A stretch of DNA of 64,000 bases from Vreelandella sulfidaeris (GTDB lineage: Bacteria > Pseudomonadota > Gammaproteobacteria > Pseudomonadales > Halomonadaceae). Below, one piece after another: positions 1 to 64,000 of this stretch (position 1 is the first letter of the stretch; each line of letters begins with the position of its first letter). Made by a program: the position numbers and the translations under genes. The stretch covers positions 3,596,001-3,660,000 of the forward strand of contig AP019514.1 in the NCBI GenBank assembly GCA_007182875.1, written 5' to 3'. The notes under the pieces are model-generated. The model was not told where the DNA came from. It did no database searches and saw nothing but the letters and a program-made list of their open reading frames with translations.

Positions 1-101
1 GGCACTAAGTCACCGGGATGATAGCGCCCACCGAAGATTTCCTCGGCGAGATGTTCGGCGATACTGGGGCGAGCTACTGGCTTACTGGGAGATGACGTCA
101 C
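1..101 (-). CDS. GntR-family transcriptional regulator, N-terminal fragment cut by window edge
   Basis: Only the first 33 codons are inside the window. Reading the minus strand from a GTG at 101 gives an N-terminus containing SIAEHLAEEIFGGRYHPGDL. This is the first helix of a GntR winged-helix domain, which normally leads into a 'P.E..L...FGVSR' recognition motif that lies outside. It follows the DMT permease gene by 31 bases on the same strand, so it is probably the last gene of the dehydratase-permease operon and its likely regulator. The effector domain (FCD is likely for a sugar-acid operon) cannot be seen. The start is inferred; another start upstream is possible but would run into the permease stop. 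Confidence 0.6.
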   Translation of the reverse strand, partial: MTSSPSKPVARPSIAEHLAEEIFGGRYHPGDLV

Positions 102-132
102 TACGATAAGACCCTATTTCGATTCCTGACAA

Positions 133-1077
133 TCATACCGTACTTGACCGGTCTGCTGTTATCGACGGCGCAGTTGACACGCTGGCACGCTGCCGCATTT
201 CTAGTCGCCGTTCGTAGAGCCCTTTGACCAGTAAAGTACCCAGAACCAAACTACCGCCGATCAGCGCCACAGGCGCGGGTTGCTCACCCAAAATCCACCA
301 AGCTAATAGCGTGCCCACCACCACTTCAAGCAATAATAGGGAGGCCCACTTCCGCAGAGGGTAGGTAGAGCGGCCCGCGCTGCAGCAGCGTTACGCCGCA
401 GGGTACAATAATCAGACAGAGTAGAATCACCACAGCAAGCTGGTTGGCTGCTGGCAGGGACGGCTCGCTTCCTGCAAGCCAAAACAACCCAGCGGTGCTG
501 CCGACAATAATGCCGTTAAACACTAGCATCGGGCTCATATCCACACCTGGCCGCGTGCGGCAGAGCGTGAAATTAATCGCCAGGGTGGTCGCCGCCATCA
601 AGGCAAAGGCGTTGCCTACCCATGATCCAGCACCCGCATCATCCAGGGCGATCATCGCAATACCAACCATGCAGAGCCAAATCGCCAGCCAAGTACGCCG
701 GGGCAAACGCTCTTTGAGGATAATCCAGGAGAGCACAGCGGCGATAATCGGCGAACTGGCCAGGATCATCAGCACATTGCCCGCCTTGGTGTATTGATTG
801 CCAAGCACAAAGCCGCAGGTCGTCAGACTGAACAAAAGCGCCACGGCGATACCGGTCCAGCCGCAGCGACGATAGGCTCCCAGGGTGCCTCGGCCATAGC
901 GCAACAGGGCGATTAGCAAAAGCCCAGCGCGGAGAGAAAACCGCGCCACATTAGTATCTCCGCATCGGGTAAGTCGGTCACCTTAATCAGCAAGGCATCC
1001 GGCGCCATGATGATCGCGCCACCACCGGTCAACAGCAAACCCTGCTGCCGATGGGACAAGGCACTCCAACGGCTCAT
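133..1077 (-). CDS. DMT-superfamily (EamA) permease, frameshifted
   Basis: Inner-membrane transporter of about 310 residues with two EamA repeats and roughly ten hydrophobic helices. The start ATG at 1077 directly follows the TAA of the upstream dehydratase gene, so the two are translationally coupled. The reading begins MSRWSALSHRQQGLLLTGGG and must shift near 925 (into LLLIALLRYGRG) and near 340 (into LEVVVGTLLAWWILGEQPAP). The conserved EamA ending around 'LGEQPAP...GGSLVLGTLL' is present, so the gene looks complete once the two shifts are repaired. Family knowledge: DMT permeases move small metabolites in or out. The position between a sugar-acid dehydratase and a GntR regulator suggests uptake or overflow of the dehydratase substrate, but no residue here tells the substrate. 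Confidence 0.8.
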
Positions 1078-2875
1078 TTAATGATTGTCCCTGGGCGTAT
1101 GCCTGCGGGCCACATCGCGATATTTAGTTGCTGGCTCTAACGTCATCCCGCGGTCCAGCGGCTCAACCATACTACGCTGGATCTCCTGCCAAGGCGTCTG
1201 GTGGCCGGGGTAACGGTACCCCCGCTCTGCCAAACGTTCACGGCGCATTTCCAGCTCAGCGGCGTCAATTAGCAGCTGCACCTCGCCACGCTTAAGGTCA
1301 ACCCGCAGCCGGTCGCCGCTTTCAAGCAGCCCCAGACCGCCGCCCGTAGCAGCTTCAGGGAGGCGTTGAGAATCGACGGTGAGCCAGACGTGCCCGATTG
1401 ACGGCCATCGCCCAGACACGGCAGTGATTCGATGCCCTGTTTGATTAACGCCTCCGGCGGCTGCATATTGACCACCTCTGCACCGCCAGGGTGGCCGACC
1501 GGCCCTGCCCCGCGCATTACAAGAATGGTGCGCGCATCGATGTTAAGTGACGGGTCATCAATACGGGCGTGATAATCCTCCGAGCCATCAAACACCGCCA
1601 CTTTACCTTCAAAGGCTTCAGGGTCATTGGGGTCATTCAGGAAGCGCTCGCGGAAATCTCTTGAGATCACGCTGGTTTTCATCAATGCCGAATCGAACAG
1701 GTTGCCCTTGAGATTGAGGAAGCCTGCGTGCTCGACCAGCGGATCGCCGTAACGACAAATCACATCAGTGTCCTTTGTTTCCCGACCCTGCAGATTATCG
1801 CCCAGCGAATGGCCGTTGACCGTCAGTGCATCGCTGTGAAGCTTGCCTGCCGTTTGTAGTTCATGAAGGATCGCGGGCACACCGCCAGCACGGTGAAACT
1901 CTTCACAAAGGAAAGCACCGGCAGGCATCACGTTGGCCAGCAGCGGTATTTCGTGGCCTAAGCGCTGCCAGTCATCATTATTCATCTCGATGCCCGCATG
2001 ACGTGCAATCGCGTTGATATGTACCGGCGCGTTGGATGAGCCGCCCAGCGCCGAGCACGCCACAATGGCGTTTTCAAACGCTTCACGGGTCAGAATATCT
2101 AGCGGGCGCAGGTCTTCCCAGACCATATCGACAATCCTTGTTCCGGTGTCATAGGCCGCCATCGCACGCTCTTTATAGGGTGCCGGTATCACCGCCGAAC
2201 CGGGCAGGCTCATACCCAGCACTTCCGCCATCGAGTTCATGGTGGACGCCGTCCCCATGGTATTGCAGTGGCCTATCGACGGCGCTGAATCACTCGCGCG
2301 AGACAGGAACTCGGCGTAGTCGATATCGCCCGCTGCCAGGCGCTTGCGTAGTTCCCAGATAATCGTACCCGAGCCTACCCGCTCGGTACCGCGCCAGCCG
2401 TTAAGCATTGGTCCGCCGGAAAGCACAATGGCAGGAATATTGACTGTTGCCGCCGCCATGAGTGCAGCAGGGTGGTTTTATCGCAGCCGGTGGTCAATAC
2501 CACGCCGTCTAGCGGATAGCCGTGCAGCACTTCCACGATGCCCAAGTAGGCGAGGTTGCGATCCAGCGCAGCAGTAGGCCGCCGCACATTTTCATGGATA
2601 GGGTGCATAGGGAATTCAAACGGCACGCCACCTGCAGCGCGAATGCCGTCTTTAACTCGCTTAACCAACTCAATGTGGTGGCGATTGCAGGGAGTTAAAT
2701 CAGACCCTGACTGGCAAATACCAATAATCGGCTTACCACTGGTCAGTTCATCCAGCGTAATGCCGTAATTAAGATAGCGCTCAATGCACAGCGCTGTCGT
2801 ACCAGGATGATCTGCATTATCGAACCAGTAGCGCGAACGCAACTGCTCAGGCGTTATTCGCTTAAAATTGGCCAT
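1078..2875 (-). CDS. IlvD/Edd-family sugar-acid dehydratase (L-arabinonate / D-xylonate type), frameshifted
   Basis: Removes water from a C5 or C6 aldonic acid to give a 2-keto-3-deoxy acid. About 599 residues, close to the L-arabinonate and D-xylonate dehydratase branch. The three cysteines that hold the [2Fe-2S] cluster in that branch are visible: QSGSDLTPC near residue 60, TTGCDKTT near 130 and [13 protein letters not shown] near 200. Later blocks [12 protein letters not shown] and SGTSGSPS match the C-terminal domain. Shifts are needed near 2460 and near 1350. The ATG at 2875 has GGAGTG eight bases upstream. It heads an operon with the DMT permease and a GntR regulator and diverges from the first TRAP operon. 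Branched-chain IlvD is less likely because of the sugar-acid context and the pentonate-branch motifs. The exact pentonate is not determined. Confidence 0.87.
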
Positions 2876-2964
2876 GGTGTCACTCCACGCCTAGAGTAAA
2901 GATTGAACGAATTAATCAGGAAGATTGGTCACGACGTTACGCTGTCTCAACTTCGACGTCGATA

Positions 2965-2990
2965 CATACAAAAGTATATGTTGAACATAC
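2965..2990. promoter_or_regulatory. CATAC/GTATG element cluster in divergent promoter region
   Basis: The 262-base gap 2876-3137 separates the divergent dehydratase operon and TRAP operon 1. Near its middle lies a run of CATAC half-sites: CATAC at 2965-2969, GTATATG at 2974-2980 (inverted, four-base spacer) and GTATATGTTGAACATAC at 2974-2990, an imperfect dyad. Such TAC/GTA dyads are typical of GntR/FCD operators. The CATACAA core also appears before other operons of this window. No convincing -35/-10 pair was chosen. Confidence 0.45.
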
Positions 2991-3137
2991 AGCGAAAACG
3001 TTAGACATTCATCTAAGGCTTGTGGTGCTCATTTCTTTATTGAGTACTGCTTACACAACAACAATAGCAACCACGCTGTAGCTCGCTTGGAAGATACTCT
3101 TCAAAGCAGCCTGCAGCACGCCAGGAGAGTGACGACT

Positions 3138-4213
3138 ATGCATTATCTTTTGAAGCGTACCCTGTTAGTGACCGGCGCCACGCTGTTCAGCTCAGGTATG
3201 GTTTATGCACAAACGCCTGATCTATCCGATCCCCCCGAGATTGACGGCGCCACCGTAGAAGACCACGGCAGTGTCACCTTACGAATGGGGCTTGGTTTGG
3301 CTGAAAGCTCGCCACAATACATTTCTAGCCGATATTTTGCGGACATTCTTAACCATCGCACCGAAGGGCGCATCAACGTTCACATCTTCCCCAACAGCCA
3401 GCTCGGCGACGATGTGCAGATGATGGAAATGCTGCAGACCGGCACGCTGGATATGACGTACCCCTCTTCCTCCCCGCGACCGGCTACGTCGAAGAGCTGG
3501 CTGTTTTCGACTTACCCTTCCTGTTACCCACCCGGGAAGCGGCCATTGAAGCCATGCGCAGCGATGCCGCCCAGGAGATGCTCGACGCGTTTGACGGTAC
3601 TGGCCTGAAAGCCCTGGCGTTCTCTGAAAACGGCTTCCGCCAGCTCTCCAATAGCGTCAGGGAAGTCACTTCGCCAGAAGATGTGGCGGGCATGGATGTT
3701 CGCGGCCTGTCGATTCGTACCATGGAAAACCCGGTGCACTTGGCCATTTGGGAAGCACTCGGTGCTAACCCAACCCCAATGGCATTTGGTGAGCTGTTTT
3801 CTGCCATGGAACAAGGTGTCGTCGATGGCCAGGAAAACCCCTGGAGTACCATTCTAACCTCCAACTTCTATGAGGTTCAGGACTACGGCTCCGAAACACG
3901 GCATGTTTATACGCCCTTTATCAAGATGATCTCTGAACGTACCTGGGATAGCCTCGCCCCCGAGTATCAGGAGCTTGTACAGGAAGCCGCCCTGCAGGCA
4001 GCGGATTACGAAATCCAGCTTTCAGCTGAGTATGACGACTGGGCGCGTGAGCAACTTGAAGAGCGAGGCATGCAAATTACCCGTCTTGATGACGAGCAGA
4101 TTGCCGCCTTCCAAGAGGCAGTGCAGCCGGTTTACGACGAGTGGGCCCCACGCATTGGCGAAGACTTAGTGGCTGAATTCCAACAGATTGCTGAATCATC
4201 TAAAACGGAATAA
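3138..4213 (+). CDS. TRAP transporter substrate-binding protein DctP (TRAP 1), frameshifted
   Basis: Periplasmic receptor of a TRAP transporter. The ATG at 3138 has GGAGAG upstream and is followed by a signal peptide (MHYLLKRTLLVTGATLFSS, then cleavage near VYAQ). The mature part shows family blocks GRINVHIFPNSQLGDD, then EDVAGMDVRGLSIR and NPTPMAFGELFSAMEQGVVDGQENP, where the arginine of the 'R' block normally binds the substrate carboxylate. One shift near 3462 joins TLDMTYP to LFLPATGYVEELAVFDLPFLLPT. About 358 residues, normal for DctP. It is first in a dctP-dctQ-dctM operon facing the pentonate dehydratase operon, so a sugar acid is the likely ligand (inference). Confidence 0.9.
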
Positions 4214-4268
4214 GCAGCACGCAGCAGCTGTTCGGCTTTCGGCTACTTAGCTTTCGTTGACTAAATCA

Positions 4269-4292
4269 GGCAAGAGGCAAGCGCCTCTTGCC
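4269..4292 (+). terminator. Hairpin between dctP1 and dctQ1 (partial terminator or mRNA stabiliser)
   Basis: Perfect inverted repeat GGCAAGAGGC / GCCTCTTGCC with a four-base loop, 56 bases after the dctP1 stop and 28 bases before dctQ1. Only a weak T-rich tail (TTCTCG) follows, so it may act as an attenuator or as protection of the upstream mRNA rather than a full stop. Confidence 0.7.
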
Positions 4293-4320
4293 TTCTCGTC
4301 ACTCGTCTTTGGGAGAACCC

Positions 4321-4914
4321 ATGACCACACCCGACACGCAACTCCCTGATACCGCGTCTTTTTTTGAGGATCCCCAGCGCCAGCCGCTGGAGATTGACAC
4401 CGAACAGCGCCGCGGCCCTGTTGTGTTTCGTTGGTTAACGTTGGCCATGGAGCACGTGATAGCGGCACTGCTGGTGGCGCTAATCGTCCTCGGTGTCGGC
4501 CAATGTGGTCGGCCGCGCCCTTTCAATAACTCAGTGCCCTGGGCCGATGAGCTGGCCCGCATGCTGTTTATCTGGCTAATTTTTATTGGTGCTGCGGCGG
4601 CTTTCGCCCGCTATGAGCATATCGCCGTGGACATTCTGGTTCGCCGACTCAAGCCGCGGGCCGCCCATATGCTGTATTTGCTTCAACACATCATTATTAC
4701 TGTGTTAATGGGCGTCATCATCTGGGGTGGTTTTATCGTGATGTCCCGTGCAACAAGCCGCACCGCGATACTTAATGTGCCCTGGAACCTCGTCAACGTT
4801 TCCTTCGTTCTCTGCGCGTGCTTTATTGCGGCTGTGGCTATTTGGCGTGCCTGGCAGAGCATTCAACAAATACGTTCACCCCATGTGACACCGAACGCCG
4901 ATGGAGGCCGCTAG
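4321..4914 (+). CDS. TRAP transporter small membrane subunit DctQ (TRAP 1), with a compensated indel pair
   Basis: Four-helix membrane subunit that joins DctP and DctM. The start MTTPDTQLPD is chosen at 4321 because GGGAGA lies just upstream. A long hydrophilic N-terminus of about 40 residues precedes the first helix. The conserved DctQ block PWADELARMLFIWLIFIGAA and the HIAVDILVRRL segment are clear. Between about 4490 and 4525 the reading gives VGQCGRPRPFNNS, whereas the neighbouring frame over the same bases gives SANVVGRAL, the expected family text. The gene therefore holds two indels that cancel out, a strong sign of sequencing error. It ends three bases before dctM1. Confidence 0.88.
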   Translation: MTTPDTQLPDTASFFEDPQRQPLEIDTEQRRGPVVFRWLTLAMEHVIAALLVALIVLGVGQCGRPRPFNNSVPWADELARMLFIWLIFIGAAAAFARYEHIAVDILVRRLKPRAAHMLYLLQHIIITVLMGVIIWGGFIVMSRATSRTAILNVPWNLVNVSFVLCACFIAAVAIWRAWQSIQQIRSPHVTPNADGGR

Positions 4915-4917
4915 ATC

Positions 4918-6197
4918 ATGCTATGGATCTTCCTAGGTATTCTTTTGCCTCGCTGGCACTTGGCCTACCCATTGCCTTTGGCCTGGGCATTGCCGCCGTG
5001 GTAATGGCGTTGCTCTCTGATATTCCGTTATCGATTCTGATTGAGCAGTCGATTCGCGGGGTCAATAGTTTTCCGCTGCTGGCGATTCCGTTCTTTATTC
5101 TGGTCGGTGAAGTGATGAGCAACGGTGGCATCGCCCGCCGGCTGATGGAGCTGGCGGGCGCCTTGGTAGGCTTCGTGCGCGGCGGTCTGGGCCAGGTGGC
5201 GATTACCGGTTCGATGTTCTTCGGTGGCATTAGCGGTTCGGCCGTGGCAGACACCGCCGCGACTGGGGCGATGATGATTCCCTCCATGACCAAGCAGGGC
5301 TACACGGCACCCCAGGCGACGGCGATCAATACTGTTTCGTCGGTCATCGGCATTATTATTCCGCCCTCAATCCCACTGATTCTTTTGGCATTGTGACCGA
5401 GACATCGATTAGTCGCTTGTTCATTGCCGGCATTGTGCCAGGCATCCTGATCGGTTTTGGTCTAATGGCAACAACCTTCATTATGGCCACCATCGGCCAT
5501 GCCGGTCAGACCCGTAAGTTCCGCTTTGATGTATTGTGGCAAGCGTTTAAAGCCGCTTGGCTTGCGCTGGTACTCCCAGTGATCGTCATCGGCGGTATCA
5601 TCGGCGGCGTTTTTACCGCCACCGAAGCCGCCGTGGCGGCACTGCTTTATTCGCTGTTTATCTCTAGTCGTTTACCGCGAATTTAAGATCACTGCGCTCT
5701 GGGGAATGCTGATCCGTACTGCCCGCTTAACCGGTATGGTCTTGCTGCTACTGGCCTTTGCCACCGTTATCGCCTGGTTTTTGACCATTAATATGGTGCC
5801 TCAAACGCTGGTTACCCAAGTGCAGGCGATCACCCAAGACCCGTTCCTGCTACTGTTAATCGTTGCGGGCTTACTGCTGCTGGTAGGGTTTGTGATGGAT
5901 TTGACGCCTGCCATGGTGATTATGGCGCCGATGCTGACCCCCATTGTGACGTCGGTCGGCGTCGACCCGGTCTACTTTGGTGTATTGATGGCCTTTATTC
6001 TTGGCATTGGCCTTTTGACGCCGCCCGTGGGCACCTGCCTTTACGTTGGCTGCGGGGTCGGCAAAGTCTCAATGGAGCAACTAGTGAAAGCCATGCTGCC
6101 CTACCACGCCACCTTGCTGGTGGTGCTGGTCATCCTGATCGCATTTCCCGGTATTGTGACCTGGCTACCTGATCTCACCGCCGTGCGTGGCAACTGA
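4918..6197 (+). CDS. TRAP transporter large membrane subunit DctM (TRAP 1), frameshifted
   Basis: The large permease subunit, about 427 residues with 12 or so helices. The ATG at 4918 follows GGAGG. Family blocks in order: SFPLLAIPFFILVGEVMSNGGIARR, GGISGSAVADTAATGAMMIPSM, IGIIIPPSIPL, GGVFTATEAA, and near the end GLLTPPVGTCLYV. Three shifts are needed: near 4945 (start to LALGLPIAFGLG), near 5385 (after IIPPSIPLIL) and near 5662, where one base restores LVVYREFKITALWGMLIR. Normal length after repair. It closes TRAP operon 1; a stem-loop follows at 6260-6295. Confidence 0.9.
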
Positions 6198-6259
6198 AGG
6201 TTTTTGCAACGCTAGCAACGAGAGCCCCATCGACGCACTCTAAACTTTCGTTATCCGGT

Positions 6260-6295
6260 ACGCATAAGGGACGGCTTCGGTCGCTCCTTTTGCGT
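6260..6295 (+). terminator. Stem-loop after TRAP operon 1
   Basis: ACGCA...AAGG and CCTT...TGCGT pair around a GGCTTCGG apex in the 292-base gap 6198-6489, 63 bases after dctM1. The stem has internal mismatches and no long T run follows directly. It is the best candidate for the end of TRAP operon 1. Confidence 0.5.
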
Positions 6296-6382
6296 TTCAT
6301 AGCGCATCACCATAGTGCCTCACACAATGTTGGCAACTCCCAACAACTAGGCCATACTCAGCTAAACATCACCCTAGCATCC

Positions 6383-6397
6383 TGTCATACCATATGA
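6383..6397. promoter_or_regulatory. TGTCATACCATATGA element, candidate GntR-type operator
   Basis: TCATA-CCA-TATGA at 6385-6397 is an inverted repeat with five-base arms and a three-base centre, about 95 bases upstream of the 6490 operon. Its TGTCATAC start matches the elements at 19108 and 39065. It is the only regulator-like dyad seen in this gap. The regulator is not shown by the sequence; the GntR/FCD gene at 10857 is the nearest candidate. Confidence 0.4.
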
Positions 6398-6489
6398 TGT
6401 TTCATGCTTGTCGCGCGTCATCATCGGATCAACAACATTTCCTGATCAATAACAGTACCTGATCAATAACAAGAGCACCGGGAACCGCC

Positions 6490-7240
6490 ATGCGACTCAA
6501 CAACAAGACGGCCTTGATCACCGCCGCAGGCCAGGGGGATTGGTCGGGCCACCGCCTTGCGCTTCGCCGCTGAAGGCGCGCAGGTCATTGCTACCGATAT
6601 CAACACCCAGAGCTTGGCCGAACTGGCCGATACCCCTGGCATCACCGCACGCCGGCTCGATGTGCTGGACACCGCCGCCATCGAGGCGCTGGCGCACGAG
6701 ATTGGCGCCGTCGACATCCTCTTCAACTGCGCCGGCTACGTGGCCAACGGTTCGCTGCTGGATGGCAGCGACGAAGACTGGGAGCTGTCGCTGTCACTCA
6801 ATGTAATGGCGATGATGCGCCTGATTCGCGCCTTGCTGCCGGCCATGCTCGACAATAACGGCGGCAGCATCATCAATATGGCCTCAGTAGCATCGAGCCT
6901 TAAAGGCGTCCCTAACCGCTGCGCCTACGGCACCACCAAGGCCGCGGTGCTCGGCCTGACCAAGTCGGTGGCTGCCGACTACATCAGCCAGGGAATTCGC
7001 TGCAACGCCATCTGTCCCGGCACCGTGGACTCGCCCTCGCTGCGCCAGCGCATTAGTGAACAAGCCAAACGGCAGGGACGAAACGAAGACGATGTCTACG
7101 CCGAGTTTATCGCCAGGCAGCCTCAGGGGCGCCTGGGCAGCCCGGAAGAAATAGCCGCCCTTGCCACCTATCTGGCCGCCGATGAGTCCGCTTACACCAC
7201 CGGTACCGCCCAGATCATCGATGGTGGCTGGCTGATCTGA
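6490..7240 (+). CDS. SDR dehydrogenase, 2-keto-3-deoxy-L-fuconate dehydrogenase-like, frameshifted
   Basis: NAD(P)-dependent short-chain dehydrogenase of about 250 residues. The text runs MRLNNKTALITAAGQG, then IGRATALRFAAEGA after one shift at a G run near 6537, which restores the Rossmann glycine motif. The later NCAGY block, the serine in the ASVASS segment, the catalytic YGTTK motif and the C-terminal TGTAQIIDGGW block are all present. The DHRS6/BDH2-like style and the partner FAH hydrolase just downstream fit the enzyme that oxidises 2-keto-3-deoxy-L-fuconate (or -rhamnonate) to the 2,4-diketo acid. That role is inferred from context; other SDR substrates remain possible. First gene of a four-gene operon. 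Confidence 0.78.
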
Positions 7241-7282
7241 TCCCATGCACGTCGAAATACAAGACAACCAAGGAACCGACTG

Positions 7283-8134
7283 ATGAAACTGCTACGCTTT
7301 GGCCCGCACAGCCATGAAAAGCCCGGGCTGTTAGATAACAACGGGATAATCCGCGACCTCTCAGCCCATGTCACCGACCTGGCCGGTGAATACCTTGACC
7401 GTCGCATCCTCGAAGGGCTGGCGGCACTGGATGCTGAAAGCCTGCCAGAGGTGCCCGCTGACACCCGCATCGCCCCCTGTGTGGCGGGCGTGGGCAAGTT
7501 CATCTGCATTGGCCTGAACTACTCCGACCATGCCGCCGAGACTGGCGCACAGGTTCCCCCGGAGCCGGTGATCTTCAACAAATGGACCAGCGCCATCTGC
7601 GGCCCGAATGACGACGTCATCATTCCCCGCAACTCAAAGAAGACCGACTGGGAAGTAGAGCTTGGCGTGGTGATCGGCAAGGCCGGACGCTACATCGACG
7701 AAGCCGATGCTATGCAGCATGTCGCTGGTTTCTGCGTGGTCAACGATGTCTCCGAGCGTGAGTTCCAGCTCGAACGCAGCGGTACCTGGGACAAGGGCAA
7801 GGGCTGCGATACCTTCGGCCCGCTGGGCCCCTGGCTGGTCACCCCGGACGAGGTAGCCGACCCTCATCAGCTCGACATGTGGCTTGAGGTGGATGGCAAG
7901 CGCTACCAGGATGGCAACACCCGTACCATGGTTTATCAAATCCCCTTTCTGATCAGCTACCTGAGCCGCTTCATGAGCCTGCAGCCGGGCGATGTGATCT
8001 CCACCGGCACACCGCCCGGTGTCGGCATGGGTCAACAACCGCCGGTTTACCTCAAGCCGGGCCAGCGCATGCGCCTCGGTATTGAAGGGCTTGGCGAGCA
8101 GCACCAGACCGTCGTTGCCGACCAGAAGCGCTGA
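7283..8134 (+). CDS. Fumarylacetoacetate-hydrolase family protein, 2,4-diketo-3-deoxy-fuconate hydrolase-like
   Basis: An intact 283-residue gene with AAGGA eight bases before the ATG. FAH-fold hallmarks: GLNYSDHAAETGAQVP, EPVIFNKWTSAICGPND, the metal-binding acidic pair in WEVELGVVIGK, NDVSERE and STGTPPGVGMG near the end. Enzymes of this subfamily cut C-C bonds in 2,4-diketo acids, giving pyruvate plus an aldehyde or hydroxy acid such as lactate. Directly after the SDR dehydrogenase this suggests the last two steps of an L-fucose or L-rhamnose oxidative route (inference). Annotators often label this family ureidoglycolate lyase, which the context does not support. Confidence 0.85.
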   Translation: MKLLRFGPHSHEKPGLLDNNGIIRDLSAHVTDLAGEYLDRRILEGLAALDAESLPEVPADTRIAPCVAGVGKFICIGLNYSDHAAETGAQVPPEPVIFNKWTSAICGPNDDVIIPRNSKKTDWEVELGVVIGKAGRYIDEADAMQHVAGFCVVNDVSEREFQLERSGTWDKGKGCDTFGPLGPWLVTPDEVADPHQLDMWLEVDGKRYQDGNTRTMVYQIPFLISYLSRFMSLQPGDVISTGTPPGVGMGQQPPVYLKPGQRMRLGIEGLGEQHQTVVADQKR

Positions 8135-8148
8135 GCCAGGAGAGCGAG

Positions 8149-9174
8149 ATGCGAACCGTCGTATGTGCTGAACCGGGTCACATGACACTAGAGCAGCGTG
8201 ATTCCCCGAGCTGTGGCGCGGAAGAAGCGCTGCTACGTATTCGCCGTATTGGGGTGTGTGGTACCGATATTCACGCCTATGGCGGTAATCAACCCTACTT
8301 TAGCTATCCTCGCGTACTCGGCCATGAACTAGCCGGCGAGATCGTCGAGGTGGGTAGCGAGGGTGATCCCGACCTGGTCGGGAAGCGCGCCTACGTGATT
8401 CCCTATCTGCACTGCGGTGAATGCCGCGCCTGTCGCCACGGGCGCACCAATTGCTGCCAGCGGATGCAGGTGATTGGCGTCCACCGTGATGGCGGTATGT
8501 GCGACACCTGGCGGTGCCCCTCGATCATTTAGTAGTGTCCGATACCCTTGCACTTGATCAGCTGGCGCTGGTCGAGTGCATGGCCATTGGCGCCCATGCG
8601 GTGCACCGCAGCGAACTTGCCACTGGCGAACTCGCTGTAGTGTGCGGCGCCGGGCCCATCGGCATGGGGTGGCTCAAATCGCTCGTGAGCGCGGAGCCCA
8701 GGTGGTAGTGATCGACACCAATCCTGAGCGGCTGGCGTTCTGTCGTGAAAAGCTTGGTATCACACTGACCTTGAACCCCAACGAGGATGATATCGACACC
8801 GCCCTGAAGGGGCTTGAGCGACGGCGAGCTCGCCGATGTGGTGTTCGATGCCACCGGCAATCCCGCCGCAATGCAGGCCGGGTTTGACCTGGTGGGGCAC
8901 GCCGGGCGCTACGTATTGGTGAGTATCGTCAAGGCCGACATCAGCTTTAGCGATCCCGACTTTCACCGCAAGGAGCTAACCCTGCTGGCTAGTCGTAACG
9001 CCACTCGCGCCGACTTCGACCAAGTAATCCAACTGATGGAAAGCGGTCGCCTAAAGGCTGATGCGATGATCACCCACCGTGCAGAACTGGCCGATGTGCC
9101 CGAGCACATGCCCGCTTGGTGCACGCCAGCCACCGGCGTGGTCAAGGCGATGATCGAACTCGACAATCCCCTAG
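8149..9174 (+). CDS. Zinc-dependent medium-chain alcohol dehydrogenase, frameshifted
   Basis: MDR-family polyol or sugar-acid dehydrogenase, about 340 residues. The catalytic-zinc region RIGVCGTDIHAYGG and GHELAGEIVEVG is visible. The structural-zinc cysteines sit in CGECRACRHGRTNCC, and the NAD-binding GAGPIGMG follows. Shifts are needed near 8505, 8672 and 8818. The last frame reads on to 9221, but one base fewer in the CCCC run at 9168-9171 would give a stop at 9172-9174. That leaves a GGAG for the next gene, so 9174 is preferred. Relatives include L-galactonate and L-idonate 5-dehydrogenases. Its neighbour is a UxaA-type dehydratase, so oxidation of a C6 aldonate to a ketoaldonate is a reasonable guess. 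Confidence 0.82.
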
Positions 9175-9198
9175 ACAACCCACACCAGGAGCCTCGTC

Positions 9199-10839
9199 AT
9201 GAACCAGACCATTGCCAGTGACAGCGGCCAGCTGGATACTCTGCGCGTGCATGCCGCCGACAATGTTCGTGTTGCCCTGAAGGATCTGCCCGCAGGCACC
9301 CTTATCATCGACAACGGCCAACACATCACCCTCACCGAGGCGATCCGCCACAAGCACAAATTCACGCTTGCAGCCTTTGAACCCGGCGATACCGTGATCA
9401 TGTACGGGGTCACCGTAGGCCGCGCGACCCGTCCCATCGCCCAAGGGGGCCGCCATCACTACCGACAATATCGAGCACAGCACTGCCAGCACCACACCTC
9501 AGGCGAAACGCGGCAACTGGCAGGCGCCTGACGTTGCGCATTTTCAGGGTGCTACCTTCGATGGTTATCACCGCCCTGACGGCCAAGTCGGCACCGCCAA
9601 CGTATGGCTTGTCGTTCCACTGGTGTTCTGTGAGAACCGTAACATTGAGGTGCTGCGCCAGTGCGTTGCCGACGCCCTGGGCGAAGACCCTTTCCGCGAC
9701 TACAAGCAGCTTGCCCGTGAACTGCTGCATGGCGATGCCGGCGAGCCGTCACCGCCCTCCGTGAACGCCTGTTTCCCAATGTCGACGGCGTACGGTTTCT
9801 AACCCATACCCTCGGCTGCGGCGGCACGGACGACGATGCCCAGGCGCTCTGCCAACTACTTGCCGGGTATATCTGCCACCCCAATGTGGCTGGCGCGACG
9901 GTACTGAGCCTTGGCTGCCAGAAAGCGCAGATCGACATGATCAAGGCAGCGGTAGAGGCGCGCGACCCCAAGGGGCTCCGTCCTGTCCACTATCTTGAGC
10001 AACAGGCAAGTCTCAGCGAGCAAGCGCTGATACGCGAATCGCTGACCACCATCTTCGACGGGCTGGCCATGGCCAACCAAGTAGAACGCACGCCCGCGCC
10101 GCTATCGAAGCTCAGGATCGGCGTGGAATGCGGTGGCTCGGATGGCTTTTTCGGGGCTTTCGGCCAACCCGCTGGTCGGCGCGGTGATCGACCGCTTAGT
10201 GGCGCTGGGCGGCAGCGGTATCCTCAGCGAATTTCCGGAACTGTGTGGCGTGGAGCACGAGCTAATCGCCCGCTGCAGTGACGATGCCGTGGCCGAGCGC
10301 TTCAGCGAGCTGATGGCGGCTTATCAGCGTCACGCGGCGCTAGTTGGCGCGGATTTCTCGATGAACCCGTCGCCCGGCAACATTCGTGATGGCTTGATAA
10401 CCGATGCCATGAAAATCCGCGGGAGCAGCCAAGAAAGGCGGTGATAGCCCAGTGGTCGATGTGCTCGACTACACCGAGCCACAGACCCGCGCAGGGCTGA
10501 GCCTGCTGTGCACCCCAGGCAATGACGTCGAGTCCACTACTGCACTTGCCGGTTCCGGCGCCAACCTGATCATGTTTACCACGGGGCTTGGCACACCGAC
10601 GGGCAACCCGGTCACGCCAGTACTTAAGATCGCCAGCAACAGCACGCTTGCCACGCGCATGAGCGACGTCATCGACTTCGATGCCGGTCCAATCATTCGC
10701 GGTGAGGGTAGAGATCGGCGCGCTGGCCGATCGCTTGCTCGAGATGTGCATTGAGACAGCGTCCGGGCGTTACCGGCCGCGTGCGGTGTCGCTTGCCCAG
10801 TACGACTTCATTCCCTGGAAGCGTGGCGTGTCGCTATAG
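9199..10839 (+). CDS. UxaA-family altronate/galactarate-type dehydratase, frameshifted
   Basis: Dehydratase of about 547 residues that turns an aldonate or aldarate into a 2-keto-3-deoxy acid. An N-terminal SAF domain ([16 protein letters not shown] ... [12 protein letters not shown]) is followed by the large UxaA domain with [47 protein letters not shown] and [13 protein letters not shown]. At least five shifts are required, near 9448, 9743, 10140, 10420 and 10708, making it one of the most damaged genes here. Fused SAF and catalytic domains match altronate, galactarate and sulfolactate-lyase relatives; the substrate is not settled. It ends the plus-strand operon, 17 bases from the stop of a convergent GntR gene. 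Confidence 0.83.
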
Positions 10840-10856
10840 CCTCACAACACCACGGA

Positions 10857-11582
10857 TCACTCGGGCGCCGGCGCGAGGCGCTGCTTGAGCTGCATGTAGG
10901 TGCCATAGTGACGGTCCAGATGACGTCGCATCGCCGCTTCAGCAGCGTCCGGGTCACGTGACTCAATGGCTTCGACAATTTCGGTGTGCGCGGCGGTGGC
11001 GGCCCTGCCCTCGTCTTTCTGTTGCAGCACCTGGGCACGTCGATCATCCAGCCACTCCGAAAGCGCCACATGGATGGCATCGAAAATCGGGTTTTGGCCG
11101 ATGCTTGCCAGCACCCCGTGGAAGTCATTGTCGGAGCGTTTGAAGCGCGCCTCGTCGCCGATCGCGTCTCGATTGTCGGCAAGCGCCAGACGCAGCCGCG
11201 CTAGGTCTTCTTCACTGGCACTGCGCGCGGCATAGCGCGCCAGCGATATCTCGAACATAGCACGCGCTTCCTGGAAGTACTGCTGACCATCGGGTTTAGA
11301 AAGCAGTTGCCGGGTGACCCCGGAAAGCCGCGCCATCACCGCCTCGGCAGTAGGGCGAATAACCCTCGCGCGAGTACCGCTATTAATGGCAATCAAGCCA
11401 AGCTGTTGGAGGTGAAACAGCGCTTCACGTACCGCCGGCCTGCCGACACCAAACTGTTCCATCAACTCTCTTTCTGACGGCAGTTGATCATTTTCACTCA
11501 GCCGCCCCTCGAGAATCTCCGCTTCGAGCTGTTCGGCGACCTGTTCGGATAGCGTTTTACGCTCGATCCGGTATCTGCTCAT
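10857..11582 (-). CDS. GntR-family transcriptional regulator with FCD domain
   Basis: Intact, 241 residues. The N-terminal winged helix reads LSEQVAEQLEAEILEGRL ... LPSERELMEQFGVGRPAVREAL. It is followed by a helical FCD effector domain whose metal/ligand pocket residues fall in DNDFHGVLA and AHTEIVEAIESRD. FCD regulators usually sense organic or sugar acids and repress by binding TAC/GTA-rich dyads. It lies convergent with the 6490-10839 operon and upstream of the dehydrogenase/TRAP 2 genes on its own strand. It is the best candidate for the TCATAC(A/C)A elements seen before several operons (inference). Confidence 0.9.
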   Translation of the reverse strand: MSRYRIERKTLSEQVAEQLEAEILEGRLSENDQLPSERELMEQFGVGRPAVREALFHLQQLGLIAINSGTRARVIRPTAEAVMARLSGVTRQLLSKPDGQQYFQEARAMFEISLARYAARSASEEDLARLRLALADNRDAIGDEARFKRSDNDFHGVLASIGQNPIFDAIHVALSEWLDDRRAQVLQQKDEGRAATAAHTEIVEAIESRDPDAAEAAMRRHLDRHYGTYMQLKQRLAPAPE

Positions 11583-11659
11583 AGGCAGTCACCCTTAGTT
11601 AACCTGAAATTGGCCGCCATTTTACTGCATTTCTTATCAATATCCTTCATCCAACCCCT

Positions 11660-12736
11660 TCAATCGAGTCGAGTGAGCGGCGCTATCTGATACTTTTCAG
11701 CGATCTCGACATAGGCCAATTGATTAGCAGAATCGAGCGGGATCCCCTCTGCATCGCGTTTGGCCTGGCAGCGCCACTCCCGGTCCCCCGGCGCCATTAC
11801 CCTGGCATTGGGGGAAGCGGGCTGAGCACGTAGATCAGCTAAGTAGTCAGCCATCCCCTTGGCAAACGTGCCCTCCTCTACAAACGCATCAGGTTTCATG
11901 GCGAGGAAAAATGCCCGACGCCGCGTGGTGTCGACATATCCGGCCCGCCCATGGGAAGCAGCTTAAAGCCGTGTTGCATGCCCGACAGCGTCGAACTCAG
12001 CACCTCAACCATGCCGCCCAGTCCCGCGCCTTTAAAACCAAAGTCACTGCCGCCCAATGGCAACAGCGCGGCGATCTCACTAGGATTTCGGCTCACCTCA
12101 CCGGCAGCATTGGCCGCGACTTGATCCGGCAGCTCGCGGCCAATGGCACCGTACTGCTGAACGCGATTCCAAGGAACCGAGCTAGTGGCCATATCCAGCA
12201 GGTAAGGCTGTTCGCCCGCGACAGGCGCCGCAAAAGCGATAGGATTGGTGCCGTGAAAGGGTTTAGCGCCATCGTGTAACAGCACAAAGGGGTCCGAGTT
12301 ACAGAACGCCATACCGAGATACCCGCGCTCCGCTGCCGCTAATGCATAGCACCCTGCCGCCCCAAAGTGGGATGAATTACCCACCGCAACAGCCCCCATA
12401 CCGACTTCCTCCGCCATCGCCAAGGCGTGCTCCATCGCTGAATAACCCGCCAAGTGCCCCAAACCATCATCGGCATCTAAAAAGCCCGTAGCCGCTAAGC
12501 GCTGATGAAAAACCATGTTAGGAGCGCCCTTGATGCGCCCGCCCTTGAGCGCCTGTAAATAGTGGGGCAGCAAGCGTAGCCCGTGGCTATCGGTACCCAT
12601 TCGTGAGGGCGGTGACCAGCGCGCGGGTTACTGCCTCTGCTGACGCCTGGTCAGCGCCCGCCACTGCTAGCGCTGCGCCCATAAAGCGTTCCAGATCCTC
12701 TCGATCGACGCTAAAATCCTGCTTGGGATCAGTCAT
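11660..12736 (-). CDS. Malate/L-lactate dehydrogenase-family oxidoreductase (Ldh_2), frameshifted
   Basis: NAD(P)-dependent dehydrogenase of 2-hydroxy acids, non-Rossmann Ldh_2 fold, about 358 residues. It opens MTDPKQDFSVDREDLERFMG at 12736, then needs a shift near 12600 to reach MGTDSHGLRLLPHYLQAL, which holds the family's substrate-binding 'DSHG' motif. GVGNSSHFGAAG-like text (VAVGNSSHFGAAGCYA), HGTNPIAFAAP and DMATSSVPWNR are all present. A second shift near 11905 joins GVGHF to LAMKPDAFVEEGTF. Relatives reduce or oxidise 2,3-diketogulonate, ureidoglycolate, malate or sulfolactate. It is read with TRAP operon 2 just upstream, so it probably acts on an imported hydroxy acid. Confidence 0.85.
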
Positions 12737-12752
12737 AAGTTGATCTTTCCTC

Positions 12753-14130
12753 TCAACGGTAAAGCAGCGTGGGCAGCCACAGCGAGATGGCCGGTATGAA
12801 AGTGACCAACAACAGCGCGATCACCAGCGGCACCAGAAACGGCAGCGTGCCGCGCATGCACTTCTCGAAAGAGATGCCGGAGACCCGTGACAGCACATAA
12901 AGCACCATCCCCACTGGTGGAGTTAACAAACCAATCATCAGGTTGAGCACCATGATCACACCGAAGTGAACCGGATCGACACCGGCAGTGACCGCTACGG
13001 GCAATAACACCGGCACCAAGATGGTGATCGCCGCGATGGTCTCCATAAAGCAGCCCACCACAATCAGCACCAAATTTATGATGATCAGCGTGGCGATTGG
13101 GTTGTCAGCGAATGGCCCGAGCAGAGTCACCACGTGTTGCGTGACCTGGTTGCTGGTGAGTATCCAGGCAAATATAGAGGCACCGGCAACGATGAGCAGG
13201 ATGACCGCCGTGGTCTCGATGGTTTCCATGCTGACCTTGAGCAAGCGGCGCCAAGTCAGGCTGCGATAGACGACGCCACCCAATACCAGCGCGTACACCA
13301 CCGCAGCGATGGCCGCTTCTGTGGGCGTAAAGGCGCCGCTCATGATACCGCCGACGATAATGACCGGGGTTAGAAGCGATAGAAAGGCACGCTTGAAGGT
13401 ATAGCCGAGCACCGGGGTGAGAACACCGCGTCACGGGTGTAACCGCGCCGCCGAGAAATGATCGTGATCATTGCCATCAGCACTAGGCCCATCAATAGAC
13501 CAGGCACCAAGCCTGCAACAAACAGCTGGCCCACTGAAACCGACGCCATCACGCCGTATATCACCATCGGCAGGCTAGGCGGAATGATGGGGCCGATAGT
13601 CGAAGACGCCGCGGTGATACCGACCGAAAACTCTTCGTCGTAACCGGCATCTTTCATGGCTTTGATTTCGATGGTACCAAGCCCACCAGCATCGGCTACC
13701 GCTGCGCCAGACATACCGGAAAAGACAATACTAGCGCCCACATTGACGTGCCCCAGGCCGCCGCGCATCCAACCCATCAGCGCCTTGGCAAAATCGAAGA
13801 TACGCGAGGTAATACCGCCGTTGTTCATTAGGTTACCGGCAAGAATGAAGAACGGAATCGCCAGCAGCGGAAAACTATCGATGCCATTAATCATACGGTG
13901 CACTACCACGACATCGGGCACTCTGCCGGTCAGCAGTATATAGAGCAGGCATGAACCAGCGAGGCTAATGGCGATAGGCACCCCATTACCAATAGCGTGA
14001 ACAGCGCCGCGAACAGAAACAGTAGGTAGTGTTGTGTCACGGCCAGCGCTATGCAGCCAAGTATCGCGACCGCCGCGATCAGCGGCGCAACCATGGCGCC
14101 ACTGCGCCGCATGGACAAAATGTTGGGCAT
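12753..14130 (-). CDS. TRAP transporter large membrane subunit DctM (TRAP 2), frameshifted
   Basis: About 459 residues. The N-terminus has an extra hydrophobic helix (MVAPLIAAVAILGCIALAV) before the normal DctM start FAALFTLLVMGVPIAISLAG, reached after a shift near 13980. Family blocks: SFPLLAIPFFILAGNLMNNGG, FSGMSGAAVADAGGLGTIEI, TIGPIIPPSLPMVIYG, and after a second shift near 13425 GGIMSGAFTPTEAAI and GLLTPPVGMVLYV. The extra helix makes it slightly longer than TRAP 1 DctM. It is followed by the Ldh_2 dehydrogenase gene 16 bases later. Confidence 0.9.
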
Positions 14131-14180
14131 GGGTGTGATCTCCGGGAGACTATCGTTTTGACGATTTATTCTTGGCTGAT

Positions 14181-14717
14181 TTATTCTTGGCTATTAAGCA
14201 GCTCATGAGATCCCGTGCGCCAGTGTCGAATCGCTACCTGAACACCTCTCACCAGCATCAAGATGAAGCCCAACATAACCAGGTAGTAGAGCCAGCTTTT
14301 AGGAATGTCCACCGACACCATCATCGCACTGGTACGATCGGCCAGCTTGTAGGTGATCCAGATCATGATGGAGAAAAAGGCGATATTAATCAGATCCACT
14401 AGCGTCGCCATCAACCGCCCAAGCCACATCGGCATGTAGCGATAGAAGAATTCCACGGCAATGTGCGACCCCTTGCGCACGGCCATGGTGCTACCCAGAA
14501 AGCCCACCATCACTAGCAGGTAGCGCGCCATCTCTTCAGTCCAGGCGATGGAATTGCCGAGCACATAGCGACTAAAGAACTGTAGAAAGACATCCAGAGC
14601 GAGAAGCCAGAAAATTCCCAGTGTTAGGAAATCCTCAATGGCGTACTCATGGATATCGAAGGAGTCGTCGTCGAGGCCAGCGAAGCTGGTCTCGTTAGTG
14701 GCATCGTGTTGGTTCAT
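14181..14717 (-). CDS. TRAP transporter small membrane subunit DctQ (TRAP 2)
   Basis: Intact, 178 residues from the ATG at 14717 (MNQHDATNETSF). An in-frame ATG at 14738 is rejected because it lies inside the hairpin at 14731-14757, and GGAACC precedes 14717. Four helices; the DctQ signature IAWTEEMARYLLVMVGFLGSTMAVRKGSHIAV lies across residues about 60-100. Sits 50 bases upstream of dctM2. Confidence 0.88.
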   Translation of the reverse strand: MNQHDATNETSFAGLDDDSFDIHEYAIEDFLTLGIFWLLALDVFLQFFSRYVLGNSIAWTEEMARYLLVMVGFLGSTMAVRKGSHIAVEFFYRYMPMWLGRLMATLVDLINIAFFSIMIWITYKLADRTSAMMVSVDIPKSWLYYLVMLGFILMLVRGVQVAIRHWRTGSHELLNSQE

Positions 14718-14730
14718 AGAGGTTCCCAGT

Positions 14731-14757
14731 CGCCCCACCCAAACTGAGGGTGGGGCG
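14731..14757 (-). terminator. Hairpin between dctP2 and dctQ2
   Basis: CGCCCCACCC / GGGTGGGGCG, ten perfect pairs with a seven-base loop, 66 bases after the dctP2 stop and ending 13 bases before the dctQ2 start. No T run follows, so it is better seen as an mRNA-end stabiliser or attenuator than a strong terminator. Confidence 0.7.
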
Positions 14758-14822
14758 AGTCGTGGCCTACGAAAGCAGCGTCAGGGATAAGAAGAGGCCT
14801 TAGAAGGACCGGCCTCCCAGCG

Positions 14823-15825
14823 TTATTGTCCGATGGCCTGCAGGCGATCATAGGTTTCCTGGTCCCAGGTCGCGGCCTCGCCGTTATGGGCAGGTATTGT
14901 GGCCTCGCGGAAGGGTTCAATATCCACTTCATTGACCGTCACGCCCTGTTCTTCGAACCAAGCCACCAACTCCTCCTCGGATGCCAGGATATCCTGGGTG
15001 ATACGCTCGCCAGCTTCGGTGTAGACCTCACGGAAAATCTCGCGGTCTTCTTCAGAGAGCCGATTCCATAGCGGCCCACCGGCGATAGTGATCAACGAAT
15101 CGGTGATGTGCCCGGTCAGGTTGATATAGTCCTGCACCTCATGAAACGCCTTGGCGCGAATGGTCGGCAGCGGATTCTCTTGGGCATCCACCACACCTTG
15201 CTGCAGTGCTAGATAAACTTCGGAGAAAGCGATCGGTGTTGGGTTGGCCCCCACCGCTTCGGGGAACATCATGTACATCGGCGCGTTCGGCGTACGGATT
15301 TTCAGGTCCTGCATATCCTCCGGCGTATTGATCGGTTCGTTGGAGGTCACGTGGCGACGACCATAGTAATTCATGGCTAGCGGTACGTTACCGGTTTCAT
15401 CCTGGTAGCCCTGGGCGATTTCCTCGAACAGATCACTGTCTGCGTAGGCCTGCCAATGATCAAAATCACGGAACATATAAGGCGCGCCAGCGATGCCCAC
15501 CGGGCCGTAGAAACGACCGGCGAATTGGTTGCCGGTGTAGATCAGATCAACCGTGCCAAGTTGCAGACCTTCGTTAATATCCGACTCCTTACCCAGCGAC
15601 GATGCCGCGTGAACACTGATTGAGTAACGGCCGTCGGTACGTTCCTCAATTTCATCTGCTGCCCACAGTGCCCATTCATGGTAGGGGCTCAGACGTCTCG
15701 TAGACGTGGGCGAAGTTGAGTTCTTCTTGCGCATGCACAGCACCAGTCACTGAGAGACCGCCAGCGATAAGTGTGGCAGTCAGCAGGTAAGGCATATTGC
15801 GGTGGTGTTGGCGTTTATGGCTCAT
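14823..15825 (-). CDS. TRAP transporter substrate-binding protein DctP (TRAP 2), frameshifted
   Basis: About 334 residues. The start at 15825 gives MSHKRQHHRNMPYLLTATLI and a signal peptide ending near VHAQ, then EELNFAHVYETSEP. A shift near 15693 continues as YHEWALWAADEIEERTDGRY. Family blocks HAASSLGKESDINEGLQLG, DLKIRTPNAPMYMMFPEAVGANPTPIAF and LQQGVVDAQENPLPTI are clear, with the substrate-binding arginine in the 'KIRTP' block. First gene of TRAP operon 2. The ligand is unknown; the four-carbon-acid kinase operon lies just upstream on the same strand. Confidence 0.9.
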
Positions 15826-15939
15826 CGTGTACTCCCTCACAACCATTGGATTTGTTGTTGGTTTTTGTGATTTTCTGCGGTTTATTGTGATGTTTTGGTT
15901 ATTATGTAAGCGGCGACAGCCAGCATAACTTATCGTCTA

Positions 15940-15960
15940 GCTGTATACGTATCATACCAC
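15940..15960. promoter_or_regulatory. GTATAC / ATCATACCAC element upstream of dctP2
   Basis: The 199-base gap 15826-16024 holds GTATACGTAT followed directly by CATACCAC (about 15943-15960). GTATAC is itself palindromic. The TCATACCA core repeats the element at 6386. It lies about 120 bases upstream of dctP2, suitable for a GntR/FCD operator. Nothing else was recognised in this gap. Confidence 0.35.
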
Positions 15961-16024
15961 CTGTTTCAAACCTAGCTGGTCGCCTGCTATCGCGCAACCA
16001 TCAGATAACGATTTTCAAGCGTTC

Positions 16025-17206
16025 TTATTCACTTCCAGCCGTTAGCTTTGCCTGCTGATGCAGACGCACTAGCAGTTGAGGGTCGCCAAAGCCTCCCGCT
16101 TTGGTCATCACGCGCTGTCGCTTGTCACCGTTCACATACCCCAGCGCCACCCCAGACGACCACTCTGTTTCAACGCAGATATAACTCGCGCCTAGCTGAG
16201 AGAGCACCGCCATAGCGATATCCCCACCGGTTAAAAACAGCAAACTCTCCTCGTGCTTCTTCCAAGTAGTAGTAATCAACGCCACCTGGGCGGCCATCGC
16301 GTCAGCCACCTCACTCGCCGTTCGCTCTGTTTCATGGCAGCCTGGCACGACCACACAGGCACTTAACGCGTGGGTTCCGTAGGGTTTATCGGCACACGCT
16401 TCTATAACGGCTAAATCGGGTGCGCATTGGCGTAACTGCTGGAGCTGTTCTGCAGCGCGAGAACTTCTCGATCCCACCCCATAGAGCACTTTATTAACAC
16501 TGAGAAGTGAGCGAAACGGCGCACCGGTAGGTCCGAAGCAGCCTTGAGCAATAGCTGCCGCCAGCCCCGCCGCACCGGCCATGGCACGGCTACTGCCGGT
16601 ATTGAGGAGGCCATAAATTGCCGCGAGCTCCACGTCCCTTTCGGCATCGGCGATGCAGTCTGCGCTGGGAAGCGGTGTTATCTGCCCTGGCCGATAGCGC
16701 TGCAGGGGCAAGCCGTTGGCGGCAAAAGCTTGATCAATAGGAGCTATCATTGGCGCTGAGCGAGCATCCTGCTGGTAGTCCGTTTCAGCCAGCCGATGTC
16801 CCTCGACCCACACCTCCGCGTTGCAAACGACCCTTCCCTGAGCCGGCACCGCAGGTGCCAGTAGCAAGGGTAAACCAACCGCTTTACGCAACGCCCGGCA
16901 CTCGGCAATGACCTGGCCACGCAGGGTCGAATCGACCTTCTTGAACCATTGTCTCGGGGCCGCTTGCGTCAACAGCCGAGCCGCTTCGCTTACCCGCAAC
17001 GCGGCTTGCTCGGCCTGCAAGTGGCGGGATTCGGTATTGATGGCAATGACCTCTGGCCACTGCCCTTGCCACTTTTCAAGCGTCTCCACTAATGCCTCCA
17101 GGCTGATCACTACTCGGGCGTCTGCCCCGCGAGCAGCAAAGGGTGCAGTAGCATCCAGCGCTCCTGACAGGTCGTCGGCAATAATCGCCACCTGACATCC
17201 ACTCAT
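16025..17206 (-). CDS. Four-carbon acid sugar kinase family protein (DtnK/OtnK type)
   Basis: Intact, 393 residues. Phosphorylates the terminal hydroxyl of a small sugar acid such as D-threonate or D-erythronate. N-terminal [15 protein letters not shown] and [11 protein letters not shown] are the two signature motifs of the former DUF1537 family, and the C-terminal domain has [12 protein letters not shown]. Its ATG overlaps the pdxA2 stop by four bases. In characterised pathways the kinase product goes to a PdxA2-type dehydrogenase, exactly the neighbour here. Slightly shorter than the usual 410-430 residues. The substrate stereochemistry is not visible. Confidence 0.88.
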
Positions 17207-18223
17207 GAAACAGCGCCACTGGCTAACCGACGTGCGTAGGCAATCGCGGACGCCATATTGGTGGCGTCGGCTTTACCCTGCCAGGCGATACCAAAGGCCG
17301 TGCCATGATCCACGGAGGTACGTTGAAGCGGCAGCCCAAGACTGACATTCACCGTGGTGTCGAAGGCAATCAGCTTGACAGGGATGTGGCCTTGGTCGTG
17401 ATACTGGGCAATCACTAAATCGAACTCACCTTGCGAGGCGCGGTAAAACACCGTATCCGCCGAGATAGGCCCGCTCACCGCAAAGCCACGCTCGCGCAAA
17501 CGCTCCACTGCCGGGGCGATACAACGGCTATCCTCGTCGCCAAAAATCCCGCCTTCGCCGCAGTGCGGGTTGAGCCCGGCCACCGCGATACGCGGTTCAC
17601 GCATGCCAAGCGCGACCAAGTGCGCATGCCCCGCTTCAACGGTGGCAATAATGCGCTCAGGCGTTACGCGATCAATCGCTTCACGCAGCGAAACATGGGT
17701 CGAGACATGCAGTGTTGAGAGTGTTTCCGATGCCAATAACATGAACGATGAGGGTGCGCCAGTAAGCGAGGCCAGCATGCCGGTATGGCCATCGTAATGG
17801 TGTCCGGCCTCATGCAGCGCTGCTTTATTAAGCGGCGCGGTGACGATTACCTGGGCCCGCTCCGCCTGTACCAGCTCAACGGCTTTCTGAACACAGCGAA
17901 ACGCCATATCCCCGGCACTGGCGCTGATTTGGCCATCGGGAATTTCGACTCCCGGCGGTACTTTCACCTCGGCAACCGCCACGCTGCCTTCCCTCGTGCT
18001 CAGCTTGCTCAAGGGCTGCAAACGCCAGGTCGGCGCCAATACTGGCGGTCGCGCGGCGGAATATAGCAGGATCTCCTACCACCAGCGCAGAGGCACGCTC
18101 GGCTGCCGACATAGCATTCAAAGCACGACAAATGATCTCCGGGCCGATGCCTGCAGGATCGCCCATGGTGATCGCAATTTCATAGCGCTTATGTTGGTTA
18201 GAAGTCGGGTGAGAGATTTTCAT
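17203..18223 (-). CDS. pdxA2: PdxA2-type 4-phospho-threonate/erythronate dehydrogenase, frameshifted
   Basis: Oxidises and decarboxylates a 4-phospho sugar acid to dihydroxyacetone phosphate and CO2. About 340 residues. N-terminal [13 protein letters not shown] is the PdxA hallmark. The metal-binding histidines sit in [18 protein letters not shown] and [11 protein letters not shown]. One shift near 18010 joins FAALEQ to [13 protein letters not shown]. The neighbouring four-carbon acid kinase and the absence of pyridoxine genes argue for PdxA2 rather than true PdxA. It overlaps genes on both sides by four bases, so the three form one tight operon. Confidence 0.88.
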
Positions 18224-18983
18224 GGCATTAGCTGCCCGCCGTTAACCTCAATGATCTGACCTGTGACGTAGCCACTTAATGCATCAGTGCCAAGGAAGAC
18301 ATAGGCGCCGACGCATTCCTCCGCTGTACCTAAGCGCCCCATGGGTATTGAGGCACAAGCGGCAGTTAAATGTGCTTCGTTTGAATGCCGCACATGGAAG
18401 TCGGTCGCAATGGTGCCCGGCGCCACGGCATTGACGCGTATATTATCGCCCGCCAATTCTTTGGCCATATTGCGTGTCACCGTACTCACAAAGCCTTTTG
18501 CCGAGGCGTATAATCCACCCCTGCTCCCCCCACCGTTGCGTGCGGCGATTGAGGTGGTGTGAATAATATTGCCGCCTCCCCACGGCGGAAATGGGGTAGC
18601 GCCGCCCGGCTGGCCATAATTACTGAACGTACATTGAGATCCATGACCCGGTCGTACTGGTCATCATCCATCGCATCGAGGCCAACCCGCCCCAACATGT
18701 CACCAGCGTTATTGATCAGCAGATCCAAACCGCCCAAGCGTTCGGCAGCCTCATCGACCAGCCGCCGGGCCTCATTGGAATGACTGACGTCTGCTTTTAA
18801 AGTGAAAGCCTCTCCACCGGCATCACGAACGGCCTGGGCCACCGCTTCGGCGGGCGCTTCACTGCTGTAATAGTGCACCGCCACATGAGCGCCCAGCACG
18901 CCCAGTTGTTTAGCAACCGCCGCACCGATCCCCCGGCTGGCACCGGTAATAAGCACTCGCTTTCCTTTCCACTCGTCTAACAT
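18220..18983 (-). CDS. SDR oxidoreductase heading the pdxA2-kinase operon, frameshifted
   Basis: About 254 residues, start MLDEWKGKRVLITGASRGIGAAV. Short-chain dehydrogenase motifs: TGASRGIG, NNAG, a catalytic tyrosine in LYASAKGF and the C-terminal GYVTGQIIEVNGG. A shift near 18585 moves from ALPHFRR to WGGGNIIHTTSIAARNGG. The first gene of the operon; its stop overlaps pdxA2. The usual D-threonate set has only kinase and dehydrogenase, so this SDR may invert or oxidise the acid before phosphorylation (inference). A 3-oxoacyl-ACP reductase label would be a generic alternative. Confidence 0.8.
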
Positions 18984-19107
18984 GCAACACTCCTTAACGT
19001 TTTTTTTGTTGTTGGAAGCCCGAGGCAACACTTCGCACGACTTTGCCGCTTTAACTATCGACCCGAAATAGCGCAGTGCGCTAGAGTGAGCATAGAACTG
19101 GCATACC

Positions 19108-19118
19108 TGTCATACAAC
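19108..19118. promoter_or_regulatory. TGTCATACAAC element in divergent promoter
   Basis: TGTCATACAAC at 19108-19118, preceded by GGCATACC at 19100-19107, so two CATAC units in direct repeat. It is identical over 11 bases to the element at 39065-39075. It lies between the minus-strand SDR-pdxA2-kinase operon (start 18983) and the plus-strand xylX-fucD operon (start 19211), where one operator could control both. Confidence 0.5.
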
Positions 19119-19210
19119 AGCATATCCATAACATGATAGGCGATGACGCACCAATCGCCAGCCGCACATCATTTGTTAACAACTACTGTGAACGACTACC
19201 GGAGACGCAC

Positions 19211-20376
19211 GTGCAACCACTTTCTCTGACGGACACGCTTCCCGCTGACTTGGATAAAGCGCTACTGGTGGGCCGCGTATGGCTGGAAGGCCCGCACCCC
19301 GGGCCTGCGCTGATTACCGTGCAAAACGGCCAGGTGTTCGACATCACCGCCTTTGGCCCAACCATGGCTGACCTACTGGAACGCGACGATGTACAGGAGG
19401 TGGTACGGCGTGCAGAAGGCCCTAACCTGGGCAGTATCGAGGCACTGCTGGCAAACTCGCAGTTGCCCCAGCCACAGGCACCCTACCTGCTCGCCCCCTG
19501 CGACGTGCAGGCTATCAAGGCGTGCGGGGTGACCTTTGCCGTTAGCCTGTTAGAGCGTGTGATCGAAGAGCAAGCGGGCGGCGATCCGGCTCGTGCCGCC
19601 GCCCTGCGTGATGATTTCCAAGCTCTGATTGGCAGTGACCTTTCCAAAATCAAGCCCGGCTCTGACGAAGCGATGTCGCTTAAAAAAGCGCTTCAGGCAC
19701 GTGGCGGCTGGTCACAATATATGGAAGTCGGCATCGGTCCCGATGCCGAAGTATCTCACCAAAGCCCAGCCGCTGTCATCGGTGGGCTTTGGCACACCGG
19801 TGGGCTTGCATCCGTCCTCACAGTGGAACAACCCCGAGCCGGAAATTGTTCTAGCGGTGGACAGCCGCGGCCAAGTGCGCGGCGCCACCCTAGGCAACGA
19901 CGTTAATCTGCGCGATGTGGAAGGGACGTAGTGCCCTACTGCTCGGCAAGGCGAAAGATAACAACGCCTCCTGCTCACTTGGCCCGTTCATCCGCCTGTT
20001 TGATGACCATTTTGACATCGAGAGCGTGCGCAACTGCCAGGTATCGCTGCGCATTGAAGGTGAGGATGACAACTTCCTGCTCCAGGGCGAAAGCGACATG
20101 CGCGAGATCAGCCGCGACCCGCTGGATTTGGTGCACCAGACCATCGGCGACCACCATCAATATCCCGACGGTTTTATGTTATTCCTCGGCACCATGTTCT
20201 CGCCCATTCAGGATCGCGACGGTAAAGGACAGGGCTTCACCCACCATCTCGGTGATCGTGTCACCATCGCCACGCCAGCGCTCGGCGCTTTGGTCAATCG
20301 GGTAGGCAGAAGCGACCAGTTGCCGCCCTGGACCTACGGCATTCGCGAACTAATGCGCCATATAGCGCGTCGCTAA
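19211..20376 (+). CDS. xylX: XylX-type 2-keto-3-deoxy-pentonate dehydratase (FAH superfamily), frameshifted
   Basis: About 388 residues. It resembles, as I recall that sequence, Caulobacter XylX of the Weimberg pathway, which turns 2-keto-3-deoxy-D-xylonate into 2-ketoglutarate semialdehyde. Matching blocks: KACGVTFAVSLLERVIEE, WSQYMEVGIGPDAE, QWNNPEPEIVL, LGNDVNLRD, ALLLGKAKDNNASC and DPLDLVHQTIGDHHQYPDG. The GTG at 19211 is chosen because GGAG precedes it by six bases; an in-frame ATG at 19133 has no such signal. Shifts near 19748 and 19926. It heads an operon with fucD and a FAD dehydrogenase. The substrate could be any 2-keto-3-deoxy-D-pentonate. Confidence 0.82.
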
Positions 20377-20410
20377 TCGTTATCCCACACCACCTGCCAA
20401 GGAGAGCACA

Positions 20411-21711
20411 ATGACAACAATCACTCGAGTTGATATTCAGGATATCCGTTTTCCCACCTCGCGCTCGCTGGATGGCTCGGATGCCATGAATGCCGCACCG
20501 GACTACTCCGCCGCTTACGTCATCCTGCATACCGATGACGGTAGCCCCGAGGGACACGGGTTAACCTTTACGATCGGACGCGGCAACGAGATTGTGGTCA
20601 CCGCCATCCGGTCGCTGGTGCCACTGATTGAGGGTCGCTCGCTGACATCTATCACCGACAACATGGGCACGTTCTGGCGGGAAATGACCGGCGACAGCCA
20701 GCTCCGCTGGATTGGCCCCGATAAAGGCGCGATTCACCTAGCCACCGCCGCCATCGTCAACGCCGTATGGGATATGTGGGCAAAAAACGAAGGCAAGCCG
20801 GTGTGGAAATTGCTGGTGGATATGACGCCCGAACAGTTGGTGCGCTGCCTCGATTTCCGCTTCGTCACCGATGCGCTAACCCCGGAAGAGGCGATTTGCC
20901 TGCTGCGCCGCCAGGCCCCGGCAAAGCGGCCCGGGAAGCCGAAATGCGTCGTGACGGCTACCCCGCCTACACCACTTCTGCAGGCTGGTTGGGTTATAGC
21001 GACGAAAAAGTGCGCCGGTTGGCCCAGGAATCCCTTGCCGAAGGCTGGACCCACTTTAAGCAAAAGATTGGCGACGACACCGAAGAAGATGCCCGCCGTG
21101 CGGCGATGTTGCGCGAAGAGATAGGCTGGGACAACGTGCTGATGATGGACGCCAACCAAGTGTGGGAAGTCGATGAGACGATCACCAAAATGCGCCGACT
21201 GGCTGAGTTCGATCCGCTGTGGATTGAAGAGCCCACCAGCCCTGACGATATTCTCGGCCACGCCGAAATTCGCCACCGCGTTGCGCCGATTGGCGTCGCC
21301 ACTGGCGAGCACTGCCAGAACAAAGTGATGTTTAAGCAGTTCTTCCAGGCGGATGCCATCGACTACTGCCAGCTCGATGCGGCGCGTTTGGGCGGGCTTA
21401 ATGAAGTCATTTTGGTGGTGCTGATGGCGGCCAAATTCGGCGTGCCTATTTGTCCCCATGGCGGCGGCGTCGGGCTATGCGAGTACACCCAGCATATCTC
21501 CCTGTTCGACTATATTGCAGTATCCGGCAGCCTTGAGGGGCGCGTATTGGAATACGTCGACCATCTTCATGAACACTTTATCGACCCGGTCGTGATACAC
21601 CGTGGCCGCTACCAAGTCCCTGACGCGCCGGGTTACAGTATTGCCATGTACCCAGAGTCCCAAGTTCAGCACCGCTTCCCGGAAGGTGCTGCTTGGCAGG
21701 AAGAGGCCTAA
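20411..21711 (+). CDS. fucD: L-fuconate dehydratase (enolase superfamily), frameshifted
   Basis: Removes water from L-fuconate (and, in known members, D-arabinonate) to give the 2-keto-3-deoxy acid. About 434 residues. The N-terminus VDIQDIRFPTSRSLDGSDAMN and FTIGRGNE, then SQLRWIGPDKG, are diagnostic of FucD rather than other mandelate-racemase-group enzymes. Later FKQKIGDD carries a catalytic lysine. MDANQVW, EEPTSPDD and TGEH supply metal ligands, and CPHGGGVGLCE holds the end-of-barrel motif. One shift near 20925. GGAG lies eight bases before the ATG and the stop overlaps the next start by one base. Whether it serves L-fuconate or D-arabinonate is open, because it sits with xylX. Confidence 0.9.
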
Positions 21712-23135
21712 TGACAGACACCATTTCCTTTTTAAATGAACTCACCAGCCTGCTCGGTGAGCGCGGGCTCATCCGTGAGCCCGACGCCATGGCACGTTAC
21801 ACCAGTGACTGGGCAGGCGATACGCTGGGCATGCCGCTAGCCGTGGCACGGCCAGCGAATACGCAAGAAGTCGCCGAGATTGCCAAGCGCTGCTATGAGC
21901 ACGGAGTCGCAATGACACCTCAGGGCGGCCACAGCGGTTTGGTGGCAGGTGCCTTGCCCGCCGCACACGGCCAGGAATTGGTCATTAGCCTGGAGCGCTT
22001 GAATAACGTACGCGCCATTGACCCGATTAATTTCACTATGACGGTAGACGCCGGCTGTATCCTTGAGAACGTCAAGCTGGCCGCTGCTGAGCAGGACTGC
22101 GATTTTCCGCTATCGTTAGGCGCCCAGGGCAGTTGCCAGATCGGCGGCAATATTGCCACCAATGCGGGTGGGCTTAACGTGCTGCGCTACGGCATGATGC
22201 GCGAACTGGTGCTGGGCCTTGAAGTGGTGCTCCCCGACGGGCGCATCTGGGAAAGCCTTAATGCATTGCATAAAGACAACCGTGGCTACGATCTTCAACA
22301 GCTATTTCTGGGCAGTGAAGGCACTTTGGGCATTGTCACCGGCGCCGTACTCAAACTTTCACCGCGGCCTACCCAAAACCGCACTGCGCTGCTGGGTCTG
22401 CCCTCCGTTCAGGCGGTGATTGATCTATATAGTTTGGCGCGACGCGACTGTTGCGACTTACTGACGGCCTTCGAGCTGATCCCTCGTCGCTGCATTGAAC
22501 TGGCGATCGAAGCGACTCCCGAGCTAAGCGACCCATTGGATAGCGCCTACCCCTGGTACGTGCTGATGGAGGTGGCGGCGACAGGACCGATAGATTTGGG
22601 TTCAATGTTGGAACAACTGCTGGAAACCGGCATGGAACGTGAACTGGTGCTGGATGGTGCGCTGGCGTCGAGCGACACCCAGTCGGCCCAGCTGTGGCAG
22701 TTCCGCGAGAGCATGCTGGAGGGCCAACGGCGGCGCGGCGAGCATTTGCGCACCGATATCTCGGTACCCATCTCATCGCTTCCCGACTTCGTTAGCCGGG
22801 CCAGTGACGTCGTTATGGCGGCGTCACCTGAGTGCGAGATCATTGCCTACGGACACGTGGGCGACGGCAATCTGCATTTCAATATTCTGCCGCCCCTATC
22901 CATGGCAGATAGCGATAAGAAAGCCCACCTGCACGACCTGGAGGAGCGGCTGTTTGAGGTGCTTGACGACGTCAACGGCAGTATCAGCGCCGAACACGGC
23001 ATTGGTCGTACCAAACAAGCACCTTACCTGGCACGGCTATCGCCTATTGAGCGGGAACTGATCAGTGGCATTAAAGCGTTGTTCGACCCCAAGGGGCTGA
23101 TGAATCCAGGCAGGATATTGCCTGCAAAGCAGTAA
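21711..23135 (+). CDS. FAD-linked D-2-hydroxyacid dehydrogenase (GlcD/D-2-hydroxyglutarate type)
   Basis: Intact, 474 residues. An N-terminal PCMH FAD-binding domain (CYEHGVAMTPQGGHSGLVAGALP ; LGAQGSCQIGGNIATNAGG) precedes an FAD-oxidase C-terminal domain with YGHVGDGNLHFNI and SAEHGIGRTK, whose histidines bind metal in relatives. The family oxidises D-lactate, glycolate, D-2-hydroxyglutarate and similar acids to 2-keto acids, passing electrons to quinone or ETF. The one-base overlap with fucD shows joint translation, so it probably handles a hydroxyacid made by, or feeding, this pathway. The exact substrate cannot be read from the sequence. Confidence 0.88.
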   Translation: MTDTISFLNELTSLLGERGLIREPDAMARYTSDWAGDTLGMPLAVARPANTQEVAEIAKRCYEHGVAMTPQGGHSGLVAGALPAAHGQELVISLERLNNVRAIDPINFTMTVDAGCILENVKLAAAEQDCDFPLSLGAQGSCQIGGNIATNAGGLNVLRYGMMRELVLGLEVVLPDGRIWESLNALHKDNRGYDLQQLFLGSEGTLGIVTGAVLKLSPRPTQNRTALLGLPSVQAVIDLYSLARRDCCDLLTAFELIPRRCIELAIEATPELSDPLDSAYPWYVLMEVAATGPIDLGSMLEQLLETGMERELVLDGALASSDTQSAQLWQFRESMLEGQRRRGEHLRTDISVPISSLPDFVSRASDVVMAASPECEIIAYGHVGDGNLHFNILPPLSMADSDKKAHLHDLEERLFEVLDDVNGSISAEHGIGRTKQAPYLARLSPIERELISGIKALFDPKGLMNPGRILPAKQ

Positions 23136-23150
23136 CAGCAACGCCCATCT

Positions 23151-23175
23151 GCCCCGCGGGAACACCCGGCGGGGC
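23151..23175. terminator. Bidirectional terminator between convergent operons
   Basis: GCCCCGC / GCGGGGC with an inner GGG / CCC pair and an AACA loop, between the plus-strand stop at 23135 and the minus-strand stop at 23200. Its position between convergent genes and its strong stem support a shared terminator. Confidence 0.75.
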
Positions 23176-23199
23176 TTCTCCATCAGGCAACTAGCTAGA

Positions 23200-24494
23200 T
23201 CAATAACCCATGATATCCGGCAGCCATGTAGCCAGCCCCGGCAGGGCAATCAACAGCAAAATGGTGGCAATGATCGGCAGCAGGAACGGCAGTATCGCGG
23301 TCACCACTTGGCCATAACGCAGCCGGGTAATGCCCACCATCAGGAACAACACCGTGCCGAACGGTGGCGTAATCACCCCCACCGATAGCGTGATCACCAT
23401 CACAATACCGAAGTGCACCGGGTCCAGTCCGGCGCTGAGCGCCGCTGGCACCACAATCGGCGTAAAAATCAGAATGCTTTCGATCACCGACATAAAGCAA
23501 CCGATCAGCAGGAAGAACAGCGCAAAACAGAGCAGGAGTGCAAACATCGGCATATCGATGCTGGCGACCTGGCCCGCTAACGCCTGAGGAATACCCATGC
23601 GTACCAGTATCCAGCCATAGAAGCTGGAGACCGCGATAATCAGCAGAATGACCGCACTGAACATCAGGGTGCGACGAAAGGCGTTGAAGAGGTCCCGCCA
23701 ATTCAGGTCACGATACACCAAGCCGCCCAGAATCACCGCGTAAAGCGATGCAATGGCGCCGGCTTCCGTCGGGGTAAAAAACCGCCCCAGATACCGCCAA
23801 CGATAATCGCTGGCATCATCAGTGGCAGAATGGCACGCTTGCCGGTGCGGACAACTTCGCAGGCATCAAAAGGCGTGGGTTTAGGCATCACCACCCGGCC
23901 ACTGGCAGATAACAATACGGTCATGCCCATTAGTAGCAGCGCCATCAAGATACCCGGCAGCAGCCCGGCCATGAACAGTCCGCCAATACTCACATTGGCC
24001 AGCCAGCCATAAACCACAAGCGCAATACTGGGCGGCAGAATTGGCCCGATCACGCTGGAGGCTGCAGTGATACCGGTTGAGTAACCCAATTCGTAGCCGC
24101 GCTCTTTCATGGCCTTGATTTCAATACTGCCCAGCCCGGCAGCGTCGGCCACTGCAGTGCCCGACATCGTGGCGAAAATGGAGCTGGCCACCACGTTGGC
24201 ATGACCCAGGCCACCCTTGGTAAAGCCCACCAGCGCGGTGGCAAAGTCAAAAATCCGCGTGGTGGTGGAGCCAATATTCATGATATTGGCGGCCAGAATA
24301 AACAGCGGAATCGCCAGCAGCGTAAAGTTATTGAGGGTCTGCACCATGCGCAGCGGGAGTAACTCAACGGGCAGCCCGCCGGTGCCGGTCGCCACCAAGG
24401 CGATAAAGGAGGTCACGCCAATGGCGACCACCACGGGCATGCCAATGGCCATCAGTACTAATAGGCCACCGACGAAAATCAGTAGTTCGGTCAT
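23200..24494 (-). CDS. TRAP transporter large membrane subunit DctM (TRAP 3), frameshifted
   Basis: About 431 residues. MTELLIFVGGLLVLMAIGMP at the start, then NNFTLLAIPLFILAANIMNIG, MSGTAVADAAGLGSIEIKAM, VIGPILPPSIALVVYG, a shift near 23770 restoring GGIWGGFFTPTEAGAI, and SVGVITPPFGTVLFLMVG. All are standard DctM blocks. Its ATG overlaps the dctQ3 stop by four bases. Last gene of TRAP operon 3. Confidence 0.9.
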
Positions 24495-25033
24495 GGTTGA
24501 GAGACCTCTTCTTCATGGGACGTTTCCAACCACGCCACCGGGCCGCGCAGCGTTTGCCAAAGGGCAATCAGCGCCATGCCCACAAAGCTAAAAAAAGATG
24601 CCGTAATAGAGGTAGCTGAAACTGATACTTAACGAGACGGTTTTATTGTTAGCGCTCATATCTGACATGATCCAAGCCCCCAGGCGGCCAGTGCAAAAAG
24701 CCGCAGGAGATCAGCGCGGTGAGCCGGTACTGGATATTTTTACCCAGCCCGGAAAGCTTATGGCTGAACAAATCGACCACCAGATGCTCGCTGCGTACCC
24801 AGGCAGATAGCGACCCGAAGCCAATCGCGTAAATCGCCAGCATAGACGCCACTTCTTCGGTCCAGGGCATTCCCAGCCCCAGCAGGTCGCGGGCAATCAC
24901 GGCCGCCACGATCAGCAGCAGAATGGCGGCCATCAGCGCCACGCCCACCCCATCGCACAGGCGTGTAAACGCCGCGCAGCGTATAGAAAGCAATTCGATC
25001 CGGCCCCTTATTGGGCGCTACCGCGTCTTCCAC
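24491..25033 (-). CDS. TRAP transporter small membrane subunit DctQ (TRAP 3), frameshifted
   Basis: About 180 residues from a GTG at 25033, chosen because GGAG lies eight bases upstream. The start reads MEDAVAPNKGPDRIAFYTLR. Shifts near 24970, 24690 and 24590 are needed to keep one frame. The DctQ signature MPWTEEVASMLAIYAIGFGSLSAWVRSEHLVVDL is intact. Four hydrophobic helices. It overlaps dctM3 by ATGA. Confidence 0.82.
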
Positions 25034-25072
25034 AGGAGAACTCCTTACCCTGACGTCTTCTTGGTCGTTTAT

Positions 25073-25137
25073 GAAAACTTATTGATCTTGAAAACCTATT
25101 GATCTTGAAAACTTAGTGATCTTGAAAGCTTAAGTGA
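25073..25137. repeat. 17-bp tandem repeat, three full copies plus one partial
   Basis: Unit GAAAACTTATTGATCTT at 25073-25089, repeated at 25090-25106 and 25107-25123 with one change each, and a partial fourth copy from 25124. It fills the leader between the hairpin after dctP3 and the dctQ3 start. The unit is AT-rich and unlike the surrounding coding sequence. Confidence 0.85.
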
Positions 25138-25151
25138 CAAGAGAAAAACAA

Positions 25152-25172
25152 CGACGGCCCAATGGGCCGTCG
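25152..25172 (-). terminator. Hairpin with T tract between dctP3 and dctQ3
   Basis: CGACGGCCC / GGGCCGTCG, nine perfect pairs with a three-base loop. On the minus strand it is followed by TTGTTTTT (plus-strand 25151-25144). This is a classic intrinsic terminator placed inside the operon, 20 bases after the dctP3 stop, so only part of the transcripts should reach dctQ3 and dctM3. Confidence 0.85.
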
Positions 25173-25192
25173 CGATGGCTTTCCGATGCGTG

Positions 25193-26170
25193 TTATTCGC
25201 TGTCGTTACCCAGCGCATCTTCACGAACGCCCTCGGCCATGTCGGCCATTACACGATCAATAGCCGGTAATGCCGCCTCGCGGAAAGGTGCAACATCCGG
25301 CTCGATGACGGTCATGCCTTCATCCTGCAGCGCTTGCAGATAGAAATCATCGAGTTCGCGTTCTTGCTCTGACCCGTACTGGCGAGCCACCTCAATGGCC
25401 TCTTCGATCAGCGCTTGATCTTCCTCTTCCAAGCCATCCCACCAGCGAGCACTGGCCACCCAGCTCCACGGGAACTGCACGTGGCTGGTCATGATCAGGT
25501 AGTCCTGCACTTCCCATAGGCGCCGGGTATGGGGGGAGGAGAGCGAGTTTTCATGGCCATCGACCTGGCCGGTCTGCATGGCGAGATAAATCTCTGGCGC
25601 GGGTACGTTGACTACCTGCGCACCAATCTCCTCCACACTTCCAACCATACCGGCAGCGAAGGTAGGCGCAGGCGGAAGCCATCCAGATCCGCCGGGGTGT
25701 GTATCTCCTTGTTAGCTGTCATGTGGCGGGGGCCGCGGTGCTGCAAACCAAAATACTTCAAACCGCCCTGGCTTTCGGCTTTCTCAACCAGCGCTTGGCC
25801 GGAAGGACTCTCCATATAGGCGTCGACTTCGTCCCAGGTGGTGAATACAAAGGGCACCGTAATGGCGTCATATTCAGGCGCATACTGTTGGCGCCAGTTA
25901 CCACCGGTCAAGGAGAGCTGGGTTTGGCCCAGATTAAGCAGCTCCAACACGGCATTCTCACCGCCCAAAGAACCCGCTAAAAGGGGCGAACTTCAAAGCG
26001 TCCTGGGGCCTGCTCTTCTAGATATTCAGCAAAGCGTTCCACCGCGGCGCTTTCCGAGCCGCCTTCGCTCATGGTGTTGTTGACTTGAATTTCGATGGGG
26101 TTAGCCAGGACGAACGGCGCCGTCGTTAGCATTCTAGGGTAGCCAGCGTGGCAAGCAATTGTTTCCGCAT
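25193..26170 (-). CDS. TRAP transporter substrate-binding protein DctP (TRAP 3), frameshifted
   Basis: About 326 residues. The start MRKQLLATLATL at 26170 begins a signal peptide which, after a shift near 26130, continues MLTTAPFVLA. The mature part has IEIQVNNTMSEGGSESAAVERFAEYLEEQAPGRFEV, then after a shift near 25982 SLGGENAVLELLNLGQTQLS. A third shift near 25660 leads to VNVPAPEIYLAMQTGQVDGHENSLS, the DctP region that closes over the ligand. Very acidic C-terminal helix, as expected of a halophile's periplasmic protein. Lies next to a LysR/CoA-transferase/lyase unit, so the ligand may be a branched or hydroxy dicarboxylate (inference). Confidence 0.87.
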
Positions 26171-26526
26171 GGGATCACTCTCTACGGTTGTCGTTGTTGG
26201 GTGTGGTGCCTGGGTAGCTCCTGTCGGCAAGAGCTGATGTCGCTTGTCTGATCTTGAAACAAGCCGCCGAAGGGCTCAAATCGACGTTCAAGAAGGATGA
26301 CTTCGTCAAATACGATGGCTAGAAACGCCGACATGACGCGCGTTTTGACCGAGGCACTTGCGGTCATACGACCAAAGGTGAATGACTGGCCGCCTTCAAA
26401 GCTCTCTTTAAAGGCCGTGTTGACGCGCTTCAGCGGCAAGCTTCAGCGCCGCCATTTAAGGCATGGTGCCACCCTGGTTATTTAACAGCTTTCACGAAGC
26501 GCGAAGTCATGTGCAGGCTTTTGCCG
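26171..26526. other. Intergenic region without a recognised gene
   Basis: A 356-base stretch between dctP3 and the LysR gene. A minus-strand open frame at 26182-26439 (85 residues, beginning MPLKRVNTAFKESFEGG) is open, but I cannot place it in any family, and no ribosome-binding site precedes it. The other strand also reads open for about 60 residues. The inverted repeat GGTC-ATAC-GACC occurs near 26365. It may be a decayed gene remnant or promoter DNA for dctP3. Nothing can be supported beyond this. Confidence 0.4.
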
Positions 26527-27425
26527 CTAGCGCTCATCTGTTTTCTGGGTGAGGTGGTCGACCAGATGCCGCGCCGTCACGTGTAGCGAGGCGTAGCGGC
26601 GCATGCCAATCACCAACTCGCGCTGAGCCCACGGGTCGCTGAGTGGAATGCTTTTGAGCTGCAGGTCGCCCAGGTCACGGTAGATGGTTTGCTCAGGCAG
26701 TACGCCAACGCCCATGCCGTGGTGAATCATCCGGCAAATAGCATCGAAACTGCGCACCTGAATGCGCATACGCAGCGCTTTACCCGCTAGGTTGGCCTGT
26801 TCATTCAACAGTGATTGCAGCGAGGCATCCTGCTGTAAGCCGATAAAATCGAAGGCCAGCGCTTCGTTAAAAGCGATGCTTTCACGCTCAGCCAAGGGGT
26901 GATCAATGGGCGTCATCAACACGAGACGGTCATGTCGATAAGAGAGCTGCTGAAGGTCTGGCGCGGGCACGTGCCCAGCGAAAATGCCGATATCGGTCAA
27001 CCCATCGCGCACGGCGGCAATGATTTCGCTACTGACCCGTTCCTGCAGATCAATCTTTATTTCAGGATAGAGGCGGGAAAAGGCGCTGAGATCCTGAGGG
27101 AGAAAAGCGATGATCGCGGAGGTATTGGAGTGAATACGCACGTGGCCTCGCACCCCCTCGCCATACTCACTGAGCTCGGCATGCAGGCGCTCAATATTGT
27201 CCAAAATACGCCTAGCATGGTGCAAAATGCCTGCCCGGCGGGCGTCAGCTCAACACCGCGCGGGCGACGATACAGCAGCGTGGTACCTACCAGCGCCTCT
27301 AGATCACTGATCCGCTTGCTCACCGCGGCGAGCGCTAAATGCTCACGCTCAGCGGCGGCGGTCAGACGCCCCTCATCTGCCACGGAGATAAACAGCTTTA
27401 GAGTGACGAAATCGAAGCGGCGCAT
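26527..27425 (-). CDS. LysR-family transcriptional regulator, frameshifted
   Basis: About 300 residues. The N-terminal helix-turn-helix reads FDFVTLKLFISVADEGRLTAAAEREHLALAAVSKRISDLEALVGTTLLYRRPRGVELTPAG. One shift near 27215 joins to HHARRILDNIERLHAELSEYGEGVRGHVRI and the LysR substrate domain (IDLQERVSSEIIAAVRDGLTDIGIF ... MIHHGMGVGVLPE). It diverges from the CoA-transferase/lyase operon across a 151-base gap, the usual layout for a LysR activator and its target. Confidence 0.9.
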
Positions 27426-27576
27426 GACACATGACTCCCGTAAAACAAGCGCATTATGCTAACGCACCCCTTCGCTAACCACGAACCCTTTGTTACCGAT
27501 TGCCTAATTGTCGGCCTGTAGTGGCTCACGCATGCTGAACATCAATGATGATAACGACAACTAGAGGAAAGCCTAG

Positions 27577-28800
27577 ATGAACGCTACCGAAGCCCGCCAG
27601 CTTCCGCTAAAGGGCTTAAAAGTGCTTGAGCTTGGCCAACTGATTGCAGGGCCTTTCGCCACCAAACTGCTGGGGGAATTCGGTGCCGATGTGATCAAAA
27701 TCGAACCGCCAGGCACCGGCGATCCACTTCGCAAATGGCGAATGATAGAGGATGGCACCTCGCTGTGGTGGCACGTGCAGACCCGCAACAAGCGCTCGGT
27801 GGCACTGGATATGCGCAGTGAAGAGGGTCAAGGCCTGGTACGCCAACTCGCCACCGAGGGCTGACGTGGTGGTGGAAAATTTCCGCCCCGGTACGCTGGA
27901 TAACTGGGGTTGGGCTGGGAAGTGCTTTCAGCACTCAATCCACGGCTGATCATGGTGCATATTTCCGGCTACGGGCAAACAGGGCCGTATCGCGATAAGC
28001 CCGGTTTTGGCGTGATTGGCGAAGCCATGGGTGGGCTGCGTTATCTCACCGGCCAGCCGGGAGAGCCTTCGGTGCGCGTGGGTGTCAGTATAGGTGACTC
28101 GCTTTCCGCACTTTATGCCGTCATCGGTACGCTGCTGGCGCTTCAAGAGCGTAACCGCAGCGGCCTGGGCCAGGAGATCGACGTCGCGCTGTATGAGTCG
28201 GTGTTTGCGATGATGGAGAGCCTGCTGCCGGAATTTGATGCCAGCGGCCAGGTTCGTGAACCCAGCGGCAGTGCCCTGCCTGGTATCACCCCTTCCAACG
28301 CCTACCGCTGCCAAGGCGGTGATTACGTACTGATTGCAGGCAATGGCGACAGTATCTTCAAGCGCTTGATGGGCGTGATAGGCCGTGACGACCTCGCCAA
28401 CGACCCGGCCCTGGCCCATAACGATGGACGCAGCCAGCATGCCGATAGGATCGATACCGCGATTCAAAGGTGGACCGAAGAGCGGCCACGGGATGCCATT
28501 TTACAGGCACTGGATGACGCCCGCGTGCCCGCAGGCTACCCCTATACCGCGAAAGATATCGCCTTTGATCCTCACTACCTGGCGCGGGAAATGATTCAAA
28601 CCTTTACACGCCCCAACGGTAAACCGCTTAAAGTACCCGGCGTACTGCCCAAGCTTAGCGCTACCCCAGGGCGAATCGGCGACGGCGGCCCCACCCTTGG
28701 CCAGCATACCGACGACGTGTTGGATGAGCTGGGCATCGATCACGAAACCCGCGCCAAGCTTCGCCAAGCGGGCATTATTTGGGGACTGCACTATGCATAA
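27577..28800 (+). CDS. CaiB/BaiF-family (class III) CoA-transferase, frameshifted
   Basis: Moves CoA from succinyl-CoA or acetyl-CoA to a carboxylic acid. About 407 residues. LPLKGLKVLELGQLIAGPFATKLLGEFGADVIKIEPPG is the standard N-terminus and DVVVENFRPGTLD follows, with shifts near 27862 and 27912. The conserved catalytic aspartate of the family lies in the block ended by MMESLLPEFDASG or in the preceding helix. C-terminal GEPRV-type text appears as PEERPRDAILQALDDARVPAGY-like sequence. GAGG lies upstream of the ATG. It overlaps the lyase gene, so its product is probably the lyase substrate: HMG-CoA, citramalyl-CoA or a relative. Confidence 0.85.
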
Positions 28801-29743
28801 GCCAATGAGCCAACCATCGCCCTGCCCTACAATAATCGAAATCAACGAAGTCGCTCCCCGGGACGGCCTGCAGATTGAAGCGCGGTTTGTACCAACGGAA
28901 GAAAAGATCCGCTGGATCGATGCGCTCTCCTCCACCGGCCTGCGCCGCATCGAAGCAACCTCGTTCACCTCACCCAAAGCGATCCCCAACCTGCGTGATG
29001 CCGCCGACGTAGTCACCGGCATTCAGCGCCGGAAAGGCGTCGATATCACCGTACTGGTGCCCAACGTGAAAGGCACCGAGCGGGCGCTCGCCTGCCAGGT
29101 GGACGAGATCAATCTGGTGATGTCAGCCAGCAATAGCCACGGCCTGGCCAATCTGCGCATGACGCCGGAGCAGTCCCTTGAGCAGTTCGCGGTGATTTTG
29201 GATGTTAGTAAAGATAGCGGCGTGTTTATCAACGCCTCTCTCTCGACTGCCTTTGGCTGCCCTTTTGAAGGTGACGTCCCTGAAGCGCGGGTGCTGGAAC
29301 TGGTTGAAAAGCTGATTGGCCTTGGCATTCAGGGCGTCACACTCTGCGATACCACCGGCATGGCCAACCCTGCACAGGTGAAGAGCCTGTGCGAAGCAGT
29401 GCTTGAGCGCTGGCCGGACACGCCGTTCACGCTGCACTTTCACAACACGCGCGGGATGGGCTTAGCCAACGCGCTAGCCGCTTGGCAGGCGGGTATCATA
29501 CGCTTTGATGCCTCATTAGGCGGGCTGGGCGGCTGTCCTTTCGCCCCAGGGCAACGGGCAATGTGTACCGAGGACCTAGTGCATATGTTTGAGGCCATGG
29601 GTGTCGATACCGGCGTCGACCTGGATGCACTGCTGGAAGTCGCCGCCACCCTCCCCGACCTGATCGGCCACGATGTGCCGGGGCAGGTGGTCAAAGCCGG
29701 GAAGTCGACCCGGCGTTATGCGATGCCAGTACGCGAATCTTAA
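28793..29743 (+). CDS. Hydroxymethylglutaryl-CoA lyase-family enzyme, with a compensated indel pair
   Basis: TIM-barrel lyase cutting a 3-hydroxy-3-methyl acyl-CoA into an acyl-CoA and a keto acid. About 316 residues. IIEINEVAPRDGLQIE, SLSTAFGCPFEG, LCDTTGMANP, and FHNTRGMGLANALAAW carry the metal and substrate residues. The signature GLGGCPFAPG is followed by QRAMC instead of the usual ASGNV. Adding one base after the GGG at 29549-29551 and dropping one near 29564 gives GATGNV-TED, so this is very likely a pair of sequencing errors, not a real variant. The start at 28793 overlaps the CoA-transferase; an in-frame ATG at 28805 is possible. HMG-CoA is the usual substrate, citramalyl-CoA an alternative. 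Confidence 0.87.
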   Translation: MHKPMSQPSPCPTIIEINEVAPRDGLQIEARFVPTEEKIRWIDALSSTGLRRIEATSFTSPKAIPNLRDAADVVTGIQRRKGVDITVLVPNVKGTERALACQVDEINLVMSASNSHGLANLRMTPEQSLEQFAVILDVSKDSGVFINASLSTAFGCPFEGDVPEARVLELVEKLIGLGIQGVTLCDTTGMANPAQVKSLCEAVLERWPDTPFTLHFHNTRGMGLANALAAWQAGIIRFDASLGGLGGCPFAPGQRAMCTEDLVHMFEAMGVDTGVDLDALLEVAATLPDLIGHDVPGQVVKAGKSTRRYAMPVRES

Positions 29744-31213
29744 GCTGGCCCAATCACATGCTTCACTTCAAGATAAGCGCTTAGCCCCCAGGGCCCCAAT
29801 TCACGCCCAATGCCACTGCGCTTGAAGCCGCCCCAGGCGGTTTCAGGCAGTACCAGTTGCTCGCTGTTGTACCAGATGCTACCGGCTTTAAGCTGACGGC
29901 CAATGCGCTTGGCACGCTCTGGGTCTCCGCCAATGACTGTTGCTGCCAGGCCAAAGCTACTGTCGTTGGCGAGCTGAATGGCTTCGGCTTCGCTTGTCAC
30001 GCTGCGGCCGCAGAGCACCGGGCCAAAAATCTCCTCTTTCCACAGGCGGCTCTCCACCGGCACATCGCGGTAAAGCGTGGGTGCCAGGAAATAGCCTTTT
30101 TCGGGTAGCGTGCGATGTTTTGCATCGCGCACCACTGTCAGCCCTTCCTGCTCGGCAAGATCCAGATAGCGTTGCACGGCGTCGCGCTGTTTGGCGCTGG
30201 TCAGCGGGCCTAAGTCGGTGCCTTCGGCAAGCGGGTCGCCTAGCGTTAACGCATCCATACGCTCGGCAAGTTCGGCATAGAGCGCTTCCGCTACATCTTC
30301 GTGTACCAATAGGCGCGAGGTGGCAGAGCAGATTTGCCCGGCATTAAAGTAAATGCCCGCCATTACCCAGTCAGCGGCTTGGGCAGGGTCGGCATCTTCC
30401 ATCACCAGAATGGGGGATTTGCCACCTAGCTCCAGCGATACGCTCGCGGTGCGGGCGCTGGCCGCCTGCATGACCGCTTCGCCCACGCGATTACTGCCGG
30501 TAAAGGAGATTTTATCTACGCCAGGGTGATTGGTGAGCGGTGCACCGATCCCCCTCACCGTCGCCGTTGAGCAAGTTGAGTACACCTGCGGGCAGGCCAA
30601 TTTCGAGAGCGATGTCTGCCAGCACTAACTCAGGGAGCGGTGTCACTTCGGAGGGTTTAAGCACAGCGGTACAGCCAGCGGCCAAAGCGGGGCTAGCTTC
30701 CAGGCGCTGGTGACGAGGGGGGAAATTCCACGGCGCAATCAGCCCCACTACGCCCACGGGGTCGTGATAAGTGAGAGCTTCAACACCCTCCATTTCAACA
30801 CTGACTAACTCACCCTGGCGAGCATCCAGCGCTTTAGCCTGTTTGGCGTAGTAGTGGTAGCAGGCAATGGCATCCTCTAGATCGATCTCCGCCTCCGCTA
30901 ACGGCTTGCCATTGTTGGTCGCCGACAGCGTGGTAATCGAATCACGGCGGGCTTCCAGTGCATCGGCGAAGCCTTCCAAATACTTTGCACGTGCGGCGCC
31001 ACCCAACGCCTGCCACTCAGGCTGCGCCTGCTGGGCGGCTTGTACCGCTGCATCGACGTCGGCCGCATCCCCGGCGGTTACTTGGGCAATACGCTCTTCA
31101 CGGTAAGGGTTCATCACATCGAGCAGGCGCGTGCCGTTTGAGGGCACCCATTGGTTGTTGATGAACTGTTTATCAAGCAGAGAAGCGTGTTCTATTTTAG
31201 ATGTCGTAGACAC
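29740..31213 (-). CDS. NAD-dependent aldehyde dehydrogenase, frameshifted; probable guanidinobutyraldehyde step
   Basis: About 491 residues, ALDH superfamily of the betaine/amino-aldehyde type. DPVGVVGLIAPWNFP, PSEVTPLPELVLADI, ISFTGSNRVGEAVM, the catalytic glutamate in SLELGGKSP and the catalytic cysteine in FNAGQICSATSRL are present. A shift near 30545 joins the halves. After PWNFP the reading gives PRHQRLEASPALAAG where the family has LVTSAWKLAPALAAG; the expected text is in the next frame, so two indels cancel here (about 30690-30725). As last gene of the guanidino-acid operon it would oxidise 4-guanidinobutyraldehyde to 4-guanidinobutyrate. That role is inferred from neighbours. Confidence 0.88.
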
Positions 31214-31225
31214 GATTAAGGCTCC

Positions 31226-31958
31226 TTAAAGCTCGTGTTGGCGAAGCCAATCATCAATAAGTTGGCGTAAATGCTGGCCGCTAAAACTGGGAAAATGGCC
31301 CCCATGGACGGTACGAACCGGCAACTGGCGTAGCCGGCGCATACTGGCGGCATAATCAGCGATGTCGCTGTGCCACAGATCTTCAATGAGTGGGCCATCG
31401 TAAATCAGGTCACCGGAGATAAGTGTTTGGGTTTTCGTCTCCCACAGCGCAATACCACCTGGGGAGTGGCCAGGCGTATGAATAACTTCCCACTGGCGGT
31501 TCCCTAAATCCAGTATCTCGCCATCCTTTAGCGGAGATACCATTTGCGGCGCCTGAATACGGTAACGATCATGTGAATAGGGTGCTGGGGTAGCGCCTCA
31601 AACATATCATCGCTGAGAAACTGGTCTGCCAATGTGCGCGTGTTGTCAGGCGAGGTCAGAATGTCCGCCTCGGCAGCATGCACGTGACAGCAGCCAAACT
31701 CATGAGCCGCACCGATATGATCAAAGTGGGTATGACTGGCGACCGCCAAAAGATTACGTTCGCTCAGTAGTGCCACCTGCTCACGCAGCGGCACCGCCCC
31801 AAGCCAAAATCCACTACCATGCCGCGCTTGCTGCCCTGAACATGCCAGATATTGCAGCGGTAAAACGGTTTGATCCACGGCTCATCCACTAGGGTGATAC
31901 CGTCCGCCTTAGGGGTGGTGCGGTACCATTGTTTTTCGTTAATACGTCGAAGGCTCAT
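31226..31958 (-). CDS. Metallo-beta-lactamase-fold hydrolase, frameshifted
   Basis: About 245 residues. The zinc motif SHTHFDHIG, then a later histidine in HTPGHSPGGIALW, the aspartate in SGDLIYDG and a final HGGHFPSF are the metal ligands of the fold. Shifts near 31805 (after VVDFGLG) and near 31560. Its ATG overlaps the permease stop by four bases. It belongs to the guanidino-acid operon, but no function there is known to me; glyoxalase-II-like thioester or lactam hydrolysis would be guesses. Confidence 0.82.
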
Positions 31959-33266
31959 GCAGCCACCCGCTTCCCGGCCACTGCCTTACTGACCACGAAA
32001 TAGAGAGCACCAGTGATTACGAATACCGGCAGCGACGCACCAAAATCCAACGGCGCGACCCAATTCCAGTAGTAAGCCAGCAACGCGCCTATCCCGTAGC
32101 TGCCCAGCGCCAGCCAGTTGAAGGCGGGAAGGCTATGTTCAGCCTGGATCAGCTGTGCCGAGGTATAGCGCTGGCGACCCAGCAGGTAGTAATCCACGAT
32201 CATCAGGGAAAAGGCCGGGATAAAGACGCTGCCGATAATCAACAGGAAGGTCTGGAACTGGTCAAGAATGCCGGGAATCAGCGCGCCTACCACTGACACC
32301 ACGCCGATGATCAACGCCGGTTTCCAGAACGGTACTTTGGGACGTACGCTCATGAATGAAAGCGTCGCGCTGTAGACGCACATCACGTTGGTGGTCAGTA
32401 CCGAGAAGAAAATCACCAGGGGCGGCGGGCAGGCCAAACCCGAAGCCGCTGAGCAGGGTCGTCGGGTCGTAGGTGGGCTCCATACCCACGCTGATTGACA
32501 GCGCTGACACCGTGGCGCCAAGGCCCATCGCTACCAGCGTTGCCACCACGTAGCCGCCCCAAGTGCCCACAACGGCTGCTTTTAGCGAGCGGCAATGACG
32601 ATTGTAGTCCGCCGCCAATGGTATCCAGGAAAACGCCGTTGCGACCACGATATCGAACACCACGCCGCCGCCCAACACGCCTTCGGGCTCCAACTGGGTG
32701 ATGCTCGGCAGATCGTAATGGCGATTGAGCGCGAACAGCACCACCGCCGAAAGCCCCAGCATCAGCAAGGCCGCTATCTTCTCGACTTTCTCGATCCCCA
32801 GGTGACCGCGGAGGGCAATCAGCACCACCAGGGATTCACAGATGACCGTGAAGAGCGCCACATTGGAGTAACCGGTCAGGCTTTCCACGGCGTAGTCCAG
32901 ACTCATGCCGGCGAGCAGCGCCTGGATCCAGCTCCAGGCAATCAGCGCCAACAGATTCACCCAGGCGGGGAAATTAGCCCCTTTTCTGCCGAGAGTGCCT
33001 CGCGCCAGTACCATGGTGGTCATGCCGGTTTGCTGTCCCATCACCCCGATCAATACCAGCGGAATGATACCGATCGCCGATCCAATCAAGATCAGCAGCA
33101 TCGCATGCTGAAAGGTCAGGTCCGGAACTAAAAACATGCCGGTTAAGGTGGTGGTAACCACTACATTGGCGCCAAGCCAGAGTGCAAAGGTTCCCGGTAG
33201 ACCAAGGCTATGTTCAACATCGTCGGCAGATAGTGTGTCCTGGCCGAGCACATGGTTATTCTTCAT
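31955..33266 (-). CDS. NCS1-family permease (cytosine permease-like), frameshifted
   Basis: About 437 residues with 12 predicted helices. The start SADDVEHSLGLPGTFALWLGANVVVTTTLTGMFL, then GRKGANFPAWVNLLALIAWSWIQALLAG and ATAFSWIPLAADYNRH, are typical of NCS1 (CodB-like) sodium or proton symporters. One shift near 32420 joins GFGLPA to LVIFFSVLTTNVMCVYSATLS. NCS1 members carry nucleobases, allantoin, hydantoins and related nitrogen compounds. Inside this operon a guanidino compound is a plausible cargo (inference). It overlaps the decarboxylase gene by 11 bases. Confidence 0.85.
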
Positions 33267-34897
33267 TGTTATCTCCTGGTGACATCAGGTTTTTCTGCCA
33301 GGCAGCGGCATCAATTTCGATCAGTAGCGGACCGTTGGGCTCGCGGTTGTCGAGCGCGTTGGCAAGTTCGGCGGGGCTCTCCACCAGCATGCCGGGGCAG
33401 CCAAACCCTTCGGCCAGGGTGAGGAAGTTGGGCGCCTGAATATCTACCCCTAAGCGCGCTACGCCGTTGGCGTCCATGTAGCGGCGAATCTCTTCGTAAC
33501 CGGCGTTGTGCCACAAAACGATCACCACTGGCAGCCGGGCTTCCACGGCGGTGGCGATTTCCGACAGCGTGAACATCACACCACCATCTCCTACCAGCGC
33601 CACCACCGGCAGGTCAGGCCGCGCCAACTGTGCTCCCAATGCCGCGGGCAACCCGTAACCCAAAGTGCCGTAACCGGTAGAGGCATTGAAGTAGCGGCGT
33701 GGTACAGGCTGGCTGACCAGGTGGTTACCGGCATACACCGGCGCGGTGGAGTCGCCTACCAGAATCGCCTCCGGCAGATAGTCGGCCAGGATTTTATAAA
33801 GCGGCACGAAATCGCTAAACGCCGGATCGTTTGCTAGATCCAGTGCGCTCAGAGCGGCGGCGGTTCGCTCGGCGCCTTGACGCTTCAGCGGCGCCGAAAA
33901 TGCACCAGCAAAGCTCCAAGCTGCGCCCGGCATCGCCCACCAGGCCCAACGTGGTGCGCTGATTGCGTACCAACTGTTCAGGATCAAGATCAATCCGAAT
34001 CAGCGTACCGTTGAGGTGAAAACCGTCGTCAAAAACGACGTCGTAGTCGGTTTCACCCAGTTCGGTCCCTATCGCTAGAATGACATCCGCCTTGGCGGCA
34101 AGCTCTCTTACTGCAGGCAGCGCAGCATTGGCGCCTAAGTCCATCGGGTGATCACGACCAAGCAGCCCCTTGGCGTTGATGGTTGTCACCGTGGGTGCAT
34201 CCAGTTGCTCAACTAATGCTCTTGCGGCTTCCGGCGCTGAAACGCAGCCGCCGCCCAATAGCACCAGGGGCTGCTTCGCTGCTCTTAGTAAGCGTGCAGC
34301 CTCAGCCAAGCCTTCTGGATCGGGCGCCGCGCGGTAAAGCGTGGGCGCTTGCCAACTAACCGGAGCGCTGACCGGCGCATTGAACAGATCGATGGGGATT
34401 TCAATATGCACCGGGCCTGGGCGCGCGCCGTTGAAAACGGCAAAGGCGCGGGCCAGTACCTCGGGTAGCGTGCTGGCATCCAGCAGCGTGTGGCTAAAAC
34501 GCGCCACGCCGCTGATTATCTGCTGTTGGCTGGGCAGTTCGTGCAGCCGCCCTTGCCCCAAGCCCAAGGTATCGCGGCGGTTCACGCTAGAAATCACCAG
34601 CATCGGTATGGAGTCCGCCAGGGCTTGGCCCATGGCGGTGGCAATGTTGGTCATGCCTGGGCCGGTGATAATCAGGCACACCCCCGGTTGGCCGCTGGCG
34701 CGGGCATAGCCGTCGGCCATAAACCCTGCGCCCTGTTCATGGCGCGGGGTTATATGCTGCACATCGCTGCCTTCCAGCCCGCGATAAAGTTCGACCGTAT
34801 GCACGCCGGGAATGCCGAACAGCGACCGCACGCCGTAAGTATCGCGCAGCAGGTGAATCAACAGTTCGGCGCAGGTCATTGTCTTTGACTCTTTCAT
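33256..34897 (-). CDS. aruI: Thiamine-diphosphate decarboxylase, 5-guanidino-2-oxopentanoate decarboxylase-like, frameshifted
   Basis: About 547 residues, acetolactate-synthase-like fold. FGIPGVHTVELYRGLEG with the catalytic glutamate in RHEQGAGFMADGYARASG, then GRLHELPSQQQIISGVARFSHTL, resembles AruI. AruI decarboxylates 2-oxo-5-guanidinopentanoate, made from arginine by transamination, to 4-guanidinobutyraldehyde. The thiamine-diphosphate motif is GDGGVMFTLSEIATAVEARLPVVIVLWHN. A shift near 33920 joins the middle and C-terminal domains. A generic acetolactate synthase is less likely because the operon also encodes a guanidinobutyrase and an aldehyde dehydrogenase, the next two enzymes of the route. 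No arginine:pyruvate transaminase gene is in the window. Confidence 0.83.
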
Positions 34898-34907
34898 GCA
34901 TGGCCCC

Positions 34908-36290
34908 TTAGAAGAAAAACGTGTGGGCCATAAAGGCGATGATCGGCAGCGTAATCGCAGTACGCAGCAGAAAGATGGCGACCAGTTCCCAGAGCTTGAT
35001 GGGAATTTTCGACTTGAGCAGCAGCGCGCCGATTTCAGACATATAAATCAGCTGAGTAAGCGACAGACAGGCAATCACAAAGCGGGTGAGCTCGCTTTCG
35101 ATATTGGTCGCCAGCACCGCGGGCAGAAACATATCGGCAAAGCCCACCAGGGTGGCGGGCGCTGCCGCCTCTGCCTCTGGAATACGCAGCAGTTCCAGCA
35201 CCGGTACCATCGGGTAAGAGAGCCATGTAAATAGCGGGGTGAACTCCGCCAGAATGAGCGCCACCGTGCCAATGGCAAATACCAGAGGCAACAGCGCAAG
35301 GAAAATATCCATGACGTTGATCAGTGCCAGGCGCGCCAGTTCACGAGGGCCGGGAGCTCCAGCGGCGCGATTGGTGGCTTGAATCAAGCTGTAACGAAAC
35401 AGGCCCACTTTTTCAGTGCGTTCTTCACTCAACTGGCAGCCCACGGGCTCGTAGTAGTCATTGGATTTGCGCGACAGCGGCGGTAGGCGCGGCACAATCA
35501 CCGCCGCGATCAAGCCGGAAACCACCACCGTAAAGTAGAACTGCACAAACAGGTGGTTGATATCGACGAAGCTGGTGACGAGCAGCGCAAACGCAATCGA
35601 TACCACGGAGAAATTGGTAGCAATGACCGACGCTTCGCGCTGGTTATAGAAGCCTTGCTCATACTGCTGTGTGGTGATCAGCACCCCTACGGTACCCGAG
35701 CCCATCCATGAGGCGGTGGCATCGATAGCGCTGCGTCCCGGCAAATTAAAGATCACCCGAAACGGCTTGCGCACCATACTGCCGATGAACTCCATAAAGC
35801 CAAACTCGACCAGGAACGGCAGTAGCAGCGCGGCAAAGAAGAAGAAGGTTAGCAGCACCGGCGCAAGGTCATTGAGCATGACGCCCCCTGTAAAAGAGGC
35901 GGTGATGAACTCAGGTCCAAATTGGAAATAAGTCATCACAGCAAACAGTGCGCCTAATACACGCATCACAAACCATAACGGCCCAACGTGAAACATTTCA
36001 TGCAGCACGCCTTTAACGGCCCAGCCCGGATGCGCCAGCTTGGCATAAAGCGTTGCCACTACTGAAAGGCAGAGCACCACCATTGCAATGGCGGGTAGCG
36101 CCGAGCCCAGCAGGGTTTGCAGGCCATCGGCCATTAAGCCCATGCCGATGTTAATGGTGTCACCCACTTGAAAAGGGACGAGAAACAACAGCACCCCGAT
36201 CAGGGAGGGGGATCAGAAATTTCAGTAAGTGCGCGCGGGAATCGGTGCCGACGAGGTCGGCTGTTCCGATTTAACGTTGCTATACGGCAT
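34908..36290 (-). CDS. YjiH-family membrane protein (nucleoside-recognition GATE domain), frameshifted
   Basis: About 460 residues, ten or more helices. The start MPYSNVKSEQPTSSAPIP at 36290 needs two indels around a CCCCCTCCC run near 36205-36225 to reach LKFLIPSLIGVLLFLVPFQVGD. Two Gate-type blocks follow: GRSAIDATASWMGSGTVGVLITTQQYEQGFYNQREASVIATNFS and PAATLVGFADMFLPAVLATNIESELTRF. YjiH proteins often sit with arginine, agmatine or guanidino-acid genes, and a transport role is likely but unproven. It lies between guanidinobutyrase and aruI. Confidence 0.85.
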
Positions 36291-36395
36291 AGGGGTCACC
36301 CATTGAAAGTGATTATTGGAAGTGGGCTGGCGGCGTTGTTAAGTCAGTACTGTTATTATTTAGTCGCTATTTATTTGTTAGCCATCCGGTTGGCG

Positions 36396-37345
36396 TCATT
36401 CGCTGTGTTTAACGCCCGGCAATACACAGAGCATTTCATACAGCAGCGTGGCGCCCATTAATGCCGTGTTCCCGCTGGGGTCATAGGGTGGTGATACTTC
36501 CACTAGGTCGCAGCCGACAATATTTAGGCCCGCCGCGCCGCGAACAATTTCTAGCCCCTGGGCCGAAGTCAGCCCGCCCATTTCCACCGTGCCGGTACCG
36601 GGGGCAACAGAAGGATCCAAACCGTCAATGTCGAAGCTGATATACACCGGGATATCGCCCATTTTTCGCGCACTTCAGCCATCAGCGGCGTCAGCGAGCG
36701 ATGCCAGCACTCCCTCAGCCTGCACCACACGAAAGCCCTGCTCGCGACACCAGTCGAAATCCTCAGGGGCGTAACCGGTCCCGCGCAGGCCGATTTGCAC
36801 AACCTTGTTGTGGGCCAGCAGACCCTCCTCCTGGGCACGACGAAACGGCGTCCCATGGGCAATCGGCTCGCCAAACATATGCTCGTTCACATCGGCGTGG
36901 GCATCGATATGAATCAACCCCACCGGGCCGTGCTTTTGGCCATCGCGCGCAGAATTGGCAGCGTCAGCGTGTGCTCGCCGCCTAGCGTCAGCGGAATGCA
37001 GTCATGCTTTAACACGTCGTCGTAAAAGGCCGTGATGATGTCGACGCTTTTCGGCAGGTGGAACGTATTAATCGGTACGTCGCCGATATCAGCTACTTGC
37101 AGGCTTTCAAACGGTGCGGCGCCGGTGGCCATGTTGTAGGGGCGAAGCATGCGCGACTCATCGCGAATCTGCCGCGGCCCAAGGCGCGTGCCGGGGCGGT
37201 TCGAGGTACCGATATCCATGGGAATACCAATAAAGGCGGCATCCAGCCCTTGGGCGTTCTCTTGAGTAGGCAGGCGCATCATGGTGGCGGGGCCTGCAAA
37301 GCGCGGCATGGTGTTGCCGCCCAGCGGCTGATTAAACTCTGACAT
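36396..37345 (-). CDS. gbuA: Ureohydrolase (guanidinobutyrase/agmatinase family), frameshifted
   Basis: Splits 4-guanidinobutyrate (or agmatine) into an amine and urea at a two-manganese centre. About 316 residues. Manganese ligands are seen in [20 protein letters not shown] and [16 protein letters not shown]. The early [20 protein letters not shown] and late [22 protein letters not shown] are typical of the agmatinase/guanidinobutyrase branch. Shifts near 36940, 36690 and 36665. Guanidinobutyrase is preferred over agmatinase because aruI and an aldehyde dehydrogenase follow in the same operon. It is the first gene, about 100 bases after a sigma-54 promoter. The symbol is given on context. 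Confidence 0.82.
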
Positions 37346-37444
37346 CGTTATCTCCTTGGATTTATTGTGGCGTTGAGGCACGGCTGATCCATGCTGCCTA
37401 GTTGGGTTCTTTGTCTTCTTGGGGTTTTTTGTCTTGTAAGACGT

Positions 37445-37460
37445 TGCACATAACGTGCCA
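37445..37460 (-). promoter_or_regulatory. Sigma-54 (-24/-12) promoter for the guanidino-acid operon
   Basis: Read on the minus strand: TGGCACG-TTAT-GTGCA. The invariant GG and GC dinucleotides stand at the required spacing; only the first base of the TTGCA box differs. It points to the guanidinobutyrase start about 100 bases away and faces a sigma-54 activator gene. The predicted transcript start is near 37433. Confidence 0.8.
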
Positions 37461-37501
37461 ACCCTGCGCTAGCGATAAACAGGTAGGATTACTGGCAAAA
37501 C

Positions 37502-37567
37502 GATGCAAAATGCATCAATAAAGCCCACCAACGATTCACAAATGAATCAATAATTCATTTATGAATC
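37502..37567. promoter_or_regulatory. Three dyad sites, probable upstream activator sequences
   Basis: Three similar inverted repeats: GATGCA-AAA-TGCATC at 37502-37516, GATTCA-CAAA-TGAATC at 37533-37548, and AATTCATTTATGAATC at 37552-37567. The last two are 19 bases apart centre to centre, close to two helical turns. They lie 40-120 bases upstream of the sigma-54 promoter and also cover the promoter region of the activator gene, which fits activation of the operon and control of the activator itself. Confidence 0.75.
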
Positions 37568-37616
37568 ACCTGGGCAAGGCTGGCTGCACTGAGAGGGATG
37601 GCGTGAGAGAAACACA

Positions 37617-39032
37617 ATGAGTGAAATAGACAAGCACGTACTGCAAACCATCGTAGAAACCGCCAACGACCACTTCTTTATCGTCAGTGGCGATGGGCAG
37701 ATCGTGGATGTCAGCCCAGGTGCCGAAGCGGTTTATGGAGTATCGCGTGAAGAGCTGCTTTCCAGCAGCGTTCAACAGCTACAGGCGGCTGGGGTATTGA
37801 AGCCCTCCATTACCATGGAAGTCATGCGTACCCGTCGGCCCGCGCAATTGATGCAAATCACCGGCACAGGCCGGCGCGTCATTGCAGAAGCCTATCCGGT
37901 GTTCGTGAATGGCAAGCTGGAACGCATTATCAGTCGCTCGCGAGATTTAACCGACCTCCAGTTGCTGCAAGACGAATACGCGCTGCTCCAAAAACGCTTT
38001 AGCGAACACTTAAAGCGCAGCCATGCCGCGCCGGATGCCGAAGAGCAGGCGTTGGATGACGCCCTGGATAACCTGCAGGTCAGAAGCCATGTGATGCGGG
38101 AAATTGCCCTACTGCTCAAGCGGGTCGCCCCTTCAGACGCCAATGTGCTGATGCTGGGGGAGTCCGGCGTGGGCAAGACCGCTTTGCCAAGCAGCTACAT
38201 CGCTGGAGCCAGCGCCATAACGGCCCTTTCATCGACGTCAACTGCGCGGCGATTCCTGAAAATCTGTTCGAGTCCGAAATGTTTGGCTACCAGCCCGGCG
38301 CTTTCAGCGGCGCCGCACGGCAAGGTAAAGCCGGGTTATTGGAGCAGGCCGAAGGGGGCACGCTGTTCCTCGATGAAATCGGCGAACTGCCGCTGCTAAT
38401 GCAAACCAAACTACTCAAAGTCATCCAGGACGGCAGCCTGACTCGCTTGGGCGATACACGCTCGCGCCGGGTCGATTTTCGCTTGGTGGTGGCGACCAAT
38501 CAGGACTTGGGAAAACAGGTAGAAGCGGGACTTTTCCGCTTGGACCTTTACTACCGCCTCAACGTGATCCCGGTCACCCTGCCGCCACTGCGCGACCGCC
38601 GCGAGGATATCCCCGATCTGGTCGAAGCGTGCTTAAAAGGCTGAACCAGCGCTATGGGCGGCAGAAAATTCTCGGCAATCAGGTATGGTCGACTCTGATG
38701 GGCAGCGACTGGCCGGGGAATGTTCGCGAGCTGGAAAACTGGCTGGAGCGGGCCTGGCTCTCAAGTTCCACCGATCAAATTGAAGCCCCACCGCACAGGC
38801 CCATAGCGAACAGCGCGCCGACAGCTTGCCGAGTGGCTCCCCCGCGCCGCTGGTAGCGCCGCTTGCTCCGGAAGAGAATCTCAAACAGTACCTCGAACGC
38901 TTAGAGTGTGAAGCGCTGCAAGCGCTATGCCACACACTCCCCAGCACCTACGCCATCGCCAAACGGCTGGGCATTAGCCAATCCAGCGTGGTGCGCAGGC
39001 TGCAGCGCTACGGCATCAAAGTCACCAAGTGA
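37617..39032 (+). CDS. Sigma-54-dependent PAS/AAA+ transcriptional activator, frameshifted
   Basis: About 471 residues. An N-terminal PAS domain ([31 protein letters not shown]) probably senses the inducer. A linker helix precedes the AAA+ domain with Walker [24 protein letters not shown], Walker [16 protein letters not shown] and the arginine-finger region [10 protein letters not shown], then [14 protein letters not shown]. The sigma-54 contact loop reads GAFSGA instead of the common GAFTGA. A TyrR-like DNA-binding helix pair ([23 protein letters not shown]) ends the protein. Shifts near 38185, 38635 and 38790. It diverges from the guanidino-acid operon and should activate it through the sites at 37502-37567. 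Confidence 0.9.
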
Positions 39033-39064
39033 ATTTTTCGCTTGACACGCGTTTGTTATATAAG

Positions 39065-39075
39065 TGTCATACAAC
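39065..39075. promoter_or_regulatory. TGTCATACAAC element before the ABC importer operon
   Basis: Identical over 11 bases to the element at 19108. TTGACA at 39042-39047 lies 17 bases upstream, so the element would overlap the -10 region of the ABC operon promoter. TTGTTATA at 39053-39060 forms an imperfect dyad with TCATACAA. Confidence 0.5.
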
Positions 39076-39134
39076 GGCAACACCTTCAACACAAGCTGAC
39101 CTAATAACAACCAACAGCCGGTGATGTGTGTGCT

Positions 39135-40262
39135 ATGTCTAATCAATCGCGTATCCGCCTGGAACGCGTCATCAAACGTTGGGACGCGACCACTGCTGTC
39201 GATGACATCTCCTTCGATGTCACGCCTGGGCAATTCGTCATTCTGCTGGGCCCTTCGGGCTGTGGAAAATCAACCACGCTGCGCATGATCGCAGGCTTGG
39301 AAGAGGCCAGCAGCGGGCGTATTCATATCGGCGAGCGCGACGTCACGCGCCTGCCGCCTGGCGACCGTGGCCTGAGCATGGTGTTTCAATCCTATGCGCT
39401 GTTTCCGCATTTAAGCGTTGCCGACAACATCGTCTTTGGCCTGCGCAGCCGCAAAGTGCCCAAAGCCGAGCGGGGCGAACGACTAGCCAAGGTCGCCGAA
39501 CTGGTTGATCTCACCGATTACCTGGGCCGTAAACCTGCCCAGCTTTCCGGTGGGCAGCGCCAGCGGGTCGCCCTGGCACGCTCGATTATCTCCGAACACC
39601 CAATCTGCCTGATGGATGAGCCGCTCTCCAACCTGGATGCCCGACTGCGCAGCGACATGCGCCGGAAATCAAAGCGCTCCAAAGTCGCCTAAACATGACG
39701 GTGATCTACGTCACCCACGATCAGGTCGAAGCCATGAGCATGGGCGACCGCGTCATACTGATGCAGCACGGCAAAATCGTGCAGGACGGTACGCCCGACG
39801 AACTTTATAACCGCCCCGCCAGCGCCTTCGCCGCCAGCTTTATTGGAAGCCCAGCGATGAATCTGCTGCCGCTGGTGGCCGGTGAGACTGGCGCCGTCAT
39901 CGAAGGTGAGCCGAGCACGCCCGTGGCCCTCATGGAGGCCGCCGGTGGACGCGGGCGTGCGCCCAGAAGATATTGAGCTACGGCCAGCGGCGTCGCCAGG
40001 CGTACCCGCCAAGGTAATAAGTGAAGAGTACTTGGGGGCAGATACCATTGCCTATGTCGAGGTGGGCTCGCATACCCTGCGCGTTCGATTAAGCGGCAAA
40101 CCGCTATTGACTGGCCAGCCATGCAGCCTCTATTGGGCGTCCAAGAACATACACCTTTTCGATGCTAACGGCCTACGGCGCGATGATATGCCACTAAGCG
40201 ATTTCGCTCCGCCAATCCGCAGCATTCCTCGTCCACCGGCGGTGGGCTCTTTCCAACACTGA
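39135..40262 (+). CDS. ABC importer ATPase, UgpC/MalK type, frameshifted
   Basis: About 375 residues. Walker [11 protein letters not shown]-loop [14 protein letters not shown], signature [14 protein letters not shown], Walker [13 protein letters not shown] and the switch histidine in [15 protein letters not shown]. The C-terminal regulatory OB-fold follows ([12 protein letters not shown] ... [15 protein letters not shown]). Shifts near 39665 and 39945; the first restores [19 protein letters not shown]. Energises the importer formed with the next three genes. The order ATPase, binding protein, two permeases resembles sugar and glycerol-phosphate importers. Confidence 0.9.
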
Positions 40263-40307
40263 TCGCTTTTCAACCTTGATTCAGTCCTGATACTTGTGGA
40301 GTCTTTT

Positions 40308-41584
40308 ATGCGTGCGCGGATCCCTTTTGCGATGACGGCCCTGGCAGCGGGCTTATTAAGTGCCGCCCAGGTTAACGCTGATAGCGTTGATCTGACCATG
40401 TACTACCCGGTCTCGGTGGGCGGGGCGCTCACCGATGTGGTGGACAACTTAGTAGCGGAGTTTGAAAGCGAACACCCGGATATCAACGTCGAAGCGATCT
40501 ACGCCGGTAACTACGACGACACCCGCGTACGTGCCATGTCGGCCATGGAAGCCGGCGACACGCCTCAGCTGTCGGTCATGTTTTCCATCGATCTGTATGA
40601 GCTGATCGAACAAAACGCCATTGTGGCTTTCGATGACCTAATCGAAACCGACGAGGAGCGCGAATGGCTGGATAGCTTCTACCCCGGCCTGATGGAAAAC
40701 GGCCAGTTGGATGGCAAAACCTACAGCATCCCGTTCCAGCGCTCCACCATCGTACTGTTCTGGAATAAAGACGCTTTTGAAGCCGCTGGCCTAGATCCCG
40801 AAACACCGCCTGAAAACTGGGAAGAGATGGCCGAGATGGCCGCCACCGTTAGGGAAGCCTCCAACGGCGAACAGTGGGGCGTGATGGTGCCTTCTACCGG
40901 CTACCCTACTGGATGTTCCAGGCCTTTGCTTTTCAGAACGGTCATCGCTTGATGAGCGAAGATGGCACCGAGGTCTACTTTGACGACCCCGCCGCGGTGG
41001 AAGCGCTGGAGTACTGGGTATCGCTTGCTGACGAGCACAACGCCATGCCCGATGGCACCATCGAGTGGGGCACGCTGCGCCAGAACTTCTTGGAACAGTC
41101 CACGGCAATGATTTGGCACACCACCGGTAACCTGACAGCCGTGCGCAGCGAAGCCGATTTCGACTTCGGTGTTGCCATGCTGCCCATGAAAACCAGCGTG
41201 GCAGCCCCACTGGCGGCGGCAACTTCTATATTTTGAAGACGCCAGCGAAGAGGAGCAGCGCGCGGCGATGACCTTTATCCGTTGGATGACCGCCCCGAAC
41301 GTGCCGCCGCCTGGTCGATTGAAACCGGCTACATGGGCGTCAGCCCCGCTGCTTACGAAACCGAGGCACTCCAAAGCTATGTTGAAGAGTTCCCACCCGC
41401 CGCCGTCGCCCGCGACCAGCTTGAACACGGCACTGCGGAGCTCTCCACCTACCAGGGTGGCCGCATTCGCCGCGCCCTGGATAACGCCGTACAAGCGGCG
41501 CTGACCGGTCAAATGACACCGGAAGAAGCGCTTAATCAGGCGCAGCAAGAGGCCGATAGCGTGCTGCGCCGCTACGCCCGTTAA
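40308..41584 (+). CDS. ABC importer substrate-binding protein (family 1, UgpB-like), frameshifted
   Basis: About 425 residues. The signal peptide MRARIPFAMTALAAGLLSAAQVNA is followed by a mature domain starting DSVDLTMYYPVSVGGALTDVVDNLVAEFE and containing DGKTYSIPFQRSTIVLFWNKDAFEAAGLDP, typical of family 1 sugar or glycerol-phosphate receptors. Shifts near 40900, 41205 and 41290. GTGGAGT precedes the ATG. The ligand is not fixed; the UgpB resemblance suggests glycerol-3-phosphate or a diester, while the shared operator suggests a sugar acid. Confidence 0.87.
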
Positions 41585-41605
41585 TTGTTATAGGTTTTAC
41601 TGTTC

Positions 41606-41623
41606 GCCGGGGCTCGCCCCGGC
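41606..41623 (+). terminator. Hairpin between the binding-protein and permease genes of the ABC operon
   Basis: GCCGGGG / CCCCGGC around a CTCG loop, 21 bases after the binding-protein stop and 22 bases before the permease start, followed by TTCCTTA. Same layout as in the TRAP operons. Confidence 0.7.
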
Positions 41624-41645
41624 TTCCTTACTGCGGTGTTCCATC

Positions 41646-42529
41646 ATGTCCTTAACCGCTTCCCATAAAATGCAGCTTTACGGTGCGCTACTGTTGTTAC
41701 CGGCGGCGGTACTGCTGACGACTTTCGCTTATCTACCGACGATCACGACGGTGATCAATAGCCTGTTTTTACCAGGCTTTCGGGGCGCCCTGCTGAGTTT
41801 GTAGGGCTTGAAAACTATCAGGTATTGTTCGATGACCCGACGTTTTGGAAAGTAGCTCGCAACAACTTAATCTACGCCGTCGGTACAATCCCCACCTCTA
41901 TCGCGCTGGCCTTATGCATGGCGCTATTCGTTAACGGCAAACTGCGCGGGCGCGGCGTTGTGCGCATGGCCTACTTTACGCCGACCATTCTACCCATGAT
42001 CGCCGCTGCCAATATTTGGATGTTTTTCTACGCGCCACAGATTGGCCTATTCAATAAACTGCTCGGCATGTTGGGCCTCTCCGGGGTGAACTGGCTGGGC
42101 GATCCAAGCGTTGCGTTAAGCTCGGTGATCGTGATGTCGGTGTGGAAAGAAGCCGGCTTTTTTATGATCTTCTACCTGGCGGCGCTGCAAAGTATGCCAC
42201 CCGAGCTAAAAGAGGCGTCCGACCTTGAAGGTACCAGCCGCTGGAGTTTTTTTTTGGCGGGTCACCTTCCCACTATTGATGCCCACCACGCTGTTTGTGC
42301 TCATCAACGCCCTAATTAACTCGGTAAGGGTGGTGGATCACCTGTTTATTTTGACCAAAGGTGGTCCGAATAACGCCACCAACCTACTGCTCTACTACGT
42401 CTACGAGAACGCGTTTTCGTTTTTGATGGCACCACAGCCGCGACTATTACGGTGGTTATTCTGCTGGTACTCGCCATCGTTGCCACGCTCAAGTTCACGA
42501 TTCTAGATCGTAGGACGCACTATCAATGA
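41646..42529 (+). CDS. ABC importer permease (UgpA/MalF type), frameshifted
   Basis: About 294 residues, six helices. MSLTASHKMQLYGALLLLPAAVLLTTFAYLPTI at the start. A shift near 41785 leads to FVGLENYQVLFDDPTFWKVARNNLIYAVGT, one near 42252 in a nine-T run leads to WRVTFPLLMPTTLFVL, and one near 42430 to the last helix. The coupling-loop block LKEASDLEGTSRWS-F---VTFPLL corresponds to the EAA motif. The stop overlaps the next ATG by four bases (ATGA). Confidence 0.88.
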
Positions 42530-43368
42530 AGTCGACCACTGCCTATGCGCCCCGCTCCCGTTTCGTCTCCATTCCATCACTGGAAACCGTGGCCGCGTGG
42601 CTGCTGGCGATTATCTGGATTTTTCCGTTGCTGTATGCCTTTTGGGCCGCCTTTCACCCCAGCGAGTTTATGGTGAATTTCGAACTTTTCGCCCCGCTGA
42701 CGCTGGAGAACTTCGCCAACGCCTGGTCGCAAGCGCCCTTTGCCCGCTACTACCTGAATACCTTCGCCCTGGTAACGGGGGTGGTGATCGGTCAGTTTGT
42801 GGTCTGTACCCTGGCGGCGTTTGCCTTTGCGCGCTTTCCGATTCCCGGCAAGAACATTCTGTTTATGCTGGTGCTGATTCAGCTCTTTGTGTTCCCCGAA
42901 GTGCTGATTGTCGAGAACTACCGCATTGCCAGTGAGCTCGGGCTGATCAACACCATCACCGGGATTGGCCTACCCTATGTAGCCAGCGCCCTGGGTATTT
43001 TTCTGCTTCGCCAAACCTTTAAAACCATCCCAAGGGAGCTTGAAGACGCCGCCCGCATCGAAGGCTGCAACTGGCTGGAAATTCTCTGGAAGGTGTACGT
43101 ACCGCTCGCCAAGCCCACCTACCTGGCTTATGGGCTGGTCTCGATTAGCCACCACTGGAACAACTTTATCTGGCCGTTAGTGGTCACCAACTCGGTAGAG
43201 AGCCGCCCGCTCACGGTCGGGTTAGGCGTCTTTTCCGCGCCGGAAACCGGCGTCAACTGGGCGACTGTGAGCGCCGCAACGTTGCTCAGTATCGCGCCCC
43301 TGCTAGTGGCTTTCCTGCTCTTCCAACGTCAGTTCGTTCAGTCGTTTCTACGCGCTGGGATTCGCTAG
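42526..43368 (+). CDS. ABC importer permease (UgpE/MalG type)
   Basis: Intact, 280 residues with six helices. The EAA loop RELEDAARIEGCNWLEILWKVYVPLAKPT is well conserved and marks the contact with the ATPase. AAFHPSEFMVNFELFAPLTLENFANAW is the typical periplasmic segment before helix 2. Last gene of the importer operon; recQ follows 62 bases later with its own ribosome-binding site. Confidence 0.92.
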   Translation: MKSTTAYAPRSRFVSIPSLETVAAWLLAIIWIFPLLYAFWAAFHPSEFMVNFELFAPLTLENFANAWSQAPFARYYLNTFALVTGVVIGQFVVCTLAAFAFARFPIPGKNILFMLVLIQLFVFPEVLIVENYRIASELGLINTITGIGLPYVASALGIFLLRQTFKTIPRELEDAARIEGCNWLEILWKVYVPLAKPTYLAYGLVSISHHWNNFIWPLVVTNSVESRPLTVGLGVFSAPETGVNWATVSAATLLSIAPLLVAFLLFQRQFVQSFLRAGIR

Positions 43369-43430
43369 GCAAAATCCTTTGAGTTTTCGTGCGACAATTC
43401 TCCCTCAAGCACGCGATAAGGAGAGCATCA

Positions 43431-45240
43431 ATGCACGGCGACCCTCACCCGGCAGCCCTCAAAGTGTTGCAGGAGGTATTTGGCTACGACAGCTTTCGCG
43501 GCCCGCAGCAGGCCATCATCGAGCATGTGATCGCCGGCGGCGATGCGCTGGTGCTGATGCCCACCGGCGGTGGCAAGTCGCTGTGCTATCAGATCCCGGC
43601 ACTACTGCGCGAAGGCACCGCCATTGTGGTCTCGCCGCTGATCGCGCTGATGCAGGACCAGGTGGCGGCGCTTAAGCAGAACGGGGTTAGGGCGGACTAC
43701 CTCAACTCCAGCCTCGACTACCACGAGGCAGTCGCGGTAGAGAATCGCCTACGGGCGGGGGGAACTGGACCTTTTATATGTCGCCCCCGAGCGGCTGGCC
43801 ACGGCGCGTATGCAGATGCTACTGGAGCAGACTCGGATTGCGCTGTTCGCCATTGATGAAGCCCACTGCGTCTCCCAGTGGGGCCACGATTTTCGCCCGG
43901 AGTATCGCCAGCTCTCCCAGCTACACCAGCGCTTTCCCCAGGTGCCGCGCATCGCCCTTACCGCCACCGCCGATGTGCCCACCCGGGGCGATATCATTGA
44001 GCATTTGCAGCTCCAGGAGGCGGCGCTTTACAACAGCGGCTTTGACCGGCCCAACATCCGCTACCATATCGCCGAGAATCAGGGTAACGCCAAGGAACAG
44101 CTGCTGCGCTTTATCCGCGACAACCACGACGGCGAGGCGGGTATCGTCTACTGCCTCTCCGGCGCAAGGTGGAAGAGACCGCCGCCTGGCTGGAACGCCA
44201 GGGGCTGACGGCACTGCCCTACCACGCAGGGCTTCCCCCCGAACAGCGCCAGCAGCACCAGACACGCTTTCTGCGTGAAGATGGCGTAGTGATCGTCGCC
44301 ACTATCGCTTTCGGCATGGGCATCGACAAGCCGGACGTGCGTTTTGTCGCGCACCTTAATCTGCCTAAAAGTATCGAAGCCTATTACCAGGAGACGGGGC
44401 GCGCCGGGCGTGATGGCCTGCCCGCCGATGCCTGGATGGCCTATGGGCTCCAAGATGTCATCACGCTGCGTCAGATGCAGCAGGACTCCAGCGCCGCCGA
44501 CCAGCAAAAGCGCATTGAGCAGCAGAAGCTCGACGCCATGCTGGGGCTGTGTGAAATCATCAGCTGCCGCCGGCAGGCGCTGCACTACTTTGGCGACCGG
44601 CTGGACGCCCCCTGCGGTAACTGCGATAACTGCCTGACCCCACCCGAGACCTGGGAGGCCACCGTAGCGGCGCAAAGGCACTGTCGTGCGTCTACCGCAC
44701 CGAGCAGCGCTTCGGCGTGACCTATCTGGTGGACGTGTTGCTGGGTAAAAGCAACGAGCGCATCATCCGTTTTGGTCATGATCGCCTCAGCACCTTCGGC
44801 ATCGGCAAAGAGCTGACTGCCAGCGAATGGAAAGCGCTCTTTCGCCAACTGATTGCCAGCGGCTTTTTGAGCGTGGATATGGAAGGGCACGGCGGCATCA
44901 AGCTCACCGCCAATGCCAAGCCGGTGCTGCGCGGCGAGCAGAGTCTCACCCTGCGCAAACCCCTCAAGACCAAGGCCACTCGACGAGGAAACAAAGGCGC
45001 CTCTGCACCCCAGGGCCACGGCCCGCTGTGGGAAGCTCTACGCCAGCACCGCCGTGAACTGGCCGACGCCCAGGGCGTGCCTGCCTATGTGATTTTCCAC
45101 GACGCCACCCTGGCTGAACTGGTCGAGCAGAACCCCAGAGCCTGGATGCACTGGGCGCGATATCCGGCATCGGCGCGCGCAAGCTGGCAGATTACGGAGA
45201 GGGCTTTCTGGCCGTTATTCTGGCGCATCAGGAAACCTGA
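43431..45240 (+). CDS. recQ: ATP-dependent DNA helicase RecQ, frameshifted
   Basis: 3'-5' DNA helicase of the RecF repair pathway, about 603 residues. Helicase motifs: [79 protein letters not shown] and [13 protein letters not shown]. The zinc cysteines lie in [17 protein letters not shown]...CGNCDNC, then a winged helix and a C-terminal HRDC domain ending [24 protein letters not shown]. Shifts near 43760, 44165, 44672 and 45165. AAGGAG precedes the ATG at 43431. Full normal length after repair. Confidence 0.93.
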
Positions 45241-45294
45241 GCAAAACAGTTGAACCAGCGCGCCGGGAGTTAAAAAAAGCTCAAATGATCGCTA

Positions 45295-45337
45295 TTTTCA
45301 AAATACGCTCACTTGGCGTAATCTATGAGCAAGTGAG
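45295..45337 (+). promoter_or_regulatory. Promoter and inverted-repeat operator of the RES/Xre pair
   Basis: TTTTCA at 45295-45300 and TAATCT at 45319-45324 form a possible -35/-10 pair with 18 bases between. CTCACTTG at 45308-45315 and CAAGTGAG at 45330-45337 are perfect eight-base arms that enclose the -10 box. The right arm runs into the AGGAG ribosome-binding site. Binding by the antitoxin here would block transcription, as is usual for such pairs. Confidence 0.65.
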
Positions 45338-45349
45338 GAGAAAGATATT

Positions 45350-45750
45350 ATGGCCATTCAACACAAAACCGCCGACAAGCGCCGTGAAATGGGGGCCGCG
45401 GCAATGCGCACCTACCCCACATTTCACACGCATGGGGATTGAAAGAGAGTGAAGCAGCGTTGCTTTTAGGCGTACCGGATTCAACCTACCGACGCTGGAA
45501 GCAGGCGCCTGAGCAAGCTCGCTTGGATGCCAATCATCTGGAACGGATGTCCTTGATTCTAGGCATCTACAAAGCACTGCATATACTGCTTCCCAACCAG
45601 GCGGCGGCTAACAGCTGGCTGCAGAGGCCCAACCACAATCCGCTCTTTGCCGGGCATTCGCCGGTTGAGCGCCTGTTAGACGGACAAGTCTCTGACCTTT
45701 ACGTTGTACGCCAACATTTAGATGCAGCACGGGGCGGGGGCCATGCATGA
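45350..45750 (+). CDS. Xre/MbcA/ParS-type antitoxin of a RES toxin-antitoxin pair, frameshifted
   Basis: About 133 residues. The start MAIQHKTADKRREMGAAAMRTY at 45350 follows AGGAG. A shift near 45415 leads to ISHAWGLKESEAALLLGVPDSTYRRWKQ, a helix-turn-helix. The C-terminal toxin-binding domain reads ERMSLILGIYKALHILLPNQAAANSWLQRPNHNPLFAGHSPVERLLDG, the classic MbcA/ParS segment. It neutralises the RES toxin that overlaps it by four bases and probably represses the operon. Confidence 0.87.
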
Positions 45751-46427
45751 CGTTTCCTTTAAGCAACGTCTCATGGCGGCCCAGTTACCGTATTGTCCCC
45801 TCACGCTTTCCACCTATCGATTTGTTCGAGAACGTCAATAACAACGCTGATGACTGGGAACTGCTGAACGAACTAGAAGGTGAAACCTCGGCACGGCTGC
45901 GTGAAGCTGCGGGGACTATCCATCTGATTCGTGACGAAGACCGACGTTATGGCCCTGGCTGGACGCCTGTAATGGCGGCCTTCTGCCACTTTTCCGCTAC
46001 TGGCTCGCGTTTTACCGATGGCACCTTTGGCGCTTATTACTGCGCGCTAACGGAAGCCACGGCGATAGCCGAGACCTGCTACCACGCAGAGCGCTTTATG
46101 AGTGAGTCCCGCGAGCCACCCATCATGCTTCAGCAACGTGTTTACCTATCGGATTTATCGGGGCAATTGATTGATATACGCGGGAACAATGATCACCAAG
46201 GACTACTTAATCCCGATAGCTGGTCAGCCGGACAAGCATTTGGTCGAAAAGCCTGGGAAGAGCAAGCGGATGGTATTGTTTACCCGAGCGTCAGAGACCC
46301 TAAGGGCGAATGTGCCGCAGTGCTGCGACCACCAGTACTTTCCGCGACACGACAAGGTCGGCATCTCGGTTATGACTGGGATGGACAGCGCATACGTCAT
46401 GTTTATGAGTTGACGGTACTGAGCTAG
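45747..46427 (+). CDS. RES-domain toxin
   Basis: Intact, 226 residues. RES-domain toxins destroy cellular NAD+ by phosphorolysis or related chemistry. Family features visible: SYRIVPSRFPP near the start, GSRFTDGTFGAYYCALTEATAIAE with the conserved arginine and glutamate, and DGIVYPSVRDPKGECAAVLRP with the conserved serine. The start ATG lies in the ATGA overlap with the antitoxin stop. It is slightly longer than many RES toxins because of about 60 extra N-terminal residues. Confidence 0.88.
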   Translation: MTFPLSNVSWRPSYRIVPSRFPPIDLFENVNNNADDWELLNELEGETSARLREAAGTIHLIRDEDRRYGPGWTPVMAAFCHFSATGSRFTDGTFGAYYCALTEATAIAETCYHAERFMSESREPPIMLQQRVYLSDLSGQLIDIRGNNDHQGLLNPDSWSAGQAFGRKAWEEQADGIVYPSVRDPKGECAAVLRPPVLSATRQGRHLGYDWDGQRIRHVYELTVLS

Positions 46428-46436
46428 CGGCTCCGG

Positions 46437-47647
46437 CTATGGCATTTTATTAACGCTAGCGACCCAGATCTTATTGCGCCCCTGCCGCTTAGCTTCGTAA
46501 AGAGCCAAGTCGGCATAGGCTAATAAGTCGGCTGGCGTAAGCAGTTCAGTGGGACGCAGCACTGCAGTTCCAACACTGGCGGTGACGATACCGCGGTCAG
46601 GATTGCCATGATGCGGTATTTGCAAAGCCTCCACGCTATAGCGAAAGCGTTCTGCTGCTAGACTTGCTGCTTCAGGTGTCGCATTCGACATTAATACGAC
46701 AAACTCTTCACCGCCGTAACGAACCACTAAATCTCCCTCGTTTCGACTGTTAACCTGCATTGCCCTTGCCACTTGACGAAGGCAATGATCACCTTGCAAA
46801 TGGCCGTAGTGATCGTTATAGGCTTTAAAATGGTCGATATCGATCATCATGAGCCCTAAGTAGTTGCCCTTTTCTAACGTCTCCTGCCAGCGAAGAGGAA
46901 ATACCGTGTCGAAATGACGCCGATTGGCAATATTGGTGAGTGGGTCAGTTATTGAAAGTTGTGACAGCTTTTGATTATCTTCAAAATAATTCCCAGCCCG
47001 GAGTTTCTCTCTTAACACATGCAAATAAGACGTTCGCTCACTGTGCTCCAACCGGTAGTTCGCGACTAACGTGAACGTGGCATTAGCGAAAATAGTAAAC
47101 ATGGCTAAGCGCTTCGCTTCTGGGGGCATTGGCTCGTAAACCAGGGATAAAAACTAGCATTATCAATATGCTGAGGGCGGTTGATGCGCAGGCATAACCA
47201 AAGCGTAGCGAGTAAACAATATTCCCCACCACCAAAATCAGCCCAAATGAGAAAACGTCTAAGTAAGAGTAAGGTTCTAAAGAAGCGACGAAAATCAGGC
47301 AAGACAACACCGTAGCAACAATGACGATACTCGCCATAAGCGCTTCGCGAAGTACTGGGGTGACTCCTCGATAGACAAACCAAAGAATCGGCAAACCAAA
47401 AGGCAACATGATACCCGCACGCAAGAGGAGTGCTGTTGTGAAAGCGTCAGGACGGTAGCTATAATCGTTGATCAAAAACAAGCTATAAATAAACGCTGAT
47501 ATCAGGCCAGCCACCGCCATATTGCGACTACGTTGTTGCTGGGTATCTTCCTCAAAGCGGGCCTCCACCTCATCGGCAAAACGCAAACGCCAAGGGACGA
47601 CTTTTTAACTCATCTTCGACGGCTTCTAACAACACGTCATTAACCAT
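46437..47647 (-). CDS. Membrane GGDEF-domain diguanylate cyclase, frameshifted
   Basis: Makes cyclic di-GMP. About 403 residues. The N-terminal half holds several hydrophobic helices (MAVAGLISAFIYSLFLINDY, ALMASIVIVATVLSCLIFVA, SFGLILVVGNIVYSL, STALSILIMLVFIPG), so it is anchored in the inner membrane. The catalytic part has LTNIANRRHFD, MMIDIDHFKAYNDHYGH and the active loop RYGGEEF. The inhibitory RxxD site expected five residues before GGEEF reads NEGD and is therefore missing. Shifts near 47600 and 47110. The start at 47647 gives MVNDVLLEAVEDELKSRPWRLRFADE. What it senses is unknown. Confidence 0.88.
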
Positions 47648-47976
47648 TACCCGCCCTCAAAACCCCACCTTTCACCCATGAAACACAGCATCATAAGTAG
47701 CTAACAGAAGCCAAATAGCACATCCAAACACGAGCGTAGTGTGCCATAACAAGCGCCAGGAAGATGACTAACAACTCATAAATAATAACTAAAAAACACA
47801 ACAGTCATTGATGAGTTATTTAGACTGTTACAGATGTAGTACGCCCGCGCCGCATCACCTCACCCGGTAATAGCAGATAAGGCACGGTTAACACATTGAA
47901 ATTATTCAATAGGGAGGACTGGTTAAGTAATAAACCGCGATGACCATCGTAGGAAAACAGGTTTGCTTTGCCAGCT
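47648..47976. other. Intergenic region, no gene recognised
   Basis: 329 bases between the diguanylate cyclase start and the zinc-finger gene end. It contains AACTCAT at 47773-47779 and ATGAGTT at 47811-47817, an inverted repeat with a 31-base AT-rich spacer. A minus-strand open frame at 47820-48020 overlaps the zinc-finger gene in another frame and is rejected as coding. The region probably holds the cyclase promoter and the 3' end of the zinc-finger transcript. Confidence 0.4.
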
Positions 47977-48242
47977 TTAACGCAGTTGGCTATCTTTACT
48001 GCCCCGCCGGTTATAGCCACTGAAGCCCGACTGCTTTTTATCCAGTTCGGCCTGACAAGTCACACAGAGCCGAACGCCAGGAATCGCTTTTCGGCGCGGT
48101 TCAGGAATGGGGTCGCCACACTCCTCACACTCTTCAAGGCTTTCTCCAGAAGGAGCTGGCTACGCGCGCGCTGCACGGCATCCTCTAATGTGCTCTCCAT
48201 CTGCTCTTGTTCGGCGCCGTCTTTTGTCCATCCGCCTGCCAT
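47977..48242 (-). CDS. DksA/TraR-family C4-type zinc-finger protein, frameshifted
   Basis: A small protein of about 88 residues, MAGGWTKDGAEQEQMESTLEDAV at the start. After a one-base loss near 48149 it continues SGESLEECEECGDPIPEPRRKAIPGVRLCVTCQAELD. The four cysteines (C..C and C..C spaced as in DksA/TraR) make the zinc finger. The 266-base length is one short of a whole number of codons, which fits a single deletion. The short YbiI/TraR-like form lacks the long coiled-coil of DksA, so binding to RNA polymerase is possible but not shown. Confidence 0.85.
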
Positions 48243-48363
48243 AGTCGTGCTCCTTGATCCGGCAATAACCATCTTTCAGCATAGCAGCTAAGGGTAGTGC
48301 TAACCCAACAGCATGTGGAGCTGCTCAAAAACAACTCAAGCATAAATACGCGCCCATCACAGA

Positions 48364-48923
48364 TTAGGCTGGGTGATCGTTCTTCATTATTTTCTCGAAT
48401 ACTTCTGGGTATTTTCGCTTTGCTTTCATCATTCTGACAATTGTGATGATATTGGTAATCACGATCAGTCCTTCCGCAACCGTGCCACCAATGGCACCAA
48501 TGAGAAGATTATTCAGCATCCAGGCCAAAGCGGCTAACCCTAAGCAAATCCGCATGGCGATACCACGCAGCAAAAACATGCCAACAGTGCCCAGCACCAT
48601 CGCCGTCATCGGCAAGAAATCTACCAGCTTTGCCATGTAAATATTGCAGCGACACCGCTAGCGAATAACACACCAGCCATAACCGCCTTGTTGCCTATAT
48701 AACGACGGGCCAAGGCAATCCGCACAATTACTAGCATTGTTAACGCCGCTGCCGTCCAGCTTTCGAAAAAAACAAACTGAAGAGCAAACGCAACATTGGC
48801 AGAAATCAGCAGTACCAATAACCGATCATCGTTTTTACTGGCAAATGCCATTACGCAAATCACCAAGGCCACCAAACCACAGACTTGACCAGCTAGAACA
48901 CTATGGCTCAGGTTGTCCAGCAT
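48364..48923 (-). CDS. ygjV: YgjV-family inner-membrane protein, frameshifted
   Basis: About 186 residues with five or six helices; function unknown. The first half (MLDNLSHSVLAGQVCGLVALVICVMAFASKNDDRL) and second half (VDFLPMTAMVLGTVGMFLLRGIAMRICLGLAALAWMLNNLLIGAIGGTVAEG) look like two small genes but overlap at 48621-48636. They join through one shift near 48628. The second half matches the end of E. coli YgjV (pattern 'LPVIGT...W...N...GSIGGT..EG'). GAGGAAA precedes the start at 48923. Confidence 0.8.
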
Positions 48924-48970
48924 TGAGTATTTTCCTCGTTGAAATCTTGCCGTTTCCCCTGTCGCGGCGA

Positions 48971-51134
48971 TTACTGCCAACCCTGAGCGTGGCCCCGGCT
49001 ACTACGATGCCCTTGCACGACAATAGATAGTATCGAAGCCCTGAATAAACGGCGCCTGTTGTACGCCAGTGGCACGCACCGGGCTAACCGGCCTGCAGTG
49101 CGCTGGGGGATTTTTAAGCCACTATCAATCAGGTGATAGGGAAGACAGGTGATGGCGATGACATCGTTGCGGTAATGATCGTTGCGCTTATACTCGCGAT
49201 AGCCTGTCGATGCGACCATGGCGGTTAAATAGCGGTTGCCCTCATACTCTAATTGCTTAAAGCAGCGTTCTCCATTCCGTAAACTGAGCACATCTTCATA
49301 ACCGTTATCCAGCAAAGAGGTAATGAAATATCCGGTAATGTCGAAGAAATCAGTCGACCTTCAGCATCGACAAAAGAGCAAAAGGAAGCGGCAACTGCAC
49401 ATCAGTAGTAGGAAGATTATCTGCTAGAATCTGCCGAAACTCAGGGGTCGCATCAAATACAGTAGCAATGCCACCAATCACAGCATGATTAGTGAAATCG
49501 ACCACGGGCGCACAATAAACATAAGTGCCGCCATTGGCATACAGCTCGCTTTTAGTAAACGCTGAAACCACATATCCCTGATCAGAATCTATCGTCAGGC
49601 ACGCCGCCAGCGGCAACGACTCGGGCACTTGCGTGCCAACCAAGCGTGCAGCGTTATTATCAGAAACTGCGACAATAATGCCCTGTTGGTCAAACACTAA
49701 AATAGTCGTGTAAACAGTATAGAGAGTATTTATGGCGTGAATAACCGCCGAAAGCTCCTGACGCGCTTGCTCATCACCTTTCGAGGCAGGCAATAACTGG
49801 CGGCGAATACGCTCATCAAGTGCCCACCAACGCACATCATTGGCGCGTTCGTAAAGGTTACGATCCATAATGCTCACCATACTAAAAGCGCGCATGGTGA
49901 CATCGGCTATGGCCGTTAAGCTCATTCCCCTGACTCAAGGTGGCAATAGACTCTTCAAATACCTGATCCGTTAAACTGCCAATTTCACGAATCTGATGCA
50001 GCACAGGCACTAGCTCTAATGCTTTGTGGCGAACTGAAATAATATGACCGTTGATAACGGCTAGATTAAGCTGCTGCGCAATCATAGCCGCCTGATGACG
50101 AATATTACTTAACTCCCCTTTACCAGCTCGGCTTCGGTCGATGGTGGGTTTACGTTCTGCTTTCTCAACGCACCATTTGATAGCTCGGTGAGTGCAAGGC
50201 AGCGCCAACCTAATCCCGCATACCCTTGATAAGGAGAACCAGCAACCTGTCGGCAGGCATAGGGTTTACCCTGTAGCACTATGACGCCAACACCACTGGT
50301 ACCTACTTGAGATAACGACTCGTTAAGCGCTAATTGAGGCAGGCTGGAAACGACGACTTTGCTATTGCTATCTAGTAGCGCAAGCTCGAACGCTCCATCC
50401 GCTAACTCTTCGAAGATACCGCGCACTTCTTCATTAAGCTGAAAGCTCAGCGCAAGATAGCCTAATCGCTGGGTCGATTCCGCTTGATAAATGGGTGCAA
50501 TAAACAGCAAGGCTCGTTGTTGGTGAGGGGCTAACGGTGTTGACGCAAAATATTCGATGTAACCAGCATTTAGATGAGGCAGCGTTTGCGGTAAAGCGTC
50601 ATCTTGAAATGTATTGCCCTCTGGAAACTTTAGGCTGGTACGCAGTTTACCCTCTAAATCGAGCAGCATCACGTCATCATAAACTGAATACTTAGCAACA
50701 TAGCGGGCCAAGTGCTGCTGGATATTTACCTCTCCTTCACTGTTCTCCATATACGCACGAACGGAACTATCAGTTGAAAGAAAACCGATATCAGCCGAGC
50801 GTTCAAACAAATTGCGTACCAGCATATCCACCGCGATCGCTGCTCTTCCTCCCAGCACCATCTCATACTCGCGGGCATACTCCTCAGTCAAAGCCTTGGC
50901 AAGCTGAACGCGCAAAAGTCGAAAACGATTTTGCACTTCAGTGACACGATCCAAGACGCCATTACCTCCACTGCGACTGGCCACCTTACCCACCAACGCG
51001 ATAATGGCTAACCAGCTATCCAAATGAGACAACTGACTGTCGTAGTTTTTAACGTAAGCGGGAGGTTCCAACGCACGAGGCGCATGCGTTCTGCTAGCGG
51101 TAGAGTGCGTACCAGAGAGAAAATCGAGTGTCAA
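48971..51134 (-). CDS. Cache/PAS-like sensor protein of unknown output, heavily frameshifted
   Basis: About 715 residues as read. The central part RNLFERSADIGFLSTDSSVRAYM ... YSVYDDVMLLDLEGKLRTSLKFPEGN ... QRLGYLALSFQL resembles one Cache-type ligand-sensing domain. A second follows (YTTILVFDQQGIIVAVSDNNAARLVGTQVPES ... SAFTKSELYANGGTYVYCAPV). A helical link FSMVSIMDRNLYERANDVRWWALDERI lies between. Shifts near 50130, 49910 and 49340. No membrane helix, HAMP, chemotaxis signalling, GGDEF or kinase domain could be found. The last 40 residues (to 48971) look out of frame, so the true end is uncertain. The N-terminal start is also uncertain; an ATG at 51172 in another frame is possible. I do not know its function. 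Confidence 0.6.
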
Positions 51135-51337
51135 CTCGACTGGTCAAGCCCGGTGATAAAGAGCGGGTAGTCATTGTGCCACCTTGCTATCAAAGCATCT
51201 GCCTAGACGTTAAAACCAAGAGACGTTAAAACCGAGAGACACTAAAAAGAGCCAAGTGACTTACTATAACCTTTTGCCACTCAACTCAAAGCATTAAGTC
51301 TAATAGAAGAGCATCTGCAGAGTGCGGAAGCACACTT

Positions 51338-52505
51338 TTAAATCTTCGATGATGCCATGCTGCTTTGTCGCTGCCACAGCAGCACCATCAACGGTACCAA
51401 CGCAACGGGGATCAACAGTAGATTAAGCGTCGCCCACCCCAAGCCATTGACCAAGGGGCCGGCGAGCAATGCGGTGGTGGCAGCCGTGCTAAACACTAGG
51501 AACTCATTGGCGGCCTGGGTGCTTGCTTTATCCACAGGACGGTAACTCGCAGTAAGCAGCCCGGTGGCGGGCAGAAAGGTAAAGTTCCAACCTAAGCCCA
51601 GCAACACCAGCGCCACGTTGAAACCGGCCAAACCGATACCCAACTGAGCGACCAAGGCACTTGCCACCAGCAGCAGGCAACCGGCTACGATCACCTGTTT
51701 GGCGCCAAAACGCGTGGTTAAATGGCCGGTAAAGAACGAGGGTAAAACATCGCCACCACATGCCACTGAATGGTCATCGACACGTGATTAAAGTGGTGCC
51801 CTGCACCCGCCATGGCGAGCGGCGTGGCAGTCATGGCCAAGTTCATCACGCCATAACCCACCATCGCAGCGCTCACCGCCACAATAAATCCGGGCTGGCG
51901 AAGTATTTTACCCAGTGGCAGTGCGTCTCCTTCGCCGTGGGTGCGTGATGCGGGCGGCAGTTGCGTCAGCATCAGCACCAATAAGGCCAGTGCGTAGAGC
52001 GCTGCCAAGCCCACAAAGCTGCCCAGAAACGGTACATCGCCCAGCTCACGACTCACCCTGGCCAACCACGGCCCAGCAAACGCGGCCAGCACACCGCCCC
52101 CATGACCAAGCCAATCGCACGGTCACGCAGCGGCGCAGGGGCGGCCTCCACGGCAGCAAAGCGATAGAGCTGACCAAAGCCAATACCGATACCAATCAGC
52201 CAGGTTGCCAGCAAGAACAGCCCAAAATGCTCGCCAATCAGTGCCTGCACAGCGACCACCGCGCCCATCAACCCGACCAAATTGCCCAGTATAAACCCGC
52301 GCTTTCGCCCCAGCCTGGCCATGATTAATGAGGCTGGAATCGTCGCACACATCAGCCCCAACCACTGGGTGGCGACCGGCGCGGTCGACCATGACGCACG
52401 GGGCGCCAAAGACGCCCCAATTAGCGGAGAGACGGCGATCAGCAGCACGTTGCCGCTGACCAGCAGTGCTTGGCAGAGCGATAGAAGGGTGACGGTTAAA
52501 GGCAT
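51338..52505 (-). CDS. MFS transporter, frameshifted
   Basis: About 390 residues, 12 hydrophobic helices. The motif-A-like loop between helices 2 and 3 reads ARLGRKRGFILG, and GHLTTRFGAKQV occupies the matching place in the second half. Shifts near 52090 and 51745. The start overlaps the following AraC-type regulator stop by ten bases, so the regulator and exporter are one unit (regulator first). The substrate is unknown; drug or metabolite efflux is common for this class. Confidence 0.83.
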
Positions 52506-53498
52506 GGTGTACTCTCCTGAAGTGAATCGGTATGGGAAGACGCAAAGCGTTGGCGATAGACCGAAGGAGATACGCCATAGTAGCGCTGAAACTGGCGGCG
52601 TAGTTGCTCTGCACCGCCCAGCCGCCAGCGTTGTGCCAAGCGTTCAAGGGATAAGTTTTCGCGCCCGTTGAGCAGCGCCAGACGCGCTTGTTCAAGGCGT
52701 AGCTGGGTCAGGTAAGCGCCTGGGGTAGTATTCAGATGGCGCCTAAATAGCCGGGTTAAATGACGCGGGGAGACTGCCATCAGCTCGGCCATGCTCTCAA
52801 GCCCGTGATCAATGCTGGGGTCGGCGTGGAGCTGATCCAGCAAGCGGCGCAGCGGGCCCGCCTCTTGTTGGTGTCGCAGTATCTCGCTGAACTGTGACTG
52901 CCCTCCTGGGCGCTGCAAAATACCACTAGCTCACGAGCCACTCGACCGGCTAGATCAGCACCGTGATCTGCCTCTACCAGCGAAAGCGCCAAATCAATCC
53001 CTGCCGTGACACCCGCGCTGGTGTAACAGCCGTTGCTTTCGATATACAGCGCATCGGGCTCGACGCTTAGTGCGGGGTACTCTTCAGCTAATTGCGGCGC
53101 ATGGCGCCAGTGAGTGGTGACGCGGCAGCCATCCAGCAGCCCCGCGGCGGCTAACAAAAATGCCCCTGAACAGATCGAACCTAGCCGCCTCACCTCAGGG
53201 GCCACCTCACAAAGCACCTGTTTTACTGAGGCTATTTCACGCTGCTGCATCACGCCGCTTCCGCCCGCCACCAACAGCGTATCCAGGGGCAGTAAATGAG
53301 TAAGTTGGTGGTAGGTGTGCGTAGCGTGCACGGCTAGGCCACCGTTGGTGGCAACCGGGCCGACGGCGTCGGCGACCAGGGTCAACTGATAGACCGGCTG
53401 GGGCTTAGCGCATTGGCGCTGGCAAACACCTGCCAGGGGCCACTGACATCCAGCAGTTGGCAGTCGGGGTAGGCAAATAGAGCAACATGGCGAGTCAC
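52496..53498 (-). CDS. GlxA-family AraC-type transcriptional regulator with DJ-1/PfpI domain, frameshifted
   Basis: About 334 residues from a GTG at 53498 (TRHVALFAYPDCQLLDVSGPWQVFASAN). The N-terminal DJ-1/PfpI domain carries a nucleophile-elbow-like cysteine in LGSICSGAFLLAAAGLLDG and THWRHAPQLAEEYP. The C-terminal AraC domain reads MAELMAVSPRHLTRLFRRHLNTTPGAYLTQLRLEQARLALL...LSLERLAQRWRLGGAEQLRRQFQRYYGVSP. Shifts near 53405 and 52905. GlxA-type regulators often control amine or carnitine-like catabolism; here the overlapping MFS gene is the likely target. Confidence 0.87.
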
Positions 53499-53617
53499 AG
53501 TCTCTCTCCGCAACGGGAAATCGAAGCATTAAAGAGAGTGTCAGCGTTGCGTCCCATGTCGGCAAGGACGATTACCCCACCGATTCAGACATCTTTATAA
53601 AAACCGATACATTATGA

Positions 53618-54301
53618 TCAGCCCGTTCTCTCTAACGGCGCCTCCATGCGGCGTACACTGGAAACGAAGTCGCTAAAACGTTCGCCCTGAATTAGCACAT
53701 GATCGCTCAGCGCCCGCTGCGCCGCCACAGGATCGCCCTGCTCAATGGCTTCCACAATGGTTTGATGCTCGCTGAGCGAATTAGTGACTCGCTGTCGCAC
53801 CTGCAGCTGTAGGCGACGGTAAGGCTTCAAGCGTTGTTTAAGCTGCCGCGCTTCGCTGGCCAAAAAGGCGTTATGGCTAGCGGTGTAGATACAGTCGTGG
53901 AACCCTTCGTTTTCGTAGTAATACTCGTCGCTGTCGCCGGCGAGGGCTGCCGCTTCACAGCGTTGGTGCGCCTCGTGCAACGCAGCAAGTTCCTGCTCAG
54001 TGATTCGGCGTGCCGCTAGGCGACCACACATGCCCTCGAGTTCCGCCATAACTTCGAACATCTCGATCAACTGATCAATCCCCACCTTTGCCACGAAGGT
54101 GCCTTTTTTGGGCGACACAGTGACCAAGCCGCTGGCGACCAATTGCTGAAAGGCTTCTCGTACTGGTGTTCGCGAGACCTTAAATTCACGGCCCAAAGCT
54201 TCCGGGTCCAGACGTTCTCCCGGCAAACGGCGGCCATTAATAATGTCATCCTCTAGAGAATCTCTTAATCGCTGAGCGTTGGAACGCTTGGTGTCCGTCA
54301 T
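53618..54301 (-). CDS. GntR-family regulator with FCD domain, probable malonate regulator
   Basis: Intact, 227 residues. The winged helix LRDSLEDDIINGRRLPGERLDPEALGREFKVSRTPVREAFQQLVASGLV is followed by an FCD domain with histidines in ENEGFHDCIYTASHN, LSEHQTIVEAI and ALSDHV, which usually bind metal and a carboxylate. It diverges from the malonate TRAP and mat genes across a 154-base gap that holds a perfect palindrome. The layout matches the MatR-controlled malonate loci of other proteobacteria, so it is likely the malonate-responsive repressor (inference). Confidence 0.88.
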   Translation of the reverse strand: MTDTKRSNAQRLRDSLEDDIINGRRLPGERLDPEALGREFKVSRTPVREAFQQLVASGLVTVSPKKGTFVAKVGIDQLIEMFEVMAELEGMCGRLAARRITEQELAALHEAHQRCEAAALAGDSDEYYYENEGFHDCIYTASHNAFLASEARQLKQRLKPYRRLQLQVRQRVTNSLSEHQTIVEAIEQGDPVAAQRALSDHVLIQGERFSDFVSSVRRMEAPLERTG

Positions 54302-54353
54302 GTTTACCTCCTTGGAACGCGACTCAACTTAGCCGTTTAATGCTGTCATTTAG

Positions 54354-54393
54354 TTGACATTAGCATACGCAGCGCCTATTGATATATATATCA
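54354..54393 (+). promoter_or_regulatory. Promoter and palindromic operator of the malonate operon
   Basis: TGATATATATATCA at 54380-54393 is a perfect 14-base palindrome. TTGACA at 54354-54359 and TATTGA at 54377-54382 form a -35/-10 pair with 17 bases between, and the palindrome overlaps the -10 box. A repressor bound there would block the operon; the divergent GntR gene is the natural candidate. Confidence 0.65.
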
Positions 54394-54455
54394 GCTAGCC
54401 TGATAAACATATAAAGCTCATCCAAACACACAACAACAACTGTTGGAGACGCCAC

Positions 54456-55450
54456 ATGCAACGCTATTTAATCTCAACTGCCGCCGCCCTAAGCCTCGCC
54501 ATTGCCGCTTCTCATGCTTCTGCCGACACGGTGCTTCGCGCATCGCATCAATTCCCTGGTGGCCAAGGGGATGTCCGCGATGAAATGGTGCAGATGATGG
54601 CCCGCGAAGTAGCCGATGCGGATGTGGGGCTGACCATTGAAGTTTACCCCGGCCAATCCCTGTTCAAAGCGCGTGAACAGTGGGGCGCCATCGCCCGTGG
54701 TCGCCTCGATATCACCTCGCTACCGCTCGACTACGCTAGCGGCCGCCATCCAGAGTTCTCGGCTACGCTGATGCCTGGCTTGGTGCGCAACCAGGAACAT
54801 GCTCAGCGCCTAAATGACTCTGAATATATGGACATGATTAAAGAAGTCATTCGCGAAGGCGGCGCCCGGGTACTTGCCGATGCCTGGCTATCGGGTGGCT
54901 TTGCGTCTAGCGAACAGTGCGTCACCTCCCCGACACCGTCGAGGGCAGAACTTCCGCGCCGCTGGGCCTGCGTTTGAACAAATGCTTGAGGAAGCGGGTG
55001 CTTCCATCGCTTCCATGCCCTCTTCTGAGGTGTATACCGCCATGCAAACCGGTGTATTGGATGCGGCCAATACCTCGTCGATGTCGTTTATCTCCTTCCG
55101 GCTTTACGAGCAGGTTGAGTGCTTGACTGAACCTGGCGACTTCGCGCTGTGGTACATGTACGAACCCATTCTTATTTCCGAGCAGGTATGGCAAGGGACT
55201 TAACGAGGAACAGCAAGCAGCACTGATGGAAGCGGGTGAAGCCGCCGAAGCGTTCTTCGCTGAAGAAGCTGCCGCCATTGATCAAGAAATGGTCGACCTC
55301 TACGAAGAGAATGGTGTTGAGGTGGTCAGTATGAGCGAAGACGACTACAACGCTTGGCTCGATATCGCCAAGGAAACCTCCTACAAAAACTTTGCCGAGA
55401 ATGTTCCCAACGGCCAAGCCATCATCGATGCGGCGCTGGCTGTCGAGTAA
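54456..55450 (+). CDS. TRAP transporter substrate-binding protein DctP (TRAP 4, malonate), frameshifted
   Basis: About 331 residues. The signal peptide MQRYLISTAAALSLAIAASHASA is followed by DTVLRASHQFPGGQGDVRDEMVQMMAREV. Later GQNFRAAGPAFEQMLEEAGASIASMPSSEVYTAMQTGVLDAANTSS is the DctP ligand region; the arginine in 'NFRAAG' corresponds to the carboxylate-binding arginine. Shifts near 54925 and 55195. GGAGA lies before the ATG. It heads an operon with malonyl-CoA genes, so malonate is the likely ligand. Confidence 0.88.
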
Positions 55451-55474
55451 GCAGCTGATAAATGCCTAACGGCT

Positions 55475-55498
55475 CGGCCATTCCTGCCGGGGTGGCCG
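55475..55498 (+). terminator. Hairpin between dctP4 and dctQ4
   Basis: CGGCCA / TGGCCG arms with an inner CC / GG pair, followed by TTTTCT, 24 bases after the dctP4 stop. It is a moderate intrinsic-terminator-like structure inside the operon. Confidence 0.65.
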
Positions 55499-55552
55499 TT
55501 TTCTACTGATGCTTGCTTAGCTTGGCGAGATGACCAGCTTGACGAGGGAACT

Positions 55553-56073
55553 ATGGCACCTGCAACGACACACACAACCCTTGCGCGCGGGGGCATCATT
55601 GGCGGCTACATTCGCGTCATGGATATGCTTTCGCGGCTATCCGCCTATTTGGCCTGCGCCATGTTTATCGCTGGCGTACTCGTGATTTGTCAGATGGTAT
55701 TCATTCGCTATTTACTGGGCATGAGCACCAGTTGGCAAACCGAGTTCACCATCTTCTCAGTAACGGCTGCGATGTTGATGGGCAGCCCCTACGTATTGAT
55801 GACGGGTGGCCACGTTGCCATCACGATCGTTCCCGACGCACTGGGCGGCATTACGCGCACCATTATGCGCTTAATCGCCTCGCTGTTTGGCTTAGGTTTT
55901 TGTGCTGCGTTGGCGTATGCCAGCTGGATTTACGTTTTCGAAGCACTTCATGGCGAGTGGACCACCGGCTCGGTATGGAATCCGCCGCTCTGGCCAGCGC
56001 TGTTGCCGATGGCTGTGGGCGCCACCTTGCTGTCGCTGCAATATGTGGCTGAAATTCTGCGTGGGAGGGCTGA
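55553..56073 (+). CDS. TRAP transporter small membrane subunit DctQ (TRAP 4), frameshifted at its end
   Basis: About 173 residues, four helices: AYLACAMFIAGVLVICQMVFIRYLLGMSTSWQTEFTIFSVTAAMLMGSPYVLMTGGHVAIT carries the family signature. The frame is open far past the expected end because of a shift in a GGGAGGG run near 56065. With that repaired the stop is TGA at 56071-56073, three bases before dctM4. Confidence 0.85.
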
Positions 56074-56075
56074 GC

Positions 56076-57406
56076 ATGGATCCCATTACCTTAGGCATTA
56101 TTGTCGCCATCGCGTTGATTGCACTCATGGCCATTGGCACCTATCGCGTTTGCACTGGGCGGTGTTTCACTGCTGGCGTTGCTCTATGATCGCGGCCTTT
56201 CCGAGCTCACCTACTTCGGTGAAACCTTTTTTGACCGCATTGCGGAGTTTGGCTTTGTCGCTATCCCGATGTTTATTTTGATGGGCGCTGCGGTGGCCTC
56301 ATCGCCCACCGGGCGTGACCTGTATCGCTCGCTGGATTTGTGGATGGGCAAACTGCCCGGCGGCTTGGCGGTTTCCAATATCGGCGCCTGCTCTATTTTT
56401 GCCGCGCTGTCCGGCTCCTCGCCGGCTACCTGCGCGGCGATTGGCAAAATGGGCATTCCCGAAATGCGCATGCGCGGCTACCCTGACGGAGTCGCCGCAG
56501 GCTGTATTGCCGCTGGCGGCACCTGGCATTCTAATTCCGCCCTCGGTCACCATGATCATCTACGGTATTTCCACCGAAACCTCCATCGGTCGGCTATTTA
56601 TTGCCGGGGTGGTGCCGGGCTTTATGCTCGCGGGCCTGTTCATGATCTGGACGATGATCGCCTGCAAGATGGCCGGGGGTTATAACAACCCCATGGCAGA
56701 GTCCGTTGAACGGCTAAAAAACAATGTTAAACAGAATGTGGATACCAACTTAAAGGCATTAGTACGTGTTCTGCCTTTCCTGGGCGTGGTCGCGGGTATT
56801 CTGTTTGCACTGTATGGCGGAGTTGCAACACCTTCTGAAGCAGCGGGCGTGGGTGCATTCCTGTGCTTGGCGCTGGCTATTTTGATCTACCGCATGTGGC
56901 AGTTGGGGCCGATTAAGCTAATCATGCGCGATTCGCTGCGCGAGAGCGTGATGATCATGCTGGTGATCGCCACTGCCGAAGTGTTCGCCTACGCGCTCTC
57001 CTCCATGTTTATCACCCAAACCGTAGCGGCCGCGATTGCTGGCTTGGAAATCAATCGCTGGGCGCTGATGGGGGTCATTAACCTCTTCCTGTTAGTCGCT
57101 GGCTTCTTCCTGCCGCCCGTGGCCGTGATCGTGATGACCGCGCCGATTTTGTTACCCATTATTTTGGCGGCCAACTTCGACCCTTACTGGTTTGCGGTGA
57201 TTTTGACCATCAACTTGGAGATCGGCCTGATCACGCCGCCCGTAGGGCTCAATCTGTTCATTATTAAAGGCATCGCGCCGGACATCTCGCTGCGCGATAT
57301 TCTAATGGGAAGCTTGCCCTACGCGCTGTGCATGGTGCTGGGTATCTTGCTGCTGTGCCTCTTCCCTGGCATCGCGCTTTGGCTACCTAACTTGATTATG
57401 GGTTAA
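56076..57406 (+). CDS. TRAP transporter large membrane subunit DctM (TRAP 4), frameshifted
   Basis: About 443 residues. MDPITLGIIVAIALIALMAIGTPIAFALGG after a shift near 56145, then AEFGFVAIPMFILMGAAV, GGLAVSNIGACSIFAALSGSSPATCAAIGKMGIPEM. A shift near 56525 leads to GILIPPSVTMIIYG, and the text ends GGVATPSEAAGVG, EINRWALMGVIN and GLITPPVGLNLFI. The 'SGSSPATCAAIG' variant of the usual SGSAVADTAAIG block is seen in several DctM subgroups. Normal length. Confidence 0.9.
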
Positions 57407-57417
57407 GGAGTTCAAAC

Positions 57418-58791
57418 ATGAACATGATGTTTTTGCAGGAACTGTTCAACAACATCACCCAGCGTGATGCCTTGTTGCGCCGCCGCCATCCAGAAACATT
57501 AACGCCCGACCATAGGCAGTTGGTTAAGGCCTGCCAAAAGTTGCTGGAAAGCGATGGCGAAGCCTCCAGCATTACACTAGCAAGCCGCGCCCTGGCAATT
57601 TACCAACATCTCTCGGCAGCTGAAAAAACAGTTTCTTTGACCGTTTAATAACGGACTTTGCAGCCGAACCCGGCCCTATTGATGCGGCCTATACGGCGTA
57701 CCGGGAAGCTCGCGACAACCCCACTTTACAGCGGCTGTTTGAAGCCAGTGAACCTCGGCGGCAAGAGCTTTTCCGGCGGTTAAACCTGGCCAGCGACGGT
57801 ACCTATGAGCTGGTTAAAATGCGTGAAGACCTGCTGGTGTTACTGCGCGATCAGCCTGAGCTAAAGGCCATTGATGATGATTTCGCCCATCTCTTTGGCT
57901 CCTGGTTTAACCGCGGCTTCTTGATGCTCAAGCGTATCGACTGGAATACACCGGCATCGATACTCGAAAGATCATTCGCTATGAGGCTGTTCACGAAATT
58001 CAGGACTGGGATGACCTACGCCGACGGCTGGACGCGCGTGACCGGCGTTGTTTCGCCTTCTTCCATCCGGCAATTGGTGATGAGCCGCTAATTTTTGTTG
58101 AAGTCGCTCTGCATAAGGGCTTACCAAGCCGTATTCAGCCAATACTATCTGGAGAGAGGCCTGGCGAAAGCAGTTATACAAAAAGGAATCGACGACCCTG
58201 AAGATGCCGATACAGCGGCGTTCTTCGGCATCAGCAACTGCCAGACCGGGCTACGTGGTATCTCTTTTGGTAATTTTTTGATCAAGCAGGTCGTGCAAGA
58301 GCTCTCCCAGGAACTGCCGCAGCTTAAATACTTCGTCACCCTCTCGCCGGTACCCGGCTTCGCCCAGTGGCTACAGGCGCAGCGCGATGACGAGCAACTC
58401 CCAGAATCGTTGCGTAAGTCTCTAGAAGCACTTGAAACGCCCGACTGGCATGAGAATAAAGCCCGTGAAGAGCAATTGAAAGCGGCGATCCGCCCGCTGG
58501 CCGCACGCTACTTAATTGATGAAAAGAATCGCCACGGTTTGCCGCTGAACCCGGTGGCCCGCTTTCATCTTGGCAACGGCGCCGAGCTGCACCGCATTAA
58601 CTGGCTGGGCGATATCTCCGATAAGGGCTTTAAACAGGCCGCGGGGCTGATGGTTAATTACCTGTACGTACTTGACGATATCGAACGCAACCACGAAAAC
58701 TATACCGCCAAGGCCACCGTTGCCTGCTCCAATGAGGTGCGCGACCTCGCTCGTCGCGCCCGCAAGCTGGTTGGGAGAGACCACCAAATGA
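57418..58791 (+). CDS. matA: Malonyl-CoA decarboxylase, frameshifted
   Basis: Turns malonyl-CoA into acetyl-CoA and CO2. About 458 residues. The helical N-terminal domain (FLQELFNNITQRDALLRRRHPE ... LLVLLRDQPELKAIDDDFAHLFGSWFNRGFLMLKRIDW) is followed by the acyltransferase-like catalytic domain: HEIQDWDDLRRRLDARDRRCFAFFHPAIGDEPLIFVEVAL, DTAAFFGISNCQTGL, the TLSPVPGF catalytic-serine region and ARFHLGNGAELHRINWLGD. Shifts near 57628, 57968, 58150-58198 and 58772. The stop overlaps the matB start by four bases. Length and motifs match bacterial MatA/MCD. Confidence 0.92.
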
Positions 58792-60328
58792 GCCATAACC
58801 TATTTGAAACCTTTGCTGCCAAAATGCGCGAGCGCACCGACGCCGATTTTATTACCACTCGCGACGGCCGCCGCTACAGCTACACTGATGCGTTAACCCA
58901 AAATGCGCAGCTCGCCGGCGCCTTAACCGAGCTGGGCGTTAAACAAGGCGATCGGGTCGCCGTGCAGGTGGATAAAAGCCCCGAAGCCATACTGCTTTAC
59001 CTAGCCTGCCTACGTATCGGCGGCGTTTACTTGCCCCCTCAATACGGGCTACACCGGCGATGAGATCCGCTACTTTTTAAACGACGCCGAACCCGCACTG
59101 TTTGTCTGCCGACCCAAAATAGAAGATGAAGCACGGGCACTGGCTATTGAAACCGGCTGTCCGGCAGTGGCAACGCTGGGGAAGAGTGCCGATGGCAGCT
59201 TAATAGAAACTGCCCATAAGGCAACGCCACGTGAAGATATAGTCGCGCTTGGTGAGCGTGACTTGGCCGCTATTCTTTACACTTCCGGCACCACCGGGCG
59301 CTCTAAAGGCGCCATGCTGACGCACAAGAACCTCGCCTCTAACGCTGAAACCCTGGTATCAGCCTGGCACTTCAGCGCTAATGACCGGCTAATCCATGCG
59401 CTACCCATCTTTCACACTCACGGTTTGTTTGTCGCCTGCAATGTCACCTTGATGGCAGGCGCCAGCATGCTGTTCTTGCCCAAGTTCGATGCCGATGTGA
59501 TCTTTGAAGAATTGCCCCGCGGCAGCGTAATGATGGGCGTTCCCACGTTCTATACACGCCTGGTGCAAGAGACGAACGCCTGACGCCTGAAACCACTGCC
59601 AATATGCGGCTGTTTGTTTCCGGCTCTGCCCCGCTCACCGCCGAAACCCACGAGGCGTTCGAAGCCAAAACCGGCCATGCGATTCTTGAGCGTTATGGCA
59701 TGACCGAAACCAATATGAACCTATCCAACCCCTACGAAGGCGCTCGACGCGCGGGCACCGTGGGCATGCCGTTACCTGGTGTAGAAATGCGCATCACCAA
59801 CCGCGAAACCGGCGATGAGGTGCCTCTTGGCGAGATTGGCATGCTGCAAATTCGTGGCCCCAATGTCTTTATCGGCTACTGGCGGATGCCCGAAAAAACC
59901 CGCGAAGAGCTGTTGGACGACGGCTTTTTGTTACCGGCGATCTCGCCATGGTCGACGAACAGGGCTATGTGCACATCGTTGGTCGCGACAAGGACCTAGT
60001 GATTTCCGGCGGCTATAACGTCTACCCCAAAGAAGTCGAGCAGGTGATCGATGAACTCGACCAAGTCGCCGAATCAGCGGTCATTGGTCTACCGCACCCT
60101 GACTTTGGTGAGGGAGTTACCGCAGTAGTGGTACGCCAACAAGGCGCTACTCCTAGAGAAGACCAGCTTGAAGAAGCGGCCGTCATCAACCATCTGGACG
60201 GTCGGCTTGCCAAGTACAAGCAGCCCAAGCGGGTGTTTTTTGTCGATGAGCTGCCGCGCAATACGATGGGTAAGGTGCAGAAGAATGAACTGCGCAAGCA
60301 ATTTAACGACACTTACCGCACCCCTTAG
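58788..60328 (+). CDS. matB: Malonyl-CoA synthetase (acyl-CoA ligase family), frameshifted
   Basis: Activates malonate with ATP and CoA. About 513 residues. The adenylate-forming motifs are YTSGTTGRSKGAMLTH, PIFHTHGLFVACNVTLMAGASM, ERYGMTETNMNLSNPYEGARRAGTVG, GRDKDLVISGGYNVYPKEVE and the C-terminal lysine in PRNTMGKVQKNEL. Shifts near 59037, 59578 and 59933. The MSHNLFETFAAKM start and the GMTETNMNLSNP segment are characteristic of MatB. Pairing with MatA and a TRAP importer gives a complete malonate-to-acetyl-CoA route. Confidence 0.93.
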
Positions 60329-60387
60329 TCGCCTTCCTGCAAGCCTACGCTTCCCAAACTCTTGCCCCGTACGTTTGCCCGTGCTTC

Positions 60388-60408
60388 TGCCCCGTACCAT
60401 GCGGGGCA
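60388..60408 (+). terminator. Terminator after the malonate operon
   Basis: TGCCCCG / CGGGGCA with a seven-base loop, followed by ATTTAGT, 60 bases after matB. An earlier TTGCCCCGTAC copy at 60362 could compete for pairing. It separates the malonate operon from yjfI. Confidence 0.65.
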
Positions 60409-60477
60409 ATTTAGTAAGGGAACCTTAACTGAACCATTTGTCCCGCTAAGTGTTAAGGTAAAACCACTTAACGAATG

Positions 60478-60951
60478 ATGGAGCAGATCACCTTGACTAC
60501 GCCTACCGTCACTAGCGGCATCACCGCCAGCGAGCTATACCGTTTAATAAACCAACCCGCTACTACGAACGGAGAAGCAGCGACCATTGAATGGCCCGAG
60601 GGTGATATCACCCTGGATGAGACGAATCAGACGTTAATCTGGGAACTGAACGATTACGGCAACCTGCCGATTACCTTGTCACGCAGCGAAAATGAATGGA
60701 TCGCAATGGCGCCCATTGTTGCCGTAGACAGCGTTAAAAACAGCACCGAGCTGAACACGGTTTTACTGCGCCAGGGCATTGCGTTACCGCTAGCCTCCGT
60801 GGGTATTGTGGAAATTGACGGGCGCGACTTTTATGTGGCTTACGGGCAGTTGTTTGGCGATTCTAAACTTGAGTCTATTTGCGCTGAACTGCATGCCACA
60901 GCAAGCGCCGCCATGGACGTCGCTGAACTGATTCAGACGCATTTCGTCTAA
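60478..60951 (+). CDS. yjfI: YjfI-family protein (DUF2170)
   Basis: Intact, 157 residues, soluble and acidic, no signal peptide. The block WELNDYGNLPITLSRSENEWIAMAPI and SVGIVEIDGRDFYVAYGQLFGDSKLESICAEL is typical of DUF2170. It begins the yjfIJKLMC gene order known from Escherichia and relatives, which confirms the assignment. Molecular role unknown; a chaperone-like link to the following PspA homologue is only a guess. A second in-frame ATG directly follows the first at 60481. Confidence 0.85.
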   Translation: MEQITLTTPTVTSGITASELYRLINQPATTNGEAATIEWPEGDITLDETNQTLIWELNDYGNLPITLSRSENEWIAMAPIVAVDSVKNSTELNTVLLRQGIALPLASVGIVEIDGRDFYVAYGQLFGDSKLESICAELHATASAAMDVAELIQTHFV

Positions 60952-61069
60952 CGTAGTCCATCTAAAATCTAATGTTTTTTACCTAAGATAGTTCGTCAGT
61001 CATCGTCACTGCCATTTACAGCGACACAGTGGCACTTTATTTAAAGATATTCTCAAAAGAGACACTTAA

Positions 61070-61763
61070 ATGTTAAGCAAAATTATGACTGCTCTACGCG
61101 GCAAAGCGAATGAAACCGGACAGTCGGTCGTGGACTCCCAGGCACTGCGCATTTTAGACCAGGAAATTCGTGACTCGGAAAATCATCTGAGCCGTTCAAA
61201 ACTGAACTGACCCGCCTGATGGGCCAACGTCAATTGAACAGCAATAAAGCCGACACGCTGGAAAGCAAAATTGCCGAGCTGGAAAAAGCGCTGAAGCCGC
61301 GCTGGATAAAGGCGAAGAACAACTCGCCGTTGAAGTGGCTGAGCGCATGGTCGCGCTTCAGGATGATCTGGAAGCGGAACGCGCCATTGTTAGCGAGTAC
61401 GATGCCAGCATCGAAAAACTGCGCGGTGCGATTCGCGGCACCGACAATCAATTGCGCCAGCTCAAGCAGCAGGTCAGCGTGGTTAAGGCGACCGAGTCAG
61501 CGCAGAAGGCTCAATCTGCCGTGGCGGCTCGCCATTCCGGCCAGAACAGCGCCATGAGCAGCGCCATGGAATCGCTGGAACGTATCAAAGAGCGCCAGCA
61601 ACTTAACTCGGCACAAATGCAGGCTGCCGACGACATGGCAGCGGAAGAGAGCGGCAGTTCCTTGGAATCACGTCTTAAAGCAGCCGGCATTGGTGGCCAA
61701 GAGCGCAAAGCAGACGATGTATTAGCGCGCCTAAAAGCGAAGAAAAACGCGACGCCAGAGTAA
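61070..61763 (+). CDS. yjfJ: PspA/IM30-family protein YjfJ, frameshifted
   Basis: About 231 residues, mostly coiled-coil. MLSKIMTALRGKANETGQSVVDSQALRILDQEIRDSENHL matches the PspA N-terminus. After shifts near 61195 and 61290 a long heptad region follows (GEEQLAVEVAERMVALQDDLEAERAIVSEYDASIEKLRGAIRGTDNQLRQLKQQVSVVKATE), then a tail with SGSSLESRLKAAGIGG. PspA proteins bind and repair the inner membrane as ESCRT-III-like assemblies; YjfJ is a paralogue with unknown stress signal. Confidence 0.9.
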
Positions 61764-61814
61764 ACTCAGCGTGCAAGTCAGTTCCGCTTTTTAAACGCAC
61801 TAGCGAGGCAGGCC

Positions 61815-62539
61815 ATGCTCAACAACCTAAAAGCACTTTTTCGCGCTACCACGCAAAAGCAGCCTGAGCAGACTAGCGGTCGACCGGTGGCGGCGGGGTT
61901 GCCTACAGGCGTTAGTCAGGGAGGACCTTGAAGGTCTCCGCTTGGACGGTCGCGTCAATATCAAGTTGATTGGCCTACGCGCCCACCCGGATGCGCTGTT
62001 CCGCTGGGACGATGACGCCTATCATCACATCGCTGCCGTCGGGCATGTGGATCTAGGTCAGGGGGCAGAACTCGTGCGTTTCTATCTGGATAACGACACG
62101 TGGTTGCAAGCCAATATCGAGAATGGCCAAGTGCTTGAATATAAGCTATTCGACTTTTACCGTGTTACTCATCTCTCGGATGCCGAATTCGATAATTTGA
62201 TAAACGGGGAAGATAAACAGCCTGACAGCCTTGGCGCTCAATCGATTCCCCTTCGCCTCTACCTCAGACGAGGCGCGAACATGCACGTATCAGCGGGTTT
62301 GGGGTAACAACGATAGCGTTTGGTCGCCACCAGTGATGTTTGAAGAACAGGTGATGACCACCGAGAGCTTAACCGCACGTAGCGTGACACACCACGCCAT
62401 GCTCTATGAGCGCACCATCCAAGACGCTGAACGGCTGGAGTACTTATTGCTGAGCGCCGAAGATGATGGTGAAGGCAGCTTTATGCTGGTGCAAAACGTG
62501 GGGGTGGATGTGGCCTCCATCGATATCGACGCAATATAA
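61815..62539 (+). CDS. yjfK: YjfK-family protein (DUF2491), frameshifted
   Basis: About 241 residues, soluble. The start MLNNLKALFRATTQKQPEQTSG has a low-complexity N-terminus. Shifts near 61920 (to LEGLRLDGRVNIKLIGLRAHPDALFRW) and 62250 (to RVWGNNDSVWSPPVMFEEQV) restore the DUF2491 text, including DLGQGAELVRFYLDNDTWLQAN and LYERTIQDAERLEYLLLSAED. Function unknown; always found next to yjfJ-like genes in this layout. Confidence 0.85.
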
Positions 62540-62559
62540 TCTATAAGGAAACTATCGCC

Positions 62560-62972
62560 ATGGTGAATTATCTGTACGGCCTGCCATCATTTATTGCGTA
62601 TCTTGTGACCGCAATTTTGCTGCTCGCCGCCTTTATGTATTGCTACAGCCGGCTTACCCCCACCATGAATGGACATTGATTCGAGAAGGAAACTCGGCCG
62701 CCGCTGCCGCTTACGGTGGCTCGATTTTAGGTTTTACCATTCCGCTTTATAGCGCAATGGCGAACTCGATCAACTTTATCGATTTTGTACTCTGGGGCGT
62801 GGTTGCCTTTATCGTTCAATTAGGCACCTTTTTTGGCGTGAAACTATTTCTGCGTCAGCAGGGCGAAAGCCTGTCTCAACACATCACCGAAGGCCACCAA
62901 GCCTACGGCATTTTAATGGCCAGCGTGGCCGTAGCAGTCGGCTTACTCAATGCCGCTTCGATGACGTGGTAA
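62560..62972 (+). CDS. yjfL: YjfL-family membrane protein (DUF350), frameshifted
   Basis: About 137 residues with four helices: FIAYLVTAILLLAAFMYCY, SAAAAAYGGSILGFTIPLYSA, FVLWGVVAFIVQLGTFFGVKL and AYGILMASVAVAVGLLNAASM. The paired glycine-rich helices are typical of DUF350. One shift near 62660 (to LTPHHEWTLIREGNSA). TAAGGA precedes the start. Membrane partner of the yjf system. Confidence 0.87.
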
Positions 62973-62984
62973 AGGAGAGCCTGC

Positions 62985-63603
62985 ATGTCTAAGCACGATC
63001 ACACCCCCACCTGCCCCGACGTAAACGCAGCGCGCGCTTGTCATTAGCTATGATGGGCGCCAGCGCCTTTGGCCTGCCTGCGGCCAACCGCCCCAGGAAG
63101 AGCAGATCACTGAAATCCAATTCGATCAGCCACGCAGCTTTCAAAGCGTCGAGGAGTGCGTGGAGGAGAATGTCTATACGCGTAGCGCCTGTGAAGACGC
63201 CTACGAAGCCTCGTTGGAAGAGGTGCCACGCTTTAGCACCCTTGAAGAGTGCGAAGCGGAACACGGCGAAGGCGCTTGTACCGCGCCGACCGAAGAGCAA
63301 GCCCAGGCCGCTACCGGCAGCAGCGGCGGCAGCTGGTTTATGCCAGCGATGATGGGCTACATGGTGGGCAGCATGATGTCCAATACCAACCGTGGCCGCT
63401 CCTTTGAGCGGGTGTACCAGGAGCCGGTATATCGCAACCGCCAGAATCAGGGTAACTGGAACACCGCTACCAATCAGGCCACCCAGCGCGTCACCCAGCG
63501 TAATGAGGCAATGCGCAGTTCAGTGGTTCAGAATCGCCGCGCTGCGTCTCAGCGCAGCGGGTTCGGTTCACGCTCTTCGGCCCGGGGCGGCTGGGGCTCC
63601 TAG
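62985..63603 (+). CDS. yjfM: YjfM-family protein (DUF1190), frameshifted
   Basis: About 206 residues. MSKHDH leads, after shifts near 63005 and 63085, into a basic stretch PRRKRSARLSLAMMGASAFGL that could be a membrane or signal segment. After that come paired cysteines in SVEECVEENVYTRSACEDAYEASLEEVPRFSTLEECEAEHGEGAC, which match the DUF1190 repeat pattern. The tail is rich in N, Q, R, S and G (RVYQEPVYRNRQNQGNWNT...SGFGSRSSARGGWGS), low complexity. It overlaps nothing and sits 12 bases after yjfL. Confidence 0.87.
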
Positions 63604-63621
63604 CCATTAGCGGATACCACC

Positions 63622-64000
63622 ATGCTGCGAATCGATATCCCTGAACGAAGCAATTGGAAAGCCCTCGCCCATGAGCTGGGCTTTCATTTTCATACCATCG
63701 ACGGAGAGCCTTACTGGAAAGAGGATGCCTACTACCAGTTCACCATGGAACAGGTTGAACGGGACATTGAAGCACCGACTGAAGAGGTGCATGAAATGTG
63801 TATGGAGTTGGTCGATAAAGTCTGCCACTCCAATGCGCTAATGCAGCGCTTAGCACTTCCCGAGCACATGTGGGACAGCATCCATCACTCGTGGAAATCG
63901 GGTCAGCCGCACCTCTACGGACGGATGGATTTTGCTTATTCCGGTGACGGCCCGGCGAAGCTGCTGGAACTCAACTACGACACCTACCTCGCTTTACGAA
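63622..64000 (+). CDS. yjfC: Glutathionylspermidine synthase-family ATP-grasp protein YjfC, cut by window end
   Basis: The first 126 residues of a protein normally about 385 long. MLRIDIPERSNWKALAHELGFHFHTIDGEPYWKEDAYYQFTMEQVE matches the start of YjfC/YgiC-type relatives of the synthetase domain of glutathionylspermidine synthase, and LYGRMDFAYSGDGPAKLLELNYDTP begins the ATP-grasp region. One base is missing near 63982, since NYDTYLALR should read NYDTPTSLYE. The yjfIJKLM genes before it fix the identity. Which amine or peptide it ligates is unknown. Confidence 0.88.
   Translation, partial: MLRIDIPERSNWKALAHELGFHFHTIDGEPYWKEDAYYQFTMEQVERDIEAPTEEVHEMCMELVDKVCHSNALMQRLALPEHMWDSIHHSWKSGQPHLYGRMDFAYSGDGPAKLLELNYDTYLALR

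Follow-up and report, generated by a model that had tools for sequence, protein, structure and literature searches.

The divergent gap between a gbuA-like gene and a regulatory gene of Vreelandella sulfidaeris is best explained as the enhancer and promoter of a dedicated sigma-54 switch. In this model, the switch serves a single operon and is run by the activator encoded on the other side of the gap. Binding of the activator to the gap is predicted from the sequence, and the model is given a probability of about 0.88. The window analysed here is a stretch of 64,000 nucleotides from contig AP019514.1. Read from sequence and open reading frames, the gbuA-like gene starts in it at 37345 on the minus strand and the activator gene at 37617 on the plus strand, with a -24/-12 promoter and three dyads in between (Table 1).

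Table 1. Features of the putative switch and of the adjoining operon in the window.
Feature	Position	Strand	Remarks
Activator gene	37617..39032	+	PAS, AAA+ sigma-54 interaction domain, TyrR-type HTH_50; end coordinate by eye
Distal dyad AATTCA-N4-TGAATC, AATTCATTTATGAATC	37552..37567		centre about -125.5
Middle dyad GATTCA-N4-TGAATC, GATTCACAAATGAATC	37533..37548		centre about -106.5
Promoter-proximal dyad GATGCA-N3-TGCATC, GATGCAAAATGCATC	37502..37516		centre about -75; relatives: GATNCA-N4-TGNATC
-24/-12 (sigma-54) promoter TTGGCACGTTATGTGCA	37445..37461	-	one mismatch to YTGGCACGN4TTGCW
gbuA-like gene, arginase/agmatinase/guanidinobutyrase family, operon gene 1	36396..37345	-	frameshifted; end coordinate by eye
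Gate-domain (nucleoside-recognition) permease	34908..36194	-	domain match
aruI, 5-guanidino-2-oxopentanoate decarboxylase	33256..34897	-	split over two frames
NCS1-family permease	31955..33266	-	split over two frames
Metallo-beta-lactamase-fold (MBL) hydrolase	31226..31878	-	split over two frames
Aldehyde dehydrogenase, candidate 4-guanidinobutyraldehyde dehydrogenase	29740..31213	-	split over two frames

The window assembly contains many single-base indels. Between 29740 and 39032, none of the genes for gbuA, aruI, the NCS1 permease, the MBL hydrolase, the aldehyde dehydrogenase or the activator lies in a single frame; alignment with the related locus L014 reveals three single-base gaps in the activator gene. 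The listed completeness of the genome (G000) is 74.6%. Unless they are common to relatives, these frameshifts are probably assembly errors. An intact version of the operon can be found in a related genome (G017, locus L153), where gbuA, the Gate permease, aruI, the NCS1 permease, the MBL hydrolase and the aldehyde dehydrogenase follow one another and the activator gene is divergent; the gene names in G017 were transferred from matches of the window's and other relatives' genes. The first aruI piece of the window reaches 524.8 bits in the NCBIfam model for 5-guanidino-2-oxopentanoate decarboxylase, whose cut-off is 500. With this match and the gene order of G017, the initial annotation of the locus as a guanidino-acid operon holds. 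The presence of aruI together with gbuA and an aldehyde dehydrogenase is also what characterizes a guanidinobutyrate (arginine transaminase) operon.

The -24/-12 promoter had been proposed at this place on the minus strand, and the pattern search confirms it. Up to three mismatches to the consensus are found at 80 places in the window, close to the 77.9 expected from shuffled sequence, and the promoter in the gap is the sole one with a single mismatch. Its GG and GC are 10 bp apart, as in the consensus. When the second G of the GG is counted as -24, transcription is predicted to start at about 37434, one base away from the position 37433 given earlier.

The three related dyads were likewise found where they had been described, both in the sequence itself and by pattern searches. 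The promoter-proximal dyad is the only exact match among five in the window, and the middle and distal dyads are the only places in the window with fewer than two mismatches. From the distal dyad it is 19 bp to the middle dyad and 49 bp to the start codon of the activator gene. Elsewhere in the genome, the exact sequence GATTCA-N4-TGAATC occurs once more, at L002, outside the open reading frames listed around it. At up to two mismatches there are 109 matches in the genome, near the 80 of a reversed-pattern control, so most stray single sites are background. A site with one mismatch, L009, also lies elsewhere in the genome. Exact single sites are few across 13 genomes. A profile search of the window genome at E <=0.5, under stricter filters by which some weak matches are missed, returned both readings of one array and no second array.

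Conservation in related loci shows that the array goes beyond chance. A search with the gbuA product gave 567 candidate places, of which the best 80 were taken. A divergent, adjacent orthologue of the PAS-AAA+ activator is present at 37 of them. The other 43 loci served as controls without an adjacent activator, including L058, which has a partial activator match at the edge of the locus. At least 150 bp of upstream sequence was available for 40 of the controls; L048 has 116 bp, and L022 and L024 have 0 bp, their contigs starting with gbuA. L024 is letter-for-letter the same as L151 from genome G023, which does have the activator.

A matrix trained on the same gaps finds three sites of the form GATNCA-N4-TGNATC in 36 of the 37 relatives and two in the remaining one, L093, where the proximal site is below the recognition threshold. 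The dyads whose absence upstream of orthologous operons was to refute the annotation are thus present. Some sites in the loci L015-L017, L025, L054 and L071 are weak. Overlapping matches from neighbouring sites were removed from the matrix count by a distance rule. The untrained pattern GATKCA-N4-TGMATC gives a similar picture: at up to one mismatch it occurs 76 times in 8,518 bases, in 35 of the 37 gaps, and at up to two mismatches at least once in 36 gaps and at least three times in 29. In the control regions (43 loci, 16,116 bases) there are no sites at up to one mismatch and three at up to two. Outside the gap, the same 37 loci contain four sites in 359,163 bases at up to one mismatch. With the window included, the 38 gaps hold 78 sites at this stringency, compared with a mean of 0.34 in 50 shuffles.

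The search suggested earlier, for GATKCA-N3/4-TGMATC in related genomes, thus succeeded in its N4 part. The N3 part yielded one exact site in 38 regions, the window's own. The proposed recognition sequence stands as a dyad, with its fourth position relaxed: T, G, C or A can occur there, which gives GATNCA in place of GATKCA. An alignment of 35 arrays shows conservation at the three sites and none in the sequence that links the middle site to the proximal one. The relatives extend beyond Halomonas-type bacteria to Marinobacterium (L054), Terasakiispira (L067), an Oceanospirillaceae MAG (L068) and a Salinisphaera MAG (L071).

The promoter is conserved as well. A -24/-12 match, defined by fixed GG and GC and at most three mismatches in 13 positions, occurs in all 38 orthologous gaps (window included), compared with 5 of the 43 control regions. 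It begins 57-155 bp before the gbuA start in each of the 37 activator-bearing relatives. Of the 38 promoters, 35 have G, C or A in place of the first T of the -12 element TTGC.

If the array is read by the divergent activator, the two should be found in the same genomes. An array profile, R1, was run with stricter filters over 78 related genomes, and an activator profile over the same 78, with thresholds of E <=1e-6 for the array and E <=1e-120 for the activator. R1 was built without the window, the near-duplicate locus L017 (of L016) and the two-site locus L093. The array was found in 32 genomes and the activator in 31, all of which are among the 32; the counts are not independent, since many of the genomes are close kin and some contributed to R1. 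The 32nd genome with an array is the window's own, whose frameshifted activator misses the threshold. Neither array nor activator was found in the other 46 genomes, where the best array E-value was 0.024. Repeated palindromes upstream of a promoter, conserved together with a regulator, are the mark of an upstream activating sequence, and the array shows this pattern.

At E <=1e-6, read on one or both strands, each of the 32 genomes has one array, except G023. In this genome, Vreelandella andesensis (L151, L152), a separate contig carries a second gbuA copy, preceded by a three-site array and a -24/-12 promoter of its own. Contig C28 of G023 is letter-for-letter the Vreelandella andesensis contig L024. 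A further 29 arrays were examined, of which 28 have three N4 sites and the 29th is that of genome G071; five of the 29 have a 90-base piece in common with the 37 gaps.

Another explanation is that gbuA has a different regulator, which uses the array, and that the activator is an accidental neighbour. Binding by the activator is a prediction, and the second array of G023, on a contig without the activator, suggests that an array can travel with gbuA. However, G023 still has the activator, array and activator are present or absent jointly over the 78 genomes, and sites at up to one mismatch are absent from all 43 control gbuA loci. A different regulator is therefore very unlikely.

The distribution of aruI is broader. 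Of the 32 genomes with an array, 30 have aruI above cut-off, and so do five genomes that lack the activator (G021, G044, G045, G050 and G075). G050 and G021 were examined, and have neither activator nor array. Because aruI belongs to a different cluster in these two, the activator-free genomes with aruI do not provide a fair test for loss of the array. As named by eye, this other cluster (L154, L155) includes an aminotransferase, ABC transporter genes and a divergent AraC-like regulator. The aminotransferase of the G050 cluster, also named by eye, has no match in the window genome at E 1e-60.

The geometry of the array is nearly constant. The spacing between distal and middle sites is 18-20 bp across relatives, and that between middle and proximal sites is 32-34 bp; the window has 19 and 32 bp. 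The last two dyads had been described as two helical turns apart, which is not the case: 19 bp corresponds to 1.8 turns. The outer sites are fixed at 51-53 bp, and the middle site shifts by 1-2 bp between them. The block as a whole moves relative to the promoter, mostly by about one helical turn. In 36 relatives (L093 and the window are left out of this tally), the proximal site is centred at -64.5 or -65.5 (6 loci), -73.5 to -76.5 (23), -85.5 (3), or -110.5 or -111.5 (4). Among the first three groups, successive ones differ by about one helical turn; the last does not fit this pattern. This last group consists of L027, L029, L032 and L037, in which the array lies about 36 bp further from the promoter, a non-integral number of turns. 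Sites for IHF between array and promoter are not general; a simple consensus for this protein is matched in 6 of 38 gaps (L038, L044, L045, L046, L049 and L068), and also in L093 within a longer stretch.

These distances bear on a further alternative: the array might chiefly serve as an operator for the activator gene itself, with gbuA activated only secondarily or not at all. In 27 of the 37 relatives the distal site starts no more than 35 bp away from the activator start codon, and in 13 this distance is 13 bp or less, with starts taken by alignment to the ATG in the window. Over all 37, though, the distance from the array to this start varies from 1 to 688 bp, whereas the array keeps to preferred distances from the -24/-12 promoter (proximal centres near -65, -75, -85 and -111). 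The extra array of V. andesensis also precedes a gbuA gene with its own -24/-12 promoter. The chance that autoregulation is the main role is accordingly put very low. A simple scan found no sigma-70 promoter for the activator gene.

For the sigma-54 switch itself, the regular spacing raises the idea that the asymmetric three-site array is a fixed scaffold which pre-arranges three dimers for ring assembly. With its distal site at the start of the activator gene, a single 70-bp module would then couple activation of the operon with autorepression, and 4-guanidinobutyrate would be a new ligand for a PAS domain. This extension is tentative and, taken as a whole, doubtful.

The N3 spacer of the window's proximal dyad is probably an assembly deletion, to judge from the sequences of its relatives. 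The promoter-proximal spacer is N4 in 36 of the 37 relatives, and a run of five T in L014 corresponds to four T in the window. Among the arrays examined, N3 was found in the window and in G071 (L157) alone, whose assemblies both have broken genes and completeness values of 74.6 and 86%. Because N3 is confined to these two assemblies with broken genes and lowered completeness, a genuine second spacing is unlikely. A homopolymer deletion in both is the simplest reading.

The arginine repressor/activator ArgR helps sigma-54 transcription at the ast operon of E. coli. It might be supposed that the dyads are ARG boxes at which ArgR does the same, since they contain ATTCA and TGAAT half-sites next to an arginine pathway, and the two distal dyads of the window form TGAAT-N5-ATTCA across their linker. 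This can be rejected as extremely unlikely: ArgR (PF01316) was not detected in the window genome and is matched in 2 of 38 genomes searched, which include 24 others of the same genus (one match within the genus below cut-off and one outside it above), and the isolated proximal site still carries the GATNCA-N4-TGNATC unit.

The predicted activator has the domains expected of a sigma-54 regulator. In all three intact relatives scanned, PAS, Sigma54_activat, AAA lid and HTH_50 domains were found, with PAS, Sigma54_activat and HTH_50 above cut-off. Sigma54_activat (PF00158) scores 216 to 225 bits in the three, and HTH_50, which is taken here to be the TyrR type, 33.2 to 44.2 bits against a cut-off of 27. 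No ACT domain was found in these orthologs at E <=0.01. The domain matches in the window and in the intact relatives bear out the PAS/AAA+ sigma-54 activator that had been reported as diverging from the gap; the HTH_50 domain of the window protein is taken from the relatives. The loop that contacts sigma-54 reads GAFSGA, a conservative change from GAFTGA, in 37 of 38 activators (window 38279-38644 and 37 relatives), and GSFTGA in one. This loop sequence, the weak or missing sites of a few loci and the 36-bp shift of four arrays are points against the model. PrdR is the best NCBIfam match of both activator pieces in the window, far below cut-off, as expected of fragments. Among solved structures, the matches were to other enhancer-binding proteins, mainly over the AAA+ domain.

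Several known systems resemble the switch. In Pseudomonas, the arginine transaminase pathway comprises aruHI, kauB and gbuA and is regulated by AruRS and GbuR, a two-component system and a LysR-type regulator. The chemistry downstream of 2-ketoarginine is the same, whereas here a single sigma-54 activator would be in charge.

An example for a similar arrangement is GcsR of Pseudomonas aeruginosa, a TyrR-like enhancer-binding protein. It has three palindromic N4 sites upstream of a sigma-54 promoter, each of which is needed for its own bound band (PMC4894688). Both systems thus have three palindromic N4-centred sites upstream of a -24/-12 promoter, and a local sigma-54 activator of an adjoining amino-acid catabolic operon with a TyrR-type DNA-binding end. 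They differ in the site (TGTAACG-N4-CGTTCCG for GcsR, GATNCA-N4-TGNATC here), in the domains (ACT and PAS for GcsR, PAS alone found here) and in the compound (glycine for GcsR, presumably a guanidino compound here) (PMC4894688). With the TyrR family the activator shares the HTH_50 domain and palindromic sites. TyrR proteins in the narrow sense have ACT and PAS domains, whereas PAS and no ACT was found in the three orthologs, and the TyrR site is given as TGTAAA-N6-TTTACA (PMC4894688), unlike the conserved GATNCA-N4-TGNATC.

Another comparison is with the one-component enhancer-binding proteins of clostridia. One paper describes PrdR, OrdR and AguQ as sigma-54 activators of amino-acid or agmatine operons, and reports PAS domains in 357 of 387 proteins of the one-component set (PMC6615313). 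In both features they are like the predicted activator. Fifteen of the regulator groups covered there, including that of PrdR, have TGT/ACA repeats 10-12 bp apart (PMC6615313), unlike the present array. No published description of the activator, its recognition sequence or the fixed array was found among the open-access matches listed. Within that literature, the parts and the logic of the switch are known, and the recognition sequence, the fixed array and its link to the activator were not found described.

The following mechanism is proposed. The activator would sense, probably through its PAS domain, a guanidino compound that the pathway either produces or takes up; 4-guanidinobutyrate is the most plausible one. 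Three dimers of the PAS-AAA+-HTH_50 protein would bind the three GATNCA-N4-TGNATC sites near -125, -106 and -75. They would then assemble into a hexameric AAA+ ring and contact the sigma-54 RNA polymerase at -24/-12 across a spacer of about 40 bp, and the use of ATP would open the gbuA promoter. Three dimers, a ring and opening of the sigma-54 complex are expected from the domains of the activator and the precedent of GcsR. The products of the operon would convert 2-ketoarginine, by way of 4-guanidinobutyraldehyde and then 4-guanidinobutyrate, into GABA and urea. In most relatives the distal site lies within or beside the leader of the activator gene, so that the activator, once bound, probably holds down its own expression as well.

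As the inducer, 4-guanidinobutyrate is a first guess, made because the operon variants share the gbuA step. Agmatine is a possible alternative, since intact gbuA orthologs pass the cut-off of the agmatinase equivalog model TIGR01230. One variant, in genome G032 (L156, 5057-10563), has the same switch before an operon that lacks aruI and the Gate permease and consists of gbuA, the NCS1 permease, a nitrilase-like protein (below NCBIfam cut-offs), the MBL hydrolase and the aldehyde dehydrogenase. The nitrilase-like gene perhaps provides another route to 4-guanidinobutyrate. Because array, activator and gbuA occur there without aruI and the Gate permease in the operon, both the inducer and the pathway label become less certain.

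The PAS-AAA+-HTH_50 activators, an unnamed family found in this analysis mainly in Halomonas and its relatives, thereby gain a DNA site and a single target, both predicted, along with a plausible inducer. The fixed spacing of 19 and 32 bp over distant genera is a natural data set on how dimers are arranged before a ring assembles. A possible use of the switch is as a compact inducible promoter for Halomonas.

Three of the five control loci with a -24/-12 match (L034, L039 and L051) have what looks like a good promoter upstream of gbuA, with neither this activator in the fetched DNA nor GATNCA-N4-TGNATC sites. Because the promoter is present and the sites are not, another sigma-54 activator may act at these loci.
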